Positions 1 through 64,000 of a stretch of 64,000 nt of DNA are shown one piece after another. The notes beneath the pieces were generated by a model, which was not told the DNA's origin, did no database searches, and saw only the letters and a list, made by a program, of their open reading frames with translations. The position numbers and the translations under genes were made by a program. Every line of letters starts with the position of its first letter. Positions within the stretch are counted from its first letter, which is position 1. Source of the stretch: Neolewinella agarilytica (GTDB taxonomy: Bacteria > Bacteroidota > Bacteroidia > Chitinophagales > Saprospiraceae); NCBI RefSeq assembly GCF_900110645.1, contig NZ_FOFB01000010.1, positions 62,001-126,000 on the forward strand, in the 5' to 3' direction.

Positions 1-2153
1 AGGTGCTCCACCAGGGCGCAGCCCAGGGCGGCCTGCTTTACTCCTTCAGCCGGGCGCTGAAGAAAGAAACCGGGCTGAGTACGCCGGAGCTGTATGCCAC
101 CACGATGGCCGACCTGAAGGCGGCCCAGGACAGCCTCACCGCCGCCCGCGCGCCCTTCATCGAAGGTCAGCCCATCGGTGCCACCCGTAAAGACATCGTC
201 AATTATCGTTTTCCGGCAATGGACGGCGAGGGCCGGCTAATGGCCTTGCGCAGCGGCTTCAAAGTATTGCCGCAGCTGGTGGAGATTGACCCGGCGGGCG
301 GGCCGGACCGCGTGGTCACCAATGTGGGCATCCAACGGGAGCCCTACGTGGACGTACGCGGCAAGTTCGCCGTCTGGATGGAACGGCGGCAGCACCCCCG
401 CTACACGAACCTGCAGTTCAGCGACATCATCCTGTACGAGCTGGGCAGTGGTCGGAAGCGGCAGTTAACGGAGAAGGGCAAGTACGTCTCTCCTTCCCTG
501 AGTTTTGATGGCCGGCAAATTGTATCGGTCTACCACGACCCGCTGGCCGGCCCCCCGGAGATCGTGATCCTGAACACCGTTAGCGGCGAAGTAGAGAGTC
601 GCTTCCGCCGTAACGCCACCTCGGTTAGCTTCCCGCGCTTCTCGCCGGACGGCAAGACGGTCTACTTCTTCGACCAGCAATACAGCGGCATCGCCATAAT
701 GGCGCTGGACCTGGCCTCGGGGCAAACCACAACCCTCAAAGAACGGTCGCCGGAAGCGATTGATCTGCTGCGGGTAGCCCCGGGCGGCACGCTGGTCTAC
801 GCCAGCGGCCGGGACGGCGTGGATAACATCTACCAGCTGGAGCCGGCCAGCGGCGACATTGTCCAGCTGACGAACGTCGCCGTAGGAGCTACCATGCCCT
901 TACTGACTAAAGACGGTTATCTTATCTACAGCACCCCGACACCGAAGGGGCTGCGACTTCAGCGGTTGGCATTTGGCGGAGACAAAAACCTGAACGGCGT
1001 ATATGGCGGTTTGTACGCGGGTATTCCGGGCGGGCTGCTGCCCGCCGGCCCCAGCTATTACGAGCGGGCAGCGGGCTTCGTGGAGGAGGCCGTGGACCTC
1101 TCCAGTACGGTGGAAGCTAAAGAGTACCCGGTGAGCGATTTCTCCGACAACCTGGGGGGTATTAAGCTACACAGCTGGTCGTACAACGGCAGTTACGTGA
1201 GTCCGGGGGCGATCATCGCGGCCACGAACGCGCTGAACACCATCGCCATTGACGTAGACGGGCAGTACAACCTGAACGAGAAGCGGTCGGCCGCCAGCGC
1301 CTCGGTGAATTACGGGGGACTGTTCCCCGTATTGCGTGCAGCCGTGGAGCTGCGGGACCGCAACTACTCCACCTTCCGGGCGGGCGTAGACACGGTTTTT
1401 AACCGGGTCAATCTGAACCAGCTGACGGTTAGTGGTGGCCTCCGCGTTCCCCTGACCTGGGTGAGCGGCAACTTCCAGACCAACCTGACGCCCGCCGCAG
1501 AATACACCTACTATGCGCTGAGCAACAACGAAGGCGGAGAGCTGCCGGACAACTTCGGCGGGCTGGGCTTTCAGTTGACTTTTTCCAGCTTTCAGCGGCT
1601 GGCTTATCAGCAGGTGCAGTCGCGGCTGGGTGCCTCCCTCTTCCTGCGCTACGATCAGGGCTTTGGAGAGGAGGACCTGGGAGATCGGTTTCTGCTGCGC
1701 TCGGCCATCAACCTTCCGGGGCTGTTCGCTACGCACGGCCTGAAGCTGGACTTCGACTACCAGCGGGAGCCCATCCGCAACGCTTATCAGTTTCCGGATG
1801 CCTTCCGGTATGCACGGGGCTACGTTGCGCCGGCCGCTGACCGGGTCTATCGCCTGGGGGTGAATTATCAACTACCGATTCTGTACCCTGATTTCGGTAT
1901 CGCCGGCGTCACCTATTTCCAGCGGGTGCGGCTCAATGCTTTTTACGATTACCACAACTATAGTCTGGAGGGAACAAGTATCCAGAATATTTCGGCCAGC
2001 TCCGTCGGCGGGCAATTCCTATTCGATAACGTCTGGCTAAACGCGCAGGACATAACGGTGGGCTTTGAGTTGGCTTACCGGCTGGACCAGGATTTGTTCT
2101 CCGGAGAAGCGAATGATCTGCGATTCCGGTTTTTGGTGAGCGGAGGGTTTTAG
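1..2153 (+). CDS. TolB-like propeller / outer-membrane barrel protein, 5' end cut by window
   Basis: The reading frame is open from the first base, so the N-terminus lies outside the window; the GTG at position 3 is only the first possible start and probably not the real one. About 716 residues are visible. Residues roughly 60-330 contain WD40/TolB-type repeats with phrases such as SLSFDGRQIVSVYHD, RFSPDGKTVYFFD and VAPGGTLVYASGRDG, which form a beta-propeller. The C-terminal 330 or so residues alternate aromatic and polar residues and end in FRFLVSGGF, typical of an outer-membrane beta-barrel closing on Phe. The family often has a gluzincin peptidase-like domain in front, which would be in the missing part. 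The substrate is unknown. The architecture is fairly sure; the function is not. Confidence 0.7.
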   Translation, partial: VLHQGAAQGGLLYSFSRALKKETGLSTPELYATTMADLKAAQDSLTAARAPFIEGQPIGATRKDIVNYRFPAMDGEGRLMALRSGFKVLPQLVEIDPAGGPDRVVTNVGIQREPYVDVRGKFAVWMERRQHPRYTNLQFSDIILYELGSGRKRQLTEKGKYVSPSLSFDGRQIVSVYHDPLAGPPEIVILNTVSGEVESRFRRNATSVSFPRFSPDGKTVYFFDQQYSGIAIMALDLASGQTTTLKERSPEAIDLLRVAPGGTLVYASGRDGVDNIYQLEPASGDIVQLTNVAVGATMPLLTKDGYLIYSTPTPKGLRLQRLAFGGDKNLNGVYGGLYAGIPGGLLPAGPSYYERAAGFVEEAVDLSSTVEAKEYPVSDFSDNLGGIKLHSWSYNGSYVSPGAIIAATNALNTIAIDVDGQYNLNEKRSAASASVNYGGLFPVLRAAVELRDRNYSTFRAGVDTVFNRVNLNQLTVSGGLRVPLTWVSGNFQTNLTPAAEYTYYALSNNEGGELPDNFGGLGFQLTFSSFQRLAYQQVQSRLGASLFLRYDQGFGEEDLGDRFLLRSAINLPGLFATHGLKLDFDYQREPIRNAYQFPDAFRYARGYVAPAADRVYRLGVNYQLPILYPDFGIAGVTYFQRVRLNAFYDYHNYSLEGTSIQNISASSVGGQFLFDNVWLNAQDITVGFELAYRLDQDLFSGEANDLRFRFLVSGGF

Positions 2154-2407
2154 GGGCGACGGCGCGCAGGGTGCGGGGTTTGGGTTGCGGGGGGGCAAGG
2201 GGCCTTAAATATTCAGTAGGTTGCTTATACACATTTTCCAGGCTGAATAAATCACAGACACCGGTACTCATCAGGCTCTTATTGAAAAAAACAGAAAATA
2301 TACCGAGCTGTTTCAGGGAGACCGTTGCCAGCACGTGGCTACTCATAGGCTCCATTCGTAAACCTAAGTTGAAAGTCCTTACATAAAATCCTCCAAAGAA
2401 CATTGAC

Positions 2408-3097
2408 ATGATTATCTCCCATGAGCACAAGTTCATTTACTTTAAAAATCGAAAAACAGCTGGAACTTCAATTGAAATTTCTTTGAGCAAAATTTGCGGG
2501 GAGGAAGACATTATTACACCACTACCTCCTGCTGACGAAAAAATACGACACAATCTGGGCTTTCGATGTGCTCAGAACTATAAAAAGCCCAGGGATAAGT
2601 GGAGTCGGCGAGAACGCTGGATACATTTCAGAAAGGGCAAAGAACCGAGAGGGTTTTACAACCATATCTCCTGTGAAGAAGTTAGCCAAATAATTGACCA
2701 GGCAACCTGGGATTCTTATTTTAAATTCACAACAGAACGCAACCCTTTTGACAAAGTAGTTTCCTTCTACTACTGGAGAAAAGCTGACGAAAAGTATGAA
2801 CGAATTTCTGATTGGATTTCAGATGGCGGCCTCGCACAAATGCGATCCTATGATCTGTACGCAATTGGGAAATTGCCAGCAGTAGATACTATTTACCGGT
2901 ATGAGTCTTTTGACTTTTTCGAAAAAGATCTTACTGAAAAGCTACAACTGGACGAACCATTCAAAATGATAAAGTATAAAGCTAAAAGTAATTCAAGAAA
3001 AGTCAGAAACTATAAAGATGTGCTGGATGAAAAAGCCATTGAGTTAATAAAAATTGCTTTCGCAAGAGAGATCAGCTTACTTGGATATACACTCTAG
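2408..3097 (+). CDS. Sulfotransferase family 2 protein
   Basis: A 229-residue predicted cytosolic sulfotransferase that would move sulfate from PAPS to a hydroxyl of a glycan or similar acceptor. The N-terminus KFIYFKNRKTAGTSIEISL matches the 5'-phosphosulfate loop of the Sulfotransfer_2 family (K-TAGTS core), and FKFTTERNPFDKVVSFYYWR near residue 110 matches the 3'-phosphate-binding RNP..R..S motif. The length is normal for the family. It is the only plus-strand gene of the AT-rich glycan island and faces the end of the glycosyltransferase at 3131. The acceptor cannot be read from sequence. Confidence 0.75.
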   Translation: MIISHEHKFIYFKNRKTAGTSIEISLSKICGEEDIITPLPPADEKIRHNLGFRCAQNYKKPRDKWSRRERWIHFRKGKEPRGFYNHISCEEVSQIIDQATWDSYFKFTTERNPFDKVVSFYYWRKADEKYERISDWISDGGLAQMRSYDLYAIGKLPAVDTIYRYESFDFFEKDLTEKLQLDEPFKMIKYKAKSNSRKVRNYKDVLDEKAIELIKIAFAREISLLGYTL

Positions 3098-3130
3098 GCA
3101 AATTTCATCACGGCCTTATTGTCAGTCACA

Positions 3131-3967
3131 TTAATGCTGCCCATTAATTTTCGACTGCTTCACATAAGTTAGCTCGGCTCCATTTATCTCGCTAGCCGTG
3201 CGAGAGTAGGAACTTCCAAAGGAACCAAGGATTTTTGACGTTTTAGAGAGAGCGTACAATTCAGTAACTCCTCTATACATTCCTGTTAGCGTCGTTCTAT
3301 CACCAGGATCATAGCTAGTACATATAACATCACCGTATTTCTTCACCAGGTGTCTTTTGGTATCAGAACAGTCTGACGCCAGGTAAAAATTAGCCCGAGC
3401 ATCTCTTTCCATTTCTTCTTCTATTCTTCTTTCAAAAAGTTCCAACGGGCTTTTTTCTATAGCTACTTCGTGGTCCGTTCTTCTGATATGTATACCGATT
3501 GTAGAACTATTAAAGGCTCGGCTCTCCTGTTCTATCATTTGCTCTACAATTGGCAATGGCTTGAAAATGCTATACTTTTTCTCCGGCGAAAAAAATCGCG
3601 AGAAAGAAAAAAAGACGAGCCGTTGATATTCATCGTACAGCTCTTTAAAATCACCGCCTCTGTTTTTAAAATCTTTAATCTCAAATCGATCGAATATTTT
3701 TCCGGCCCATGGCATTTTCTGCAAGACATTAGGTAAAAACAGGTTGCGTACCCTCCCTTTCCTGAACCTGAATGGCAAGTTATCTAACTCGTACACCCTC
3801 AGGTTTTTTAGTGGCTCAAAAACATCATGGAACCGGCAGTTGATTAAATTTTCATCTTTAATCCAATATATTTTTAGTGGCAAATCGTAGGCCTCGCAGA
3901 ATGAAACTGCCGAATCAATAGCTCTCATTTTATTGCAAAGGCCTCCAGTTGGAATTAATTCTAGCAT
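3131..3967 (-). CDS. GT-B glycosyltransferase, fucosyltransferase-like
   Basis: I chose the ATG at 3967 (MLELIPTGGLCNKMRAIDS) because the longer frame from 4048 would overlap the upstream methyltransferase, and the family motif GGLCNKMRA sits directly after this start. That gives 278 residues. The sequence GIHIRRTDH is the HxRR.D signature shared by NodZ, FUT8 and O-fucosyltransferase-like enzymes, where the arginines bind the GDP part of GDP-fucose. The downstream stretch ANFYLASDCSDTKRHL and the SFGSSYSRTASEI segment also fit this group. It lies 7 bp after the FkbM gene at 3975, so the two are probably one transcript. The sugar donor is inferred from family, not shown. Confidence 0.65.
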   Translation of the reverse strand: MLELIPTGGLCNKMRAIDSAVSFCEAYDLPLKIYWIKDENLINCRFHDVFEPLKNLRVYELDNLPFRFRKGRVRNLFLPNVLQKMPWAGKIFDRFEIKDFKNRGGDFKELYDEYQRLVFFSFSRFFSPEKKYSIFKPLPIVEQMIEQESRAFNSSTIGIHIRRTDHEVAIEKSPLELFERRIEEEMERDARANFYLASDCSDTKRHLVKKYGDVICTSYDPGDRTTLTGMYRGVTELYALSKTSKILGSFGSSYSRTASEINGAELTYVKQSKINGQH

Positions 3968-3974
3968 AGTTATT

Positions 3975-4802
3975 CTATGATTCGTTTTCAGTTCTATACC
4001 AGTCGCCTGGTAACGGGTAATGCCCCCTGGCAGCATTATCAAAATCATAAGGGTGAGGAAACTCTGTTTGATAGCCTTTTATCTCAGCGACGTCTTTCCG
4101 GAGAAAGGTAAACTCCATGACCTTTGGGATATCTACTCCAAAAAGAGAATAAACAGACCCTTTGGGGCCCTTGAAATTATTTGGGTGGAGGTGAACGCAA
4201 ACGTGAGTTTGCAGAATTTTGTCAAAGACCGTCTCTGCCACATCAAAGAAGCCTCGATTCCAGAGATTCTTCAATCGATGAAACTCGATAACCATAATTT
4301 TAAATCGACCCATCAATTCATCAGAAGCGTTCATAAGCGCGGGGTATTCCCCTCCTTCGATATCCATTTGCAGTAACAACTCTGTATCGTTGGACAAGTC
4401 AGACGATTCAAACCAGTTATCTAAAGTCATAAAGGTTTCGTTGTTAGTACAGCCAATGTACTTTTTTTCGAAACTATACCTGTTTTTGTCAACTTTCCAG
4501 TTTGGCTCATCTACAGATTTGTCGGCCATAAATATTTTCATACCTCGTTCCAGGCAATCAAACTCGAATAAACTTACCCGAGCTACTCCGGGAGAAAAGC
4601 ACGCGGTAATATCCTCTAAACAATCAGGCACCAAATATCCTCCATCCCCTTTTGCTCCTAATCGGGTTAGCTGAAATTGGGTTCGCTGTGGATGTAGTTT
4701 CTGAATCAGATCCACCACTCTTTGCTTTTCAATGGTTTGCTGTAGAACAAACCCCCTTTTTTCCAATCGCGGCAGGATTACCTCAACTATAAATTTTTGC
4801 AT
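3975..4802 (-). CDS. FkbM-family methyltransferase (first copy)
   Basis: A 275-residue SAM-dependent methyltransferase-like protein of the FkbM kind. The acidic motif LLLQMDIEGGEYPAL in the middle is the family hallmark, followed by a hydrophobic strand IMVIEFHRL. The N-terminal GAKGDGGYLVPD segment fits the nucleotide-binding region of this subfamily. In surface-polysaccharide loci FkbM proteins typically O-methylate a sugar. It starts the pair 4802-3131 with the fucosyltransferase-like gene 7 bp downstream. No secretion signal is visible, so it should act in the cytosol. Confidence 0.7.
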   Translation of the reverse strand: MQKFIVEVILPRLEKRGFVLQQTIEKQRVVDLIQKLHPQRTQFQLTRLGAKGDGGYLVPDCLEDITACFSPGVARVSLFEFDCLERGMKIFMADKSVDEPNWKVDKNRYSFEKKYIGCTNNETFMTLDNWFESSDLSNDTELLLQMDIEGGEYPALMNASDELMGRFKIMVIEFHRLKNLWNRGFFDVAETVFDKILQTHVCVHLHPNNFKGPKGSVYSLFGVDIPKVMEFTFLRKDVAEIKGYQTEFPHPYDFDNAARGHYPLPGDWYRTENES

Positions 4803-4949
4803 AAGTTTTTTTTACACCATAATTTCAGATAGTATTCAACAATGAAGAATCGACGCAAATCAGGTCTAAAGGCTCACAAGATTTCACGGAAATTCTATCC
4901 TTTTCAAGCTTCGGAAAGCGTATTACATATCGAATACGGGTTACTTATT

Positions 4950-5633
4950 TCAGGAATTCGCTAAATAAATTATGTTGAAATACCTTCCTCCATTCTTCGT
5001 GGGCCGCCCGAATGGTTTCCTGAAGTATTCCTTGAAACCGTTTTTACGCATAAAGTCGTTCATACCCTGAATTTGACATGCTCCTTGATACGCATCAAAG
5101 TCTGCAACTTCGGTCTTGATAAATTTAAAGCGCTTCAATAAAGGTAGGCTACCTGCCAACACTAACAGTTCTGACCCTTGAGTGTCCATTACCAAGGCCT
5201 GATATTTTCCAGGATCAATTTTCTCCCGCTTTAACAACGAGGACAAAGTAATACTCCTCAAGGAAATTGTTTCGGTGAATTTCACATGTGGCCAGATTTC
5301 TTCATGTTCTTTGAACTGATAAATTGATGAGGATGCACCATTGTTGTTTGCGACATGAAATTCATACTCTCGGTGATCAACATCTGTAATAAGCGCTTGT
5401 ACTGACACTTGCTTTTTATAAGCTTTGGTGTTTTCTATTAATTGGTCAAATACGGCAGGAATGGGCTCTATCCATAGCACATTCAGGTCATGCTCAGCAT
5501 ATCGACCTGCCTCCTGGCCTTTATTAGCCCCGACATGGATAACACCCGTAACACTCTCTAAAAGCTTCTTTTCTTTATACCTGGCCACAACTGCTTTAGG
5601 TTTTCGAATTATTTTCAACCATCGTTTCTTCAT
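4950..5633 (-). CDS. FkbM-family methyltransferase (second copy)
   Basis: A 227-residue protein with the SAM-binding motif VIHVGANKGQEAGRYA near residue 32, an acidic strand end VLWIEPIP, and the FkbM signature YQALVMDTQGSELLVLAG. It is clearly different from the neighbouring FkbM protein at 3975-4802 and is not a recent duplicate. The expected role is O-methylation of a glycan or lipid-linked sugar in the cytosol. About 150 bp of non-coding DNA separates it from the next gene downstream, so it may or may not share that transcript. Confidence 0.75.
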   Translation of the reverse strand: MKKRWLKIIRKPKAVVARYKEKKLLESVTGVIHVGANKGQEAGRYAEHDLNVLWIEPIPAVFDQLIENTKAYKKQVSVQALITDVDHREYEFHVANNNGASSSIYQFKEHEEIWPHVKFTETISLRSITLSSLLKREKIDPGKYQALVMDTQGSELLVLAGSLPLLKRFKFIKTEVADFDAYQGACQIQGMNDFMRKNGFKEYFRKPFGRPTKNGGRYFNIIYLANS

Positions 5634-5827
5634 ACTTATTTATTTACCTAACGACATAATGAAATGTAAAGAGCGTGTTTAGACTTTCCTGATCCGTAAA
5701 TGGTGAGCATATTTTTTATGGGCGAGGCGAAAGTACAGGAGAAACCAACAAATCGGCTAGCGTTTCCAGTGGAGTCAGAGGCAAAACCTTCCGCCAATGA
5801 GTGAAGAGGGGGAAATTAAAACTCGTT
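5634..5827. repeat. Intergenic gap with a half copy of the AGAGCGTGT repeat
   Basis: No gene is visible. Positions 5670-5684 read AGAGCGTGTTTAGAC, close to the 14-bp terminal repeat of the 162-bp element at 21576-21737 (AGAGCGTGTCTAAA). No matching inverted partner was found nearby, so this may be a remnant of such an element. Confidence 0.35.
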
Positions 5828-7393
5828 CTAATAGCGCTTTCTAATCGCAGGTATCCACTTGACCAGAATTACAACTACTCTTGAGATAGCCCATCCAGTT
5901 TGCCAAAAAAAACTGGACTTTAAGTTGTCAGGGCGCGGAAATTTCACAAGCTTAAGAGATAGCAACCTGTCTTTAATCATATTTTCTCCGTCTGGTGGCA
6001 TCACAGATTTTATCTGCTTAGAAATACTCTTTTCCTTTATCTGACGCCGGAATTTTTGCCAAGATAAAATCATGTCAACATTCTCTTTTTCTAACGGAAC
6101 GACTTCAATCTGCACTACATTTTTTTCGTCTATTAGAGTTGAAAGTGACAAATCGATATTTAGGCATTGCATTCTTAAGAAATCTAATCCCCACTGCTGT
6201 CGAAGTCTTTCCCGCACCGGGGTTCCCAAAGCGGTATCAGGGGCGGTGGTTAAAGAATTTTCCCGTTTGATGCGGATATACAAGAATTCATCTACGTTCT
6301 TAATATTAAGAAAAAAGAAGGATTTTAAGTAAAACTGAGTATCCGAACTGTGTCTTCTTATCGTTGACAACCCTCCAACTTTGAGATAAGCAGATTTTTT
6401 TATCGCTGTAGTCGGAAATAGGATACCATACCGGTTCTCCCTCTTTCTTGTTTCTATTACATCCAGGGGGTAACGAATCGCTTCTAGTTGTTGGCTTATT
6501 TTATTGACCCGTAATTCATGACTACCCACTACATCTAATTGTTCGTCTTTTAATTTAGCAGTCAACACGGCTATTCGATCGATAGTAGAGCAGTCATCCG
6601 AATCGTGAAAGGTAATTATTTCCTCTTCCGTGGAACGCGCCAGCACATCTCTTGACGGATATGGACCGACCCCTTCCGGCAGGTTCACAAAAAAGTTTGC
6701 TTCTTTGTAGTCCTTGATTAAAGAAAAATGCTGCGTTGCAACTTCCTCATCAAAACATACAGAAACCTTTTTAGGCGATAATCTTTGCTTTTCTAAATAC
6801 CATAGCGCCGTCCTTAGGTCATTTAAATTTCCACGATGAGGCATAACTACCTCTGTACCCTCTGACACAGTATTTTTTAATGGAAAACACGGGTTTGGGT
6901 GGGCTATTTGGTGAACCGCAATTTGTTCGACAGCACACTCTTTGGAAATAGCCTTTAACACCAAATGATAAGCTAAACCAGTTGAAATTACGTCTCTACA
7001 GGAATTAGCAAATTCACTAGGTGACATCAAAAAACATTCTTCAGCAGAAACATCACCGGGTTTAAAGGCCACATCAGGACTACGATATTCTAATAGAACA
7101 AGTAAATGTGACACCTCAAGATCAATTTTTTGCTCTATTAAGTAGCATTCGTCTTGAAAACAATTCGCATCCTTACTCCTAACTAATCCAATAGAGTATA
7201 TACTGTTTCGCTCAAAAAAATGAGTGATTCTCTGGGCGTCACGCTGACTATGAAAAGAATTTAATGAACTTATGACATCGGATTCAGACACTTCCTTTCC
7301 GATAAGCAGGATTGAATAATCACAAAATGCTTGATCAAAAAAAGCAACCCGATTGGCCGGGAAAGAGGTAATTGTACGATTTGACTGATTCAT
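5828..7393 (-). CDS. Family 2-like glycosyltransferase
   Basis: A 521-residue protein whose middle part is a GT-A glycosyltransferase domain: from about residue 180, VVMPHRGNLNDLRTALWYLE, and around residue 255 the metal-binding motif EEIITFHDSDDCSTIDRIAV (DSDD in place of the usual DxD). The YLKVGGLSTIRRHSSDTQFYL stretch fits the acceptor region. The first 175 residues are not recognised. The last 70 residues are basic and end in a hydrophobic segment, which may hold it at the inner membrane. It starts 3 bp after the stop... of the sulfotransferase at 7397, so the two genes are almost certainly co-transcribed and may act on the same glycan. Confidence 0.65.
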   Translation of the reverse strand: MNQSNRTITSFPANRVAFFDQAFCDYSILLIGKEVSESDVISSLNSFHSQRDAQRITHFFERNSIYSIGLVRSKDANCFQDECYLIEQKIDLEVSHLLVLLEYRSPDVAFKPGDVSAEECFLMSPSEFANSCRDVISTGLAYHLVLKAISKECAVEQIAVHQIAHPNPCFPLKNTVSEGTEVVMPHRGNLNDLRTALWYLEKQRLSPKKVSVCFDEEVATQHFSLIKDYKEANFFVNLPEGVGPYPSRDVLARSTEEEIITFHDSDDCSTIDRIAVLTAKLKDEQLDVVGSHELRVNKISQQLEAIRYPLDVIETRKRENRYGILFPTTAIKKSAYLKVGGLSTIRRHSSDTQFYLKSFFFLNIKNVDEFLYIRIKRENSLTTAPDTALGTPVRERLRQQWGLDFLRMQCLNIDLSLSTLIDEKNVVQIEVVPLEKENVDMILSWQKFRRQIKEKSISKQIKSVMPPDGENMIKDRLLSLKLVKFPRPDNLKSSFFWQTGWAISRVVVILVKWIPAIRKRY

Positions 7394-7396
7394 CTT

Positions 7397-8371
7397 CTAA
7401 TGAGTATTCTTTCTTAAAAAAAAGGAGATCACCTTCCTTAACGGATAAGCGGCTTTCCAAACAAAAGACGCCTTGATGGCATGCAATTCCCTCTGGTTAT
7501 TTTGCAACTTGACGATATCTTTTTCCATTTTTTTTATTTCCTTGGTTTGAGCCAGTTTTTTTAACTTCACTTGTTGGAGAAGCTCTTGATTCTTTTCTTT
7601 TATGAGGGTAATCATCATAGGATGATTCAGCATTTCATCCTTCCAGCTTTCTGAAACCTTTCCAAAAGGAAAATCTTTATTTTCTACCCCAAATTTGTAC
7701 TGAAAAAATTCAACATCTGCCTGGTACCGAACCGCTACCTTTTCAACCAAGTCTGGCGTATAAAAGGTCTCGTATCTAAAATTTGCACTCTTGTTAAGTT
7801 GAGGAAGTGATGTAAATGGAATCCCGGTTTTCTCTTTGATTTCCTTTATGTGAAAGGCTAAATTTTCCATATTACACAGGTAGTTCATTGGAAACGTACC
7901 ATCATCATAAAGTGCCAAATAAATTTGGGAACAGAAATGAAAATCTGCTTTAGAGTCGGGAATCGAACAGACTACCTCAACAAATTCCTCAAATGGCATT
8001 CCTATGTACAAGTCAGGGCTACTATCCAAAATGTAATCTTCACCAGTTTTACTACTGGATTCGATTTTACTCTTGTAGCAAGAGACTAATCTTTCCCACG
8101 GGTTTCTTAGAATGATAAACTTTAGATACTTTCGATAAGTTGAGAGTAATTCACTCTGCATTGCAGCTGGAAAGTTATAGCTGTAGTGAACATCTTTTGG
8201 AAAATCCTTCGTCTTGCTCAAGCCTAACACCTCAACAAATTGAGCCTTCATTGTCGAGTTCGCATTCTTTTGTGTATTGAAGTAAATAACTTTGTACTCT
8301 TCTGCCAGGATATTTGAATTTTTCTGGTAATTCAATTTATAATGATGGGGCAAGCTAAAAGACGGTATCAT
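7397..8371 (-). CDS. Sulfotransferase family 2 protein with C-terminal coiled coil
   Basis: A 324-residue predicted carbohydrate sulfotransferase. VIYFNTQKNANSTMKAQFVE is the PAPS-binding loop (K.ANST core, as in chondroitin and heparan 2-O-type enzymes), and KFIILRNPWERLVSCYKSK is the 3'-phosphate motif. NYLCNMENLAFHIKEI is the usual family helix. After residue 250 the protein continues as a charged coiled coil (KEKNQELLQQVKLKKLAQ...) and ends in a basic amphipathic tail like those of bacterial glycosyltransferases, which suggests membrane or complex association. It is first in a two-gene unit with the glycosyltransferase at 5828. Confidence 0.75.
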   Translation of the reverse strand: MIPSFSLPHHYKLNYQKNSNILAEEYKVIYFNTQKNANSTMKAQFVEVLGLSKTKDFPKDVHYSYNFPAAMQSELLSTYRKYLKFIILRNPWERLVSCYKSKIESSSKTGEDYILDSSPDLYIGMPFEEFVEVVCSIPDSKADFHFCSQIYLALYDDGTFPMNYLCNMENLAFHIKEIKEKTGIPFTSLPQLNKSANFRYETFYTPDLVEKVAVRYQADVEFFQYKFGVENKDFPFGKVSESWKDEMLNHPMMITLIKEKNQELLQQVKLKKLAQTKEIKKMEKDIVKLQNNQRELHAIKASFVWKAAYPLRKVISFFLRKNTH

Positions 8372-8641
8372 GTTATTTTTTTGTTGTAGTGAATCAAGAG
8401 TAATGACTTGTCATGACTTAAGCATTCAAAACTTTCAGTGTTCTAATACGAATAAGGTCAAACCCAACCATATGTTTCTTGACTTCTTACAATGACTACC
8501 TGCTAAGTAAAGCGCGAAGCCTTAGCGCACAAATTTTGCGAAAATTCTCCATATTTTCCGCATTGCAAATTCAATTGCCCTGTCTTTCTTATCACTAGCG
8601 TAAAAATCAATCAGCCTATCTTATAGCGCTGAAGAAAGCGC

Positions 8642-8893
8642 CTGAGCTTTTCAGCAAGTCATAAAGATATCTACGTGAGTTATGACTACAATAGTCCAGG
8701 CTACCACAAAGAGACCTACCTGGATATATTCTTAGACAAGAACAACTGCTACTTCAAGTCCAGAGTTAAACGGATCTAATTCCGAAGAAGTGATCGAGGC
8801 GCAATTTCAGCATTATCCAGGCGGCTGGAGATCGTGTCCGAAGATTTAGCGGTGATTGTTGAGCGGTTTTTGGAAAAATCCACTATAAAGTAA
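8642..8893 (+). pseudogene. Possible decayed reading frame with one internal stop
   Basis: The 715-bp gap 8372-9086 holds no intact gene. One plus-strand frame reads like protein: HKDIYVSYDYNSPGYHKETY, then LDIFLDKNNCYFKSRVKRI, a TAA at 8777-8779, then in the same frame a helical stretch ending ERFLEKSTIK and a TAA at 8891-8893. There is no start codon in front. This could be the remains of a gene tail at the edge of the AT-rich island. I do not recognise the family, and chance is not excluded. Confidence 0.3.
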
Positions 8894-9086
8894 CATAAAA
8901 AAGGTCAAACTCTCTTCAAGAGGAAGTCCTCATTCAACAGTCGGCACGGCTACACCAAAGGCGGGATAACAAAAGTTATAAGCGGATGTCCATCGGATGC
9001 CCTGAATTTTGTAGTATACCTGAACAACGCATTTATCACCCATAACCCTCAGGTAGTACTCTTTATTCATCTCAACCGACATCCCA

Positions 9087-11051
9087 ATGACTTACAGAAG
9101 ACACAATTCTCACACCGTTCGCAGCCAGGCTACCCAGATGGCCCGGGATCGCGTTCATCCGCCCCAACTGGAGAACAGCGACGAACAACGTTTCCGCCAT
9201 TGCGCGGCGACGACGGCCACCCATGGCCTTGACAAAGAAGGCTTACCGAGCTACCTCGCCTCCTTCACTAAGGGGCTCCCGCACCATCCGGATACCGGAT
9301 TGATCGACAATCCCGACCACTATCAACTCTTCGTTCGCGCCATTGACAGTGGTGATTTCCGGGATTTTCGGGATACACCCCTCGGCCACGACGGCAACTG
9401 CAATGGTTCCACCACCACGCCACCGGCGTGGCTTTCAGCCAAAGCCCAGGGCATTCCTGACCTGAACGTCCGGGCCTGGGAAAGCCAGAGCGCTGGCCTG
9501 GCCTTCGATCTGCAGGGCCCCGATGCGCAGGCGCTGACCATGCCTCCGGCACCTTCCGTGGGCAGTGATGAATTGACGGCAGAAATGGCGGAAATTTATG
9601 CTCAGGCTCTCCTTCGGGACGTACCCTTCCGCCATTTCTCCGCAGGGGTGATGGGGCTTGGCGTAACGAAGGACAAAGACGACATCTCCGCCACCAACTT
9701 CCTCGATATCGTTGAAGGGAAAAAGCCGAAAGTGGAAGAGATCAAGACGCTGACCGACGAAATGGCGGACTTACCCTGGTTCGCCGGCACCGGAGCCGTG
9801 ACCGACCCGCAGGTTGCTGCCCGGCGCAGGACTGCTCCAACTCCGGCGACGGCCTTCCGTGGCATCACCCGCGGAGACGACGTTGGCCCTTACCTCTCTC
9901 AGTTTTTGCTGGCCGGTGATGCCGGCTTCGACGGAGAGCGGACGCCCGCAGACGGACGCATCAGCTACGGCGCCATTGACATTGACCAGCGCATCCGGGT
10001 AGCGGAGCCCGGCAAGGATTACATGACCAGTTGGGAAGAATACCTTGACGTGCAAAATGCCGCAGACCTGCGAGGCCAGGAAGCCTACCAGGCGGCGCCT
10101 GCCCGCCGGTTCATCTACACCCCGCGCGACCTGGCCACCTACGTGCATTACGATGCACTATATGAGGCCTACCTGAACGCCTGCCTGTTGCTCCTGGGCA
10201 ACGGGACACCTTTCGATCCCGGCATCCCGTTTCAGACGGCAGACAACATCGACCACCAGCAGGGCTTTGCGCACTTTGGCGGACCTCACATTTTATCCCT
10301 GGTGACAGAAGTTGCCACGCGGGCACTGAAGGCCGTCCGGTTTCAGAAGTATAACGTCCACCGTCGCTGCCGCCCGGAAGTTATGGCCGCTCGTATCCAC
10401 AAAGTGGATGTGCTGCGGGACCAGGCACCGGAACTGATGAAAATGGCCGCTGACCTTAGCAATATCCTCGATGAGGTGAAGACTCACAACGCTGTCCAGA
10501 ACGGGAGTAAGCCGCCAGCGGAACAAGCTGACAGTCACTTGCTGCCCATGGCTTTCTGCGAAGGCTCCCCGATGCACCCGGCCTACGGGGCGGGTCATGC
10601 AACCGTAGCGGGGGCCTGCGTAACGATTTTGAAAGCGTTTTTCGACCACTGCGCGCCACTATCCCTGATTGACCCCAGTGATCCGGCCGCCAGCGAAGCC
10701 CAACAGATTATGGGTCTGGCGGAGGTTTTGCCCTTTCCGGGTTACCAGCTAAAATCGGCCAACCTGGCTTTTGTACCAACCAATAATGGTCAGAAACTCG
10801 ACGTGATCCCGGTGCTCAACAAAGACTGTAAGCTGGCCCAGTTAACGGTGGAGGGAGAGCTGAATAAACTGGCGTCCAACATCGCCATCGGCCGGAACTG
10901 GGCGGGAGTCCATTACTTCACCGACTACTACGAATCGCTGCTGATGGGAGAAGCCATCGCCATCGCCATTCTGGAAGAACAGAAGCTGACCTTCGGAGAG
11001 AATTTTTCCATGACGCTGCCAAAATTCGACGGAAGCACGATCCGAATTTAA
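9087..11051 (+). CDS. Vanadium-dependent haloperoxidase, bromoperoxidase type
   Basis: A 654-residue protein of the PAP2/haloperoxidase superfamily; the expected reaction is oxidation of bromide or chloride by H2O2 to hypohalous acid. The vanadate site can be traced: K421 and R429 in FQKYNVHRRCRPE (spacing of 8 as in algal bromoperoxidases), G503-H504 in AYGAGHATVAGA, and R603 and H609 in GRNWAGVHYFTDYY. Before H504 the usual P-S-G-H is A-G-H, so the conserved serine is an alanine here. Length and motif order match the long algal/cyanobacterial enzymes. No clear signal peptide is visible at the chosen start. Phosphatase activity is the main alternative. It stands alone between the glycan island and a two-component operon. 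Confidence 0.8.
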   Translation: MTYRRHNSHTVRSQATQMARDRVHPPQLENSDEQRFRHCAATTATHGLDKEGLPSYLASFTKGLPHHPDTGLIDNPDHYQLFVRAIDSGDFRDFRDTPLGHDGNCNGSTTTPPAWLSAKAQGIPDLNVRAWESQSAGLAFDLQGPDAQALTMPPAPSVGSDELTAEMAEIYAQALLRDVPFRHFSAGVMGLGVTKDKDDISATNFLDIVEGKKPKVEEIKTLTDEMADLPWFAGTGAVTDPQVAARRRTAPTPATAFRGITRGDDVGPYLSQFLLAGDAGFDGERTPADGRISYGAIDIDQRIRVAEPGKDYMTSWEEYLDVQNAADLRGQEAYQAAPARRFIYTPRDLATYVHYDALYEAYLNACLLLLGNGTPFDPGIPFQTADNIDHQQGFAHFGGPHILSLVTEVATRALKAVRFQKYNVHRRCRPEVMAARIHKVDVLRDQAPELMKMAADLSNILDEVKTHNAVQNGSKPPAEQADSHLLPMAFCEGSPMHPAYGAGHATVAGACVTILKAFFDHCAPLSLIDPSDPAASEAQQIMGLAEVLPFPGYQLKSANLAFVPTNNGQKLDVIPVLNKDCKLAQLTVEGELNKLASNIAIGRNWAGVHYFTDYYESLLMGEAIAIAILEEQKLTFGENFSMTLPKFDGSTIRI

Positions 11052-11120
11052 TGGCATTCCCCTTTCCGCTTTGACGGATACGAGCGCAGTTACCCCAGGG
11101 TAGCTGCGCTTTTGTTTGCT

Positions 11121-11861
11121 TCAGCCTACGATCCACCGCTTTACCGCCTCCCGCTGCAATTTTCCGACGGGTAGAATTTTGCCACTCCGCATAGCGAGTT
11201 GGTTGCCTTCGAGGTAATCGACCAGGGCTTTATTGACAATGTAGCTTTTGTGAATCTTCTGAAAAGTCGGGGGTAATTCCGACTGGAAGCTGCTGAGGGT
11301 TCGGGCGGTGAGCAGGAAGTCTTCTTCGCTGGTCCATAGCTTGACGTAGTTGCCGTAGCTTTCGAGGTAGTGGAGGTCTTTGAAGTCGAGGCGGCGATAT
11401 TGGCGATCGACTTTAACGAAGAGGTGGTCCGTTATTTCAGCAGAGGCTCCACTGCTTTTTCTACCTTCCTTTGCACCTGCGTCCGCGCCCTGCTCTAATT
11501 CCTGCCGGACTTTGTTGACCGCCCGCAAAAACCGGGAAAAGCGAAAGGGCTTGAGCAGATAGTCGCTCACCTGCAATTCGAAGCTCTCGAGGGCGTATTC
11601 ACCGTAGGCTGAAGTGATGATGACTTTGGGCCGGCGGTCCAATGTTCGTAGAAAGTCCAGCCCCTTGAGCTTAGGCATATTGATGTCCAGAAAAATGAGA
11701 TCAACGGCGTGCTCCGCCAGGAAGCCATAGGCCTCCGTAGCCCGGTGGCAGTGCCCGGCGACCTCGAGAAAATCGAGGTCCTGCGCGTAGGTTTCAATGA
11801 CCTGATGGGCCAGTGGTTCGTCGTCAATAACGAGGGCAGAGATGTTTTTAATGGAGGGCAA
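11121..11861 (-). CDS. LytTR-family response regulator
   Basis: A 246-residue response regulator. The receiver domain (1-120) has D13, D14, phospho-acceptor D59 in LIFLDINMP, T83 and K104 (LLKPF), all canonical. The C-terminal LytTR domain starts near residue 140 (DHLFVKVDRQYRRLDFKDLHYLESYGNYVKL) and binds DNA with a ten-strand fold. It is last in the operon kinase (14757-13114), phosphatase (13060-11888), regulator, with only 26 bp after the phosphatase stop. Its partner is the LytS-like kinase. Positions 11470-11490 contain a copy of the dispersed GCACCTGCG element inside the linker between domains. Confidence 0.9.
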   Translation of the reverse strand: MPSIKNISALVIDDEPLAHQVIETYAQDLDFLEVAGHCHRATEAYGFLAEHAVDLIFLDINMPKLKGLDFLRTLDRRPKVIITSAYGEYALESFELQVSDYLLKPFRFSRFLRAVNKVRQELEQGADAGAKEGRKSSGASAEITDHLFVKVDRQYRRLDFKDLHYLESYGNYVKLWTSEEDFLLTARTLSSFQSELPPTFQKIHKSYIVNKALVDYLEGNQLAMRSGKILPVGKLQREAVKRWIVG

Positions 11862-11887
11862 ATCGATGTTTTTATTCCATGCTAAAT

Positions 11888-13060
11888 TTACTGCTTAAGG
11901 AGCTTTCGATCACCATCTTCCAGTAAGCGAAAGTAATCTTCCCCATCAATCAGCAAGGCTTCGGAACTTCCCTTAGGCCATCGTTTTTCATGATCGGAGG
12001 GATGTTTTACGTCAATAGCGATGACCTGACCGTTGAAATAAGTCCGGACTTTGGACTGTAAGGTATGGCCAACGACAACGTCCCTGGCCCCGAATTTTGC
12101 CAGTCCCCGGGCGACCTCCTCATCGGACAAATCTTCCTTGAAGTAGCCCCGATACCAGCAGGGTCCCCACCTGCCGGAAAGTAATGCCCGGTAATCCTCT
12201 TCATCAGCCTTGGGGAAATAAGCCCGGCGATAATTATCCCGTAAGACAGTATTCATGGTCTCCAGGTCAAGGTCCGTATCCGTCAGATCAGGAGAAATGC
12301 CTCCGTGAACAAACAGGTGGCCGTTGATGACTTCGATTGCGTTTTTACTTTGCATCCAGCGGCCGATGAGCGAATTGGGGCCACACAGTTCGTACTGTTG
12401 CCGGTCAAGAAAGGAAGCAACGCGAAAGTATTTGTGCGCTGCGCTACCGAAGTCGCCGTGCATATTCTTCAGCTCATGGTTACCGATGATGAAGTGTAAA
12501 TGTCCACCGGAGTCCTTAGCCTGGCCATCGAGCCGATACATCAGCCATAGCAACTGGGTGACGTAGGCGCCACGATCAACGAAGTCGCCCACCAGCACCA
12601 GGTGCCCTTTTCCGAAGGTCCAGTTAAGATCCTGATCCACCACGCCATGGACAATGAGAAAATTGCGGAAGGCCCGGTAATTACCTTCAATGTCTGAGAT
12701 TGCGAAGATGGGTTCGCCGTCGTTATAAGTGGCGGCTGGGGTAGCAAAATCCGTCTGAAGGGTCACTTCAAAGCTACTGGAATCGTAGGGGTAATAACAA
12801 GGCACAGTCGCCCCCGCTCCGCTGCTTTCCTGCTGCACCGAAAAGCCATCATCCCGGTTTCCCTGCACGTAGTGAACGGTAAGTGTTGAGTCGTTTTCGT
12901 AGAAAACGTAAGGGCCATCGTCATGCCAGTTGCCGGCGTTGTCCTGATCGCCATAATTCAGGGTCGCCCCAATGGAAAGCCCGAAGAGGATAAGAGCCGG
13001 AATGAGCACAAGAAGGGTCAGCCCCAGATGCTTGAGGTATTGGATAATTGTTCTTTTCAT
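11888..13060 (-). CDS. Calcineurin-like metallophosphatase, membrane-anchored
   Basis: I start at 13060 (MKRTIIQYLKHLGLTLLVLI) because the hydrophobic anchor then lies directly after the first basic residues; a frame starting at 13090 adds ten unlikely residues. About 390 residues. The metallophosphatase motifs are in order: FAISDIEGNY (D..G), LVLVGDFVDRG, IIGNHELKNMHG, and VVGHTLQSK near the end. This pattern resembles Shewanella-like protein phosphatases. The N-terminal segment suggests an anchor with the catalytic domain outside the cytoplasm. It lies between a LytS kinase (53 bp) and its LytTR regulator (26 bp), so it is probably co-transcribed with them. The substrate is unknown. Confidence 0.8.
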   Translation of the reverse strand: MKRTIIQYLKHLGLTLLVLIPALILFGLSIGATLNYGDQDNAGNWHDDGPYVFYENDSTLTVHYVQGNRDDGFSVQQESSGAGATVPCYYPYDSSSFEVTLQTDFATPAATYNDGEPIFAISDIEGNYRAFRNFLIVHGVVDQDLNWTFGKGHLVLVGDFVDRGAYVTQLLWLMYRLDGQAKDSGGHLHFIIGNHELKNMHGDFGSAAHKYFRVASFLDRQQYELCGPNSLIGRWMQSKNAIEVINGHLFVHGGISPDLTDTDLDLETMNTVLRDNYRRAYFPKADEEDYRALLSGRWGPCWYRGYFKEDLSDEEVARGLAKFGARDVVVGHTLQSKVRTYFNGQVIAIDVKHPSDHEKRWPKGSSEALLIDGEDYFRLLEDGDRKLLKQ

Positions 13061-13113
13061 GGGGAGGCAGCAGATATTGGGGTGGAACACCAGGGTATTA
13101 GCGGGAAGGTTTT

Positions 13114-14757
13114 CTACAAGAGCTGCTCATCCAAATCATAACGCACTTCATAGACATCCTCTTCAGGCGCAGGTGCTGTCAATGGCATCGCTTCCCAGAG
13201 GGTAAGCTCCACACGATAATCGACGGCCGTTTCCCGAATACTAAGCTCGTGCAGGTCGGGGTAGAGAAGTTCCAGGCGGCGGGTCATATTTTCGAGGCCA
13301 ATGCCGGGTTTCTGGTGATCGTCTTCCTCCCTTTCTTCGCGGGAATTATGGCAAATGAAAGTGATCTCCCCACCTCGCTCGATGAGTTCTATCTGGAGAA
13401 AACAGTCTTCTACTGCCGGCTCGATACCATGCTTGAAGGCGTTCTCCACGAGAATGATAAACAGTAGCGGAGGCACTTCCAGCTCCGGGTTTTCCACGTC
13501 GATGACGAAGTCGATGTCAGCTTCCTGATAAAGGCGGATGCGCTGAAGATCGAGGTAATCTTCCAGGTATTTGACCTCTTCCTGCAGCTCTACCCTTTCT
13601 TCCTTAGCGCGGTAAATAACGTAACGCATCAGCTCGGAGAGCTGGAGGACGGTCTCCGGGGTGGCGGGGTCTTGTTTCAGGCTGAGAGAATAAAGGTTAT
13701 TGAGGGTATTGAAAAAGAAATGCGGGTTAACCTGCTGCTTGAGGAGGCTAAGTTCGGTATCGGTTTTTTCCTTTTCAAGGAGGGCGATGGTCTTTGTTTT
13801 ACGGACCCACTCCAGAAAAAGGATAATTGGAATGGAGAGCGCGGTGAAGCCTACATTCACTGCATAGCTAGCCTCCCCGATCACGCTCATGTGAAAGCCG
13901 GCCGGGTGTACCCACCAGTGCCGGACGGCCGGAAACAGCAGTGCATAGAACGAATGAACAGGGGTAAACAGAAGCACCAAAGCCCCCATTCCCAAGCCAT
14001 AAAAGAGGAGCCCGCGCTTAGCTAATAACCGCCGATAGACGAATTCGTAATGCACATAAAAAAGCAGCAAATAGGGCGCGTATACCAGTAAAGTCTGGAA
14101 TACTCCCGTGAAGAAGAGACCTACTGCCAGTGGCTCGCTCAGGCCGGTTGTGCTTTCTTGAAAACCATCACTGCCTGCGACACCGAGCATGGAGGCGATA
14201 ATGGCGAAGAGGCCGATAATTTTAGGTACGCTAAGACGACCGAAAAAGCGCTTAAAATTGGGCATCCAGGGGTTTTCGAGCACAACGTGGAGCAGAGTGG
14301 CCATAGCGAATAAGAAAGCTCCCATGATGGAGATGGTCTCCCTGTTGTTGGAGCTGTCCTCCTCAAATATAGGTCCGGAAATGAGGAAGTCGTTGATGGC
14401 CAGTTCGAGCCCGGTCAGCAGTAGCGGGTAGCCGGCAAATAGCGCCAGCCAGAGGGCCCGGTAGCCCCATTTGTTCAGGCTGTCCCGCAGCTTATCCCGC
14501 ATAGTTACAAACCATAAGGTAGGTGCGTACACGAGGCTAAAACCAGCCACGACGCTCAGATAAGCCCCGCCGGAGATGATGTTCCCTTCCGATACACAAA
14601 TCAGGGAGACAAAGAGAATGATGCAAAAGAAGATCCAGCTCTGTCCTTTAAGGAAAAAGTCCTGAAGTTGGGGGTATTTGTTAATGGCTAGTAGCATGGT
14701 ATATCCTTTTCCGGAACCGAGGTAACTAAAGGTATCCCGATTCATGCCACAAATCAA
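13114..14757 (-). CDS. LytS-like sensor histidine kinase
   Basis: A 547-residue kinase of the His_kinase (PF06580) type. About eight hydrophobic segments fill residues 30-330. Then come a short coiled coil, the phospho-acceptor motif QQVNPHFFFNTLNNLYSL with H346, and an ATPase domain with LFIILVENAFKHGIEPA (N box) and KPGIGLENMTRRLELLYP (G box). It pairs with the LytTR regulator at 11121. Starts at Met5 or Met21 are possible; Met21 lies just before the first membrane segment. The C-terminus extends past the usual end by an acidic tail. The signal sensed is unknown. Confidence 0.88.
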   Translation of the reverse strand: MICGMNRDTFSYLGSGKGYTMLLAINKYPQLQDFFLKGQSWIFFCIILFVSLICVSEGNIISGGAYLSVVAGFSLVYAPTLWFVTMRDKLRDSLNKWGYRALWLALFAGYPLLLTGLELAINDFLISGPIFEEDSSNNRETISIMGAFLFAMATLLHVVLENPWMPNFKRFFGRLSVPKIIGLFAIIASMLGVAGSDGFQESTTGLSEPLAVGLFFTGVFQTLLVYAPYLLLFYVHYEFVYRRLLAKRGLLFYGLGMGALVLLFTPVHSFYALLFPAVRHWWVHPAGFHMSVIGEASYAVNVGFTALSIPIILFLEWVRKTKTIALLEKEKTDTELSLLKQQVNPHFFFNTLNNLYSLSLKQDPATPETVLQLSELMRYVIYRAKEERVELQEEVKYLEDYLDLQRIRLYQEADIDFVIDVENPELEVPPLLFIILVENAFKHGIEPAVEDCFLQIELIERGGEITFICHNSREEREEDDHQKPGIGLENMTRRLELLYPDLHELSIRETAVDYRVELTLWEAMPLTAPAPEEDVYEVRYDLDEQLL

Positions 14758-14897
14758 GGTATAAGCAGTGCTTTGGCAAAAAAACCATGATGAACGTCCG
14801 GGTAGTCATGATGAACGCAACCGTCATCAGCTTACTGTTCGCCACTGGGGGCTTCACCCCGCTATCCGCTCTTCAGAGCATGAAAGAGTTTGACGAA

Positions 14898-15012
14898 TGA
14901 ACCCGTTTAAACTTTTCGTTCGCGACCTTATCCGAGCCCTGATTTCCCCTGGTTTCGGAGCGGCCAGCTCAGAGCACGAAGTACTGCGCAGCAAAAAATT
15001 TAAACGGGTTCA
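14898..15012. repeat. 115-bp element with perfect 14-bp terminal inverted repeats
   Basis: TGAACCCGTTTAAA at 14898-14911 is repeated inverted as TTTAAACGGGTTCA at 14999-15012. The interior has no reading frame. It fills most of the gap between two minus-strand genes. Its design (short terminal repeats, no coding) resembles a small non-autonomous mobile element; a structured 5' leader for the kinase operon is an alternative. Confidence 0.55.
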
Positions 15013-15048
15013 ATGAGAGAACTCCAGGAATACAGACTAAAATCCATA

Positions 15049-16752
15049 CTAATGAACCAGCAGCCGTCGCTGGTAGCGACGGTCGCTACTGTCCACCAGC
15101 AGCCAGTATACCCCCACGGCCAGTTTAGCGGGCAATTGAATCAGCGGTGAGCTGTCCAGCGAAACCTGTCCCGTCAGCAGTTCCTGCCCCGTTGACGACA
15201 GCAGGCGATAGTCCGCTCTTTCCCCCATCTCGGCATCCGGCAGTTGAATGCCCACCCTGTCGCCGGCCTTTACCGGGTTTGGGAAAGCCAGTATATCCTG
15301 TACTACCCGTTGCTCTACATCGCTTTCCGGATAAATGAATCGAAAAAATGCCTGCTCGGCGGGCGTAAGCGGCCCGAAATTCACGGCCCCACCATTGTTG
15401 TATACATCAATGAAGCCCGGCTCCTCCGGAAACTTAAGCTCCGCACGGGCGTGCTCGCCGAAGGAAAGCACGCTACCCTCCTCCAGGTAAATATGGGCGA
15501 CCTGCTCTTCTGGTCGGTTGAGAATACGGAAGGTACTACCAATGTTGAACGATGATCCGGCACCAACGATAATTTTACTCTCCGGTTCAACAGCCAGCAT
15601 TCCCTGCCCGGAGCTGCCGTAATGCAAATCACTGTCAGGACGAAGAATAATGCCCGCTTTCCGGTCGAGATAAATGCAGCCCTCGGGGCCATCAAAGTGA
15701 AGGCTGTCGCTGCCAAACTCAAAGAAGGTACTTACCGGTGCAGGACGTTCGACAATGAAAGAAAAGCAAGAGGCGAAGTAATACTCCGGATAAGAAAGCG
15801 TCAGTTGATGCCGCAGGTTATCAGTTCCCGTTACCGGAGCTCCCCGGAGCCCTGTGAACGGAGGGAACTGCAGGCTAAGCTCCCGATCCTGACGGATGAA
15901 CATTTTCACCACCGTATCGGGGTTTCCCTCAATACCCACGTCCGTATACCGGATGGCCGTCGGGCCCGGTAGCCGGTCGTTGTACTGAGGCAGGAAATAG
16001 GACGCCAGAAAACCAGGTTCTTCTGAAGGAACAGTCGTCACAATATTCCAAAGATCATCAATGTACACGCTATCTCTGAGTGAGGAAAGGGGAAAGGTGA
16101 TGTCCGTCACTTCTTCGGATAAAAGATATTCTTCGTTATACATCGAGAAGCCGTAGGTAGACAACCATGGCATATCGCCTTCCCGCTGCATGCAAAGGCT
16201 AAGCCCAAGTTCCGTGACCCACTGAGATTCAAAATTTTCCGTAAAAAAGCATCTGTCTACGGCCTCCTCCACATAAGTATCCGGCAGGTCAAAGGTAAAT
16301 GACCGGGCGATCGTATCTCCGGAATTAGCAACGGCTGCATATCTAAGTATGCGATGGCTACAGAGAGAATCCGGGTTCAGCCCTAAGGCTTCGCTCCAGA
16401 GGTCCAGTTCCAGATAATAGTCCGCACTGGGCCGGATAGGCTGTGCTACGGGATCCGTAAACAGTACCCGAATGAAGAGTTTGCGGTTAAAGTCAAAATC
16501 TTCCAGCTCCAGCCGGTACCGTGAAGGTCGTCCTTCTTCATAACTGAATACCGGACACCAGCTACTGTCAACGACACCATCATAAGTATTATCCAGGGTA
16601 ATAAAAAACGCATAGCTTCGGGGATAGAACCCGGTTTGGGAGGAGTCATAAGGGCAAACGCCTTCGTAAAAATCCTCTTGAAAGAAAACGTCACCTTGTC
16701 CATACAGAGTCGTACAACACAGGCCAAACAGGAAAAGGAGTCGTAGCATCAT
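15049..16752 (-). CDS. Secreted protein of unknown function with T9SS sorting domain
   Basis: A 567-residue protein starting with a signal peptide (MMLRLLFLFGLCCTTLYGQ). The last 80 residues are a type A T9SS sorting domain: ILAFPNPVKAGDRVGIQLP, then DYRLLSSTGQELLTGQVSL, then KLAVGVYWLLVDSSDRRYQR and a basic end. The body contains lamin-like or pectin-lyase-like repeats around residues 370-450 (GCIYLDRKAGIILRPDS, AGSSFNIGSTFRI) that recur in other cargo proteins of this phylum; no enzyme motif was seen. It is expected on the cell surface or in the medium. Confidence 0.75.
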   Translation of the reverse strand: MMLRLLFLFGLCCTTLYGQGDVFFQEDFYEGVCPYDSSQTGFYPRSYAFFITLDNTYDGVVDSSWCPVFSYEEGRPSRYRLELEDFDFNRKLFIRVLFTDPVAQPIRPSADYYLELDLWSEALGLNPDSLCSHRILRYAAVANSGDTIARSFTFDLPDTYVEEAVDRCFFTENFESQWVTELGLSLCMQREGDMPWLSTYGFSMYNEEYLLSEEVTDITFPLSSLRDSVYIDDLWNIVTTVPSEEPGFLASYFLPQYNDRLPGPTAIRYTDVGIEGNPDTVVKMFIRQDRELSLQFPPFTGLRGAPVTGTDNLRHQLTLSYPEYYFASCFSFIVERPAPVSTFFEFGSDSLHFDGPEGCIYLDRKAGIILRPDSDLHYGSSGQGMLAVEPESKIIVGAGSSFNIGSTFRILNRPEEQVAHIYLEEGSVLSFGEHARAELKFPEEPGFIDVYNNGGAVNFGPLTPAEQAFFRFIYPESDVEQRVVQDILAFPNPVKAGDRVGIQLPDAEMGERADYRLLSSTGQELLTGQVSLDSSPLIQLPAKLAVGVYWLLVDSSDRRYQRRLLVH

Positions 16753-16850
16753 TTTCAGGGTTTATCGTTGGGTACTTACTTTAAGATAAACCGACAAAAG
16801 GTTTTCACCAAAGCTGGTTCTTCGCCTGGTCCGACAGATGACCTAATCTC

Positions 16851-17690
16851 TTAGAAAGAGGCAATGATCAGAGTGTCTTGTACGGGATCAAACTGCAGAA
16901 TAGTATCCCGAAAAATCAAGGTATCGGCAATTCGGGGCAGAGGATCATTTTCATCGTAAAAGATCGCCATCATTTCAAGGGTAAATGGCCGGTCAGCGGG
17001 AACGCACGTAGAGGTCTCATAGTGGTCTTCCGTAAAGAATGCTCCTGTCCTGAGATTGAAGAAAGGCAAATTATAGCCATCATCTTTTACCATAAACTGG
17101 CCCACCACCTTATGCGAACCGGAGGGAGGGTCAGAAAGCTCAATGCGCATGGCCATCGCTTCTGAATTAGTGTGTGCATTTACGTTGCGCATCACTAATG
17201 GTGGATCGGTCTGACTAAAATCCAACGACCGCCCACCATAGTAAATATAGCGGTTTTGGACATCAATACCGGCATAGAAACAATCACGCAAATCTATTGA
17301 GGTATCCCGGTCAGCAAACTCGGGAGGTAGCAGGTCAACGGAGGAGAAGTTGTAAAAGTCTTCTTTCGCCGCGATGATTTCTGCGGCAAACATCCCTCTG
17401 GTATCCGTATTTTCTGAAAAGTGGCCAATTTCGAGCCGGTAGCTTCCATCCGATCGAACGACGGCGGTGTCCCGCAAGAGGGTGTTGAAATTCAGGTTTC
17501 TTCCGTTCTGTGCCCAGACGATCCAACCGGTCAACGGTTCACCAGTGGTGGCTTCCCGGATGTCGCCGGTCAGAATTAGGTCTACGGGTAAAACGTCCAT
17601 CATCATATCCTCATCGCTGGCGTTGGGGTCGCAGCTAAAGAGAAGAAGGAAAATTAGCGGAAAGAAAAAACTGTCAGGTATATTTTTCAT
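16851..17690 (-). CDS. Outer-membrane or periplasmic lipoprotein, unknown function
   Basis: A 279-residue protein with a lipoprotein signal ending in the lipobox LLLFSC (C20). Residues 35-110 resemble a carboxypeptidase-regulatory-like beta-sandwich (LILTGDIREATTGEPLTGW). The rest is predicted beta-rich with no recognised motif. It follows the T9SS gene region on the same strand, about 100 bp away, and may be co-expressed with it. No functional claim can be made. Confidence 0.65.
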   Translation of the reverse strand: MKNIPDSFFFPLIFLLLFSCDPNASDEDMMMDVLPVDLILTGDIREATTGEPLTGWIVWAQNGRNLNFNTLLRDTAVVRSDGSYRLEIGHFSENTDTRGMFAAEIIAAKEDFYNFSSVDLLPPEFADRDTSIDLRDCFYAGIDVQNRYIYYGGRSLDFSQTDPPLVMRNVNAHTNSEAMAMRIELSDPPSGSHKVVGQFMVKDDGYNLPFFNLRTGAFFTEDHYETSTCVPADRPFTLEMMAIFYDENDPLPRIADTLIFRDTILQFDPVQDTLIIASF

Positions 17691-17791
17691 GTCGGTGTTT
17701 ATAGGTCAGATGCAATTTAAGGTATCAGTACACAAATAATGTCCTTTGTTTTTTTGGGGATACCATGTGAGGACAGAACGGTCAGAAACAT

Positions 17792-17828
17792 AGAACGGCC
17801 CGCCCAAAAGAAATGGACGGACCGTTCT
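17792..17828 (-). terminator. Hairpin after the E2 gene
   Basis: A 14-bp stem, perfect on the minus strand if G-U pairs are counted (AGAACGGTCCGTCC against GGGCGGGCCGTTCT), 22 bp after the stop codon at 17851. There is no strong T-run. Confidence 0.55.
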
Positions 17829-17850
17829 AAAGCCTTAATTCTGGCGGAGG

Positions 17851-19104
17851 TTACACCCCTAATAATAACAGCGTCGGATCTTCCAGTAGCTGCTTCACGC
17901 GCACGAGGAAGGTAACGGAGCTGGAACCGTCGATCACCCGGTGATCATAGCTCAGCGCGAGGTACATCATGGGGCGAATTTTCACTTCGCCGTTAACCGC
18001 CACCGGGCGCTGAATGATGTTATGCATCCCCAGGATAGCGCTCTGCGGCTGGTTCAGAATCGGGGTAGAAAGCATGGAGCCGAAGACACCGCCATTGGTG
18101 ATGGTAAAGGTTCCTCCCTGCATCTCTTCGATACTGAGCTTGTTGGCGCGGGCGCGCGCGGCGAGGTCTTTGAGTTTCAACTCAATATCTGCGAAGTGCA
18201 GGCTTTCGATATTATTGATCGGGGGCACGACAAGGCCGGTAGGCGTGGAGACCGCAAAGCTGATGTCCACAAAGTCGTGATAGATCAGGCTCTTCTCGTC
18301 TTCAGCCAGGTGAGCATTCACGTCGGGCATTTCCATCAGTGCCACGGCGCAGGCCTTAGCGAAGATGGACATGAAGCCGAGCTTCGTGCCGTACTTCTCA
18401 ACGAACTTATCCTGTACTTTTTTGCGGAGGGCCATTACTTCGGTCAGGTCCACTTCGTTGAAAGTGGTTAGCATGGCCGTGTTGTTCTTCGCAGAGACCA
18501 GGCGGCTGGCAATCGTGCGGCGCATGCGGCTCATCTTCTCCGTGCGGGTTGCGCGGCTGAAAGAAGCCGTAGCGGGCGCGGCCGCAGGTGCAGAGGAAGG
18601 TGCCGGAGCAGCAGCGGGAGCGGCTTTGGGCGCAGCTGCGGCTTTCTGGGCGTCGTCTTTAGTGATTCGTCCGTCGCGGCCAGTACCATTTACGGTAGCG
18701 GGGTCTACGTCTGCTTCGCGCAGAATTTTTCCGGCGGCGGGGCTTGGCGTCCCCGCAGCGTAACTGGTGCTCGGCGCGGGAGCAGCAGCCGGAGCCGGTT
18801 CTTCCGCTTTGGCAGCAGGTGCAGGAGCAGCGGCCGTCTCTTTAGGAGCAGCATCTCCGCCACTGGCACTGGTATCGATTTTAGCTACGAGTGCACCAAT
18901 CTCGAGGTCATCTCCTTCGGCGGCAACATAGATCAGTTTGCCCGCAGCTTCTGCGGGGAACTCCAGCGTGGCCTTATCCGACTCAAATTCGCAGATGGCT
19001 TCATCCTGTTCCACGTACTCACCGTCAGCTTTCAGCCATTCAGAGAGGGTTACTTCAGTGACGGATTCCCCGATGACGGGAACTTTCATTTCGACAATAC
19101 TCAT
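17851..19104 (-). CDS. odhB: 2-oxoglutarate dehydrogenase E2, dihydrolipoyl succinyltransferase
   Basis: A 417-residue E2 subunit that passes succinyl groups from the E1 thiamine enzyme to CoA in the TCA cycle. Residues 1-78 are a lipoyl domain with K44 in [10 protein letters not shown] as lipoylation site. Ala-Pro-rich linkers flank the E1/E3-binding domain ([26 protein letters not shown], near 125-155). The catalytic domain ends in [13 protein letters not shown] with H388 and D392. The GESVTEV start and single lipoyl domain favour the succinyltransferase over the pyruvate enzyme. The gene stands alone; E1 is not in the window. The linker at 18574-18592 contains a copy of the dispersed element, read here as APAAAP. 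Confidence 0.92.
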
Positions 19105-19243
19105 AAGTGCAGGATAAATTTTGCTCGTAGTTCAGGCTTACTAAACGCACCGGAAGGAATGGGGTTCAGTTGCCTCAATGCCGCAAAGATCGTTAATAAG
19201 AAGCGGGGAGGCAAGCGGAGAGAAACGGAATCTCCTAAAAGCA

Positions 19244-19278
19244 ATTGGGCTACTCCCTTTGCCAGGAAGTAGCCCAAT
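19244..19278 (-). terminator. Hairpin downstream of the tRNA-like array
   Basis: ATTGGGCTACT at 19244-19254 pairs with AGTAGCCCAAT at 19268-19278 (11 bp perfect), followed on the minus strand by a short T-rich stretch. It lies after copy 1 of the tRNA-like array, which reads in the same direction, and could end that transcript before the E2 gene. Confidence 0.5.
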
Positions 19279-19334
19279 AGACTGTAGAATTAATATACGC
19301 TGGAATACAAAAGATAATATTGAACAACATTGCT

Positions 19335-19483
19335 GTAGAGGCAGGAGTCGAACCTGCAAGAGGTAGTTAGTCAGTAGCTCATTGCTCCGGGGAGCGGGCT
19401 CCGTCGGAGCATTGAGCCGTGATTTATTCCAGATTCCTCACCCGCGAGACAAGCGGGCATGGCTGCCAGTTTCATCACTCTAC
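19335..19483 (-). ncRNA. tRNA-like RNA, copy 1 (type A)
   Basis: On the minus strand the 149-nt unit begins GTAGAG and ends CTCTAC (6-bp acceptor-like stem, then A as discriminator). Next come a D-arm-like ATG-AAACTGGCAGC-CAT, an anticodon-arm-like CCCGC-TTGTCTC-GCGGG and, at the 3' side, a T-arm GCAGG-TTCGACT-CCTGC. Between the anticodon arm and the T arm lies an extra domain of about 80 nt built on a long hairpin (TGCTCCG...CGGAGCA with a lower stem GCTCA/TGAGC). By position the anticodon would be GUC, but base 37 is U and the acceptor has six pairs, so it is not an ordinary tRNA. CCA is not encoded. Confidence 0.65.
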
Positions 19484-19579
19484 ATTGTGGTTTTTCAGGT
19501 TGCAGGTTGCAGGTTGCAAGTTTCAGGTTGGGTTGAAAAACCTGCAACTTGTAACCTGCAACCTGTAACCCGTTTCGCT
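19484..19579. repeat. Heptad-repeat spacer hairpin 1
   Basis: Runs of CAGGTTG on the left and CAACCTG on the right fold into a long imperfect hairpin between tRNA-like copies 1 and 2. The same repeat separates the other copies and precedes ileS. Confidence 0.6.
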
Positions 19580-19727
19580 GTAAGGGCAGGAGTCGAACCT
19601 GCAAAGGGCGGTTAGCCAAAATTCATTGCTCCGGGAAGCAGAACTCCGTCGGAGCATCGAATTTGGTTTATTCCGGGCTCCCCACCCGCGAGACAAGCGG
19701 GCATGGCTGCCAGTTTCATCACCTTAC
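19580..19727 (-). ncRNA. tRNA-like RNA, copy 2 (type B)
   Basis: This has the same plan as copy 1 but with compensating changes: the acceptor-like stem is GTAAGG/CCTTAC in place of GTAGAG/CTCTAC, and the lower stem of the large variable-region hairpin is AAATTC/GAATTT in place of GCTCA/TGAGC. The D-arm, anticodon arm (loop TTGTCTC) and T-arm (GCAGG-TTCGACT-CCTGC) are unchanged. Copies 2 and 4 are identical over the unit. Paired changes in helices with constant loops are strong evidence for a selected RNA structure. Confidence 0.65.
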
Positions 19728-19811
19728 ATTATTGGTTGCAGGTTTCAGCTTGCGAGTTGTGGGTTGGAAAAACCTGCAACTTGTAATCTGAAACTTGCAA
19801 CCTGTTTCGCT
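19728..19811. repeat. Heptad-repeat spacer hairpin 2
   Basis: GGTTGCAGGTTTCAGC...GAAACTTGCAACC; arms of the same degenerate heptad repeat, between copies 2 and 3. Confidence 0.55.
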
Positions 19812-19960
19812 GTAGAGGCAGGAGTCGAACCTGCAAGAGGTGGTTAGTCAGTAGCTCATTGCTCCGGGGAGCGGGCTCCGTCGGAGCATTGAGCCGTGAT
19901 TTATTCCAGATTCCTCACCCGCGAGACAAGCGGGCATGGCTGCCAGTTTCATCACTCTAC
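19812..19960 (-). ncRNA. tRNA-like RNA, copy 3 (type A)
   Basis: Nearly identical to copy 1; one base differs, in the strand before the T-arm (AGGTGGTT against AGGTAGTT on the plus strand). It has the same acceptor stem, D-arm, anticodon-like arm and extra domain. Copies 1-2 and 3-4 form two tandem A-B units of about 477 bp, so the array grew by duplication of a pair. Confidence 0.65.
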
Positions 19961-20077
19961 ATTGTGGTTTTTCAGGTTGCAGGTTGCAGGTTGCAGGTTG
20001 CAAGTTGCAGGTTGCAGGTTGGGTTGAAAAACCTACAACTTGTAACCTGTAACCTGCAACCTGTAACCCGTTTCGCT
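19961..20077. repeat. Heptad-repeat spacer hairpin 3
   Basis: Longest of the spacers, with five or six CAGGTTG-type units on the left and as many CAACCTG-type units on the right. It is an expanded version of spacer 1, which suggests slippage of the heptads. Confidence 0.6.
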
Positions 20078-20225
20078 GTAAGGGCAGGAGTCGAACCTGC
20101 AAAGGGCGGTTAGCCAAAATTCATTGCTCCGGGAAGCAGAACTCCGTCGGAGCATCGAATTTGGTTTATTCCGGGCTCCCCACCCGCGAGACAAGCGGGC
20201 ATGGCTGCCAGTTTCATCACCTTAC
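20078..20225 (-). ncRNA. tRNA-like RNA, copy 4 (type B)
   Basis: Identical to copy 2 over the whole unit. It is the first copy in the direction of transcription, about 105 nt downstream of the promoter-like site at 20331-20362. Confidence 0.65.
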
Positions 20226-20330
20226 ATTATTGGTTGCAGGTTTCAGCTTGCGAGTTGTGGGTTGGAAAAACTTGCAACCTGCAACTTGTAACCTGCTTAA
20301 GAACTTGCCGTCGCTTCGTCCTTGCAATAG

Positions 20331-20362
20331 CAAAGATGCAATGTTTAGGCCCAAACACACAA
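20331..20362 (-). promoter_or_regulatory. Promoter-like site for the tRNA-like array
   Basis: On the minus strand TTG (20362-20360) is followed after 21 nt by CATCTTTG (20338-20331), one base off the Bacteroidota -7 box TAnnTTTG. It points into the tRNA-like array and lies in an AT-rich gap after the TetR gene. Confidence 0.5.
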
Positions 20363-20477
20363 GTATTTTCATTAAAATGATTCAAAATATACAAACCATT
20401 AAAATAAATTGTCAAATTGATATAAATTTCACAAATCAAGAGCACTAAATCAGGGTTTTCCTTGAAAAAACTTTAAT

Positions 20478-21056
20478 CTACTTTTTAAGCACCGCCCAAA
20501 CGTACTCTTTACAACGATTTCTCACTTCTTCATCATAGGCCCCCTTGAGGTGTGTTTGCCGATGATCGATCAGCATTTTTATAATGCTATCAATAACGTG
20601 TACCATCTCTTCGGGGTCTCCTTCCCGTACCAATCCGGCATTTTGCCCTTCCTCAACTAACTCAAGCGTAAACCGATACTGGTCTACCGTATCCTGATAA
20701 GACCGTTCGGTCATAAAGGGAGATCGCTGCAATAGATCGATGAACAGAATGGCTTCGCGGTTAGCGCTTACAAAATCTGCGTACTGCCCTACGTAAGTCT
20801 TTACCCTGCCTTCATAGTTTTCCTCATCATCAGTACTTGCCTGCATCAAATAGGCCGCTCCTCTGCTTCGGACTTCCCGATCAACGGAAAGCAGGATATC
20901 CTGTTTGTCTTCAAAGTAAGTATACAGGCTCCCCGTAGCGATACCAGCCTTCCTGGCCAGTTCACTCATCTTTATACCAGCCAGCCCTTTCTCATGTGTA
21001 AGCTCTAGCGTTGCCCGGATGATGGCTTCAAATTTCTGTTCGTCTTTTAAGCGCAT
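20478..21056 (-). CDS. TetR/AcrR-family transcriptional regulator
   Basis: A 192-residue regulator. The N-terminal helix-turn-helix (TLELTHEKGLAGIKMSELARKAGIATGSLYTYFEDKQDIL, residues about 17-55) is typical TetR and should bind an operator as a dimer. The C-terminal ligand domain has no recognisable effector class. The plus-strand lipoprotein gene at 21148 is divergent and only 91 bp away, so that gene is a natural target candidate, though no clear palindromic operator was seen. Confidence 0.85.
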   Translation of the reverse strand: MRLKDEQKFEAIIRATLELTHEKGLAGIKMSELARKAGIATGSLYTYFEDKQDILLSVDREVRSRGAAYLMQASTDDEENYEGRVKTYVGQYADFVSANREAILFIDLLQRSPFMTERSYQDTVDQYRFTLELVEEGQNAGLVREGDPEEMVHVIDSIIKMLIDHRQTHLKGAYDEEVRNRCKEYVWAVLKK

Positions 21057-21147
21057 GTGCTGGCAAACTTACAATTAGAATTCTCATTCAGCAACGCGTC
21101 TGTATCACCAGTACTACAGTATGTACATCTTGTTCTACCTTAGATGG

Positions 21148-21576
21148 ATGAAACATTCACTTTTCTTCCTCCTTGCCCTTCTCTTTTGTGCTTGTGGTAC
21201 GGACTCCACGGCCGAAGCCATTACTGAGGTAAAAACCATCTCCGTCGACGTGGCCGCTGCAGCCCCTGACTCCCTCCTGCGTCATGCCGTTATGTTTTCT
21301 TTTAAAGAAGAGAGCTACCCGGACGGAGTAGCCATGGTTGAAGCAGCCTTCCGTGAACTCCCTGAAAAGATCGACGCTATCCACGATTTCGAATGGGGAA
21401 CCAACAACAGCCCCGAAGGATTAGACAAAGGGTTTACTCACCTGTTCTTCGTCACTTTTAAAAGCGAGGCAGACCGGGAAGTATATCTTCCTCATCCTGA
21501 CCACCAGGCTTTCGTTGAAGTATTGGGCCCTCACCTGGCAGATGTGCTGGTTCTTGATTACTGGACACGGGATTAA
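21148..21576 (+). CDS. Dabb (stress-responsive A/B barrel) domain lipoprotein
   Basis: I start at 21148 (MKHSLFFLLALLFCACG) because the lipoprotein signal then follows directly; the ATG at 21121 adds nine residues. That gives 142 residues with lipobox LLFCAC. From residue 45 the protein is a Dabb domain: LLRHAVMFSFKEE, then a helix, IHDFEWGTNNSPEG, THLFFVTFKSEADREVYLPH and PHLADVLVLDYW. Dabb domains form dimeric ferredoxin-like barrels; the ligand is unknown. The stop codon is part of the terminal repeat of the element at 21576. Confidence 0.75.
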   Translation: MKHSLFFLLALLFCACGTDSTAEAITEVKTISVDVAAAAPDSLLRHAVMFSFKEESYPDGVAMVEAAFRELPEKIDAIHDFEWGTNNSPEGLDKGFTHLFFVTFKSEADREVYLPHPDHQAFVEVLGPHLADVLVLDYWTRD

Positions 21577-21737
21577 GAGCGTGTCTAAATTTAACACTTT
21601 GGGCTACCTGCGCCAAATTTCATCCTGATCTACGTTACTTCTTCGGTCACTTGGCTTTGGCCAAGCTCCCTCATCGCGCCATGATCAGAACAAAATTTAT
21701 CAGCAGTCGCCACAAAAGCCAGGTTTAGACACGCTCT
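21576..21737. repeat. 162-bp element with perfect 14-bp terminal inverted repeats
   Basis: AGAGCGTGTCTAAA at 21576-21589 and TTTAGACACGCTCT at 21724-21737. No coding capacity. Its left end provides the last base of the preceding gene's stop codon. A related end without partner is at 5670. It looks like a small non-autonomous mobile element or a dispersed structured RNA. Confidence 0.6.
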
Positions 21738-21779
21738 AAGGGAAACATACGTTAAGAAGAAAGATCAATACAGCACACT

Positions 21780-22343
21780 ATGGATTTATCCCGTTTTTCT
21801 CTCTACCTCTTCCTGCTCGCAGGCTTCATGAGTTGTGCCGGTTCCGGCCCGGCCCGTGCCTACACCAAAGTGGCTAATGAAGCCGTTAAGAGCACCCTTA
21901 CGCCCAACGACCCCAATCTCCCCTACCCCATTTACGCCTCTTTTGACGAGATGGAGGCCCTCTTCAACCAGAATGATGGCCGCACGTATGTCGTCAACTT
22001 CTGGGCTACCTGGTGCCGCCCCTGCCTTACGGAGCTTCCTTACTTTGAGCAACTGGCTAAAGAGACAAGCCGAGACGACCTGCAGGTCATTATGGTTAGC
22101 CTGGATAAACCACAGGACATTCGCGGCAAACTGAAAGAATTCGTCGAAGACCGGCCCATGCAGCTACCAGTGGTTTCCTTCACGGACAACAACTATAACG
22201 GCTGGCTCTATCGCGTAGATCAGAACTGGCGGGGAGGCTCCATTCCGGTTACGCTGTTCTATAACGGAAACCAGCGGAAGTTTAACCGGGGGCAGATCAG
22301 CAGTTACCGGGAGTTGCAGGGGCTAGTAGCTCAAGTTCAATAA
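21780..22343 (+). CDS. TlpA-like thioredoxin-fold lipoprotein
   Basis: A 187-residue protein with a lipoprotein signal (LLAGFMSC, C19) and a TlpA/ResA-type thioredoxin domain. YVVNFWATWCRPCLTELPYF holds the redox pair C-R-P-C near residue 77, VIMVSLDKPQDIRGKL follows, and the cis-proline is in GGSIPVTLFYN. The expected role is disulfide reduction in the periplasm, for example in cytochrome c maturation or as a general thiol reductant. No partner gene is adjacent. Confidence 0.85.
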   Translation: MDLSRFSLYLFLLAGFMSCAGSGPARAYTKVANEAVKSTLTPNDPNLPYPIYASFDEMEALFNQNDGRTYVVNFWATWCRPCLTELPYFEQLAKETSRDDLQVIMVSLDKPQDIRGKLKEFVEDRPMQLPVVSFTDNNYNGWLYRVDQNWRGGSIPVTLFYNGNQRKFNRGQISSYRELQGLVAQVQ

Positions 22344-22423
22344 GGCTAAGGCCGGTGATCGGCAGGACAATTGAAAGCTCTCGGCGATCGGACCGAAGCG
22401 CTCACCACCCTGCTTCTCCTTCC

Positions 22424-23545
22424 CTACTTTGCACCTGCGGCCGCGCCCAAAACTTGTTCATAAGCCCGGTGCAAATCCTTCACCGTCTTGTCCGCCCGGA
22501 AGTGTTCCGTGATGTACGCTTTCCCGGCTGGCCCCAGTTTACGTCTCAGCTCCGGCTCTGAAGCAATGCGTTCTATCGCCTCCTGCAGAGCTTCTTCATT
22601 ACGGGCAGGAATAATGAGAGCTGTTTCTCCATCGACCCCCAGGCCACGATTGCCCCCGATGTCGGTCATCACCGTTGGCCGGCCAAGGAACATACTTTCC
22701 AGCAATACTTTACTCAGCCCTTCTCCCTTTACACTTGGCAACAGGCTCACATCGGCGGCGGCGAGGATGTTCAGTACATCCGACCGGAAGCCCGCAAACG
22801 TGTGCTCATGAGCATAATAACTATCGGCCAGATCGGAGCCCAGCTCCGGAGTTTCCAGCCCACGGCCAACGAACAGAAAGTGAATGCCCAACTCCGGCGG
22901 CAGTCGGCGGATAGCCGCACCGAGATAGTCCATTCCTTTCATCCGGCGGGCATTAGCTACGATGATGATGGTCTTACGCTCCGGCGGAATATCAAACTCA
23001 GCTTCCAGGTTGATGGGCTTTACGCCGGCATACCATGCCGGATCATGTCCCTTGCCCACCACAATGGTTTTGTTGTCATCAAAGAACGGTTGCCCGTCAA
23101 AGCTGTCTTTCACCGCCTGGCTAACACAAATAACACCGTCTACTCTGGCGTTAAAATGCTGAAACCAGGCCGAAGGGTCCCACCAGTGCACGTTCCCCGT
23201 GTATCCCCGGTAGGTAAGTACTTTACCGGGCCAGCCTTTCGCGGCGCGGATACCCGCGACGATGCTTTTGTTGTTGAACAGATGTAACAAATCGTAGTGG
23301 TTGGCATCCAACTCTGCCCGGATGCCGTCTCGATCTTCAGCACCAAACTTACTCTCCGGGTGCCAGTCGATGATCCGCACCCCACCGGCTTCCAGTTCTT
23401 CTATATAGCTGGCGCCCTCTACTCTGGTCATTACGGTAACCCGGTAGCCAAAGTCTTTCACCAGACCAATAAACCACTGCCCCTCCGGCCGAACGGCGTT
23501 GTGGCTATCACGATAATCACTGACTACAAGAAGGGAATAAGACAT
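22424..23545 (-). CDS. Family 4 glycosyltransferase
   Basis: A 373-residue GT-B enzyme. The C-terminal nucleotide-sugar half has RKTIIIVANARRMKGMDYL, HFLFVGRGLE and the EGLSKVLLESMFLGRPTVMTD stretch typical of GT4, with the two-glutamate E(x7)E arrangement. The N-terminal half binds the acceptor. The last residues are LGAAAGAK, produced by a copy of the dispersed GCACCTGCG element at 22428-22448, so the natural C-terminus was probably changed by that element. It stands alone and its acceptor is unknown. Confidence 0.8.
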   Translation of the reverse strand: MSYSLLVVSDYRDSHNAVRPEGQWFIGLVKDFGYRVTVMTRVEGASYIEELEAGGVRIIDWHPESKFGAEDRDGIRAELDANHYDLLHLFNNKSIVAGIRAAKGWPGKVLTYRGYTGNVHWWDPSAWFQHFNARVDGVICVSQAVKDSFDGQPFFDDNKTIVVGKGHDPAWYAGVKPINLEAEFDIPPERKTIIIVANARRMKGMDYLGAAIRRLPPELGIHFLFVGRGLETPELGSDLADSYYAHEHTFAGFRSDVLNILAAADVSLLPSVKGEGLSKVLLESMFLGRPTVMTDIGGNRGLGVDGETALIIPARNEEALQEAIERIASEPELRRKLGPAGKAYITEHFRADKTVKDLHRAYEQVLGAAAGAK

Positions 23546-23616
23546 GCCGCAAAGGTAGCGGGTGAAGAGGAAATGTTAAGGCATAATTACCAAGGCAAAA
23601 AGCTCGTTTCCAGTGC

Positions 23617-24387
23617 ATGAGAATCTCCTTGTTCATTGTCTTTTTCTGCCTCCCGTGTATACATCTTTCGGCACAGTGGGACAAGGTATATCACCGGGGA
23701 ATAACCGTAAGCGCAGAGCTGGGTCTGGAACAGGAGCCCATGATCTCCTTCCGCCCACTGGTCTTACTCTCCAGTGAAGAGCTTCGAAGCATTAACAACC
23801 GGTTCACCACCATACTGATTGCCCAAAACGGAGATACCCTTAACTATGGCTTCAGGGACGGGACCATCTTCAGGGACCGGGCAGAAGATCATTCTCAACG
23901 CTATAACCTGCAACTGCGTCTGGAAAAAAAGATGCTGAGCGGACTGGAGTTTGGCGGCGGAATCTTCCTTAGTGAAGGCCGCTACAGCACTCGATTAAAA
24001 ATGCCCAATACTGACCTTGAAGATTTTGCTCTGGGGGTAAGCGACGTCAATTACCTGAAGATCGGTCTAACCGGCAGCATGAAGTTTCACCTCCTTCGAA
24101 CTCGCCGGCTACAACCCTATGCTGGCATACAGACATTATTTCTTTACGAAAGAGATCAGCGAAGTAACCTTGGGTTTATTTTCCCTGCTTCTGAGCAGGA
24201 AACTGAGCAAGGCCTGGACGGTTATATTGGCCCTGACTCCGTATTCGTACTTGACCTTCGCCTCCTTATCGGCCTGGACTATCCGCTTAGCGAACGTCTC
24301 CATGTTGGTCTTCACCTCGTACCCTTTGGCGCGGCAACTCAGCAATACACCGGGGTGCAGCTGAAGTATTTGACTTCGGGGTACTGA
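23617..24387 (+). CDS. Exported protein, probably outer-membrane barrel
   Basis: A 256-residue protein with a signal peptide (MRISLFIVFFCLPCIHLSAQ). The rest has alternating strands ending in charged turns (YNLQLRLEKKMLSGLEFGGGIFLSEGRYS, LRLLIGLDYPLSERLHVGLHL), which fits a small outer-membrane beta-barrel. No family is recognised. It converges with the DUF2461 gene and shares the inverted repeat at 24407-24512. Confidence 0.55.
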   Translation: MRISLFIVFFCLPCIHLSAQWDKVYHRGITVSAELGLEQEPMISFRPLVLLSSEELRSINNRFTTILIAQNGDTLNYGFRDGTIFRDRAEDHSQRYNLQLRLEKKMLSGLEFGGGIFLSEGRYSTRLKMPNTDLEDFALGVSDVNYLKIGLTGSMKFHLLRTRRLQPYAGIQTLFLYERDQRSNLGFIFPASEQETEQGLDGYIGPDSVFVLDLRLLIGLDYPLSERLHVGLHLVPFGAATQQYTGVQLKYLTSGY

Positions 24388-24406
24388 GAGGTAGTCTGGT
24401 AGTTCG

Positions 24407-24512
24407 GTAGTCTGGTAGGCTACCGCACCTTGGAGGCGTTGGAGGCGAATGTTATAAATCTTCCACCATGCCGCCTGTAACACCTACAAAATGCGGCAGC
24501 CTACCAGACTAC
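24407..24512. terminator. Inverted repeat between convergent genes
   Basis: GTAGTCTGGTAGGCT (24407-24421) and its exact complement (24498-24512) enclose 76 bp between two convergent genes. It can act as a two-way terminator, although the loop is long and there is no T-run. The left arm is partly duplicated just upstream (24391-24400). Confidence 0.4.
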
Positions 24513-24519
24513 AAGACCA

Positions 24520-25227
24520 CTAGACTATTACCTCCCCATTAGCATCCGTCGTCAGCACGTCACTGAAGTAGTCAAAAAACGGACGTAGTGCAAGCATGGC
24601 TTCATGGGCCTGATCCAGGAACCCGGCGGAGGTAACCTCTTTATCCGAGAATGACCGGAAGGCGTAGAACTGCTTGTGATTGAGCAGGTCGATGTCAGGA
24701 TGGTTTTTGTCATATCCCCTTGGGGCGGTTTTCAGCTTTTCGCCGCGCATGTCACCGAAGATTCGCTGAAAATCTTTATCGGCCATGATCTCGCGCAGGG
24801 GCGCCGCATCCACGGCCAGTTCTTCGCGGATACGCTTCAGGTCATGGGTTTCCATTCCATAGAAGCCGCCGCCGACCATGGAGCCGCCAATGAAATCGCT
24901 CTGGGTGCCGTCCGGCGTAAGGTGAAAATAATAGCCGCCACGCCGCAGTTTACCGTCCCGCGTAAAGCCACCGGCAAAGTTGGTTTTATAGGGCATCTTA
25001 TTTTTACTGAAACGGACATCCCGGTAGATCCGATAGAGCGATTTCTTTCCGTTCATTGTTTCCAGCACATCACTCTCCCGGAGCTTTTCCAACAGGGCAT
25101 CCGCAAACTCCGCCGTATTCTCCCGCGCTGCCTCATACAATTTCTTATTCTCCTGAAACCAATCGCGGTTGTTGTTTTGGGCCAGCTTTTTCAGGAAGGT
25201 GAGGGTGGATTTCTTGATGATACTCAT
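24520..25227 (-). CDS. DUF2461 (TIGR02453) family protein
   Basis: A 235-residue protein matching the widespread DUF2461 family, of unknown function. Typical features are LTFLKKLAQNNNRDWFQENKKLYE at the N-terminus, the central YRIYRDVRFSKNKMPYKTN motif, and GGYYFHLTPDG with GGGFYGMETHDLKRIREEL. Length agrees with the family. No signal peptide is visible, so it is cytosolic. Confidence 0.85.
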   Translation of the reverse strand: MSIIKKSTLTFLKKLAQNNNRDWFQENKKLYEAARENTAEFADALLEKLRESDVLETMNGKKSLYRIYRDVRFSKNKMPYKTNFAGGFTRDGKLRRGGYYFHLTPDGTQSDFIGGSMVGGGFYGMETHDLKRIREELAVDAAPLREIMADKDFQRIFGDMRGEKLKTAPRGYDKNHPDIDLLNHKQFYAFRSFSDKEVTSAGFLDQAHEAMLALRPFFDYFSDVLTTDANGEVIV

Positions 25228-25304
25228 ATGGAGGAGGAAGTCTTATGGTCTTTAATGATTACCCAACCAACTATAATACGAAGGCGATTGTTTTATTCCT
25301 TGCC

Positions 25305-25312
25305 TACCTTTG
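25305..25312 (+). promoter_or_regulatory. Possible -7 box of the ABC exporter gene
   Basis: TACCTTTG matches the Bacteroidota -7 consensus TAnnTTTG exactly, 55 bp before the ATG at 25368. A well-spaced -33 TTG is not evident. Confidence 0.4.
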
Positions 25313-25367
25313 CCCTCTCTAAAATGCGGCAGCCCAAAGAACCAACAGACCAAAGAACCAAAAACTA

Positions 25368-27197
25368 ATGTCAAGCTTCCGCCGTCTCCTCGGCTACATG
25401 GCCAACTATCGCGGCCTGGTGATCCTGGCGATCATCAGCAACATCCTCACGGCCCTGTTCACCGTTGTGTCTGTCCCGATCCTGAAGCCCTTTCTTGATA
25501 TTCTCTTCGAGAGTGTTCCCGTCGTAACGGAAGCTCCTGAGGCCATCCGTAATGCCGCTGACTTTGAGCAGTTCGCTGGTTTCCACATCTCCTCCTGGAT
25601 TACGGAGTTCGGTAAAGAAACAGCGCTCGCTTACGTTTGCATCCTGATTCTCGCTTCTTTTTTCTTCAAAAACCTGTTCCGCTACCTGGCGCTGTTCTTC
25701 ATGTCTCCGGTCCGTAACGGCATCATCCGTGACCTCCGCAATGCGCTCTACGATCACTTGCTTCGGCTACCCCTCAGCTATTTTTCGGAGGAGCGAAAAG
25801 GGAACCTGCTGAGTAGAATTACGGCCGATGTGCAGGAAGTAGAAGCCAGCATTCTCAACGTACTCGAATCCATTTTCCGCGAGCCTTTCATCATCGTCGG
25901 CACCCTGGGCATGATGATTTTCATCAGCCCCCAACTAACGCTTTTTGTTTTCGGGCTGATGATTTTTACCGGTGTGGTCATCGGAGGCATTGGCAAACAG
26001 CTCAAACGCAGCAGCGGCCTGGTGCAGGAGAAACTCGGCGAGATCGTGAGCCGTACCGAAGAGAGCCTCGGTGGCCTGCGCATTATTAAAAGTTTTGGTG
26101 CGGAAGACTATCAATCAGGGAAATTTGCGCAGCTCAATGATGGCTACCGCAGGCAGCTGATCCGGCTGCTTTGGCGGCGGGACCTCTCCAGCCCGCTCAC
26201 CGAATTCCTGGGCATCGCAACGGTAGCCCTACTGCTCTGGTACGGCTCCCGTCAGGTCTTCAGCGGAGCGATGGAGGCCAGTACGTTCATCTCGTTCATT
26301 TTTGCGTTTTACCTCGTCATTGATCCGGCCAAGAAACTCTCCAAAGCCTGGTATAATGTGCAAAAAGGCCTCGGTGCCATGGAGCGCGTAGATGCCATCC
26401 TGGACATTACCAATCCACTGGCAGACGGCTACCAAAAGACCAAGACGGCGCAGACGCAGGATGCCATGCACGTTGGATTAGCGGTGGAAGACCTCAGCTT
26501 CCGCTACACCCCTGACGGTCCTCCCGTCCTGCAGAACATCAGTTTCCACCTGACGAAGGGGAAGGTCGTTGCCCTCGCCGGCGCCTCCGGCGGCGGTAAA
26601 TCCACCATTGCCGACCTGCTGCCCCGCTTCTACGACCCCACCGCAGGGCGCATCACCCTTGATGGGCAGGATTTACGTGACCTCCCACTCAAAGTCGTTC
26701 GCGATCGCTTTGGCATCGTTTCTCAGGAGGCGATTCTCTTCAACGACAGCATCTACAACAACATCGTCTTCGGTCTCGAAGGAGTGACCGAAGCCCAGGT
26801 ACACGAAGCCGCCCGGATCGCCAATGCCCACGACTTCATCATCGCCAGCCCCGAGGGCTACCAGACCAACATCGGCGACCGGGGCAGCAAGCTCTCCGGC
26901 GGGCAACGGCAACGGCTCACCATCGCCCGGGCCATCCTCCGTAACCCGGACATCCTCATCCTGGACGAAGCCACCTCCGCCCTCGACTCCGAGTCCGAGC
27001 GGCTGGTACAAGACGCTCTCCAGAAGCTGATGAGCGGTCGTACGGCCCTCGTCATCGCCCACCGCCTGTCCACTATCCAGCAGGCAGACGAAATCCTCGT
27101 CCTCGATCAAGGTCGCATTATTGAGCGTGGCAACCATGCGGAACTGCTGGCGCTGGAAGGGGCTTATGAGAAGTTGGTGCGCTTGCAGGAAGTGTAG
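25368..27197 (+). CDS. ABC exporter, fused membrane and ATPase domains (MsbA-like)
   Basis: A 609-residue half-transporter that should work as a homodimer in the inner membrane. Six membrane helices fill residues 15-320. The ATPase domain has Walker A GASGGGKST (K411), Q loop FGIVSQEAILF, signature LSGGQRQRL, Walker B ILILDEATSALD and switch H in VIAHRLST. The overall layout is that of MsbA/lipid A or drug exporters; the substrate cannot be told from sequence. It ends at a strong hairpin shared with the convergent TRAP operon. Confidence 0.88.
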   Translation: MSSFRRLLGYMANYRGLVILAIISNILTALFTVVSVPILKPFLDILFESVPVVTEAPEAIRNAADFEQFAGFHISSWITEFGKETALAYVCILILASFFFKNLFRYLALFFMSPVRNGIIRDLRNALYDHLLRLPLSYFSEERKGNLLSRITADVQEVEASILNVLESIFREPFIIVGTLGMMIFISPQLTLFVFGLMIFTGVVIGGIGKQLKRSSGLVQEKLGEIVSRTEESLGGLRIIKSFGAEDYQSGKFAQLNDGYRRQLIRLLWRRDLSSPLTEFLGIATVALLLWYGSRQVFSGAMEASTFISFIFAFYLVIDPAKKLSKAWYNVQKGLGAMERVDAILDITNPLADGYQKTKTAQTQDAMHVGLAVEDLSFRYTPDGPPVLQNISFHLTKGKVVALAGASGGGKSTIADLLPRFYDPTAGRITLDGQDLRDLPLKVVRDRFGIVSQEAILFNDSIYNNIVFGLEGVTEAQVHEAARIANAHDFIIASPEGYQTNIGDRGSKLSGGQRQRLTIARAILRNPDILILDEATSALDSESERLVQDALQKLMSGRTALVIAHRLSTIQQADEILVLDQGRIIERGNHAELLALEGAYEKLVRLQEV

Positions 27198-27201
27198 TTC
27201 C

Positions 27202-27256
27202 GGTCGAGGAGTTGCACTCCGAGTCCCAAATCTGCTCGGAGTGTAACTCCTCGACC
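27202..27256. terminator. Long hairpin between convergent ABC and TRAP genes
   Basis: Arms 27202-27223 and 27235-27256 are complementary over 22 bp with one mismatch, and the loop is 11 nt. It lies directly between two convergent stop codons, so it may end both transcripts. It resembles the hairpin at 57167-57217 in its start (GGTYGAG) and in length. Confidence 0.7.
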
Positions 27257-27258
27257 AG

Positions 27259-28524
27259 CTACAGACCCGGCAACCAAAGACACACCCCCGGCACCAGCGT
27301 CACCACCGCCAGCACGGCCAGATTACAGGCCAGAAAGGGCAAGCTCGCCCGGCTTACGCTACCAATAGATTCCTTGCCGATGCCCGCCGCCACAAACAGG
27401 CAAATACCCAGTGGTGGTGTCGTTAGCCCAATGACGAGGTTCAGTACCGCAATGACGGCAAAGTGAATCGGCTCCACGCCCACGCCCGTAGCAACGCCCA
27501 GAAGGATGGGGAAAAGGATGAGCAGCGCCGCTACCGTTTCCATGAAGGTGCCAACCACAATCAGCAGCAGGTTAATTAGTAGCAGAACGGCGTATTTATT
27601 AGTCGTCAGAGCCGTTATTTCCGCTGAGATCCATTGAGGGAATTGTTCCGTGATCAGGATCCAGCCAAAGAGATTGGCAAAGCCGATGATCACCATCAGC
27701 GAGGCCGACACCTTCATGCTGTCAATCGTAATCACCAGGATGCGCTTCCAGTTCAGTTTCCGGTACACGAACAAGCCCACCAGCAGAGCGTACACCACGG
27801 CAATCACCGAAGCTTCCGTCGGGGTAAACACTCCTCCGATGATACCGAACAGAATTATGGCCGTCATCAGTAGCGCCCAGAAGGTATCGATAAAACTCCG
27901 GCCAATCTGCCGAAAGGAACTTCGTGGCCGCTTCGGATAATTCCGGCGTCGGGAGATCACGTAAGCAACTCCCATCATCCCCAGCCCAAGCAGCAGGCCG
28001 GGGATCACCCCGGCCAAAAACAACTTCCCCACCGAGAGACCGCTCAGCGTTGCCGCAATGATCATCGGTACACTCGGCGGGATGATTGGTCCTACGGTGG
28101 AAGACACCGCCGTAATCGCAGCAGCAAAATCACCGTCGTAGCCCTCCTTTTTCATCGCCGGAATCATCACCGCGCCAATGCTGGCCGTGTCCGAAATTGC
28201 TGTACCGGAGATACCGGCAAAGAGCATGGAGGTACCGACATTGGCCAGGGCCAGTCCGCCCCGGATATGGCCAAAGAGGTGGTTGCAAAAATTGATGATC
28301 TTCGTCGTCAGTCCACCAGCATTCATCAGGTTACCCGCCAGAATGAAGCCTGGTACACTGAGCAACACAAAAACATCAATGCCGGAATACAGCTTCATCG
28401 GCACCACGATCAGGGGTGTACCGCTGGCCAGCAGATATACCAGGCAGGAGATGCCCAACGCGAAGGCAATCGGGAAGCGTAGCAGCAGACAAATGACGAA
28501 AGCGATGACCAGCAGGGCGAGCAT
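27259..28524 (-). CDS. dctM: TRAP transporter large permease (DctM)
   Basis: A 421-residue membrane protein with about 12 hydrophobic segments and family motifs such as FALGISCLVYLLASG, LFAGISGTAISDTASIGAVMIPAMKKEGY and VGPIIPPSVPMIIAA. This subunit carries the sodium-driven path of the transporter. It is last in dctP-dctQ-dctM order, 45 bp after DctQ, a complete tripartite system. The gene ends at the shared hairpin at 27202-27256. Confidence 0.9.
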   Translation of the reverse strand: MLALLVIAFVICLLLRFPIAFALGISCLVYLLASGTPLIVVPMKLYSGIDVFVLLSVPGFILAGNLMNAGGLTTKIINFCNHLFGHIRGGLALANVGTSMLFAGISGTAISDTASIGAVMIPAMKKEGYDGDFAAAITAVSSTVGPIIPPSVPMIIAATLSGLSVGKLFLAGVIPGLLLGLGMMGVAYVISRRRNYPKRPRSSFRQIGRSFIDTFWALLMTAIILFGIIGGVFTPTEASVIAVVYALLVGLFVYRKLNWKRILVITIDSMKVSASLMVIIGFANLFGWILITEQFPQWISAEITALTTNKYAVLLLINLLLIVVGTFMETVAALLILFPILLGVATGVGVEPIHFAVIAVLNLVIGLTTPPLGICLFVAAGIGKESIGSVSRASLPFLACNLAVLAVVTLVPGVCLWLPGL

Positions 28525-28569
28525 AGGAGGGAGTGAATGAGGAATGATTGAATGGGTGAATGTATGGCC

Positions 28570-29025
28570 TCAGCCCCTGACAAGCCGCAACAGTTCCAGC
28601 ACCGACACACTGGCAAAAAGCAGGCATACACTGAAAAAGGCAATCGCCATCCGGAAGCCCATTCCCGGCGACTGCTCGGCGAAGCCGAGCCGCACAAAAC
28701 CCCAGGCGTACACCGCCAGCACTGCACAGAGCCCGATGATGGTCAGCTGAACGCAGCGGCCCAGCCGCTGCCGCCAAAGGTCAGGCATACCCTTCGGCAG
28801 CAGATCGAGCGCAATGAAGTATCCCTCGCCCAGGGCGGGAGCCGCCGCAAAGGCAACCGTATAGATGAAGAACAGCCGGGAGGCTTCCTCCGTCCACGGC
28901 GGCGAAGCCGCCAGGAAGAAGCGACCGTATATCTGAATCAGGACACTCACCAGCAGGCCAATGGTGCTGAGCAAAACGCCGTACTTCATCAGGCGGCGGA
29001 GGTTCTTGTGTATTTGACGAATCAT
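28570..29025 (-). CDS. dctQ: TRAP transporter small permease (DctQ)
   Basis: A 151-residue protein with four membrane helices. PWTEEASRLFFIYTVAFAAAPALGEG is the typical W.EE..R motif of DctQ. It starts inside the dctP stop codon (ATGA overlap), which indicates translational coupling. Confidence 0.85.
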   Translation of the reverse strand: MIRQIHKNLRRLMKYGVLLSTIGLLVSVLIQIYGRFFLAASPPWTEEASRLFFIYTVAFAAAPALGEGYFIALDLLPKGMPDLWRQRLGRCVQLTIIGLCAVLAVYAWGFVRLGFAEQSPGMGFRMAIAFFSVCLLFASVSVLELLRLVRG

Positions 29026-30014
29026 TGGCGGGCGGCTTTTCGTTCACTGATGAAACCCTGGTAAACCTCTTGCATCTCCGGGCTAAGGCTCTCGAAAATG
29101 GCCCGCTCGCACTTCGCCTGAAAGGCGGCCTTATCCACCTCCACGAAGGTCATACCCCGTTTTTCCAGTTCCGCCTTAACGGAGTTTTCATTGGTCGTGA
29201 AAAGCTCATGCTCGTAGGCCTGCATATTTTGGGCCGCCTCGAGAACGATGGTTTGCAGATCCGCCGGCAGCGCCTGAAACTGCCGCTCACCGATTACGGG
29301 GTAGCTCCAGCTCATGACGTGCTCCGTCAGGTTCACGTACTGCTGCACCTCCGGGAAACCCGCATTCAGAATAAGCGAAAAAGGGTTCTCCTGCCCTTCG
29401 ATCGTTCCCTGCTGTAAGCCGGTAAACACTTCAGAGAAGGCCATTGGGGTGGGCTTTGCGCCCATTGCCTCCCAGGCCGTCACGAAGGAAGGTACATTCG
29501 GCACGCGAATGATCATACCATTCAGCTCATCCGGGTGCCTGATGGGGCGGTTAGAAGTCAGATGGCGCGGACCGCGGATAAAGTAGCCGAGCGGGCGGAG
29601 GCCCGTCCGCTCCAGCATCTCCCGTTCGACGCGCTGGCCGATTGGTCCTTGTAGCAGCGCATCCCGGTCCGCATCGCTCTGAAGCAGAAAAGGCAACTCA
29701 CAAAAAGCCGCAATTTCAATCCAGTTACTCAGCAGTGAGCCCGTGATGGTCATATCGATAACTTCAGCCTGGATCAGGCGGATGGCTTCGATTTCCTTGG
29801 CCAGCTGCTCGGAAGGATACACTTCCACTTCAATGCGGCCATCCGATTTATCATAAACCTCCTCCGCAAAAGACTGCATCGCCAGATACCAGGTATGCCG
29901 CTCGTTGGCCCAGAGGGCAGCGCGGAAGTGGTATTCGGGTTCGCCATTCCGCTGGCAGGCGGAAAGCAGGCAGATGCTGACCAGTAAGCCGACAAGTGAA
30001 CGCAGGTGGAGCAT
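29022..30014 (-). CDS. dctP: TRAP transporter substrate-binding lipoprotein (DctP)
   Basis: A 330-residue binding protein with a lipobox (CLLSAC, C20), so it is membrane-tethered rather than free in the periplasm. The family fold is visible: YHFRAALWANERHTWYLAMQSFAEEV, YPSEQLAKEIEAIRLIQAEVIDM, GYFIRGPRHLTSNRPIRHPDELNGMIIRVPNVP and the ligand arginine region (RVPN). TRAP proteins of this type bind carboxylates such as C4-dicarboxylates, sugar acids or sialic acid; the exact ligand is not evident. Confidence 0.88.
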   Translation of the reverse strand: MLHLRSLVGLLVSICLLSACQRNGEPEYHFRAALWANERHTWYLAMQSFAEEVYDKSDGRIEVEVYPSEQLAKEIEAIRLIQAEVIDMTITGSLLSNWIEIAAFCELPFLLQSDADRDALLQGPIGQRVEREMLERTGLRPLGYFIRGPRHLTSNRPIRHPDELNGMIIRVPNVPSFVTAWEAMGAKPTPMAFSEVFTGLQQGTIEGQENPFSLILNAGFPEVQQYVNLTEHVMSWSYPVIGERQFQALPADLQTIVLEAAQNMQAYEHELFTTNENSVKAELEKRGMTFVEVDKAAFQAKCERAIFESLSPEMQEVYQGFISERKAARQ

Positions 30015-30318
30015 GGCGATAAAGATAACAGGCAGGGTTCGACTTGCCCATCGATTATCATTTTATTATCCAGTCTCCCGTCGGAGCGGGAGCTCCTCCT
30101 CCCAAAGTAACCTCAGGGCAAAGGATCAATTATTTATCAGACAAGGAAGCTACTCCTGACGACTTGACCTTGCTGATCTTCAACCTTCTTTGCACCTGCG
30201 GCTGCGCCACACTGCCATGCTCCGACGGTCCCTGGATGAGGAGCTCCCACCCTAAACAAAACAGAGCTGCCGCGCATCTAATGCACAGCAGCTCATGTTC
30301 TTATATCGAGTAATGGAT
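30015..30318. repeat. Intergenic region with repeats
   Basis: No gene is visible. CCGTCGGAGC near 30077 and GCTCCGACGG near 30217 form an inverted pair around about 140 bp. A copy of the dispersed element (TTTGCACCTGCGGCTGCGCC) is at 30189-30208 on the plus strand. The GCTCCGACGG sequence also occurs in the tRNA-like variable arms and the ileS terminator. Confidence 0.4.
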
Positions 30319-32151
30319 CTACTCTATCCCGTGCATCATCTTCTTCATCCAGCCGGAGATGGAGATAAAGACGAGGCCAGCCGTAATCGGCACGGCAGCA
30401 AAAATGAGGAAGAAGCCACTGAGGCCAACCTGCTCCGCAATGGGTTCGATGTAGGACCCCGTAAGACCTGCCGCAAAATTGGCAATGAAGTTGGCCACAA
30501 AGAAGACACCGAACATCAAACCAATGAGGCGAACGGGAGCCAGCTTGGAGACATAACTCAGTCCTACCGGTGAGATGCAAAGCTCGCCGAGCGTGTGGAA
30601 GAGATAAGCCGCGATGAGCCAGAACATGCTTACGCTTGCCGTCTTGGCGCCGTCAGGAATACTCATAGCACCCAGGGCAAGAATGGCAAAACCAATACCC
30701 AACAGAATAAGGCCCATAGCAAACTTGACCGGACCAGCCTTGAGCCAGGAGATTTTCTTCTCCCAAAGTTTGGCGAAAGCCGGAGCAAAGCAAATAATGA
30801 ATAAGCTATTGAATATCTGGAACCAGCCAGCAGGCACTTCGGGCTCAGTAGTAGTAAACTGTTCGTAAAGCATGATGCCGATCAACACCCAGACGATGAC
30901 GAAGGCAAGTGCAAGAACCAGGTTAGCCACCGAGTAATGCTTAAAGGTTATACTGAAGAGTTTTAGCAGAACGTAAGTCAATACCATGACCGGTACCACC
31001 GTAAGCAGGGTATTAGCAATTCGGAAAGTACTCGCACTACCCGCATCCAGTGTACGATCGGTATAATCAAGGGCAAAAATCGTCATTGAACCACCGGCTT
31101 GCTCAAAGGCCCACCAAAAGAATACGATGAAAAAGCTGAAAACGATGATGGACCATACGCGGTCCCGCTCGATTTTGAGCAACGATTTATCCGATACAAT
31201 CCAGCCCACGAAGGCGATAACTGCACCGATGATAATGGGCGGCATGAACTGCCGGCTGAAGGTCTGTAGCGCATTCGGCTGAGCGTCCATGAAAGTTACA
31301 ATCAGGAAGTAAACCACGGCGGCAATGACCGTACCGATGATTCCCCAGCGAATCGCACGCGGGCCTTCCTGCCCGTCTCCGGTAGAAACTTCAGGCAAAT
31401 CAGCGGAGGAGGCTTTAGTTCCCTTAGCCAGGTGCGCATCCAGAATAGCGCCATCAGGCTCTACTGCTGCGGCATTGGCCACGCCATCATCGTACGCCTG
31501 TAGCTCGCTTGGGGCCAGGCCAATCCGACCGAAAATGCCCTGCGCGAAAAAGAACTGTACCAGACCGATGAGCATAAAGATACCCGCCAGACCAAAGCCA
31601 TAGCTGTAGCCCCAGTCTGCACTTTCTCCGTAATAGCTACAAAGCATGATACCCAGGAAGGCACCAGCGTTAATCCCCATATAAAAGATGGTGTAAGCAC
31701 CGTCTTTTAGTTCGGGCTCTTTGTCGTAGAGCTGACCTACAATGGAGGAGATATTGGGTTTGAAGAGTCCGTTACCAATAATCAGCAGTAACAAACCAAG
31801 ATAAAAAGCCCAGTCGATTTCCAGGGCCATAGAAGCGTGGCCGAGGGTCATAATCAAAGCACCCGCTAACACGGCTTTTCGATAGCCGATGTATTTGTCA
31901 GCAATAATACCGCCAATCATGGGAGTGAAGTACACGAAACCCGTGTAAATACCGTATAAAGCAAGGGCGTCAGCACGGTCCCAGGGGCTGTCACCGAAGG
32001 CAACTTTCACCAGGAAAACCACGAGCAGAACCCGCATTCCGTAGTAACTAAAGCGTTCCCACATTTCCGTAAAAAAGAGAACGAAGAGGGCGGGCTTCTG
32101 CCCGAAAATATTGCCCTGTATGTTGGGCGCTGCTGTGTTTGTGGTGGCCAT
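30319..32151 (-). CDS. POT-family proton-coupled peptide transporter
   Basis: I start at 32151 (MATTNTAAPNIQGNIFG) rather than 32193, since conserved sequence begins shortly after. About 610 residues with 14 or so membrane helices. EMWERFSYYGMRVLL is the ExxERFxYYG proton/peptide motif of POT transporters, and GGIIADKYIGYRKAVLAGA is the MFS loop motif. It should import di- and tripeptides, which suits a genome with many secreted peptidases. A long insert after residue 210 (Ala- and Asp-rich, about 50 residues) lies in a cytosolic loop. Confidence 0.9.
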   Translation of the reverse strand: MATTNTAAPNIQGNIFGQKPALFVLFFTEMWERFSYYGMRVLLVVFLVKVAFGDSPWDRADALALYGIYTGFVYFTPMIGGIIADKYIGYRKAVLAGALIMTLGHASMALEIDWAFYLGLLLLIIGNGLFKPNISSIVGQLYDKEPELKDGAYTIFYMGINAGAFLGIMLCSYYGESADWGYSYGFGLAGIFMLIGLVQFFFAQGIFGRIGLAPSELQAYDDGVANAAAVEPDGAILDAHLAKGTKASSADLPEVSTGDGQEGPRAIRWGIIGTVIAAVVYFLIVTFMDAQPNALQTFSRQFMPPIIIGAVIAFVGWIVSDKSLLKIERDRVWSIIVFSFFIVFFWWAFEQAGGSMTIFALDYTDRTLDAGSASTFRIANTLLTVVPVMVLTYVLLKLFSITFKHYSVANLVLALAFVIVWVLIGIMLYEQFTTTEPEVPAGWFQIFNSLFIICFAPAFAKLWEKKISWLKAGPVKFAMGLILLGIGFAILALGAMSIPDGAKTASVSMFWLIAAYLFHTLGELCISPVGLSYVSKLAPVRLIGLMFGVFFVANFIANFAAGLTGSYIEPIAEQVGLSGFFLIFAAVPITAGLVFISISGWMKKMMHGIE

Positions 32152-32241
32152 GATCCGTTTTTGGTCGCCTAAAGAAACAAAATTTCCGATCAAGGCACTA
32201 TTGTCCCTTCTGCTCTCAGGCCGTTATTTATCCGTTAAAGC

Positions 32242-32604
32242 CTATTTCGGCTCGTCTTTCACCAGTGCCCGGCGCAGGCTGGCGCCGGTCCAGCCCCCCA
32301 ATCCCGTGGTCAGTGCGCCCCACAAGGCGGTTACCCCCACCAGCATCCAACCGGAGGTAGCGCCGAAGGTGACGGCTAGTCGGTCGCTGAGTCTTCCTTC
32401 GGAGTCGAAGTGCAAAAAACCGGCGTAAATACCCCACACCAGTAGTCCGCCCAGAAAGGCAAAGTAAAAGCCTCCCCGTCGCCAGACAGGCAACAGCACG
32501 GCCAATATTAAAGCGGCAATGCCGGGCCAGTACCAGGCCGTCTGTAGCCAAAGGCAAAGGATGGTAGAAGCAATGACCGCCAGGAGCAGGAAGAAACGAT
32601 ACAT
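32242..32604 (-). CDS. Small integral membrane protein, unknown
   Basis: A 120-residue protein with four likely membrane segments (FFLLLAVIASTILCLWLQTAW, IAALILAVLLPVW, FAFLGGLLVWGIYAGFL, GWMLVGVTALWGALTTGLGGW) and a basic end. No family is recognised. It is 90 bp upstream of the POT gene on the same strand and may be co-transcribed with it. Confidence 0.55.
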   Translation of the reverse strand: MYRFFLLLAVIASTILCLWLQTAWYWPGIAALILAVLLPVWRRGGFYFAFLGGLLVWGIYAGFLHFDSEGRLSDRLAVTFGATSGWMLVGVTALWGALTTGLGGWTGASLRRALVKDEPK

Positions 32605-32668
32605 GGTAAGTGATTAGGCGGGGCAAGGTACAATTTACCCGCCGGCTGAAGCCGGGGGTACAAGGGCG

Positions 32669-35599
32669 CTACCGCACTACCAGTTTCCGTACGCCACGCC
32701 GGCCATCGTTGGCGCGTAGCTCCAGCAGGTAAATACCGGGCACGATACCGCGCAGGTCAAGATCGAGCGAAGCAGCAGAAGATGGCGGCGCTGACCGCAG
32801 GTGCCGGCCCTGGATGGAGAGCAATGTGAGGGACTCCACCCGCAGGCTCCCGTTCAGCCGGACCTGTGTTGTCTCCGTCGCGGGGTTGGGGAAGACCGTC
32901 CAGTCAGCAGCTGACAGCAGGGGATTGTCCGTGTCCGTGCAGTCATCCATGAAGTAGAAGATGCGGGCCGGGCCCGGTTCGCCACCACAAAGGCTGGCCA
33001 ACTCCACCTCGTAAGTACCGCAAAGATTAAGACCGCCAACGGTCATAGCTGTCCCCCTGACGTCCTCCTCCGTCCACGGATCCATCGTGCCCCGCAGGCG
33101 GTAGCGGACACGGTAATCTCCGCCGGCAGCGGCGGAAGCCGCCCAGCTGATATTCGTTACCTCTTCGGCCGCGTCATAGGTCGCCGTCAGGCGGCGCGGT
33201 GCCGGACATCCCTCTGCTGCCTCGGCGATGTCCAGGCAGTAGTCTTCCACTTCTCCGAAGCCATTTGACCCACAGGATGAGCCGCGTACCCCCCGGAACT
33301 GCATCATCACCCGCATCCGGGTTTGCCGCAACGCGGCATCATCGGGCACGGTAATGTCCGCTATAGTTGATTCTCCAATCTCATTACTGCCCTCAAAGAC
33401 GATTTCAGAAGACGCAAAGAAGCCATCCTGATTCCAGTCGATGTACACCCGGAAACCTTCAATCCCCTCTCCGCCCGGAAAACCGGGCGTGAGGCGCAGC
33501 GGATAAACGGCGTTGCGGGCAAAGGTGCTACTCGTCCTTTCACCATAATTGCGGTAAGCATCTTCTTCGCGCCCGCTTTCATTGACCAGCAATCCACCCA
33601 GGTCCACCCGGCGAATCCATTCCTGGTTATTGCTGAAATCATTCGGGATGCAATAGTCTTCTTCGAGGCAGGCACCACAGCCCGTACTGATCACGACCAT
33701 CGTGCGACCAAACTCCGTCTGTGTCGTATCACAATCTGTCTGAAATTCAAACTCGTAGGCCGTACAGGGCTCAACACCTCCGGAAATACCGAGTTGGTTT
33801 TGTACGGAGGTTCTCGTGGTCCAGTCTTCCTCTCCCTGTTTGCGGTAGCGGACGCGGTAGAAGTTGCCCGCCAGTGAAGGCGTCCAGCTGGCCAGGAATA
33901 CCTGATTGTCGAAGGCGGAGACCGCGAAGTCTTCCGGGATGGCGCAACAGCCATCGGTGGAGGTCGTGAGGATGGACGTTTCAACGCTCTTGTCTCCGCA
34001 GTTACCCAGCAGCTGAAGGTCATAGCTAACGCAGGCTGGTAGCCCTTCGATGGTGTAAGGAGCCGTCGCACCGGCGATGTTCGTCCAGGTCTCCGTACCC
34101 GCTACGCGGTAGCGGAGGGTCAGGTTGCCCAGGCTCTCAATGGCCTTCCAGTCAACGACAAGGCTGGTAGCTGACTCCGCCACGGGTTCGGCGGTAAAGC
34201 TGGTGGGAGACAGGCAATCGTCGCAGCGCGTCATCAACTCCTCCATGGCTGCTCCGACGTTGAGCCGGCCACCGGTAACGGTGATACCCGCCAGCGAAGT
34301 ATTCGGGCTAACGGTGGTAAGCAGTACTTCCCGAATGGTGAGTGCCGCCGCCGCCGGGTCAGCCGCCAGCAGTTCCGCAAAGGTCTGGCAGGGCGCTGCG
34401 TAGAGCAAGGCCATGGCCCCGGCTACCTGTGGTGTAGCTGCGGAGGTGCCACCAAAGTAGCCATAGCCGTTTCCGATCTCGGTGGTAAAAGTCTCCTCTC
34501 CGTAGGCCCCCAGGTCAATGGAGATATTACCGAAGCCGGCGTTCATCACTTTCTCATCCCGTGCGTTCAGGTTGGTGACTCCCAGCAGGTAGGGGCTTGA
34601 GCAATTGGTGGGCAGGTCTCCCTCTTCCTCCACGTTGATGTTGGCATTGATGGTCGCTCCGGCGTTAATGATACCGGCTTCGCCAAGGCGGTCGTAGAGG
34701 CCACACCACACGGGGCTGTCATCGGCGTTGCCCCGGTCGCGGCCCCAGCTTGCGTTAGTCACCACTACGTAAGCGCCTTCGGCACCATCCGTTTCGTCAT
34801 AGCGCTGGCGGGCTTCCAGAGCGTAGCTGTAGGCCTGCAGCACTTCGCTCTCCGAAGAGAGGAAGCCGTTGCGGATATTCATCAACTTCACTGACCAGTT
34901 CATACCGGCTACGCCCCGGCCGTTGTTTCCCCGGGCACCGATGATGCCGGCGACGGGCGTTCCGTGGTCGTCAGCAGAACCTGCATCCGGGTTGCCGTCA
35001 TTGTCTTCAGTGTCGTAGCCGAAGTAGTCGTCGATGTAACCGTTGTTGTCGTCGTCGATACCATTGTTCGGAATTTCGTCGTAGTTACGCCAGAGATTAC
35101 CGACGAAGTCTTCGTGGTCCAGGTCTACCCCGTCGTCGAGTACGGCAACAACGATAGTGTCGCCGTTGGCCGTCAGGCCGCCGGTGGTGATGTCCCAGGC
35201 CGCTTCCATATTATGATCTGCGCCAATGACACCGTTGAGCTGTCCGGTATTCCGGTGGCTGTACTGGTCATCATAGCGGGGGTCATCAGGCCGGGCCCGT
35301 TTGGTAAGCAGGTGATTCAGTTGAACGAGTTGTACGGCGGGGTCTTTCCAGAGTTTACGCCGGAGTTGTTCTTCTCCGTATTCGTTAAAGTCAAAGCGTA
35401 GCAGGTAGGTATGTTGCCTGCGGCCCAGCTGTTGCCAGCCGCGGAGTTCCTCCCTTGCCTTCAACCATCGCCCTGCATCTACGTCCGCGCCCAATTGCAC
35501 GATCAGTTCTCCCTGACGATAGTCAAGTTGCTGCGCACAGAGTGAAGTGGCAAAAAATAATAGTGTTGACAGGGTTAACAGGGGTGTCAAAAATTTCAT
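32669..35599 (-). CDS. Subtilisin-like S8 peptidase with FN3, GEVED and T9SS domains
   Basis: I start at 35599 (MKFLTPLLTLSTLLFFATSLCAQ), the signal peptide; the frame from 35641 adds 14 residues. Of about 976 residues, 125-445 form the S8 domain with D155 in VAVLDDGVD, H212 in DDHGTPVAG and S386 in GGTSAATPQ. Then come two or three fibronectin III-like repeats (about 470-655 and 805-880) and a GEVED domain (about 665-800, ending NGFGEVEDYCLD). The end is a type A T9SS sorting domain (WTVFPNPATETTQVRLN ... GIVPGIYLLELRAND). It is a secreted, probably surface-bound protease. Confidence 0.9.
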   Translation of the reverse strand: MKFLTPLLTLSTLLFFATSLCAQQLDYRQGELIVQLGADVDAGRWLKAREELRGWQQLGRRQHTYLLRFDFNEYGEEQLRRKLWKDPAVQLVQLNHLLTKRARPDDPRYDDQYSHRNTGQLNGVIGADHNMEAAWDITTGGLTANGDTIVVAVLDDGVDLDHEDFVGNLWRNYDEIPNNGIDDDNNGYIDDYFGYDTEDNDGNPDAGSADDHGTPVAGIIGARGNNGRGVAGMNWSVKLMNIRNGFLSSESEVLQAYSYALEARQRYDETDGAEGAYVVVTNASWGRDRGNADDSPVWCGLYDRLGEAGIINAGATINANINVEEEGDLPTNCSSPYLLGVTNLNARDEKVMNAGFGNISIDLGAYGEETFTTEIGNGYGYFGGTSAATPQVAGAMALLYAAPCQTFAELLAADPAAAALTIREVLLTTVSPNTSLAGITVTGGRLNVGAAMEELMTRCDDCLSPTSFTAEPVAESATSLVVDWKAIESLGNLTLRYRVAGTETWTNIAGATAPYTIEGLPACVSYDLQLLGNCGDKSVETSILTTSTDGCCAIPEDFAVSAFDNQVFLASWTPSLAGNFYRVRYRKQGEEDWTTRTSVQNQLGISGGVEPCTAYEFEFQTDCDTTQTEFGRTMVVISTGCGACLEEDYCIPNDFSNNQEWIRRVDLGGLLVNESGREEDAYRNYGERTSSTFARNAVYPLRLTPGFPGGEGIEGFRVYIDWNQDGFFASSEIVFEGSNEIGESTIADITVPDDAALRQTRMRVMMQFRGVRGSSCGSNGFGEVEDYCLDIAEAAEGCPAPRRLTATYDAAEEVTNISWAASAAAGGDYRVRYRLRGTMDPWTEEDVRGTAMTVGGLNLCGTYEVELASLCGGEPGPARIFYFMDDCTDTDNPLLSAADWTVFPNPATETTQVRLNGSLRVESLTLLSIQGRHLRSAPPSSAASLDLDLRGIVPGIYLLELRANDGRRGVRKLVVR

Positions 35600-35731
35600 A
35601 GCAAAAGTCCTTTGATCGAATACAACGGAAAAATAAGACATTTAGGTCAGCTGTTAAGGTAATGATAGAGCTTGTGTCCTTTTTGTGACGATCGATGGCA
35701 ACAGGAGCTGCCTTCCGTTTGTAAGTAGGCT

Positions 35732-36517
35732 ATGCCCAGAAGAACAAAAGCAGAAGTTGCCGCTACGCTCAATCATTATCACGACCTTTACAATAAGCCG
35801 GATTTTATCCCGGATGACCCCATCGGCCTGGTTCACGCTTTTAATGACGTACGCGACCGGGAAATTGTTGGTTTCTGGGTAGCGACGCTGGCCTGGGGCC
35901 GGCGGGCTACCATCATTGACAAAGGTGCTCAGCTCATCGAACTGATGGGCGGCGAGCCCTATCGCTTCATTACCGAACACCGCGAGGAAGACCGTGCGCG
36001 TTTTGCTGACTGGAAACACCGGACATTCACCTATACCGATACGCTCTACTTTCTGGAATTCCTGCAGCAGTATTACCGGGAGCACGACAGCCTGGAGGAA
36101 GCCTTTGCCCGTCACCTCCGGCCGGAGGACCGGACGATTGAAGCCGCCCTGCGAGGTTTCCATAACGACTTCTTCTCCCTGCCCGAGGCCCCCGCCCGCA
36201 CCCGTAAACACGTGGCTACGCCAGAGCGAAAGTCCCGCTGCAAACGCCTTTGCATGTACCTCCGCTGGATGGTCCGGCAAGACGAGCGGGGCGTGGATTT
36301 TGGCGACTGGAAGCAAATTCGTCCTGATCAACTCTGCCTGCCGCTGGATGTACACGTAGAGCGCGTGGCCCGCCAGCTTGGCCTGCTGAAGCGGAAGCAA
36401 TGCGACTGGAAAGCCGTCGTGGAGCTCACCGATGCCGTAAGACGATTTGACCCCGAAGACCCGACGAAATATGACTTTGCTCTCTTTGGAATGGGAGTCG
36501 AAGGAGTGAAAATCTGA
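35732..36517 (+). CDS. TIGR02757 (DUF2400) family protein
   Basis: A 261-residue protein of the TIGR02757 family, common in Bacteroidota and of unknown function. Typical segments are DDPIGLVHAFNDVRDREIVGFWVATLAWGRR, LYFLEFLQQYY, the CKRLCMYLRWMVRQDERGVDFG motif, and LPLDVHVERVARQLGLLKRK. The CMYLRWMVR and LDVHV parts recall the helix-hairpin-helix DNA glycosylase fold, so a role in nucleic acid handling is possible but not shown. The antisense frame at 35654-36400 is a shadow. Confidence 0.85.
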   Translation: MPRRTKAEVAATLNHYHDLYNKPDFIPDDPIGLVHAFNDVRDREIVGFWVATLAWGRRATIIDKGAQLIELMGGEPYRFITEHREEDRARFADWKHRTFTYTDTLYFLEFLQQYYREHDSLEEAFARHLRPEDRTIEAALRGFHNDFFSLPEAPARTRKHVATPERKSRCKRLCMYLRWMVRQDERGVDFGDWKQIRPDQLCLPLDVHVERVARQLGLLKRKQCDWKAVVELTDAVRRFDPEDPTKYDFALFGMGVEGVKI

Positions 36518-36843
36518 ACATTACAATACATTAACATTATAAACAGGTGTACCTAAACCTAAGAAACATCACCGCTTGCGGCTTTCAGGAAGTCATTTTT
36601 TCGTCCTTTCCTTCAATGAGAACCACCGGAACTTACGTATTTCTTACCTTTATGTAACGGTAAAGTCGATGCCCGCCAGATTTTAGAAACAGCAATGCTT
36701 GATGTGTTGCTCTTTACCCGGGTGGTGAAATTGTAGTTGTCCTATTCTTTCACCGCTCCGCTAGGATGCTGATTTTAAAACCAGAATGTTATCGTTTTAT
36801 CGTTTGTTAGTATTTAATCCCAACGACATAATCTCAGAGCTCC
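36518..36843. other. Upstream region of the heme peroxidase gene
   Basis: 326 bp without a gene. It becomes AT-rich towards the peroxidase start and probably holds its promoter, but no site clearly matches the -33/-7 pattern. No repeat of the other families was seen. Confidence 0.4.
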
Positions 36844-39678
36844 ATGAATACACGACTACTACTGAGTTGCATTGCTGTCTTGTTTTCCTCTTTTGCTTTT
36901 GCTCAAACAGATGACACTGACCTTTACCGTACCATTGACGGCAGATACAACAATCCGAATTTTGACCACTGGGGAGCTTCTCACACGGCCTTACGCCGTT
37001 TTACCGGCAATGGCTATGTAGACGGTCAATCAGAGCCAGTTGCTGACCGGCCCAACCCTCGCGTAATTTCCAATACCTTATTCGCTCAGGAAGGCCTGTT
37101 GAATGACCCGGTTGGCCTGAGTGATTTCACCTGGGTCTTCGGCCAGTTCATGGACCATGACATCGCCCTGACGGAGGAAGTCGGTGAGCCTTTTAACATT
37201 CCCGTTCCTATGGGAGACCCTGCTTTTGATCCGCTTAACTTTGGCACGGTCGTTATACCGTTGACCCGTAACGCTCCACGGTTTGGCACTGGTTCCGGCA
37301 CTAACAACCCCCGGCAGTACAACAACGATATTACCGCCTTCGTCGATGGTTCAGGCGTCTATGGCTCTGATGAACAACGGGCAGAATGGTTACGCTCGCA
37401 CGTGGACGGAAAGATGAAAGTCAGTAGAGGTAACATGCTACCTTACAATACCATCACCGGGGAGATTGAAGGCCCCGAAGACCCCAACGCTCCGCACATG
37501 GCCAATGCCACGGGCTTCCGGGGACGCATGTACGTAGCTGGCGACGTTCGCGCTAATGAAAACCCGCTGCTCGCCAGTTTCCACACCCTCTTCGTGCGGG
37601 AACACAACCGTCAGTGTGATCTGCTCAAAGCTGCCAACCCGGACTGGACCGACGACCAACTTTACCACCACGCCCGCAAGATTGTCGGCGGACTGATCCA
37701 ATCCATCACCTACGACGAGTGGCTGCCAGCGATGGGTGTCCCGATTCTGGACTACGAAGGCTTCAACCCCAGTGTCAATCCACAGCTGACCAATGTATTC
37801 TCCGCCGCCGCCTTCCGCGTTGGCCATACCCTGCTCAACAGTAATCTCCGCCGGCTGGATGCCAGCGGACAGGTAATTGAAGATGGCAACCTCACCCTGC
37901 GGGAAGCCTTTTTCAACCCGCCTGTACTTCAGGATTATGGCATAGACGTATACCTTCGAGGAATGGCCGAACAGGTGCAGCAAAAAATGGATAACCGCGT
38001 CGTTGATGACGTCCGCAACTTCCTCTTCGGCCCTCCCGGTGCCGGTGGCCTGGACCTGGCTTCCATCAACATCGCCCGTGGCCGGGACCGGGGCCTGAGC
38101 AGCTACAATGCCATCCGACAGGATTATGGGCTACCGCTGCTTTTTGAGTTTGCGGACATCAACCCCGACGAAGATGTTCACGAAGCCCTCTCCGGACTGT
38201 ACGGAAGTGACATCAATAAAATCGATCCCTGGGTAGCCATGCTGTCCGAACGCCCCGTTAGTGGAAGCATTTTCGGCCCAACCATCCAGCGCATTATGCA
38301 GAAGCAATTCTCTGACCTGAGGGACGGAGACCGTTTCTTCTACCAGAACGATCCGATGCTGAGCGAGGAGGAAAAAGACTGGATTCAAGCCACTACCTTC
38401 CGCGACATCATCATGTACAACAGCAGCATCAGCCTGATGCAGGAGAATGTCTTCGAAGCGATGCCCTTCAGTGAAGTTTGCGGTAGTTCTACCGTAGCCG
38501 TTGACGGCCTGGTGAGAGTACACACCACTGACGCGCCGCTTCAAGACGTAACCATCAACGTGCTGACCGATGATGGGGAATTGACCCAAACGGAATTAAC
38601 CTCCGATCTCGGCTTCTACGATTTCGACGCTCTGCCCGCTTGTGACAACACCATCCTTACCGCCCAGCGGGACGATGACTGGGCGGCAGGAGTTGACATT
38701 TTTGACATGGTCGCCATCCAGCGCCAATTGCTCGGCATCGAAGAGCTGGCTAATCCCTATCAGTTCCTGGCAGCAGATGCTAATGGTGATGCTACCATCG
38801 ATGTTTTTGACATCGTCTCGATCTCCCGTCTGATCCTCGGTCGGGATCTCGAGTTACTTCCCGCTCCCGCCCAACCCTGGTCTTTCGTAGCCGCCAGCTA
38901 CGAGTTTCAGACACCGGCCTGGCCCTTTGATGATCCACTGCTAACCACGATTGACTTCTCCGTCGTGGCCCCCGGTGACATTAACCAGGGCTTCATCGCC
39001 TACAAACGGGGTGACGTGAACGCTGACGCTGATCTCAGCACGAACAACCTCGCCGAAGGACTGGTGGTCAATGTTCCGGACACCGACATTGCCTTTGGGG
39101 AAACCCAACGGGTAACCCTTCGCTTGACCGGCGAAGAGCTGGCCGGTTTCCAGCTGAAACTAGCGGGCGAAGGTCTGCGAATTACGGACGTCATCAGCAG
39201 CGATCTGCCCGCCAGTAGTTATGCATTGGCCAACGGTCAGCTACAGCTACTGGGCGTAGAGTCTGGTGCGACGAGTCACACCATCACGCTTGAGGTCCGG
39301 GCGGAAGCCGATGGCTCGCTTGCCGAAATGTTTACGCTTTCCGACAACGAACTTTCTGTGGCAGTTGGCCTGGATGGCGCTCCGCTTACCGTTACTTTGG
39401 GCGCTGCCGCAGGTGCCATGGAAGTTGTAGAAAGCAAGGTTTACCCCAACCCCTTCGTGGATGCCTTTACCGTAGCATTCGCTACTCCCCTCCCCAAAAA
39501 CGCTACGGCGGAATTGCTTGATCTGAATGGTCGACTGCTCAACAGCCAGCCGGTTGCGGCTGGTAGTGAGCGGCTACAGATGCGGGGGCTGGATTTACCA
39601 GCGGGGGCTTACCTGCTACGGGTGACCAGTGAAGATGGAGAGCTGCTGCTGACTACCCGGTTGGGGGCGGCGAAATAA
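36844..39678 (+). CDS. Secreted animal-type heme peroxidase with dockerin-like and T9SS domains
   Basis: A 944-residue protein with signal peptide (SSFAFAQ). Residues 25-540 are an animal heme peroxidase domain: FGQFMDHDIAL with D104 (heme ester), H105 (distal) and D106 (calcium); FHTLFVREHNRQCD with R252 and E253; proximal H328 in FRVGHTLLNSNLRR. The expected reaction is peroxide-driven oxidation of halide or organic donors. Residues about 560-680 hold a carboxypeptidase-regulatory-like piece and two dockerin-type calcium loops (VDIFDMVAIQRQLLG, ADANGDATIDVFDIVSISRLILG). The C-terminus is a T9SS sorting domain (KVYPNPFVDAFTVAF ... LPAGAYLLRVTSEDG). GAAAGAM just before it comes from a dispersed-element copy at 39399-39416. 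Confidence 0.9.
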   Translation: MNTRLLLSCIAVLFSSFAFAQTDDTDLYRTIDGRYNNPNFDHWGASHTALRRFTGNGYVDGQSEPVADRPNPRVISNTLFAQEGLLNDPVGLSDFTWVFGQFMDHDIALTEEVGEPFNIPVPMGDPAFDPLNFGTVVIPLTRNAPRFGTGSGTNNPRQYNNDITAFVDGSGVYGSDEQRAEWLRSHVDGKMKVSRGNMLPYNTITGEIEGPEDPNAPHMANATGFRGRMYVAGDVRANENPLLASFHTLFVREHNRQCDLLKAANPDWTDDQLYHHARKIVGGLIQSITYDEWLPAMGVPILDYEGFNPSVNPQLTNVFSAAAFRVGHTLLNSNLRRLDASGQVIEDGNLTLREAFFNPPVLQDYGIDVYLRGMAEQVQQKMDNRVVDDVRNFLFGPPGAGGLDLASINIARGRDRGLSSYNAIRQDYGLPLLFEFADINPDEDVHEALSGLYGSDINKIDPWVAMLSERPVSGSIFGPTIQRIMQKQFSDLRDGDRFFYQNDPMLSEEEKDWIQATTFRDIIMYNSSISLMQENVFEAMPFSEVCGSSTVAVDGLVRVHTTDAPLQDVTINVLTDDGELTQTELTSDLGFYDFDALPACDNTILTAQRDDDWAAGVDIFDMVAIQRQLLGIEELANPYQFLAADANGDATIDVFDIVSISRLILGRDLELLPAPAQPWSFVAASYEFQTPAWPFDDPLLTTIDFSVVAPGDINQGFIAYKRGDVNADADLSTNNLAEGLVVNVPDTDIAFGETQRVTLRLTGEELAGFQLKLAGEGLRITDVISSDLPASSYALANGQLQLLGVESGATSHTITLEVRAEADGSLAEMFTLSDNELSVAVGLDGAPLTVTLGAAAGAMEVVESKVYPNPFVDAFTVAFATPLPKNATAELLDLNGRLLNSQPVAAGSERLQMRGLDLPAGAYLLRVTSEDGELLLTTRLGAAK

Positions 39679-39770
39679 ATTAATGGTCATATACTGTTAG
39701 TACAGTGTAACCTAAGTATTCGTTGGTTTCTGCTTGGTATTTTGCCCACAAAACGCGAAGCGTTTTAACG

Positions 39771-39836
39771 AGCCCCTCTCCGTCAAGCCGGAGGCGAGAC
39801 TTACCGGAGAGGGGTTGGGGAGAGGTTTCTTGAAGC
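39771..39836. repeat. CCCCTCTCC-type intergenic repeat, copy 1
   Basis: GAGCCCCTCTCCGTC...ACCGGAGAGGGGTTGGGGAGAGG, with a palindromic core. A related copy is at 49670-49714 in the opposite direction. No gene is visible in the gap 39679-39929. Confidence 0.5.
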
Positions 39837-39929
39837 CCTTTCCGCCGAACCAGAGGCGGTGAATAGCGTCAAAAAAACAACACTTTTCCCTACAGAGGTA
39901 ACACCCTATGCCTAGTAGTGTACCAATAG

Positions 39930-41492
39930 TCACCTAATAATCACCTTCCCCTGAGCTACCCCCAGTGGAGTTTCAAGCTTTACCAGGTAAACGCCAGCAG
40001 ACCATTTGTCATCAACAGATATCGTTAACTGCTCGCCGGAAACATAGCTCTGGCGGTAAACTTCCCGGCCACTAACATCAAATAAGCTCAAGGATTTACT
40101 CCCCGCTGTTTCATGCCCCGAAGGCAGTTGGACCGTGAAACGCTCTTTGGTGGGGTTCGGAAAAATATCTAATCCGACTTCAATTACTTCCGGTGTTTTT
40201 ATGTCTACCACCTCTTCATAAATGACAATGGTGTCCTTTACGCCCCCACAATCATCCGGATCGTAGCAGCCGTCCGCTCCCAGTTTCACCAACCAACTGC
40301 CATAATTAAACTCCTCAATATCACGTACCCCTGCCAGTAGTATATCTCCACTTGGGGTTTCCACCGCATCGTAAAACGAAAGGTAGGTTGACGTACTGCC
40401 TGGATAGGTGATAAGACGCTCCCATATCTTTTCTCCATTGGGGCTAAGCCGAAATACCCAACCAACTCGCCCGGGCACACCAGGCTCTACAATCATCCCT
40501 TTCCATCCCATCCCCAAAATATCTCCACCTGGTAATAGTTCAAGATTGTTTAACTGTCCTTGAACCGGCCCTAGCATGGTTCGGCTTTTAAATTCGCCTA
40601 AGCTGTCCAGGAAAAAAATAGCCACCGGGTCCGTATCGTAAAAACGGGGTGGGCGACTCAGACTAAAGGAGTCCTTTGTCCAACCGTAAGCAATATCTCC
40701 ATTGGGAAGAGGGAGAATGGTGGGTTGAAAGTCAAAGGTTCTTCCAGGATAGATAGGTTTTGACCACAAGAGCTTTCCGTTGGCGCTTATTTTTTGCAAA
40801 ATGCCTCGCTCTTCTCCTGGTGGTTGAGAAGAATAATCGCGGGCACCAAAGGCCATCAGGATTTCTCCATTAGCCAAAGTCTTGATCTCCCCCGGTTGAG
40901 GGTAACCGTAATCTCCTCTATAGGAAATTGTCGTATCCTCACCTGTGCCAGTGTCATAAAAAGTAAGGGAAGCCACCCACTTGGAGGTGTCGGCACCGTC
41001 CACTTCATCGGCGAATATGATTAGGGTGTCGCCTTGGCCTTTAACAAGAGAATAGCCTGCTGTAGTGCTTATGTGGGCATAATCTCGATAGCTAATCGTA
41101 TCTTCTATCAGGTTCATTGTTAAAAGTCCAAAAGACTGAGGCCTACCTTGTTCTCTATTGAACAAAAGACTATAAATTCTGTCCGAATCCAAAAGAGTCC
41201 CATTTGATTTTACCGGATAGGTATGAGATTCAAAGTCATCAATTAATCGATCATTCACAATATTCCCACTTATATCGATGGTTAGATAGCGAACACTATT
41301 TGGAACAGAAGAAGCAGAAGGGTATTCCGACAAAGTGAGTAAATAATTATCGTCAAAACAATGAATATTTGTCCCAAAGGACCAATCTAATCCTAAAGCT
41401 CGATAAGTCTTTGAAAAATTTGACTGTGCTCTAACCCCAATTGAAGAAATTATAATAATCAACAGAAAGAGCAATAACGATGACCTGAACAT
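39930..41492 (-). CDS. Secreted protein with T9SS sorting domain, probable propeller
   Basis: A 520-residue protein with signal peptide (LIIIISSIGVRAQ). The body has repeated segments of the kind LPNGDIAYGWTKD, LANGEILMAFGARD, LPGGDILGMGWKG and TPSGDILLAGVRD, spaced some 60-70 residues apart, which points to a beta-propeller. The C-terminus is a type A sorting domain (LDIFPNPTKERFTVQLP ... WSAGVYLVKLETPLG). No catalytic motif is visible. It lies 6 bp after the S8-like gene at 41499 in the same direction and is probably co-transcribed with it. Confidence 0.75.
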   Translation of the reverse strand: MFRSSLLLFLLIIIISSIGVRAQSNFSKTYRALGLDWSFGTNIHCFDDNYLLTLSEYPSASSVPNSVRYLTIDISGNIVNDRLIDDFESHTYPVKSNGTLLDSDRIYSLLFNREQGRPQSFGLLTMNLIEDTISYRDYAHISTTAGYSLVKGQGDTLIIFADEVDGADTSKWVASLTFYDTGTGEDTTISYRGDYGYPQPGEIKTLANGEILMAFGARDYSSQPPGEERGILQKISANGKLLWSKPIYPGRTFDFQPTILPLPNGDIAYGWTKDSFSLSRPPRFYDTDPVAIFFLDSLGEFKSRTMLGPVQGQLNNLELLPGGDILGMGWKGMIVEPGVPGRVGWVFRLSPNGEKIWERLITYPGSTSTYLSFYDAVETPSGDILLAGVRDIEEFNYGSWLVKLGADGCYDPDDCGGVKDTIVIYEEVVDIKTPEVIEVGLDIFPNPTKERFTVQLPSGHETAGSKSLSLFDVSGREVYRQSYVSGEQLTISVDDKWSAGVYLVKLETPLGVAQGKVIIR

Positions 41493-41498
41493 AGCTCC

Positions 41499-44400
41499 CT
41501 ATTTAATTATAGTGATTTTCTTAACACATTGGGGTTTCCCTTGGGGTAGTATCCTTAAAAAATAGGTTCCAGCCTCAATATTATTAAGGCCAATGGAATG
41601 TCTGGAGTAAAAATTATAGAGCTTCTCCTCGTGTACTACCCGGCCAACGACAGAGATAATTTGAATGGTTGCTTCTTTTCCTTCTTCTAATAAGCTATTA
41701 GGCAACTCTACAAAAAGAGTGTTATTTGATGGATTAGGATAGACCAGTACTTGTTCGGTTTCTTCAGTAACGACAGAGGCTATTTTTGGCACATCTTCCT
41801 CCAACTCAGGCACAGAATACCGACGATCCGCAGTAAGAAGCATGAGTCCTTTTGCGTAGCCGCTATTAGCGGTCCCTTCTAAGCTAATGGCATCCAACAA
41901 CTCGAAATTTTTGGGTGAGAGTACGTAAGTATTGGTATCCCGCAGGTATTCTAAATTGATTTCCTGAATTGCCTTAAAATCTAGTGTTTTCTTATCCGTG
42001 AGCGATGTCGCATTTAATAAAGCCTCCGCATCATTGTAGCGACCTAATTGCATATAAGTACCAAACAACTCATAAGGGAACTCTTTTGCATTTATCTCCA
42101 AAGCATAGTTTATGGCTTGGTTTACCTCGCCTTCCAACAGCTTCGATTTGATCATGCCCCGAAAGAAATGGCCGTAAGCCTCGTTTGCTTCCTGATATTC
42201 GTCCTGGTATTGTTCATTGGTGGGATTAGCACTTAAATTAGCAAAAGCATTTGAACGGGCTTGTTTTATACCTTCTTTCGACCCAGGATTTGGAAGGGGC
42301 GGTCGGTTTTGGTTACAATTATTTTCATTGTTAGGAGTTTCCTTAATTTCAAATACAGTAGATGTTTCCGGCATCTCACAAGGCATAGTAAGTGTTTCAT
42401 CGATATAGTACCGAAATGGGGAAACAGTGCCCGTTGTAGAAATTCTAGTATCGACAGTTGAATCAAAACAATTTCCTGCGGGTCTTCCTTCGCTCCCTTG
42501 CTTCTCATTAACTGTTCCACTTATTCGAATGGCGCGATTGGCCTCTTGAAAATCGTTACTGAGAATTTCTACAAAAGAGTTATTGCTTGATGTTCTAACG
42601 CCTGTGTAGAAATCGTCCATATCATTACAACTAATTCTACTAAAGCTAAACAACTCGTTAACGCCTGTATTATTAAGGGCAACTCCTGTGTCAAAAGCTC
42701 TACCTGTTATTGTGCCAACAATGCGATTAGCCGTGCTATTAAACGAGTTACTACTAATGTTATAATCTGCAGGGCCCTCCAAATAGATACCTGTAGCGCT
42801 TATTGAACCTTCCCCCACATATTTAGAGTTAAACTCACATTCTGTAACAATAGTAGCGTCAAAGCTATTCTGACCATAGCTATGAATCATAGCCCCTCTT
42901 CTTGCTGCGTAATTGAAAATATTTGGGTCATTGTTCACCCCCCCAATATTGAGCCCTCCGGAAAAAGGATAAGTAGAAACTGCAGAGATGATGCGAGAAC
43001 GGTTACCCGTGGTGTATTCTTCCGATTTGAAGAATACATTACCACTGGTAATATTAATCTTGGCATCAAACGCTACGATTGATTCATGATCAAACTCCCG
43101 AAAAGTACAGTGGTCAAAAGTTATGCCATCGGTATCCCATATGGTGAACCCGATACCCTTTTCGGTTTCCTCACTCGTTTCCTTAAAGTTACAAAGTACA
43201 AACCTACTCTTATTCGCAAAAGCATAGCCTCCGGATGGACGAGGGTATTGGAGGAATTCGCCAACGCGACCGTTATCAATGAAAGTAGCACCTTTACCAG
43301 CCACTAAACCTCCTCGGCGGTCTACCTGAATGGCATATGGGACCGCATCAGAGCGTGTACCAACTACTCTTTTAGCCCGGGTGATTTTTGTTCCAATATC
43401 AAAAAGCACCATGCCTGCATCATCGGTCGTGACGGGGACATTATAATCAAGGACTTCATCTTCACCAACTGTCGCCCAAACATCAGGTTGTTCACGATCA
43501 TTATTGCCCCAAACCCGTATACCTCCCCACATGCCATTTCTACAGGCGGCAGTAACCGTCGACCTTTTGAAAATCAACTTGGCTCCTCGCTTAACGGTAA
43601 AGAATCCTGTTTTGTGGGAGGAAGGATCTGGCTCATCCATAAATATCTGACTGTTGATAATTACCAGCTTACCTAATGGATCAACTTCTACTTTTTTGAA
43701 GCTACGAACATCGTTTTCTATAATAACTGTTTCGTTGGGTCCAACCAGTAATGTTTCCGACTGAAAGCTCTTAGCCGCCAATACTGCCTGGTACGCATTA
43801 AGAGCACCCGCTCCGTTTAATTCCGCGTAATATTGGTCGCTCGGCTCATCAGCGTTTGGAATGTTATTACTGGTTTCTTTAAGAATCTTTTCGATTATTG
43901 CCGGTGGGATACAAGGTGCCTCTGCACGCATCAAGGCTATAGTACCCGCTACATAAGGAGCGGCCATAGAAGTGTTACCGCTTCCGTAACCGGAAAAATC
44001 AACTAATGGGGAAGTAAGTCGATGTAAATTAAGAATGGGTACAGCAATGTCCAGGTTTTCATCAGGGGTGCCTCCATCATACCTCTGATAATTACCGCTC
44101 TCTGTTAATTGGCCTACATTGATGACGCCGTCGATATCCGCTATTTCTTGATGTGAGTCGCCTCGTGCCGCAACAACAACAGTTGTACCTCCTTCTACAA
44201 TTTCGGCGATCATCTCCCGATTCCAGCTATTAGAAGAGTAACTAATGTTAATAACATCAACTCCGTCAAGATAAGCTTCCCATGCTAAAGTATTAAGGGA
44301 TGTAGTGGGTAGCAGTCCACAGTCTCCTCCTCCCACACAGTATCCACGCAGCTTGGTTTCTCCGCCAGCGCCAGCAACGTGCATTCCGTTATTTCTGATT

Positions 44401-45005
44401 GCTGCAACGCCCCCAGAAGTTGCATAACCGTGACTAGAGGTTGCTGATTCTTCCCGGCAGTCTCCAGAGATGGAAAGAAATTTCCCGGTTAAATCAGGGT
44501 GACTATTATCAAAATAGACATCTACAACGCCTACTACAACATCACTGGATCCATTTGACTCCGTCCAGGCACAGGGAAGTTCCATCCGTTCTATGTGCCT
44601 GGTACACTGTGTCCCCGGATCATTAAAATTGACTGGGCTAGAGCATTCTGAAGGTTCTAGTGTTGTCGATGGATCTGGACAGCTTTGGGAACTTGGATCA
44701 CAGGTTAGGGCAGGTACATACTCAATAGTAACTTCCTCGAAATGACCACTAGCCTTTAAATTCTCACCGAATACTGCATAGTTTGCAGAGCCTTGAAGTT
44801 TAATGAACATAGTCTCTTGCAATGCAACAGATTGTGCGCCCGGAAACGCTGGTTGCGCGCTAATTACTTCAGGCTTTGACTTCAACTCGTCAAGATAAGT
44901 ATGAAAGGCTAGGCTTGTTTTTGTTTGAGTGTCGGTTATTTTAGCAAAAATGCCGACGGGATAGGTAGTTTGAGCGGTAAGATTTACGGACGTAATTCCT
45001 ATCAT
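41499..45005 (-). CDS. S8-type peptidase with beta-helix and T9SS sorting domain
   Basis: A 1168-residue protein. The subtilase triad is D162 (GVVDVYFDN), H192 (SSHGYATSGG) and S346 (GNTSMAAPYVAG). Residues about 420-830 look like a right-handed beta-helix with Asn/Gly-rich rungs (VTECEFNSKYVGEGSIS, YNISSNSFNSTANRI). An alpha-helical TPR-like part follows near 950-1060 (AINYALEINAKEFPYELFGTYMQLGRYNDAEALLN). The end is a T9SS sorting domain (VLVYPNPSNNTLFVELP). From this ATG the signal sequence is too short (MIGITSVNLTAQ); the hydrophobic VVICLL continues upstream in frame but without a normal start codon. Base composition is more AT-rich than in the neighbours. Confidence 0.8.
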   Translation of the reverse strand: MIGITSVNLTAQTTYPVGIFAKITDTQTKTSLAFHTYLDELKSKPEVISAQPAFPGAQSVALQETMFIKLQGSANYAVFGENLKASGHFEEVTIEYVPALTCDPSSQSCPDPSTTLEPSECSSPVNFNDPGTQCTRHIERMELPCAWTESNGSSDVVVGVVDVYFDNSHPDLTGKFLSISGDCREESATSSHGYATSGGVAAIRNNGMHVAGAGGETKLRGYCVGGGDCGLLPTTSLNTLAWEAYLDGVDVINISYSSNSWNREMIAEIVEGGTTVVVAARGDSHQEIADIDGVINVGQLTESGNYQRYDGGTPDENLDIAVPILNLHRLTSPLVDFSGYGSGNTSMAAPYVAGTIALMRAEAPCIPPAIIEKILKETSNNIPNADEPSDQYYAELNGAGALNAYQAVLAAKSFQSETLLVGPNETVIIENDVRSFKKVEVDPLGKLVIINSQIFMDEPDPSSHKTGFFTVKRGAKLIFKRSTVTAACRNGMWGGIRVWGNNDREQPDVWATVGEDEVLDYNVPVTTDDAGMVLFDIGTKITRAKRVVGTRSDAVPYAIQVDRRGGLVAGKGATFIDNGRVGEFLQYPRPSGGYAFANKSRFVLCNFKETSEETEKGIGFTIWDTDGITFDHCTFREFDHESIVAFDAKINITSGNVFFKSEEYTTGNRSRIISAVSTYPFSGGLNIGGVNNDPNIFNYAARRGAMIHSYGQNSFDATIVTECEFNSKYVGEGSISATGIYLEGPADYNISSNSFNSTANRIVGTITGRAFDTGVALNNTGVNELFSFSRISCNDMDDFYTGVRTSSNNSFVEILSNDFQEANRAIRISGTVNEKQGSEGRPAGNCFDSTVDTRISTTGTVSPFRYYIDETLTMPCEMPETSTVFEIKETPNNENNCNQNRPPLPNPGSKEGIKQARSNAFANLSANPTNEQYQDEYQEANEAYGHFFRGMIKSKLLEGEVNQAINYALEINAKEFPYELFGTYMQLGRYNDAEALLNATSLTDKKTLDFKAIQEINLEYLRDTNTYVLSPKNFELLDAISLEGTANSGYAKGLMLLTADRRYSVPELEEDVPKIASVVTEETEQVLVYPNPSNNTLFVELPNSLLEEGKEATIQIISVVGRVVHEEKLYNFYSRHSIGLNNIEAGTYFLRILPQGKPQCVKKITIIK

Positions 45006-45021
45006 TAACAGGCAAATGACA

Positions 45022-45045
45022 ACGTGCGGAAGTGCGGAAGTGCAT
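45022..45045. repeat. Octamer repeat in front of the S8 peptidase gene
   Basis: On the minus strand ATGCACTTCCGCACTTCC is followed by GCAC, that is, two and a half units of GCACTTCC. The ATG at 45045 is out of frame with the gene at 45005 by one base; one more unit would bring it into frame and restore a full signal peptide. Confidence 0.35.
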
Positions 45046-45258
45046 TTAGGGTTTGGTTTGAGTTAATAGGTAAAGTACAGCACGAATTTAAGTACCTGCT
45101 AACTATTTTGCAAGTAAGTTAAACCGAAAAGAAATTCTAATTCGGTCGCAAAGTAGTTGATTTTTTTCATCAATATTAGCAAACAACGTTAGCTTAAAAA
45201 ATAAACAAACAAAATTCGTTACCCCCGCGTTATCTTACCGTCCTAAAGAAAAAACGCC

Positions 45259-46266
45259 ATGTCTGCTGAACTTAACCTCGCTACCAAGAATCTGAATAAA
45301 ATGGGCTTTCTCGACCTCGAAGTCGACCCCACCCTGGATCTGGTAGAAGCGATCAACCAACTGAAGAAAGAGAAGAACGCCGTCATCCTGGCGCACTACT
45401 ATCAGGAGTCGGAGATTCAGGACATTGCGGATTACATCGGCGATAGCCTGGGCCTGAGCCAGCAGGCAGCCGAAACGGATGCGGACATCATCGTCTTTGC
45501 CGGGGTACACTTCATGGCGGAAACCGCCAAGATGCTGAGCCCCTCCAAGAAAGTATTGCTGCCTGACTTGAAGGCCGGTTGCTCATTAGCAGATAGCTGC
45601 CCAGCGCCCGTCTTTCGCAAGTTCAAGGAGAAGTACCCCGATCATAAAGTCGTGAGCTACATCAACTGTACCGCCGAGCTGAAGACCCTCACCGACGTCT
45701 GCTGTACCAGCACCAACGCCAAGCACATCATCGACTCCTTCCCCGAAGATCAGCCATTGATCTTCGCCCCGGACGTCAACCTCGGTCGTTGGCTCGTTAA
45801 GGAAACTGGCCGCGACATGGTGCTCTGGAACGGCAGCTGTATGGTACACGAGATTTTCAGCCACGAGAAGATCGTTAAGCTGCAGATGAAGCACCCCGAG
45901 GCGGCTTTCATCGCTCACCCCGAGTGTGAAGCGCACATTCTGGATGCGGCCGACCACGTCGGCTCCACCTCCAGCCTGCTACGCTTCACCCGCGAGAGTG
46001 GCCACCAGGAGTACATTGTCGCTACCGAGCCTGGCATCATCCACCAGATGCAAAAGGCCAGCCCTGACAAGAAATTCTACCCCGCTCCGCCCAACAACAG
46101 CTGCGCCTGCAACGAGTGTCCCCACATGAAGCGCAATACGATGGAGAAGCTCTACCTCTGTATGAAGCACGAGCTGCCCGAGATCACGCTGCCAGAATGG
46201 GTAATTGAGAAGGGTGTGGCGAGTATTGACCGGATGCTGGAGATTTCGGCGAAGGCGGGGCTGTAG
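45259..46266 (+). CDS. nadA: Quinolinate synthase A
   Basis: A 335-residue enzyme that condenses iminoaspartate with dihydroxyacetone phosphate to quinolinate in NAD synthesis, using a [4Fe-4S] cluster. Motifs are [22 protein letters not shown], then cysteines C108 ([10 protein letters not shown]), C194 (WNGSCMVHE) and C287 ([11 protein letters not shown]), the cluster ligands of the family. HPEC and GSTSSLLRF complete the pattern. The length is typical. nadB and nadC are not in the window. Confidence 0.95.
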
Positions 46267-46279
46267 GTACGGCAAAAGC

Positions 46280-46615
46280 TTAGAGCATTGCGGCTACACG
46301 TCGCAACCAGCTAAATCCAGGGAAAGCCCCCTTAGATGCTGAGCGAGTTGATTCTTCAGCAGGCGCTTTCTCTATTGCCGCCTCAGGGCCAAAGTAGTTG
46401 AGGTTAATCTGTACGCGAGCGTCTTCAAGCTCCATGGCAAGCTTTGCCTCGTCGGCTTCCTTCCATTGTTTCAGGAAGGCCTCCCGGGCGGCTTCAGAGC
46501 CAAAGAATACGAAGCGTTCGTACTCCCGCTCATACCGGCGCCGAATGGAAAAAGTAGCCGCAGCAAGTTCTTTTTCGAAAGCGCGGACGAGATCGGGGTT
46601 GCGTTGGTTTTCCAT
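46280..46615 (-). CDS. Hypothetical protein
   Basis: I start at 46615 (MENQRNPDLV); the frame opens at 46639. About 111 residues, charged and helical (RRRYEREYERFVFFGSEAAREAFLKQWKEADEAKLAMELEDARVQI), with no signal peptide and no recognised family. It ends 14 bp after the convergent nadA stop. Confidence 0.45.
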   Translation of the reverse strand: MENQRNPDLVRAFEKELAAATFSIRRRYEREYERFVFFGSEAAREAFLKQWKEADEAKLAMELEDARVQINLNYFGPEAAIEKAPAEESTRSASKGAFPGFSWLRRVAAML

Positions 46616-46709
46616 AACGAGATGGGTATTAGTGAGCAAATAGGGTGCCCGAAATCAACCGGTACAAAAAGGTAAAAAGTTGCAGGCTCGGCAATAGGAA
46701 CAAACACAA

Positions 46710-46740
46710 GAAGGGACGACCGAAATTCGGTCGTCCCTTC
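46710..46740 (-). terminator. Perfect 15-bp hairpin
   Basis: GAAGGGACGACCGAA and its exact complement, separated by one base. It is downstream of the barrel gene at 46799 on the minus strand and ahead of the hypothetical gene at 46280. The T-run after it is weak. Confidence 0.65.
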
Positions 46741-46798
46741 TGTCTGTTATCAACTGGCCGGCAGTAAATCCTTCAGGATTCGGGCCGATAGTTTACGT

Positions 46799-47317
46799 CT
46801 ATTTTCTGGCAGCGCCACTATTGAGGATATACCGCACCCCAATGCCACCGGATCGGCCGCCAAAGCCCGTAGATCCAATGCCGCCAAAGCTATCGCCAAA
46901 AACGAAGGTTGGCACCCAGTCTGCCGTGATGGAAATGGGCGTATCGGCAAAAGTGTATTCCAGCCCCAGGTAACCCGAAGCGGTAAACAAAGTGCTACCT
47001 TCACTAACACCAGAGTAACTCCAAAACTGTACCCCGGCGCCACCGCCAAAGTACCACTTCAGGCCGTCTACAGACGGGATGTCTTTGTGAACCAGATACG
47101 CACCATTAATACTGATCGTATTGTAAAAAGTAAAGCCCCGAAAACCAACATACACTTCAACGGCATTAGATTCGGAGAGGAAGGTTTTGTAACTCGCCGC
47201 CCAGGGGTAACCGAGCCGAAGCCCGGCGGCGGATTTGTAGTCTTGCGCCACGGCCTCAGTTTGGAAGGCGAAGCAAAGACAAACGGTGAGAGCAATGAGT
47301 CTGAGGAGGTTTTTCAT
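46799..47317 (-). CDS. Small outer-membrane barrel protein
   Basis: A 172-residue protein with signal peptide (LCFAFQTEAVAQ) and a glycine- and aromatic-rich barrel pattern (AGLRLGYPWAASYKTFLSE, WYFGGGAGVQFWSYSG, ASGYLGLEYTFADTPISITADW, SGGIGVRYIL). It resembles the OmpA-like or PorT-like eight-stranded barrels of Bacteroidota. Function unknown. Confidence 0.65.
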   Translation of the reverse strand: MKNLLRLIALTVCLCFAFQTEAVAQDYKSAAGLRLGYPWAASYKTFLSESNAVEVYVGFRGFTFYNTISINGAYLVHKDIPSVDGLKWYFGGGAGVQFWSYSGVSEGSTLFTASGYLGLEYTFADTPISITADWVPTFVFGDSFGGIGSTGFGGRSGGIGVRYILNSGAARK

Positions 47318-47357
47318 AGAAGGGATAAATTAATGACGGCTGTCGCCAGCTCGTCTT

Positions 47358-47471
47358 CTTAAAAAATATGGGTTTCGGCGCTCTTCAGGGAGAGCCGGTC
47401 TTTCGGTAAGAAAGACGATTGTTTATGGAGAGATTCCACAAACCGTTACGCTCCGAAGAGCATTTTTTAAG
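47358..47471. repeat. 114-bp segment bounded by inverted repeats
   Basis: CTTAAAAAAT (47358-47367) and ATTTTTTAAG (47462-47471), with a second inner pair GCTCTTC/GAAGAGC. No gene is visible in 47318-47580. It is similar in plan to the elements at 14898 and 21576 but different in sequence. Confidence 0.4.
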
Positions 47472-47580
47472 AAAAATCCGATTCTACTTGTCCGGCAAGC
47501 ACTTTCATGAAGCAGTAGCTCACCGAGCGATACCTCCTGCCCCCTGACCTAACCGGGTTTAGGCTAAGTAACCTCAGCCA

Positions 47581-49395
47581 TCATTTCATTGCCTCCATCA
47601 GTTTCTCTTTACCTCCCACTACCGGCAAGGTAAGTTTCGTTCCCGCCAGATCCACCGTCAACTCCGTACCGGGTTCGGGCAGGAGGGTGAAGTCTTTATC
47701 GCTGGAAAAAATCATCAGCCCGATTTGTTGTCCTTTACGGATGAGCTGATCATCAGGCATGAGGTCGAAGCTTACGTCAACGAAGTCGCCGGGCTTCACG
47801 TCTTCCTCCTGGCGAATGTCTTTGTGGTTACGGAAGTCGGCCCAGCCTCGGGTGATGAGGTTATCGGTGATGACCGTCCGGTGGCCTTCTTCCCAGGGCA
47901 GGGATACGAGGTAGACGGAGAGGTTGGCGCGGGCCTTGCTGGCGGCCATACGGACCGTTACCCGGGGGCTACCGGAGATATGGATTTCGGAACTGAGCTC
48001 GGGCGTAAGATAAATCAGTCGGTGATTCGTGAATTCAGCATCAGCGAGCGCTTCTCCGTCGAAGGAATAATTATCCACCAGGGTTTCCTTTTTCGCCGTA
48101 CGGGTCTGCACGAGGCCGAGCCCTCCGTGGCCGGGGGCACCGGCGGTGAGGAAGAGGTCTACGTCGGCAGCATCCGGATTAGGATAGTCGGCGTAGGCGG
48201 TTGGTTTGTCTCGGGCGTCACGCTCGCGGACGATCCATGCTTTGGGGTCTTGCTCCACACCGTTCTCCACGCCGTGCAGGTAACGGGTAAACCAACGATT
48301 CATCATCGTCATGGGCGGCGGGCCGCCGTGTCCGTTCTGGTGATAAAACGTTTGTACGGGGAGCCCCATCTCCCTGGCTTTAGCGTAGATGCGGTAGCTG
48401 TGCTCGGGCATCACGTTCCAGTCGTTGAAGCCGTGGCTCATCAGCAGGGCGGCTTTCATACCGTCCATGTGATTGAGGTAATCACGACCTGCCCAGAAGT
48501 CGTTGTAGTCGCCGGTGATGCGGTCCATTCCTTCCTTCATTTCGGTGTCCCGGACCACCTGGTTATTACGCGCACGTTTGGATTCATCTCCGCTGTGAAT
48601 GAAGTCGTAGAGGACGTCAATGTCTTCCCCCAGGTAACCGCCGGGGGAGCGAACGAGACCGTTGGAACGGTAATAGTGGTAGTAGCTCGTGTTGGGCGCA
48701 ATGGGGATGATGGCTTCTAGGCCTTCCACTCCGGTGGTTGCCGCTGCCAGCGGCAGCGTACCGTTGTAGGAGGTACCGGTCATGCCTACCTTGCCGGTAG
48801 ACCAGGAGGCTTTCACCTGTTTATTACCATTCGGCGCTTCGAAGCCCTTCGCCCGGCCGCAGAGCCAATCGATGACGGCCTTCGGCGCCAGTGATTCGTT
48901 CGGGCCACCCACCGTGGGCGCACCCTGAGATAGCCCCGTTCCCGGAGACGATGAGTGTACGACGATGTAGCCGCGGGGCACCCACTTTTTAATGTGAGAG
49001 TTGGAGATGATCGGCCGTTCGCCCCGTCGTTCCACTTCGGGGTGGACATGTTCGGGGCCGGCTTCGCCCAGCTCGTGGTGAACGTCCCAGAAGAGTTCGT
49101 CGCCTCCCTGAGCAACACCCGCGAAATAAGGGCTGGTGACGTAGATCACCGGTAATTTCAGGCCTTCCGTTTCCGTCTGTTTCGGGCGGGTAACGGCCAC
49201 GTGCATACGGTCCATCTTGCCGTCTCCGTCGGAATCAAACTCCGTTTCTACCCAAAGATCATGCCGTAACCAGTCTTTACTGTTTTCAAAAGCGGGGACG
49301 ATCTGGGCTTCGCCGTCTTTAAATACCGGGCCGGTTTTTTGGGCCTGAATGAACGACGACAACAAAAACAGGAGGAATAGGGGTAAGTATTTCAT
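47581..49395 (-). CDS. X-Pro dipeptidyl-peptidase, S15 family
   Basis: I start at 49395 (MKYLPLFLLFLLSSFIQAQ), a good signal peptide; the frame from 49572 adds 59 residues that come from intergenic sequence. About 604 residues. The alpha/beta-hydrolase triad is S209 (GMTGTSYNGTL), D325 (GFNDWNVMPEHS) and H356 (YHQNGHGG). The C-terminal 200 residues form the jelly-roll domain of the CocE/NonD and PepX group. It should remove X-Pro dipeptides from peptide N-termini in the periplasm. A copy of the dispersed element lies 29-51 bp before the start codon. Confidence 0.9.
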   Translation of the reverse strand: MKYLPLFLLFLLSSFIQAQKTGPVFKDGEAQIVPAFENSKDWLRHDLWVETEFDSDGDGKMDRMHVAVTRPKQTETEGLKLPVIYVTSPYFAGVAQGGDELFWDVHHELGEAGPEHVHPEVERRGERPIISNSHIKKWVPRGYIVVHSSSPGTGLSQGAPTVGGPNESLAPKAVIDWLCGRAKGFEAPNGNKQVKASWSTGKVGMTGTSYNGTLPLAAATTGVEGLEAIIPIAPNTSYYHYYRSNGLVRSPGGYLGEDIDVLYDFIHSGDESKRARNNQVVRDTEMKEGMDRITGDYNDFWAGRDYLNHMDGMKAALLMSHGFNDWNVMPEHSYRIYAKAREMGLPVQTFYHQNGHGGPPPMTMMNRWFTRYLHGVENGVEQDPKAWIVRERDARDKPTAYADYPNPDAADVDLFLTAGAPGHGGLGLVQTRTAKKETLVDNYSFDGEALADAEFTNHRLIYLTPELSSEIHISGSPRVTVRMAASKARANLSVYLVSLPWEEGHRTVITDNLITRGWADFRNHKDIRQEEDVKPGDFVDVSFDLMPDDQLIRKGQQIGLMIFSSDKDFTLLPEPGTELTVDLAGTKLTLPVVGGKEKLMEAMK

Positions 49396-49669
49396 GGGAG
49401 CAAGATATGGAATTGTGGTGTTTGGGCGCGGGACCGCAGGTGCAAAGTGTGGAGAAAAGCAAGGAAGCCCCAGTGGATAGCAAACTGTTGAAGGGTAAAA
49501 AGTAGCGAAATCCGGGGAGAAACGGGCGATCGGCGAAGCTCCCCTTCCCCCCCGGCTGAAGCCGGGGTACAATAGCGTTTACCGGCACAGCCCTAAATTC
49601 GTAGCGGACTATTATTTGGTTACACACCGGAAGTCCTGTGTGTATCACGAGATGCACGATTCATTAGAA

Positions 49670-49714
49670 AAACCTCTCCCCCGGCCCCTCTCCGGAGGAG
49701 AGGGGAGACGTCTC
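49670..49714. repeat. CCCCTCTCC-type intergenic repeat, copy 2
   Basis: AAAACCTCTCCCCCGGCCCC followed by TCTCCGGAGGAGAGGGG; palindromic and related to 39771-39836 in reverse. Confidence 0.5.
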
Positions 49715-50019
49715 AGGCGGCTTGACCGTGCATTTCGTGATACAATGGTCCGCTACGATTTCATGCAACTTTGGAAGTATTATCTCAGGCACGCCTATAC
49801 ATAGTCTTGAAAATTGACCTGTTTAGGCAAACCCCACACACGCTCAAAATGCGAAACTCCGTGTTTTGAACAGAAAAATGGCCTATTCCTTCTCGTCTTA
49901 CCTTGCTCCGCGCGGGCTCTTTCTTTTTAGCTACGCTGCTACTTCGTGGTCCGTGAAAAAGAAACAAAAAACCTTGGCTGTGCCGGTGTCTTTTCGGAGG
50001 AGGGCCCTTGTCACTGGCC

Positions 50020-50178
50020 GGTAGAACGGAGCAAAAGAGCCGTTAAGCGGAAGGGCTGTTTGAGCATACACCCAACTCAAGCTTTTCCCACAAGAGATCG
50101 CTAGCCCCACAGCTTTACTTGAAAAACGGATTGTGCTGCGAGTTAGCCCTTTCGTAGGCTCTTTTGCTCCGTTCTACC
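50020..50178. repeat. 159-bp segment with perfect 22-bp inverted ends
   Basis: GGTAGAACGGAGC plus AAAAGAGCC at 50020-50041 is exactly complementary to 50157-50178. Looser pairing continues outside (CACTGGCC/AGCCAGTG). The interior of 115 bp has no frame. Could be a mobile-element relic or a long RNA hairpin. Confidence 0.55.
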
Positions 50179-50404
50179 GATAAGCCAGTGGCACAGGCCA
50201 GGGGTTTGGCTACTTTTGCCCTTCAAAAGTAGGCCGCCGGCAGGCATGTAAGACGAGAAGCTTAACGGAGGATAATGGATCAATCATGTTTATAATCCAA
50301 AATCGTAACGGACCATTGTGATACACACGAAGTCCTGAAGTCATCCTCCATTGCTCCAATACCTTTACCTTGCACCCTGCGGTCCCTCGCCCAAAGCTAT
50401 TACC

Positions 50405-50920
50405 ATGAAACGCGACTTCCTCAAACTCCTCAAAGCGCTCGATGAAGAAGAGCTCCGTGAAGAACTCCTCGCCCTGTACGAGCGCTTCCCCGTTTTGCGC
50501 GAATACTATAAACTTGAGCTGGGCACCAGCACTAAAGATGTGCTCGAAAAGTATAAAAAGGACGTGCGCAAGGCCTTCTTCACCGGCCGCCGCCGGATGG
50601 GCAAACGCGGGCGCAGCAACTCCTCTAAGATCATCAAGGCTTTCGCAGAAGTCTCCATTCACAACAAAGACCTCGTCCTGCTCCACCTCTACCGCGTGGA
50701 AGTCATGATCGAGGCCATCGTCTATTACCGCGTGGATGCGGAGCAGTTTCACGACTCTGCGGTGAAGAGCTTCGCTAAGGCACTTAGCCTGGCACAAAAA
50801 CAGGTATTGCTGGAAGACATCCGCCCCGAAGCAGAGCGCCTGATGGCTCTTTTCCATGAGTGTAAGCGCTGTGGCTGGTTTACACTCTCGGAGGTCTTTC
50901 GGGAGTTCTATCAGACATGA
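50405..50920 (+). CDS. DUF6155 family protein
   Basis: I start at 50405 (MKRDFLKLLKALDEEELREE), where the conserved N-terminus begins. 171 residues, mostly helical. The pattern LYERFPVLREYYKLEL, then ...VRKAFFTGRRRMGKRGRSNSSKIIKAF and HNKDLVLLHLYRVEVMIEAI, matches the DUF6155 group of Bacteroidota, function unknown. No signal peptide. A degenerate copy of the dispersed element sits at 50369-50393, just before the start. The opposite-strand frame 50210-50857 is a shadow. Confidence 0.75.
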   Translation: MKRDFLKLLKALDEEELREELLALYERFPVLREYYKLELGTSTKDVLEKYKKDVRKAFFTGRRRMGKRGRSNSSKIIKAFAEVSIHNKDLVLLHLYRVEVMIEAIVYYRVDAEQFHDSAVKSFAKALSLAQKQVLLEDIRPEAERLMALFHECKRCGWFTLSEVFREFYQT

Positions 50921-51024
50921 CGTAACACCTTGTCTGAAACATAGAAATAATAAGAGGCAACAGATCGGTAAAAAGTAGAAAACCCTCGCGCGTAAACGAA
51001 TGAGCTTCTTACTTTAACACCATT

Positions 51025-52305
51025 ATGAGACAGAACCGCCGACAATTCATTTCCACTGCTTCCGTAGGAGCAGGAACACTCTTCATTCCTTCCTGGTTAC
51101 GCGCCGGCTTTTCGGGCCACAGCCCGAACGCGCAAATCAACCTTGGCGTTATTGGGACAGGCAAGCAGGCCAATGGCCTCTTTAAACGTATGAGCAAAAT
51201 GCCCGAAGCCCGGGTAGTAGCCGCCTGCGACGTTTATGCCTCCAATCTGGAACGTTTCGTCGCTACTGCTGCCACCACCTACGCCGAGCAGGCCGGCGGA
51301 GGCAATGACAGCGCACCGGCGACTTATTCGGACTACCGCCGCTTACTGGATCACCCGGACCTGGACGCCGTACTCATTGCCACCCCCGACCACCAGCACG
51401 CACAGATGTGTATCGATGCGCTGGACCGGGGCCTTCATGTGTATTGCGAAAAGCCCCTGGCGCATACCATCGAGGAAGGCCGGGCCATCGTTGAGGCCGT
51501 AAAACGCAGCGGGAAAGTGCTGCAAACCGGCAGCATGCAGCGCTCTATGCGCAGCTTTCAGCGGGCCGTGGAATTAATCCGGGCCGGCTCGATCGGCGAG
51601 CTTAGCGAGGCCATCGTCAGCATCGGCGTTCCGGCCCGGACGTTTGACCTGCCCGCACAGCCCGTTCCCGCAGGTATGGACTGGAAGGCCTGGGTGGGGC
51701 CTTCGGTAAGTCGCCCTTTCCATACCAATCTCGCTCCCGGATCCGACCAACGGATGTGGGCCAAATGGCGCGACTTTGCCGAGTACGGCGGAGGGATGAT
51801 CACTGACTGGGGCGCACATATGTTCGATATCGTACAATGGGCCCGGGACAAAGACACCTCCGGCCCGACGCAGTTTTTCCCTTCTGGCGGCGATGCCCAG
51901 TTCGGCTTAACGATGTTTTATGACGACGGCTTTAAAGTGGAGCACCGGCAGTTTGGGCGGGGCAATGCCGTCCGCTTCATCGGATCAAAAGGCACCCTGG
52001 ACGTATCCCGGGGATTTATCGATAGCAGTATTCCCGGCCTGGTGGGTTATAACGATACGAATGCCTCTATGAGCACCAGTGCTAATGTCATCCACTTTCA
52101 GGAGTTCTTTGATGCCATCCTGAAGGGCAAGGAAGTAAGCTGCCCGGCGGAGACGGGCCATCGAACATCCAGCATGTGCACCCTGGCCAACATTGCCTAT
52201 CGCCTGAGACGGCCGCTCATCTGGGATCCCGCTACCGAACGGATTGCGAATGACCGGGCAGCGAACAAGCTATTGGGGCCAGCCTACCGAATGTCTTTGG
52301 CTTAA
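51025..52305 (+). CDS. Gfo/Idh/MocA family oxidoreductase with Tat signal
   Basis: A 426-residue NAD(P)-dependent oxidoreductase. The N-terminus NRRQFISTASVGAGTLFIPS is a twin-arginine signal, so the folded enzyme is exported with its cofactor. The Rossmann motif is LGVIGTGKQANGLF, followed by the family's VYCEKPLAHT. The C-terminal alpha/beta domain has GGGMITDWGAHMFDIVQWA, with the usual D/H pair. Exported members of this family are often found in sugar or sugar-derivative breakdown in Bacteroidota; the substrate is unknown here. Confidence 0.87.
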   Translation: MRQNRRQFISTASVGAGTLFIPSWLRAGFSGHSPNAQINLGVIGTGKQANGLFKRMSKMPEARVVAACDVYASNLERFVATAATTYAEQAGGGNDSAPATYSDYRRLLDHPDLDAVLIATPDHQHAQMCIDALDRGLHVYCEKPLAHTIEEGRAIVEAVKRSGKVLQTGSMQRSMRSFQRAVELIRAGSIGELSEAIVSIGVPARTFDLPAQPVPAGMDWKAWVGPSVSRPFHTNLAPGSDQRMWAKWRDFAEYGGGMITDWGAHMFDIVQWARDKDTSGPTQFFPSGGDAQFGLTMFYDDGFKVEHRQFGRGNAVRFIGSKGTLDVSRGFIDSSIPGLVGYNDTNASMSTSANVIHFQEFFDAILKGKEVSCPAETGHRTSSMCTLANIAYRLRRPLIWDPATERIANDRAANKLLGPAYRMSLA

Positions 52306-52609
52306 TTAAGTTCAGCGCTTCCTTTCGCCAAGCGAATTCTTTAAAAAAGTAAAAAAATGCACTCCTCTTTAACCTATTAATTCTATTGATGGGCCGGGCG
52401 ACCAATGACATAAATTCTGACATTTTTACCCGGTGCATAATTATTAGGCAGTCTGGAATTCCTGTTGACTTTCGTCTTTTGCTCAGGCAAGGAACCATTA
52501 GCTGATTCTCAAATCACATGCCTTACTTTTGGGCTCACCTTATCAATAAACGGTAGCCTCAGCCCCTGTTTTTACCTGAGCTGCTCTACCAATAAACACC
52601 ACAATTACT
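52306..52609. promoter_or_regulatory. Upstream region of a lipoprotein gene with a -7 box
   Basis: 304 bp without a gene. TACTTTTG at 52524-52531 matches the TAnnTTTG box; the -33 position has CTG in place of TTG. It would start a transcript about 75 nt before the lipoprotein ATG. Confidence 0.4.
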
Positions 52610-53143
52610 ATGCGTAATTTATCCCTTTTAATGCTCCCGCTTTGCCTGCTTTTGTTCACCGCTTGTGGCGGAGATGACGACTCAGATGCCGTGGAGCTCA
52701 CACAGGAAAACGTCGTTGGCGACTGGAACCTCATTGAGTTAAACAACGACTTCGAAGTTAGCATCGCTGGCCTGGGCGACGAAAGTGGCTCCAGTGAAAT
52801 CGCTAACAGTACTGTAGTGGTAACTTTTGCGGCTGATGGCACCTGGTCCTCCGCCGGCCAGTATGATATTACCATTATGTCATCAGACACAACCGAAATG
52901 GAAACCTACGATGACGGTATCGGTAGTGGCACCTACAGCGTAACCAATAGCCAGCTTTCCATGACGGGTATTGACGCTGGAGATGATTCGGACACGGAAT
53001 CCCCCACGGTATTTACGGTCAGGAGCTACGTCATGGGTAGCAGCCTCGAGCTCGTAGGCAACGCCTCTGAAACCATCATGGACCCCTTCTTCGGCCTGAC
53101 CGTCTCCGTTGATGTAGACACCGAAATGGTGCTGGAGCGATAG
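52610..53143 (+). CDS. Lipocalin-like lipoprotein
   Basis: A 177-residue protein with lipobox LLFTAC (C19) followed by an acidic GGDDDSD stretch, the usual signal for surface lipoprotein export in Bacteroidota. The domain VVGDWNLIELNND ... VVVTFAADGTWSSAGQYD ... GSGTYSVTNSQLSM is the small lipocalin-like barrel common in this phylum. The ligand is unknown. Confidence 0.7.
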   Translation: MRNLSLLMLPLCLLLFTACGGDDDSDAVELTQENVVGDWNLIELNNDFEVSIAGLGDESGSSEIANSTVVVTFAADGTWSSAGQYDITIMSSDTTEMETYDDGIGSGTYSVTNSQLSMTGIDAGDDSDTESPTVFTVRSYVMGSSLELVGNASETIMDPFFGLTVSVDVDTEMVLER

Positions 53144-53162
53144 TCAACTTTTAATTACCCCC

Positions 53163-53373
53163 AATAACAAACATGAGTCATCCCTAATTTTCGGATTAGA
53201 TGACGGTGTTTTCTGGCAAAAAATAGGATTTTTAGCGATCAGCGGACAGCATTCAGGCAAAACGGCTCTGAATGCTGTCCGCTGATCGCTTTTTTATACC
53301 GACCGAACCAGGTTCCATCCGAGAAAACACAGAAAAGGCTGCCCAAACTCCGGGATGAGCCATGTTTGTTATT
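53163..53373. repeat. 211-bp nested inverted repeat around a terminator
   Basis: The outer arms 53163-53184 and 53352-53373 are complementary over 22 bp with one mismatch. Inside lies the perfect 23-bp hairpin at 53234-53290. The whole gap between the convergent lipoprotein and M16 genes is taken up by it. Confidence 0.6.
53234..53295 (+). terminator. Strong intrinsic terminator
   Basis: A perfect 23-bp stem (AGCGATCAGCGGACAGC... with its complement at 53268-53290), loop of 11 nt, then six T. It ends the lipoprotein transcript from 52610. Confidence 0.85.
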
Positions 53374-53405
53374 ATAAACACGGGTGCTCATCGTGAGTGA
53401 AGTTC

Positions 53406-56219
53406 TTAGTTCAACTTCACCGCCTCTCCATACCCCAGCTCCTTCATGCGATCCAGCTGCGTGGCGGCATCGCCAACGACCAACCAGATCATCTCGCCGG
53501 GCCGCACGTACTGCTCTGCCAGTTTACGGATATCTCCCACACTCATGTTTCGGACAACGTCTTCCCGTTCCTTCACGTAATCAGGTGACCAGCCATAGCT
53601 ACCGACGTTCTCCAGCAGATTCAGCTTAGCGCCCGAGGTTTCAAAGGCACGGGCGTTACTCTTGATCATGTAGCTTCGGGTAGTCTCCAGGTCCGTCTCA
53701 GAGAAGGTTTCCGGATAGTCCTCCAGGATTTTTTTTATGGCCTGCGTAGCCTCCAGGGTAACGTTGCTGCGCACACCACTGCTGATCATGAAATCACCTA
53801 CGTCCTTACTGCCATCAAAGCCAGAACCAATGCCGTAGGTATACCCTTTCCCTTCGCGTAGTTCCTGGGTCAGGCGGGAGGCGAAGCTCCCGCCCCCCAG
53901 GATATAGTTCATTACTTCCGCCGGGTAGTAATCCGCATCTACCGCCGTCAGGGAGGGTGCACCGATGCGAAGGACGGACTGCTTAGCCCCGGGAACGTCA
54001 TAGAAATAAACTTTTGCCGCATCCGGCGGAGAAGGTATCGGCCATTCGGGGAAGGTAACCGCTTTGGCAGCCCATCCGGTCTTCAGTTCCTCCATACCTG
54101 CCAGCACCTGCGCCTGGTTTAAATCCCCCACTACGTAGATGCTGGCTACCGACGGGGAGAGGTAGTTCTCGTAATAAGCTTTCAGGTCGTCCATCGTAAT
54201 GGACGCTACCGATTCTTTCGTACCGATAAACGGCTGCCCCCGGATGTTGTCTTCACCATAGATCAAACGGTTGTAAGCCATACTGGCAATGACATTGGGT
54301 TGGGCCGCCTGCTGATCGATCTGGCTAAGGGTAGCCTGCCGGAGGATCTCCAACTCTTCCTCATCCCAACGGGGTTCTAGCATAATTTCGGTGACCAGGT
54401 CCATCGTCGCCTCATAATTACGGGCCAGCGTATTTCCGCTCACCCGAATGCCCTCCGTAGTAGCAAAAACATTGACCCTGGCGCCCAGTTGCTGGATGGC
54501 GGATTCCAATTCCGCCGTGGTCTCGTTTTTTGTTCCCCGGGTCATCAGGTCTCCCAGCAGATTGGCCACCCCGGGCTTATCGAGGCTCTCCAGCAGCTGG
54601 CCGCCGTCTATTACCAGGTTGAAGCGCACCAGCGGCACTTCCGTATTCTCAATCCCGGACACTTTCAGCCCGTTGGGCAATACCTCTTTCCAGATTTCCG
54701 GCGTGGCCGTCTTGATTGCTGCGCCATACTCCGGCTCCGAAGAACGGTCAAAGGAAGAGGGCGTTGGCTCGTACTCCGCCACGATACTGGCGTCAAATTC
54801 TTCTTCAGCACCGATCTCAATCTTTTCCTCTACCACTTCGGCTTTGGTAGCTCCGGCTAAAGCCAGCGCCTGCTTACCCTTTGGCACGAAGCTAGTGGCA
54901 ACGTAAGGCTTCCCCTTGATGTACTGATCGTAAACCCGACGTACATCCGCCGTAGTCACCGCCAGAATGTTTTCGATGTCTTTCTCCACAAAGCCCGGGT
55001 CTCCGGCAAAGATGTTGTACTGCGCCAGGTTAAAGCCCTTGCCCAAAACGCTGGAAAGGCCGTTGTAGAACCCCGTTTCCTGCCCGGCTTTGATCCGGGC
55101 GAGGGCTGCTTCCGAGATACCTTCGGCCTCAAAGCGGGCGAAAGCCGTTTCGATGGCGGAGCGGACGGAATCCAACGGCGTGCCGGCGAAGGCACGCACC
55201 TGAAGGTAGGCCGTACCGGCCAGCTCACTGTTATCCCCGTAGAAGGTAGCGCCGGAGGCTATCTTCTTTTCGTCCACCAGTATTTCATTCAGCGGAGCTT
55301 CTTTACCATCAGCCATTGATTCAAACAGTACGTCAAGCGCATAAGCATCCGGGTGGTACTGCTCTACAGTGGGCCACACCATCGTCAGTTGCGGTACACG
55401 CGCAAAGTTGTCTTCGTGATAAACGCTGATGACTTCGGTCAACTGGCCGGGGCGTTTTTCCATCTGTTTTACTTCCTCTCCTTCCGGAATTTCGTTAAAA
55501 TATTTCTCCACCCATTCTCTTGCCTGTCCGGGATCAAAGTCACCCGCAATCGTCAGCGTCACGTTATTGGGTACGTACCAGCGGCGGAAGAACTCCTTTA
55601 CATCGTCGAGCGTAGCGGCGTCAAGGTCTTCCAGAGAACCGATCACCTGCCAGTTGTAGGGATGGTCTTTGGGGTAAAGATTTTTACCGATCGCGTAGCT
55701 GTTGTGGCCGTAGGGGCGATTGTCCACACTCTGCCGCTTTTCATTTTTCACGACTTGTTTCTCCTTAGCAAGTACCGGCTCGGTAACGGTATTGATGAAC
55801 CAGCCGAGCTTATCAGCTTCCGCCCAGATCATTTTTTCCAGTGCATCCTTCGGGACGGTCTGGAAGTAGTTTGTCCGGTCGCGGCTCGTGCTGCCGTTGG
55901 CACCGGAGCCACCGATGCGGGCGCTCATGGCGTCCAGGCCGCCCTTACCGAGGTTCTCGGACTCCAGAAAGAGGAGGTGTTCGAAGAGGTGGGCAAAACC
56001 CGTTCGGCCCTGTTTCTCGCGGGCGGAGCCTACGTGGGCCGTGAGAGCTACGGCCACTACCGGATCCGAGCGGTCGATGTGAAAAATGACGTCGAGGCCG
56101 TTGTCCAGCTCAAACTTCTCGAAGGGGATGGAGAATTTGCTTTGGGCTACGGAATCGGTGTCAGCGTTGCAGGCGAAAAGGGCCAGCAACAGAAAAAAGG
56201 TGGAACATCTTAGTAACAT
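53406..56219 (-). CDS. M16-family zinc peptidase, two-domain, lipoprotein
   Basis: A 937-residue insulinase-type protein with lipobox LALFAC (C17). The first half has the inverted zinc motif H77-L-F-E80-H81 in GFAHLFEHLLF and the downstream glutamate in VVKNEKRQSV. The second half (from about 500) is an inactive M16 domain with no HxxEH. The fused pair forms a closed chamber that cuts unfolded peptides. It is probably held in the periplasm or on the outer membrane. A dispersed-element copy (56243-56262) lies 24-43 bp ahead of the start. Confidence 0.9.
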   Translation of the reverse strand: MLLRCSTFFLLLALFACNADTDSVAQSKFSIPFEKFELDNGLDVIFHIDRSDPVVAVALTAHVGSAREKQGRTGFAHLFEHLLFLESENLGKGGLDAMSARIGGSGANGSTSRDRTNYFQTVPKDALEKMIWAEADKLGWFINTVTEPVLAKEKQVVKNEKRQSVDNRPYGHNSYAIGKNLYPKDHPYNWQVIGSLEDLDAATLDDVKEFFRRWYVPNNVTLTIAGDFDPGQAREWVEKYFNEIPEGEEVKQMEKRPGQLTEVISVYHEDNFARVPQLTMVWPTVEQYHPDAYALDVLFESMADGKEAPLNEILVDEKKIASGATFYGDNSELAGTAYLQVRAFAGTPLDSVRSAIETAFARFEAEGISEAALARIKAGQETGFYNGLSSVLGKGFNLAQYNIFAGDPGFVEKDIENILAVTTADVRRVYDQYIKGKPYVATSFVPKGKQALALAGATKAEVVEEKIEIGAEEEFDASIVAEYEPTPSSFDRSSEPEYGAAIKTATPEIWKEVLPNGLKVSGIENTEVPLVRFNLVIDGGQLLESLDKPGVANLLGDLMTRGTKNETTAELESAIQQLGARVNVFATTEGIRVSGNTLARNYEATMDLVTEIMLEPRWDEEELEILRQATLSQIDQQAAQPNVIASMAYNRLIYGEDNIRGQPFIGTKESVASITMDDLKAYYENYLSPSVASIYVVGDLNQAQVLAGMEELKTGWAAKAVTFPEWPIPSPPDAAKVYFYDVPGAKQSVLRIGAPSLTAVDADYYPAEVMNYILGGGSFASRLTQELREGKGYTYGIGSGFDGSKDVGDFMISSGVRSNVTLEATQAIKKILEDYPETFSETDLETTRSYMIKSNARAFETSGAKLNLLENVGSYGWSPDYVKEREDVVRNMSVGDIRKLAEQYVRPGEMIWLVVGDAATQLDRMKELGYGEAVKLN

Positions 56220-56358
56220 GGTGGTGTGATTTGGTCTTTAGTGGGCGCGTACGCAGGTGCAAGATAGGGTTGTAGGAGCAGTGTCTGCCGGCCACCACGC
56301 GCTCCGCTCGATGAGAATACATCATTCTCTCAATTGGTTATTAAACCACGACTCTTCC

Positions 56359-56853
56359 TCATAGTTCCTCAGCAGGTGGAATCTGCTGCGTCCGTACACG
56401 GGCGGAGCCCGTGGTGTCCAGCCAGCCGTGCCAGACGGGTCCGTAGTCCATGCCCAGGTATTCAGCTGAAAGACGAAAGGCCTCGTAAAAGGATGCATTA
56501 ATTTCCTCGTCGTTACCAACGGAGAGGACGGACATTTGCTTGCCCCGTAGCTGCCGGCCCAACTCCTTCCGGCTCTTGAGCAGATCACTCAGACGGTCAA
56601 AAAATATCTTCAGCGGTCCGGACATGCTGTACCAGTAGACAGGGCTGGCGAAAATGATTTGCTCGTGAAGCAGCACCTTTGTCTCGATCAGCCGCAGAAA
56701 GTCATCATCTGCCGGATACTCCTGCTCGTAGCTGAAGGGATAGATCTTGTAATCGAGCAGGTCAATGTGCTCCGCCTCCAACTCTGCGGCCAGTTTTTGG
56801 GCAACGTGGAAGGTGTCGCCCTGCGGGCGGGCGGAGGATTGGAGGAGGAGCAT
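56359..56853 (-). CDS. NAD(P)H-dependent FMN oxidoreductase, flavodoxin-like
   Basis: A 164-residue flavodoxin-fold protein. LLLQSSARPQGDTFHVAQKLA is the FMN phosphate loop, IIFASPVYWYSMSGPLKIFFDRLSDLL the isoalloxazine loop. It resembles the NADPH-dependent FMN reductase and quinone reductase group. The end of the protein is Pro/Glu-rich. It lies 8 bp after the small membrane protein at 56862 on the same strand. Confidence 0.82.
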   Translation of the reverse strand: MLLLQSSARPQGDTFHVAQKLAAELEAEHIDLLDYKIYPFSYEQEYPADDDFLRLIETKVLLHEQIIFASPVYWYSMSGPLKIFFDRLSDLLKSRKELGRQLRGKQMSVLSVGNDEEINASFYEAFRLSAEYLGMDYGPVWHGWLDTTGSARVRTQQIPPAEEL

Positions 56854-56861
56854 GAAATATG

Positions 56862-57146
56862 CTAATTAAGCGTGACCACTAAGCTAAGACCAATCATTAA
56901 AACAAGAAGGACGCCAGCAGACAACTTTAAATTTTCTCCTCCGAATTTACCTGGAAGCTTCGAAAATAAATAGCAGGGCCCTAAAGCCAGCAGAAAGGCC
57001 ATTGGCCAGAAGAGCCATTGATTGGTCTCCTTCGTTCCGCATTGCCAACAAAATATCAACCAGCCAAAAACTGGCATAAAGTAGGCTGCTACTAATCCAA
57101 AAATGATGGTGCTTAACGTAGTCAGGCAGTAGGGAAGAAAATTCAT
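56862..57146 (-). CDS. Small membrane protein, unknown
   Basis: A 94-residue protein with three membrane segments (LSTIIFGLVAAYFMPVFGW, WLFWPMAFLLALGPCYLF, LSAGVLLVLMIGLSLVVTL) and a C-x10 or so pair of cysteines around WQCGTKET. No family recognised. It is probably transcribed with the flavoprotein gene 8 bp downstream. Confidence 0.5.
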   Translation of the reverse strand: MNFLPYCLTTLSTIIFGLVAAYFMPVFGWLIFCWQCGTKETNQWLFWPMAFLLALGPCYLFSKLPGKFGGENLKLSAGVLLVLMIGLSLVVTLN

Positions 57147-57166
57147 ACCGAAGATGTTTATTCTTT

Positions 57167-57217
57167 GGTTGAGACGCTATGCGTCGAAGGCCGTTTTCGA
57201 CGCACAGCGTCTCAACC
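57167..57217 (-). terminator. Hairpin after ileS
   Basis: Arms 57167-57188 and 57196-57217 complement over 22 bp with one mismatch; loop of 7 nt. It lies 7 bp past the ileS stop. Same design and same GGTYGAG start as the hairpin at 27202. Confidence 0.7.
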
Positions 57218-57224
57218 AGAAAGC

Positions 57225-60200
57225 TTACACCCTACTCACCGCCAGCGTAGCCGTCTCCTCCCCCGGCAACTCCAACGCCTCACCGTCAACGTCACCGTCC
57301 AGTACCAGGCTGTCAGCCAGTACTTCCGTGGAGATGTAAGCTTTGAAGGCCGTAGCGGCTTCCTCAACGGCAGAGGAGCCCTGGAGTCGGACGCGGATGC
57401 GGTCCGTCACCTCAAAGTCGAGGTCCTTACGGATGTTCTGGATGCGGTTGACGAGCTCGCGGGCCAAGCCTTCTTTAGCAAGCTCCGGAGTGACCGTAAC
57501 GTCGAGCGCGACGGTGATCTCACCGTCGGAAGCAACCTTCCAGCCGGGGATGTCTTCGGTAGCGATCAGGACGTCTTCGGCGGTGAGGATGAGATCCTCG
57601 CCATCCAATGACAAAGTCGCCTCGCCAGCAGATTCGATGCCTTTGATCACGGCGTCCGCATTGGCGCCAATCAGGGCGGCAACGTCCTTCATCCGCTTAC
57701 CCACCTTTTTACCGAGGACACGGAAGTTAGGCTTGAGGCTCTTTTTAAGGAAGTCGCCATCCGTCAGGAATTCGACTTCCTTGATGTTCGTTTCGCTCTT
57801 GATGATGTCCGCCACGGCCGTAACGTGGTTCTGGAAATCGGCATCGGTCGCCGGCACCAGGATTTTCTGTAGCGGCTGGCGGACGCGGAGATTATCGGCC
57901 TTACGCAAGCTCAGCGTCAGCGAGCTGATGCGCTGAGCGTAGCTCATCCGGGTTTCCAGGTCTTTGTCGATCTGGCTCTCGTCTACGCCCGGCAGGATGT
58001 CAAGGTGGACGGAGTTGGCCATGGCTCCTTCAACATTGCTTGCACCTGCGGCTGCGCCCTTCAAATTCTGGTACAACTGCTCCGCATAGAAAGGAGCCAC
58101 CGGCGACATCAAGCGTGCCACCTGCAGCAAACAGCCATAGAGCGTGTTGTAGGCCGCACGCTTGTCCGTCGTCATCTCGCCCTTCCAGAAGCGGCGGCGG
58201 CACTGCCGCACGTACCAGTTGGACAGCTCCGCGTTCACGAAGTTCTCAATCGCCCGGCAGGCGGGCGTGGCGTCATAGGCTTCGTAGAGCGCGGTCACCT
58301 CCTTGGTCAGAGTATTGAGTCGTGAGAGAATCCAACGGTCAATCTCCGGGTAGTCTTTCCACTTCAGGCTGTTCGCCGAATCTGCGGGGTCGTAATTGTC
58401 GATGTTGGCGTAAAGCGCCAGGAAGCTGTACGTATTGTGCAGCGTGCCGAAGAAGACACGGCGGACTTCCTGGATACCTTCTTCATTGAATTTCAGGTTA
58501 TCCCAGGGGTTGGCGTTGCTGATCATGTACCAGCGGGTAGCGTCTGCGCCGTAGGTGTCGATAGTCTCAAACGGATCGACGGCGTTGCCGAGGCGCTTCG
58601 ACATCTTCTTGCCGTTTTTGTCCAGCACGAGGCCGTTAGAGACGACATTTTTATAGGCCACCGAGTCAAACACCATCGTACCGATGGCGTGCAGGGTGTA
58701 GAACCAGCCCCGGGTTTGATCTACGCCTTCGGCGATGAAATCAGCCGGGAACACCCGGTCGAATTTGTCCTTGTTCTCGAAGGGGTAGTGCCACTGGGCG
58801 TAGGGCATGGAGCCCGAATCAAACCAGACGTCAATGAGGTCAAGTTCACGCACAAGCTTTTTTCCGTTCTGGAATAGCACCACCTCGTCGATGTAGGGAC
58901 GGTGCAGGTCTTTAGGCACGCTTTGATCCAGGCCCAGTTCTTTGTTCGCCAGGTCGATGGCGGTCTGTAGCTCAGCGATGGAACCGATGCAAACTTCCTC
59001 CGTCCCACATTCACTGCGCCAGATCGGCAGCGGAATGCCCCAATAGCGCGAGCGGCTCAGGTTCCAGTCGTTGAGGTTTTCGAGCCACTTGCCGAAGCGG
59101 CCGGTACCGGTGCTTTCGGGTTGCCAGTTGATGGTGTCGTTGAGCGCGCTCATGCGCTCCTTGACGGCGCTGGCTTTGATGAACCAGCTGTCGAGCGGAT
59201 AGTAGAGCACGGGCTTGTCCGTCCGCCAGCAGTGCGGGTAACTGTGGTTGTATTTGGCGACGTTGAAGGCCAGGCCTACCGTTTTGAGGTGGATGGCGAT
59301 ATCAACGTTGACGTCTTTGTAATCCGGATCATTTTTGTAATCCTTGACGTAGCGGCCGGCGAACTGCCCGGCGTCGTCCGTAAACTTACCCTGCTTATCC
59401 ACCAGGGTAAGGGAGCCGATGCCGTTGGCTTTGCCGACGGCCATGTCGTCTTGTCCGAAGCTGGGAGCCGTGTGGACGATGCCGGTACCGGCATCGGTGG
59501 TAACGAAGTTTCCTGGGATGACGCGGAAGGCGTCGCCGTCCGTCGGGCTTGGTCCTTCGAGGAGTTGCTCGTAGCTGATGCCGACGAGTTTTTCTCCGGG
59601 GAAGGGCTCCGAGATGGCCTCGATGGTTGGCTGGTTGTGCCCGCCGAACCATTTGGAGACGAGCTCTTTGGCCAGCACGACGTCGTTAGCCTCACCGGTA
59701 TATTGGTTTTTGGTACGCACCTTGACGTATTCGATCTTTGGGCCTACGGTCAGGGCGGTGTTACTGGGCAGGGTCCAGGGCGTGGTGGTCCAGGCGATGA
59801 TGTGTACCTCATTGCTGTCCTGACTCCCCATGGCACCTGCGGCAGCGCCACCATCTTCATCCTCGACTGGCGGAGCCATTACCGGCAGGCTAAACAGCCA
59901 GCTCGATGCCGCCTCCTTCTTTGTTTTGAACATAGCGACCACCGTGGTGTCGCTTACGTCCTGATAGGCCCCTGGCATATTCAGCTCGTGCGAGCTCAGG
60001 CCCGTACCCGCCGCCGGAGAGTAGGGCTGGATGGTGTAGCCTTTATACATGAGGCCCTTGTCGTAGATCTGCTTGAGCAGCCACCAGACGGACTCCATGT
60101 ACTCCTTCTCGTAGGTCACGTAGGGGTTTTCCAGATCAACCCAGTAGCCCATCTTTTTGGTGATGTCATCCCACACGCCCTTAAAGCGCATGACGGTTTC

Positions 60201-60560
60201 CTTACAAGCCTTGTTGTAATCGTCGACGGAGATCTTCGTACCGATGTCTTCCTTCGTGATACCGAGTTCGGACTCCACCTTCAGCTCGATGGGCAGGCCG
60301 TGGGTGTCCCATCCTCCTTTGCGTTCTACCCGCTTTCCGGTCAGGGTTTGGTAGCGGCAGAAAATATCCTTGATCGTCCGGGCCATTACATGGTGGATAC
60401 CGGGCATACCGTTGGCGGACGGCGGTCCTTCGTAGAAGACAAAAGAGTTCTCCACATCCCGCTCTTCAATACTGCGGTTAAACACATCGTGCTTCTCCCA
60501 GAATTCCAGGATTTGCTTGTCTACTTCGGGAAGATTTAACTGATCGTAAGTGGGGAACAT
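57225..60560 (-). CDS. ileS: Isoleucyl-tRNA synthetase, type 2, with GxHH signature
   Basis: I start at 60560 (MFPTYDQLNLPEVDKQ); the frame from 60653 adds 31 residues read from the heptad repeat and is wrong. 1111 residues, the long type 2 (eukaryote-like) form. The HIGH-site reads GMPGIHHVMARTIKDI, with G54-I55-H56-H57: first and third residues of HxGH are swapped. KMSKR is at 652-656 in GKKMSKRLGN. The editing domain with TTTPWTLPSNTAL and the C-terminal anticodon-binding region are present. Two in-frame GAAAGA stretches (GGAAAGAMGSQ, LKGAAAGASN) match the dispersed element at 59832 and 58040. Expression is predicted to depend on the upstream leader peptide and attenuator. Confidence 0.93.
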   Translation of the reverse strand: MFPTYDQLNLPEVDKQILEFWEKHDVFNRSIEERDVENSFVFYEGPPSANGMPGIHHVMARTIKDIFCRYQTLTGKRVERKGGWDTHGLPIELKVESELGITKEDIGTKISVDDYNKACKETVMRFKGVWDDITKKMGYWVDLENPYVTYEKEYMESVWWLLKQIYDKGLMYKGYTIQPYSPAAGTGLSSHELNMPGAYQDVSDTTVVAMFKTKKEAASSWLFSLPVMAPPVEDEDGGAAAGAMGSQDSNEVHIIAWTTTPWTLPSNTALTVGPKIEYVKVRTKNQYTGEANDVVLAKELVSKWFGGHNQPTIEAISEPFPGEKLVGISYEQLLEGPSPTDGDAFRVIPGNFVTTDAGTGIVHTAPSFGQDDMAVGKANGIGSLTLVDKQGKFTDDAGQFAGRYVKDYKNDPDYKDVNVDIAIHLKTVGLAFNVAKYNHSYPHCWRTDKPVLYYPLDSWFIKASAVKERMSALNDTINWQPESTGTGRFGKWLENLNDWNLSRSRYWGIPLPIWRSECGTEEVCIGSIAELQTAIDLANKELGLDQSVPKDLHRPYIDEVVLFQNGKKLVRELDLIDVWFDSGSMPYAQWHYPFENKDKFDRVFPADFIAEGVDQTRGWFYTLHAIGTMVFDSVAYKNVVSNGLVLDKNGKKMSKRLGNAVDPFETIDTYGADATRWYMISNANPWDNLKFNEEGIQEVRRVFFGTLHNTYSFLALYANIDNYDPADSANSLKWKDYPEIDRWILSRLNTLTKEVTALYEAYDATPACRAIENFVNAELSNWYVRQCRRRFWKGEMTTDKRAAYNTLYGCLLQVARLMSPVAPFYAEQLYQNLKGAAAGASNVEGAMANSVHLDILPGVDESQIDKDLETRMSYAQRISSLTLSLRKADNLRVRQPLQKILVPATDADFQNHVTAVADIIKSETNIKEVEFLTDGDFLKKSLKPNFRVLGKKVGKRMKDVAALIGANADAVIKGIESAGEATLSLDGEDLILTAEDVLIATEDIPGWKVASDGEITVALDVTVTPELAKEGLARELVNRIQNIRKDLDFEVTDRIRVRLQGSSAVEEAATAFKAYISTEVLADSLVLDGDVDGEALELPGEETATLAVSRV

Positions 60561-60569
60561 GGTATAAGA

Positions 60570-60680
60570 TTCAAGTTGCAGGTTGCGGGGTGCAGGTTTC
60601 AAGTTGCAGGTTGCAGGTTGCGAGGTGCAGATTGAAATAGGATGAGCGGGCAACCTGCAACCTGCAACTGGTTACCTGCT
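60570..60680. repeat. Heptad-repeat hairpin between attenuator and ileS
   Basis: Repeats of CAAGTTGCAGG type and, on the other side, CAACCTG units form an imperfect hairpin like the spacers of the tRNA-like array. It lies between the leader terminator and the ileS start. Confidence 0.6.
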
Positions 60681-60720
60681 AAAAAAAAAGCTCCGTCGGA
60701 AGCGGGTCCGTCGGAGCTTT
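60681..60720 (-). terminator. Attenuator terminator of the ileS leader
   Basis: On the minus strand AAAGCTCCGACGG (60720-60708) pairs with CCGACGGAGCTTT (60699-60687), 12 of 13 bases, followed by a run of T. It is 25 bp after the leader-peptide stop and about 120 bp before ileS. Confidence 0.85.
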
Positions 60721-60805
60721 CATGCTGTGTGGCAACAGCGGCAACCTACGGACGCGAAGCGCCGATAATAATTATGCCGTCAATAATTCGAGTTGCCATC
60801 AACAT
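60721..60805 (-). promoter_or_regulatory. ileS leader, ribosome-mediated attenuation region
   Basis: The leader frame is followed by competing helices. TGGCAAC (60798-60792) can pair with GTTGCCA (60736-60730); GCTGT (60739-60735) can pair with ACAGC (60728-60724); GTCCGT (60753-60748) can pair with ACGGAC inside the terminator arm (60711-60706). This is the order expected if a ribosome stalled on Ile codons changes the fold and lets RNA polymerase read on into ileS. The helices were found by eye. Confidence 0.7.
60746..60805 (-). CDS. Ile-rich leader peptide of ileS
   Basis: A 19-codon frame, MLMATRIIDGIIIIGASRP, TAG at 60748-60746, with six Ile codons (ATT ATT, then ATA ATT ATT ATC in a row). 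It is followed by an intrinsic terminator and by ileS. An alternative start is the third codon (60799). This is the classic plan of an amino-acid attenuator; low charged tRNA-Ile would stall the ribosome at codons 11-14. Confidence 0.85.
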   Translation of the reverse strand: MLMATRIIDGIIIIGASRP

Positions 60806-60931
60806 AGGACAAAGGTAACAAGCAGGGATGAATTGGGTTGACAGAGAGAAAGCGTGAAGGATAAAATGGGGTTATACCCGTGCCATAATTCGCGAAAATT
60901 CGCAAATCCTAAAAAAAAGTTAATAGAAAGC

Positions 60932-60962
60932 TTGTTTCTAAAAGAATAAATTATACCTTGGG
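60932..60962 (+). promoter_or_regulatory. Promoter of the candidate small RNA
   Basis: TTG at 60932-60934, 19 nt, then TACCTTGG at 60954-60961; one base off TAnnTTTG. The only thing downstream on this strand before a terminator is a short non-coding stretch. Confidence 0.55.
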
Positions 60963-60967
60963 ACTAC

Positions 60968-61063
60968 AATCAGGCCGTAGAATATACCGTCTTAAATTGT
61001 AAGAATTAGTTTTCATTTGGTTTTTTGGGGTTATTGGGAGGCAACAGCGTTGCCTCTTTTTTT
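60968..61063 (+). ncRNA. Candidate small RNA of about 95 nt
   Basis: A promoter-like site at 60932-60962 and a good terminator at 61038-61063 enclose about 95 nt with no gene. I do not recognise the RNA. It is divergent from the ileS leader and shares the GGCAACAGCG sequence near its terminator with the leader region (60731-60740). Confidence 0.5.
61038..61063 (+). terminator. Intrinsic terminator of the candidate small RNA
   Basis: GAGGCAAC-AGC-GTTGCCTC followed by seven T. Confidence 0.8.
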
Positions 61064-61374
61064 GTGTACACACCTCAGAAAGGGCTATATGGCATTTCCT
61101 GACCTAAGCATCCAGTCAACGCACGCAGGTAGCTTTCTAAGAGAATTTTGGCGCGAACGCAGGTGCGGAAGGGAGCTTGCAAGAGCAAGGTTTCAGCACT
61201 CGTCCATCAAATCCTGAAGGGTGTTTCGCCAATGGTTCCGCAGGAATCACAGCCCGAACAGGCATTGTTTGCAGGGACAAAGCGTGCCTTGTCCCTGCGA
61301 TTCCCCCTCTTGGTCACTTGTGGTTCCTGCGGAAGGGTAATAAAACCGGGACGCCCCCTGCGTTTAAATCCCCA
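61064..61374. repeat. Gap with nested inverted repeat after osmC
   Basis: No gene. GGTTCCGCAGGAATCAC near 61234 pairs with GTGGTTCCTGCGGAA near 61321 with one mismatch, and inside it GCAGGGACAA/TTGTCCCTGC (61271-61280, 61289-61298) forms a second hairpin. It may end the OsmC transcript. A dispersed-element copy is at 61150-61167. Confidence 0.45.
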
Positions 61375-61851
61375 TCACTCCGCGACAGCAATTTCCCCTT
61401 CATAGGCGATTGGCACATTAACTGAATTTGCAATGAAACACTTCTTTCCGGCTTCATGGTGGAGTTCGCGGGCCAGGTCGACTTTGTCCGCCTGGGCAAT
61501 CCTGATCTTCGGCCGCAGGGTAACGGAGGTGAAGCGGCCAGCTCCGTCGGCATCCTCTACCATTGTTCCTTCGGCCAGGTCGACATATTCCAGCACCGTA
61601 ACGCCGTTCACGGAAGCCAGGTGCAGATACCAGAGCATGTGGCAGGCCGACAGGCTGGAGACAAATAACTCTTCGGGGTTGTATCTCTTTTCGTCTCCAC
61701 GAAACCCGGGATCTGAAGAACCTTCGATCGCTGCGTTTTTGCCTTCTGCAGAAATGAGGTGATTACGCTTGTAGGCACGATAATCCAGGGTGCCGGAGCC
61801 GAGGTTCCCCGTCCATTCGTTTTTGATTTGGTAGTGGTGCTGTTTAGACAT
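61375..61851 (-). CDS. OsmC-family peroxiredoxin-like protein
   Basis: I start at 61851 (MSKQHHYQIKNEWTGN), where the conserved domain begins; the frame from 61899 adds 16 residues. 158 residues. The two active cysteines are in SLSACHMLWYL and KKCFIANS, as in OsmC/YhfA proteins that reduce organic hydroperoxides with thiols. The YNPEELFVSSLSACHM stretch is typical of the OsmC-like group. Cytosolic; likely part of the oxidative stress response. Confidence 0.88.
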   Translation of the reverse strand: MSKQHHYQIKNEWTGNLGSGTLDYRAYKRNHLISAEGKNAAIEGSSDPGFRGDEKRYNPEELFVSSLSACHMLWYLHLASVNGVTVLEYVDLAEGTMVEDADGAGRFTSVTLRPKIRIAQADKVDLARELHHEAGKKCFIANSVNVPIAYEGEIAVAE

Positions 61852-61901
61852 GATCGTTTTTACTGACAAGTTAATGTTTTGAGAATTAAGAGCAATCAAA
61901 A

Positions 61902-61936
61902 AGGCCCCGAACGAGCAGCTTGCTCATTCGGGGCCT
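61902..61936 (-). terminator. Terminator of the giant surface-protein gene
   Basis: AGGCCCCGAACGAGCA against TGCTCATTCGGGGCCT, 16-bp arms with one mismatch and a short loop, then a T-run on the minus strand. It lies 37 bp after the stop codon at 61974. Confidence 0.8.
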
Positions 61937-61973
61937 AAAGGCATTTTTATTGCCAAAATATCAGGTTGGCGAA

Positions 61974-64000
61974 TTACTTATCACCATCCCATGGTACATC
62001 TCCACAATCCACGTTCAGTACCTGAACCTGAATAGTTGCGGATACGGGAGGACAAACGCCAGCCATATCCGTGGTTAGGGTAAGATCAACGAGGCCAGCA
62101 ATGATGTCATTCGGGCCTGGCATGTAGGAAACGACTTCATCGTAACGAGCAGGATCTACCTCATCACCATTGGCGTCCAGAAACATGCCATCTCCAGCTG
62201 TCGACCAGGTTCCGTTGACGTTCGACGGGCTAATGGTAGCCAAATCTCCCAGCGGGAGAGATCGGTTGGAACAAATTGGGAACGGGCCGGCCTCAGAGAT
62301 GATTTCAAGGTTACAGACGAAACCGAAGTCGATGGTCATATCGCCACTTGCGTCTGCCTCATCGTCTTTTTCGGTTCCTTGTCCGTCCTCTCCCATTGCA
62401 TCAGTTAGCTCTTCGCCGGGCTGCAGGTCAATTAAAGGAGAAAGAACAATGGTTCCGTCACCGCCATCCTGTTCTCCGTTATCATCTCCTTCCACTCTGT
62501 TGTCCTCATCGGTAGTAGAGATGTCGGTCGAGGACATGGGTAAGAATTCCAGGCTACTACCTCCCGCAAACTCAGACGCCAGAATGCCTACCTGGTAGGT
62601 CCCCGGAGCTAAACCTCCGAAGAAGTAATCTCCTAAACCATCCGCTTGAGTGGTTGCAATTGGTGTGGTTTCAGCACCGTTGATTACACCATCGTTATCA
62701 GCATCGTAGTACAAAACTAAAGTCACTAACGGCACTCCTGACTCACCAGAGTCTTGCATCGCGTTATTGTTGTAATCAGCAAAGACCGTACTACCGATGG
62801 ACACATTCTCAGCAAATCCAAAGTCAACGGTCATGTTACCGTTGAAATCGTCCTGGCCAGCATCAACATCCTGTGTATTGCCCTGGAATGTTTCCTCCAT
62901 GTCAGCTACGGTAGGCTCCATCGTTGGAATAAGCCTGATCACCGGTGAGCTTACGGTAGTGAATGAGCCACCTGGTTGTGATCCATCGTCGTTACCGTCA
63001 ACATCGTCGTCGGTTACACTGGTGGGGCCAGAGGATGTTCCATAGTCGAAGAGGGCTCCCGTCGCTCCAAAGTTGGAAGAAGCCACCTGTACCTGATAGT
63101 TTCCGGGAACGAGCATACCGAAGTAATAATCGCCGTTAGCATCAGTCACTGTTGTGGCAAAGGGTGTCATTTCGCCAGCATCGATCATCATGTTGCCGTT
63201 AGCATCCAGGAACAGTTCCAGAGTTACTCCCGGAATACCCGATTCACCCATCTCCTGCATACCGTTATTGTTGGGATCTATGTAGACCGTGCTACCAATG
63301 GAAACACTATCGGTAGCGACCAATTCGGGGTCCGCATCGTCTTCGTCGGTGACTGCATCTGTATCACCAGGGTCACCGGTACCGTCACCTTCAAAAGTAT
63401 TGTCAGAATCGGAGAGAGGCACGCCACCTGCATCATCCGTAGGGTCACTGTTAGGCGTACTATCGATATCTACAACGGCAACACCTCCAGGTCCGGTTGC
63501 GGAAGATATTTCTGCGATGTTCGTACGAAGGAAGGTTTCTCTCATTCCCTGCGGAGCAAGCTGTAACTGAATCGTAAACTCGAAAGTATCCCCTGGTGCC
63601 AGGGTACCTGGAATCGTAAGTGTGGAAGGAGTGAACATTCCAATGGGTGCGCCTGGTTCTGACCATGATGGTGTAGCAGTTTCATTTGTGGACACCCAAG
63701 CCAGGCCATCAGGGACATAATCAACCACCTGAATATTCTCAGCCGGAATATTACCCTGGTTAACCACCATAAAGCTATACTCAATGGTATCACCGATGGC
63801 GTAGAATGGATCCGTTTCAATCATTTTGACCAAGGCTAGGTCAAAGACGCCAACAAAGAAGGGGTCATTATCATCTTCATCCGTTGCAGCATCTCCATCA
63901 CCTGGTGCACCGGAGCCATCCCCAATTACAGAATCGTCTGACCCTGTATTCGGTTCGCCACCGGCGTCGTTGCCAAACTCTGTATCCGGAGTACTGTCTT
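61974..64000 (-). CDS. Large DUF11 / SdrD B-like repeat surface protein, 5' end cut by window
   Basis: The frame is open through the right edge of the window, so the N-terminus is missing; the TTG at 63833 is not a real start, as coding sequence continues upstream (DLALVKMIE...). At least 675 residues are visible: a DUF11 adhesin-like repeat (DPFYAIGDTIEYSFMVVNQGNIPAENIQVVDYVP), two SdrD B-like calcium-binding domains (SIGSTVYIDPNNNGMQ..., SIGSTVFADYNNNAMQ...), with very acidic linkers rich in Asp/Gly (GDGTGDPGDTDAVTDEDD), and a final immunoglobulin-like or PKD-like part. The usual T9SS sorting domain is not at the C-terminus, which ends DCGDVPWDGDK; another subunit or another anchor is possible. 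Confidence 0.75.
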   Translation of the reverse strand, partial: DSTPDTEFGNDAGGEPNTGSDDSVIGDGSGAPGDGDAATDEDDNDPFFVGVFDLALVKMIETDPFYAIGDTIEYSFMVVNQGNIPAENIQVVDYVPDGLAWVSTNETATPSWSEPGAPIGMFTPSTLTIPGTLAPGDTFEFTIQLQLAPQGMRETFLRTNIAEISSATGPGGVAVVDIDSTPNSDPTDDAGGVPLSDSDNTFEGDGTGDPGDTDAVTDEDDADPELVATDSVSIGSTVYIDPNNNGMQEMGESGIPGVTLELFLDANGNMMIDAGEMTPFATTVTDANGDYYFGMLVPGNYQVQVASSNFGATGALFDYGTSSGPTSVTDDDVDGNDDGSQPGGSFTTVSSPVIRLIPTMEPTVADMEETFQGNTQDVDAGQDDFNGNMTVDFGFAENVSIGSTVFADYNNNAMQDSGESGVPLVTLVLYYDADNDGVINGAETTPIATTQADGLGDYFFGGLAPGTYQVGILASEFAGGSSLEFLPMSSTDISTTDEDNRVEGDDNGEQDGGDGTIVLSPLIDLQPGEELTDAMGEDGQGTEKDDEADASGDMTIDFGFVCNLEIISEAGPFPICSNRSLPLGDLATISPSNVNGTWSTAGDGMFLDANGDEVDPARYDEVVSYMPGPNDIIAGLVDLTLTTDMAGVCPPVSATIQVQVLNVDCGDVPWDGDK

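Follow-up and report, generated by a model that had tools for sequence, protein, structure and literature searches.

Four tandem copies of a large tRNA-like RNA were identified in Neolewinella agarilytica, with homologues in many other Bacteroidota genomes and in viral contigs. The RNA folds as an ordinary class-II cloverleaf in which the D-arm resembles that of tRNA-Leu and the anticodon loop is of the Asp type; its variable arm alone is odd. We consider it likely that this tRNA takes little part in decoding and is dedicated to the supply of asparagine, for which it would be charged by AspRS and amidated by GatCAB.

The window, i.e. the whole 64,000-nucleotide stretch of N. agarilytica DNA that was analysed, was shown to encode four tandem tRNA-like units with an extra domain on the minus strand (Table 1), as had been proposed in an initial annotation made from the DNA letters. 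Along this strand the units follow the order B-A-B-A. Types A and B are distinguished, as that annotation also noted, by paired changes in both the acceptor stem and the extra arm. When counted from U1 to G73, the units measure 151–152 nt rather than the 148–149 nt given previously. BLAST analysis placed all copies in this genome, four in total, within the array. The promoter-like and terminator-like sites flanking the array represent consensus matches only; the former is merely suggestive, because three such sites were observed in the region against 1.3 expected, while three terminator-like sites were observed against 2.1 expected, the site listed in Table 1 having by far the longest stem. 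Genes adjacent to the RNA are common within the genus of the window (in two arrangements) and none is common between families, so that no function can be assigned to the RNA through guilt by association. The spacers between the units contain CAGGTTG-type heptamer repeats. These heptamer arrays (window positions 19496-19570 and 19973-20068) form inverted repeats between units, and a similar array was observed near 60.6 kb of the window (60570-60634).

Table 1. Features of the RNA array and of associated loci; positions are those of the window unless a contig is named
Feature	Position	Strand	Details
RNA unit 1 (type B)	20076..20226	(-)	151 nt, U1 to G73; anticodon GUC 20192-20190
RNA unit 2 (type A)	19810..19961	(-)	152 nt, U1 to G73; anticodon GUC 19927-19925
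RNA unit 3 (type B)	19578..19728	(-)	151 nt, U1 to G73; anticodon GUC 19694-19692
RNA unit 4 (type A)	19333..19484	(-)	152 nt, U1 to G73; anticodon GUC 19450-19448
Promoter-like site TTGACA-18-TATATT, 5' of array	20386..20415	(-)	11/12 consensus bases
Terminator-like hairpin, 3' of array	19244..19278	(-)	15 pairs, T-rich tail
TetR-family regulator	20478-21056		upstream of array; Pfam
2-oxoacid dehydrogenase acyltransferase	17851-19104		downstream of array; Pfam
Second-version tRNA clusters	C50 94239-94767; C69 34389-35036; C27 517546-518463		possibly on mobile element
Second tRNA-like family loci			L273, L320, L282, L285, L289, L329, L351, L357, L360

The covariation of the RNA family is strong and the four units are real. 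When 41 members from loci found by BLAST were aligned with MAFFT alone and the structure was drawn from the first row of the alignment, 96.0% of cells pair and 19 of the 31 pairs have changed on both sides. A wider set was obtained by running model R1 over 100 selected loci, which yielded 142 matches at E≤1e-16, 138 of them distinct. Among the distinct sequences 95.5% of pairs are kept and 24/31 pairs have changed on both sides, in an alignment that leans towards the model because it was fitted to it. When the partners were slid by 1–3 columns in these same 138 sequences, 49.4–55.9% of pairs were kept, and 500 shuffles of the set kept a mean of 79.1%, with 0/500 reaching 95.5%.

The acceptor stem, previously described as 6 bp, was found to comprise 7 bp (TGTAAGG/CCTTACA and TGTAGAG/CTCTACA), as the T just before and the A just after each annotated unit pair with one another. 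With this U1-A72 pair counted, which closes the stem in all aligned copies, the acceptor and T-stems stack as 7+5, the normal 12 pairs, in place of the 11 reported earlier. The remaining cloverleaf was represented by U8-G9, a D-arm with a 3-bp stem, a 5-bp anticodon stem with a 7-nt loop, a 5-bp T-arm, G73 and C74, and together with the long variable arm these elements constitute a class-II tRNA fold; the D-arm, T-arm and GUC anticodon with U37 are as originally described. The extra domain of about 80 nt does exist, yet it is the variable arm of this cloverleaf and not an alien fold. The arm starts from a 4-bp base, followed by a bulge on the 5' side, a helix of 3 bp and an internal loop around AUAAA and CUAA, and it ends in an outer hairpin whose size differs greatly among copies. 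Across the 142 copies, the stretch between the anticodon stem and the T-stem spans 25–131 nt (median 78) and the whole RNA 97–212 nt; a 78-nt form with A34 and a short loop in place of the long arm was found in one carrier (L372, genome G382). The strings A[TC]AAA and CTAA occur together, at any position, in 107/142 copies. An accessory motif, GGGTTGACCAC (≤1 mismatch), was observed in the variable arm of 62/142 copies, 34 bacterial and 28 viral; it resembles a small hairpin and is found in 28/31 viral sequences of the alignment.

The D-loop contains GGCA in 142/142 copies, and the RNA therefore has no 20a. The D-arm is close to that of tRNA-Leu(CAG) of the same genome, and the body of the RNA therefore probably derives from tRNA-Leu. 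The model of the RNA cross-matches tRNA-Leu of the same genomes at ~45–57 bits; the RNA differs from tRNA-Leu, which has A73, in its anticodon loop, discriminator, U1-A72 pair and arm length.

ARAGORN found no tRNA and no tmRNA in the window, and tmRNA (a split tRNA carrying a reading frame for a tag) was rejected accordingly. In the stretch 18300-21300, Rfam 15 returned 13 matches at E≤5 with none above its gathering score; ten of these were models of animal microRNAs that fell on the heptamer spacers, and the other three (two SNORD10 and one IRES) fell far below the gathering scores, all 13 being judged to be chance matches. The Rfam tRNA model produced 49 matches in the whole genome, none of which was located on the contig of the window (C55). 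The family is thus missed by both the tRNA finder and the RNA library used, and the homologues with covariation bear out the earlier suggestion of a possible new tRNA-like family. The accompanying claim that the RNA fits no ordinary tRNA, tmRNA or long-armed tRNA is supported in so far as the finders miss it, but not as regards its fold. tRNA-Sec, which needs a 13-bp acceptor-T branch, and allo-tRNAs, in which a 12-bp acceptor/T branch has a shifted split, were rejected on account of the 7+5 arrangement found here. As described in passages of PMC7609411, both are unusual tRNAs with long variable arms and non-standard use, in which the RNA resembles them, and both have longer acceptor domains or stems, in which it does not.

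Passages in PMC9976931 state that aspartate identity rests mainly on G73, G34, U35, C36 and C38, that G1-C72 also matters for AspRS, and that U1-A72 confers GatCAB specificity, whereas G1-C72 and U20a block it in tRNA-Asp. In the 142 copies, G73, C74, U35, C36 and C38 are invariant, G2-C71 is present in 141 and G34 in 137, and position 37 is U in 137, C in four and G in one. U1-A72 is likewise invariant (142/142) in this set, recovered with R1, a model that was trained on U1-A72 copies and therefore favours them. As U1-A72 replaces the aspartate element G1-C72 throughout, charging may be weaker; the two features of a GatCAB substrate, U1-A72 and the lack of 20a, were observed together in every copy. 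The scan pattern fixed U35, C36 and C38 and limited positions 34 and 37, with U1-A72 outside the pattern, and the 69 copies found without this constraint on the anticodon consequently matter most: G34 is present in 67, U35, C36 and C38 in all 69, U37 in 68 and U33 in 56. Judged by these published rules, the RNA combines AspRS determinants with GatCAB determinants. Unaided, ARAGORN calls one short-armed viral copy (L308) a tRNA-Asp.

An ordinary decoding tRNA-Asp isoacceptor with a giant variable arm, reading GAC/GAU, would also account for the GUC anticodon, for the AspRS determinants and for the retention of U33 in 118/142 copies. However, U37 takes the place of the purine expected in a decoding tRNA-Asp in 137/142 copies and U33 is lost in 24/142, while the genome already has ordinary tRNA-Asp genes. 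Furthermore, Asp-charged copies with U1-A72 would be open to amidation by GatCAB, with misreading as the expected result, and the pairing with GatB and exclusion of AsnB described below would be left unexplained; we regard a decoding role as improbable. The RNA shares the GUC anticodon, C38, G73 and G2-C71 with tRNA-Asp, but is distinguished from it by U1-A72 instead of G1-C72, U37, the lack of 20a, a tRNA-Leu-like body and the giant variable arm.

Alternatively, the RNA may be charged by SerRS or another synthetase and donate an amino acid to a non-ribosomal transferase. SerRS is not known to require an anticodon, which leaves the invariant U35, C36 and C38 unexplained; moreover, no transferase gene is conserved next to the RNA, and one carrier has the 78-nt form without a long arm (L372). 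The class-II shape and G73, which passages in PMC7609411 give as what SerRS recognises, do point in this direction, the long arm and G73 being shared with tRNA-Ser/Sec, although overall we hold such charging to be very improbable.

The pairs at 1-72 of tRNA-Asn and tRNA-Gln were read in the genome of the window only: both tRNA-Asn genes found have G1-C72, while one tRNA-Gln has A1-U72 and the other U1.G72. None has U1-A72, and none is therefore predicted to be a GatCAB substrate by the rule as worded in passages of PMC9976931. This RNA is the only candidate GatCAB substrate with Asp determinants found in that genome, as judged from the tRNA sequences. Compact clusters in which several tRNAs (those for Asn, Asp, Arg, Leu, Cys, Ser and Trp) occur in a second version were also observed in the same genome (Table 1).

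BLAST analysis detected the RNA in 34 of 60 genomes, including that of the window. With R1 at E≤1e-20, carriers were identified in 181/298 genomes of the order and in 40/394 genomes of the phylum sample, where no genome of family f25 reaches this threshold; in the order set no best match falls between 9.5e-16 and 6.0e-26. R1 scored 10 candidates per genome in the order and seven per genome in the phylum sample, and eight order genomes without a match were counted as lacking the RNA. Looser tallies at E≤0.001 (270/298 and 368/394) were discarded because R1 also matches ordinary tRNA-Leu. A pattern scan of named genomes returned at least 120 stretches; among the matches listed, the models confirm 119/120, the miss being a Gluconacetobacter contig. 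Among the matches listed, 80 titles belong nearly all to Bacteroidota (including Chitinophaga, Terrimonas, Dyadobacter, Spirosoma, Hymenobacter, Algoriphagus, Pedobacter, Mucilaginibacter and Saprospiraceae), with one Ignavibacteriales and one given just as 'bacterium'.

The distribution of the RNA was compared with that of GatCAB, whose presence was scored through GatB. GatB is encoded by the genome of the window; of 14 controls, E. coli and Bacteroides ihuae lack it. Among the 298 order genomes, 176 have both the RNA and GatB, five the RNA only, 48 GatB only and 69 neither (Fisher p 1.6e-29, phylogeny ignored). The five carriers without GatB (G123, G143, G146, G225 and G282) are assemblies of 350–530 contigs. 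A recheck for false negatives with model R2 covered 40 genomes, namely 37 of these 48 (all but G069, G079, G082, G092, G095, G115, G127, G133, G139, G157 and G178) together with G352, G382 and G460. Three proved to be carriers: G295, with a copy cut by a contig end, and G248, with an interrupted T-arm, both from the 48, and G382, with the 78-nt form; the counts above are kept as first scored. Of the rechecked genomes among the 48 that stayed without the RNA, most lie outside the family of the window. The copy of G248 (L378) lies near a contig end and its T-arm is interrupted by extra sequence. In the phylum sample, 40/40 carriers have GatB, which is present in 320/394 genomes; outside the class it commonly occurs in genomes that lack the RNA, and within the class sample this combination was observed in G352, G460 and G505, with G382 having the short form.

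E. coli-type AsnB (NF006949, E≤1e-120) was found in 18/298 genomes, 17 of them above the model cut-off. All 18 lack both the RNA and GatB, and 0/181 carriers have this AsnB (p 2e-8 against the RNA and 2e-12 against GatB, 298 genomes, phylogeny ignored). The exclusion was also observed within genera: in g42, G093 and G235 have the RNA and GatB and G198 has AsnB; in g62, G276, G283, G288 and G308 have the RNA and GatB, G259, G266 and G272 have AsnB, and G216 and G223 have neither; in g103, six genomes have the RNA and GatB and G226 has AsnB. The RNA and GatB are lost together in g107 (G113), g137 (G280 and G293) and g34 (G119), while discordant genomes in carrier genera are G007, G166, G225, G125, G128, G160, G167, G178, G146 and G143.

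NF006949 replaced TIGR01536 as the AsnB marker because the latter also matches longer AsnB-like proteins. Such proteins from G000, G288, G196 and G138 all fall below the NF006949 cut-off, and those from G000, G288 and G196 pass that of TIGR01536. TIGR01536 is nevertheless an asparagine-synthase model, and the AsnB-like protein of the window's genome passes it (418.8 bits against a cut-off of 267.1), which counts against the role proposed for the RNA; asparagine may therefore have another source. A TIGR01536 match was found in 27 of 30 carriers examined, two of the 30 also having AsnA, and neither was found in three (G126, G197 and G260). AsnA was present in 8/70 genomes examined, two of them carriers (G093 and G470).

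The pattern used to scan the named genomes returned at least 120 stretches from IMG/VR; among the matches listed, R1 finds the RNA in 80/80 and R2 in the other 40/40, two copies (L288 and L331) being cut by a contig end. The first 80 stretches contain 73 distinct RNA sequences, and some viral contigs are therefore near-duplicates; some IMG/VR contigs may also be proviral or misassigned. With the RNA itself excluded, ARAGORN detected at least one tRNA in 51 of these 80 viral pieces, at least five in 22, a tmRNA in 11 and tRNA-Asp in 10. Among annotated phages, one query matched LR756504.1 (636 kb, 72.6% identity, without annotation) and a second query gave no match. A second tRNA-like family was also observed at viral loci, with constant tRNA-like ends (AGTCAGGTGGCG ... 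GGTTCGAATCCTGTCCTGACT) around a 74–147 nt unit of variable interior without an evident anticodon arm; among the matches listed, it is present as 20 copies in 9/120 loci, with up to seven per locus (Table 1).

The RNA might also act without carrying an amino acid, as a scaffold for or regulator of an AspRS-GatCAB complex or as a decoy for tRNA-targeting nucleases. In keeping with such roles are the structured variable arm, with A[TC]AAA and CTAA in 107/142 copies and GGGTTGACCAC in 62/142, and the finding of the RNA in viral contigs, many of which have tRNA arrays. Conversely, the invariant G73 and C74 suit an aminoacylated 3' end, and the arm can be nearly absent (L372), making such roles rather unlikely. 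If the RNA is instead an asparagine carrier, viral copies may sustain the asparagine supply during infection, and what leads viruses to carry sets of tRNAs would also explain why they carry the RNA.

For the favoured carrier role, charging and amidation were predicted by applying published identity rules to the sequences. AspRS would charge the RNA with aspartate via G34-U35-C36-C38 and G73, and GatCAB would then convert this aspartate to asparagine, since U1-A72 is present and 20a is lacking in the RNA, in contrast to ordinary tRNA-Asp with its G1-C72 and 20a. Asparagine would putatively then be released, in a scheme that includes no releasing enzyme, and would supply cells that lack E. coli-type asparagine synthetase, presumably through its use by AsnRS on ordinary tRNA-Asn. 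The charged RNA may be prevented from misreading Asp codons by U37, the relaxation at U33 and the giant arm, features that may alternatively bind a partner.

That asparagine can be made on a tRNA is known, the carrier being tRNA-Asn. The proposed chemistry, U1-A72 and the lack of 20a are shared with tRNA-Asn of this tRNA-dependent pathway (ND-AspRS and GatCAB); in contrast, the RNA has an Asp-type anticodon loop and a giant variable arm, probably does not decode, would need no non-discriminating AspRS and exists alongside a tRNA-Asn with G1-C72 in the genome of the window. The staphylococcal non-translational tRNA-Gly likewise serves metabolism and not decoding, as proposed here, but is of ordinary size and involves another amino acid and enzyme. 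Passages in PMC4206432 propose tRNA-dependent asparagine synthesis for bacteria with AsnRS, GlnRS and GatCAB and no asparagine synthetase, some Bacteroidetes among them, and indicate that in the Bacteroidetes genera of that group tRNA-Asn itself carries U1-A72, which counts against the role proposed here. No separate carrier RNA for asparagine synthesis was found in the open-access literature, to which the search was confined so that absence there is not proof, nor in Rfam 15 at the locus; the RNA is a tRNA by anatomy and apparently serves as a metabolic cofactor.

On balance, we lean towards a phylum-wide class of tRNA with little or no decoding, which would act as an RNA cofactor for making asparagine and, together with GatCAB, replace E. 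coli-type asparagine synthetase, with viral copies keeping up the supply during host takeover. If so, many Bacteroidota would depend on a small RNA for making asparagine. This would explain why GatCAB is kept in a genome whose tRNA-Asn and tRNA-Gln have no GatCAB signature, as well as what viruses gain by carrying the RNA, and it would offer a case, open to testing, in which a tRNA has been freed from decoding.
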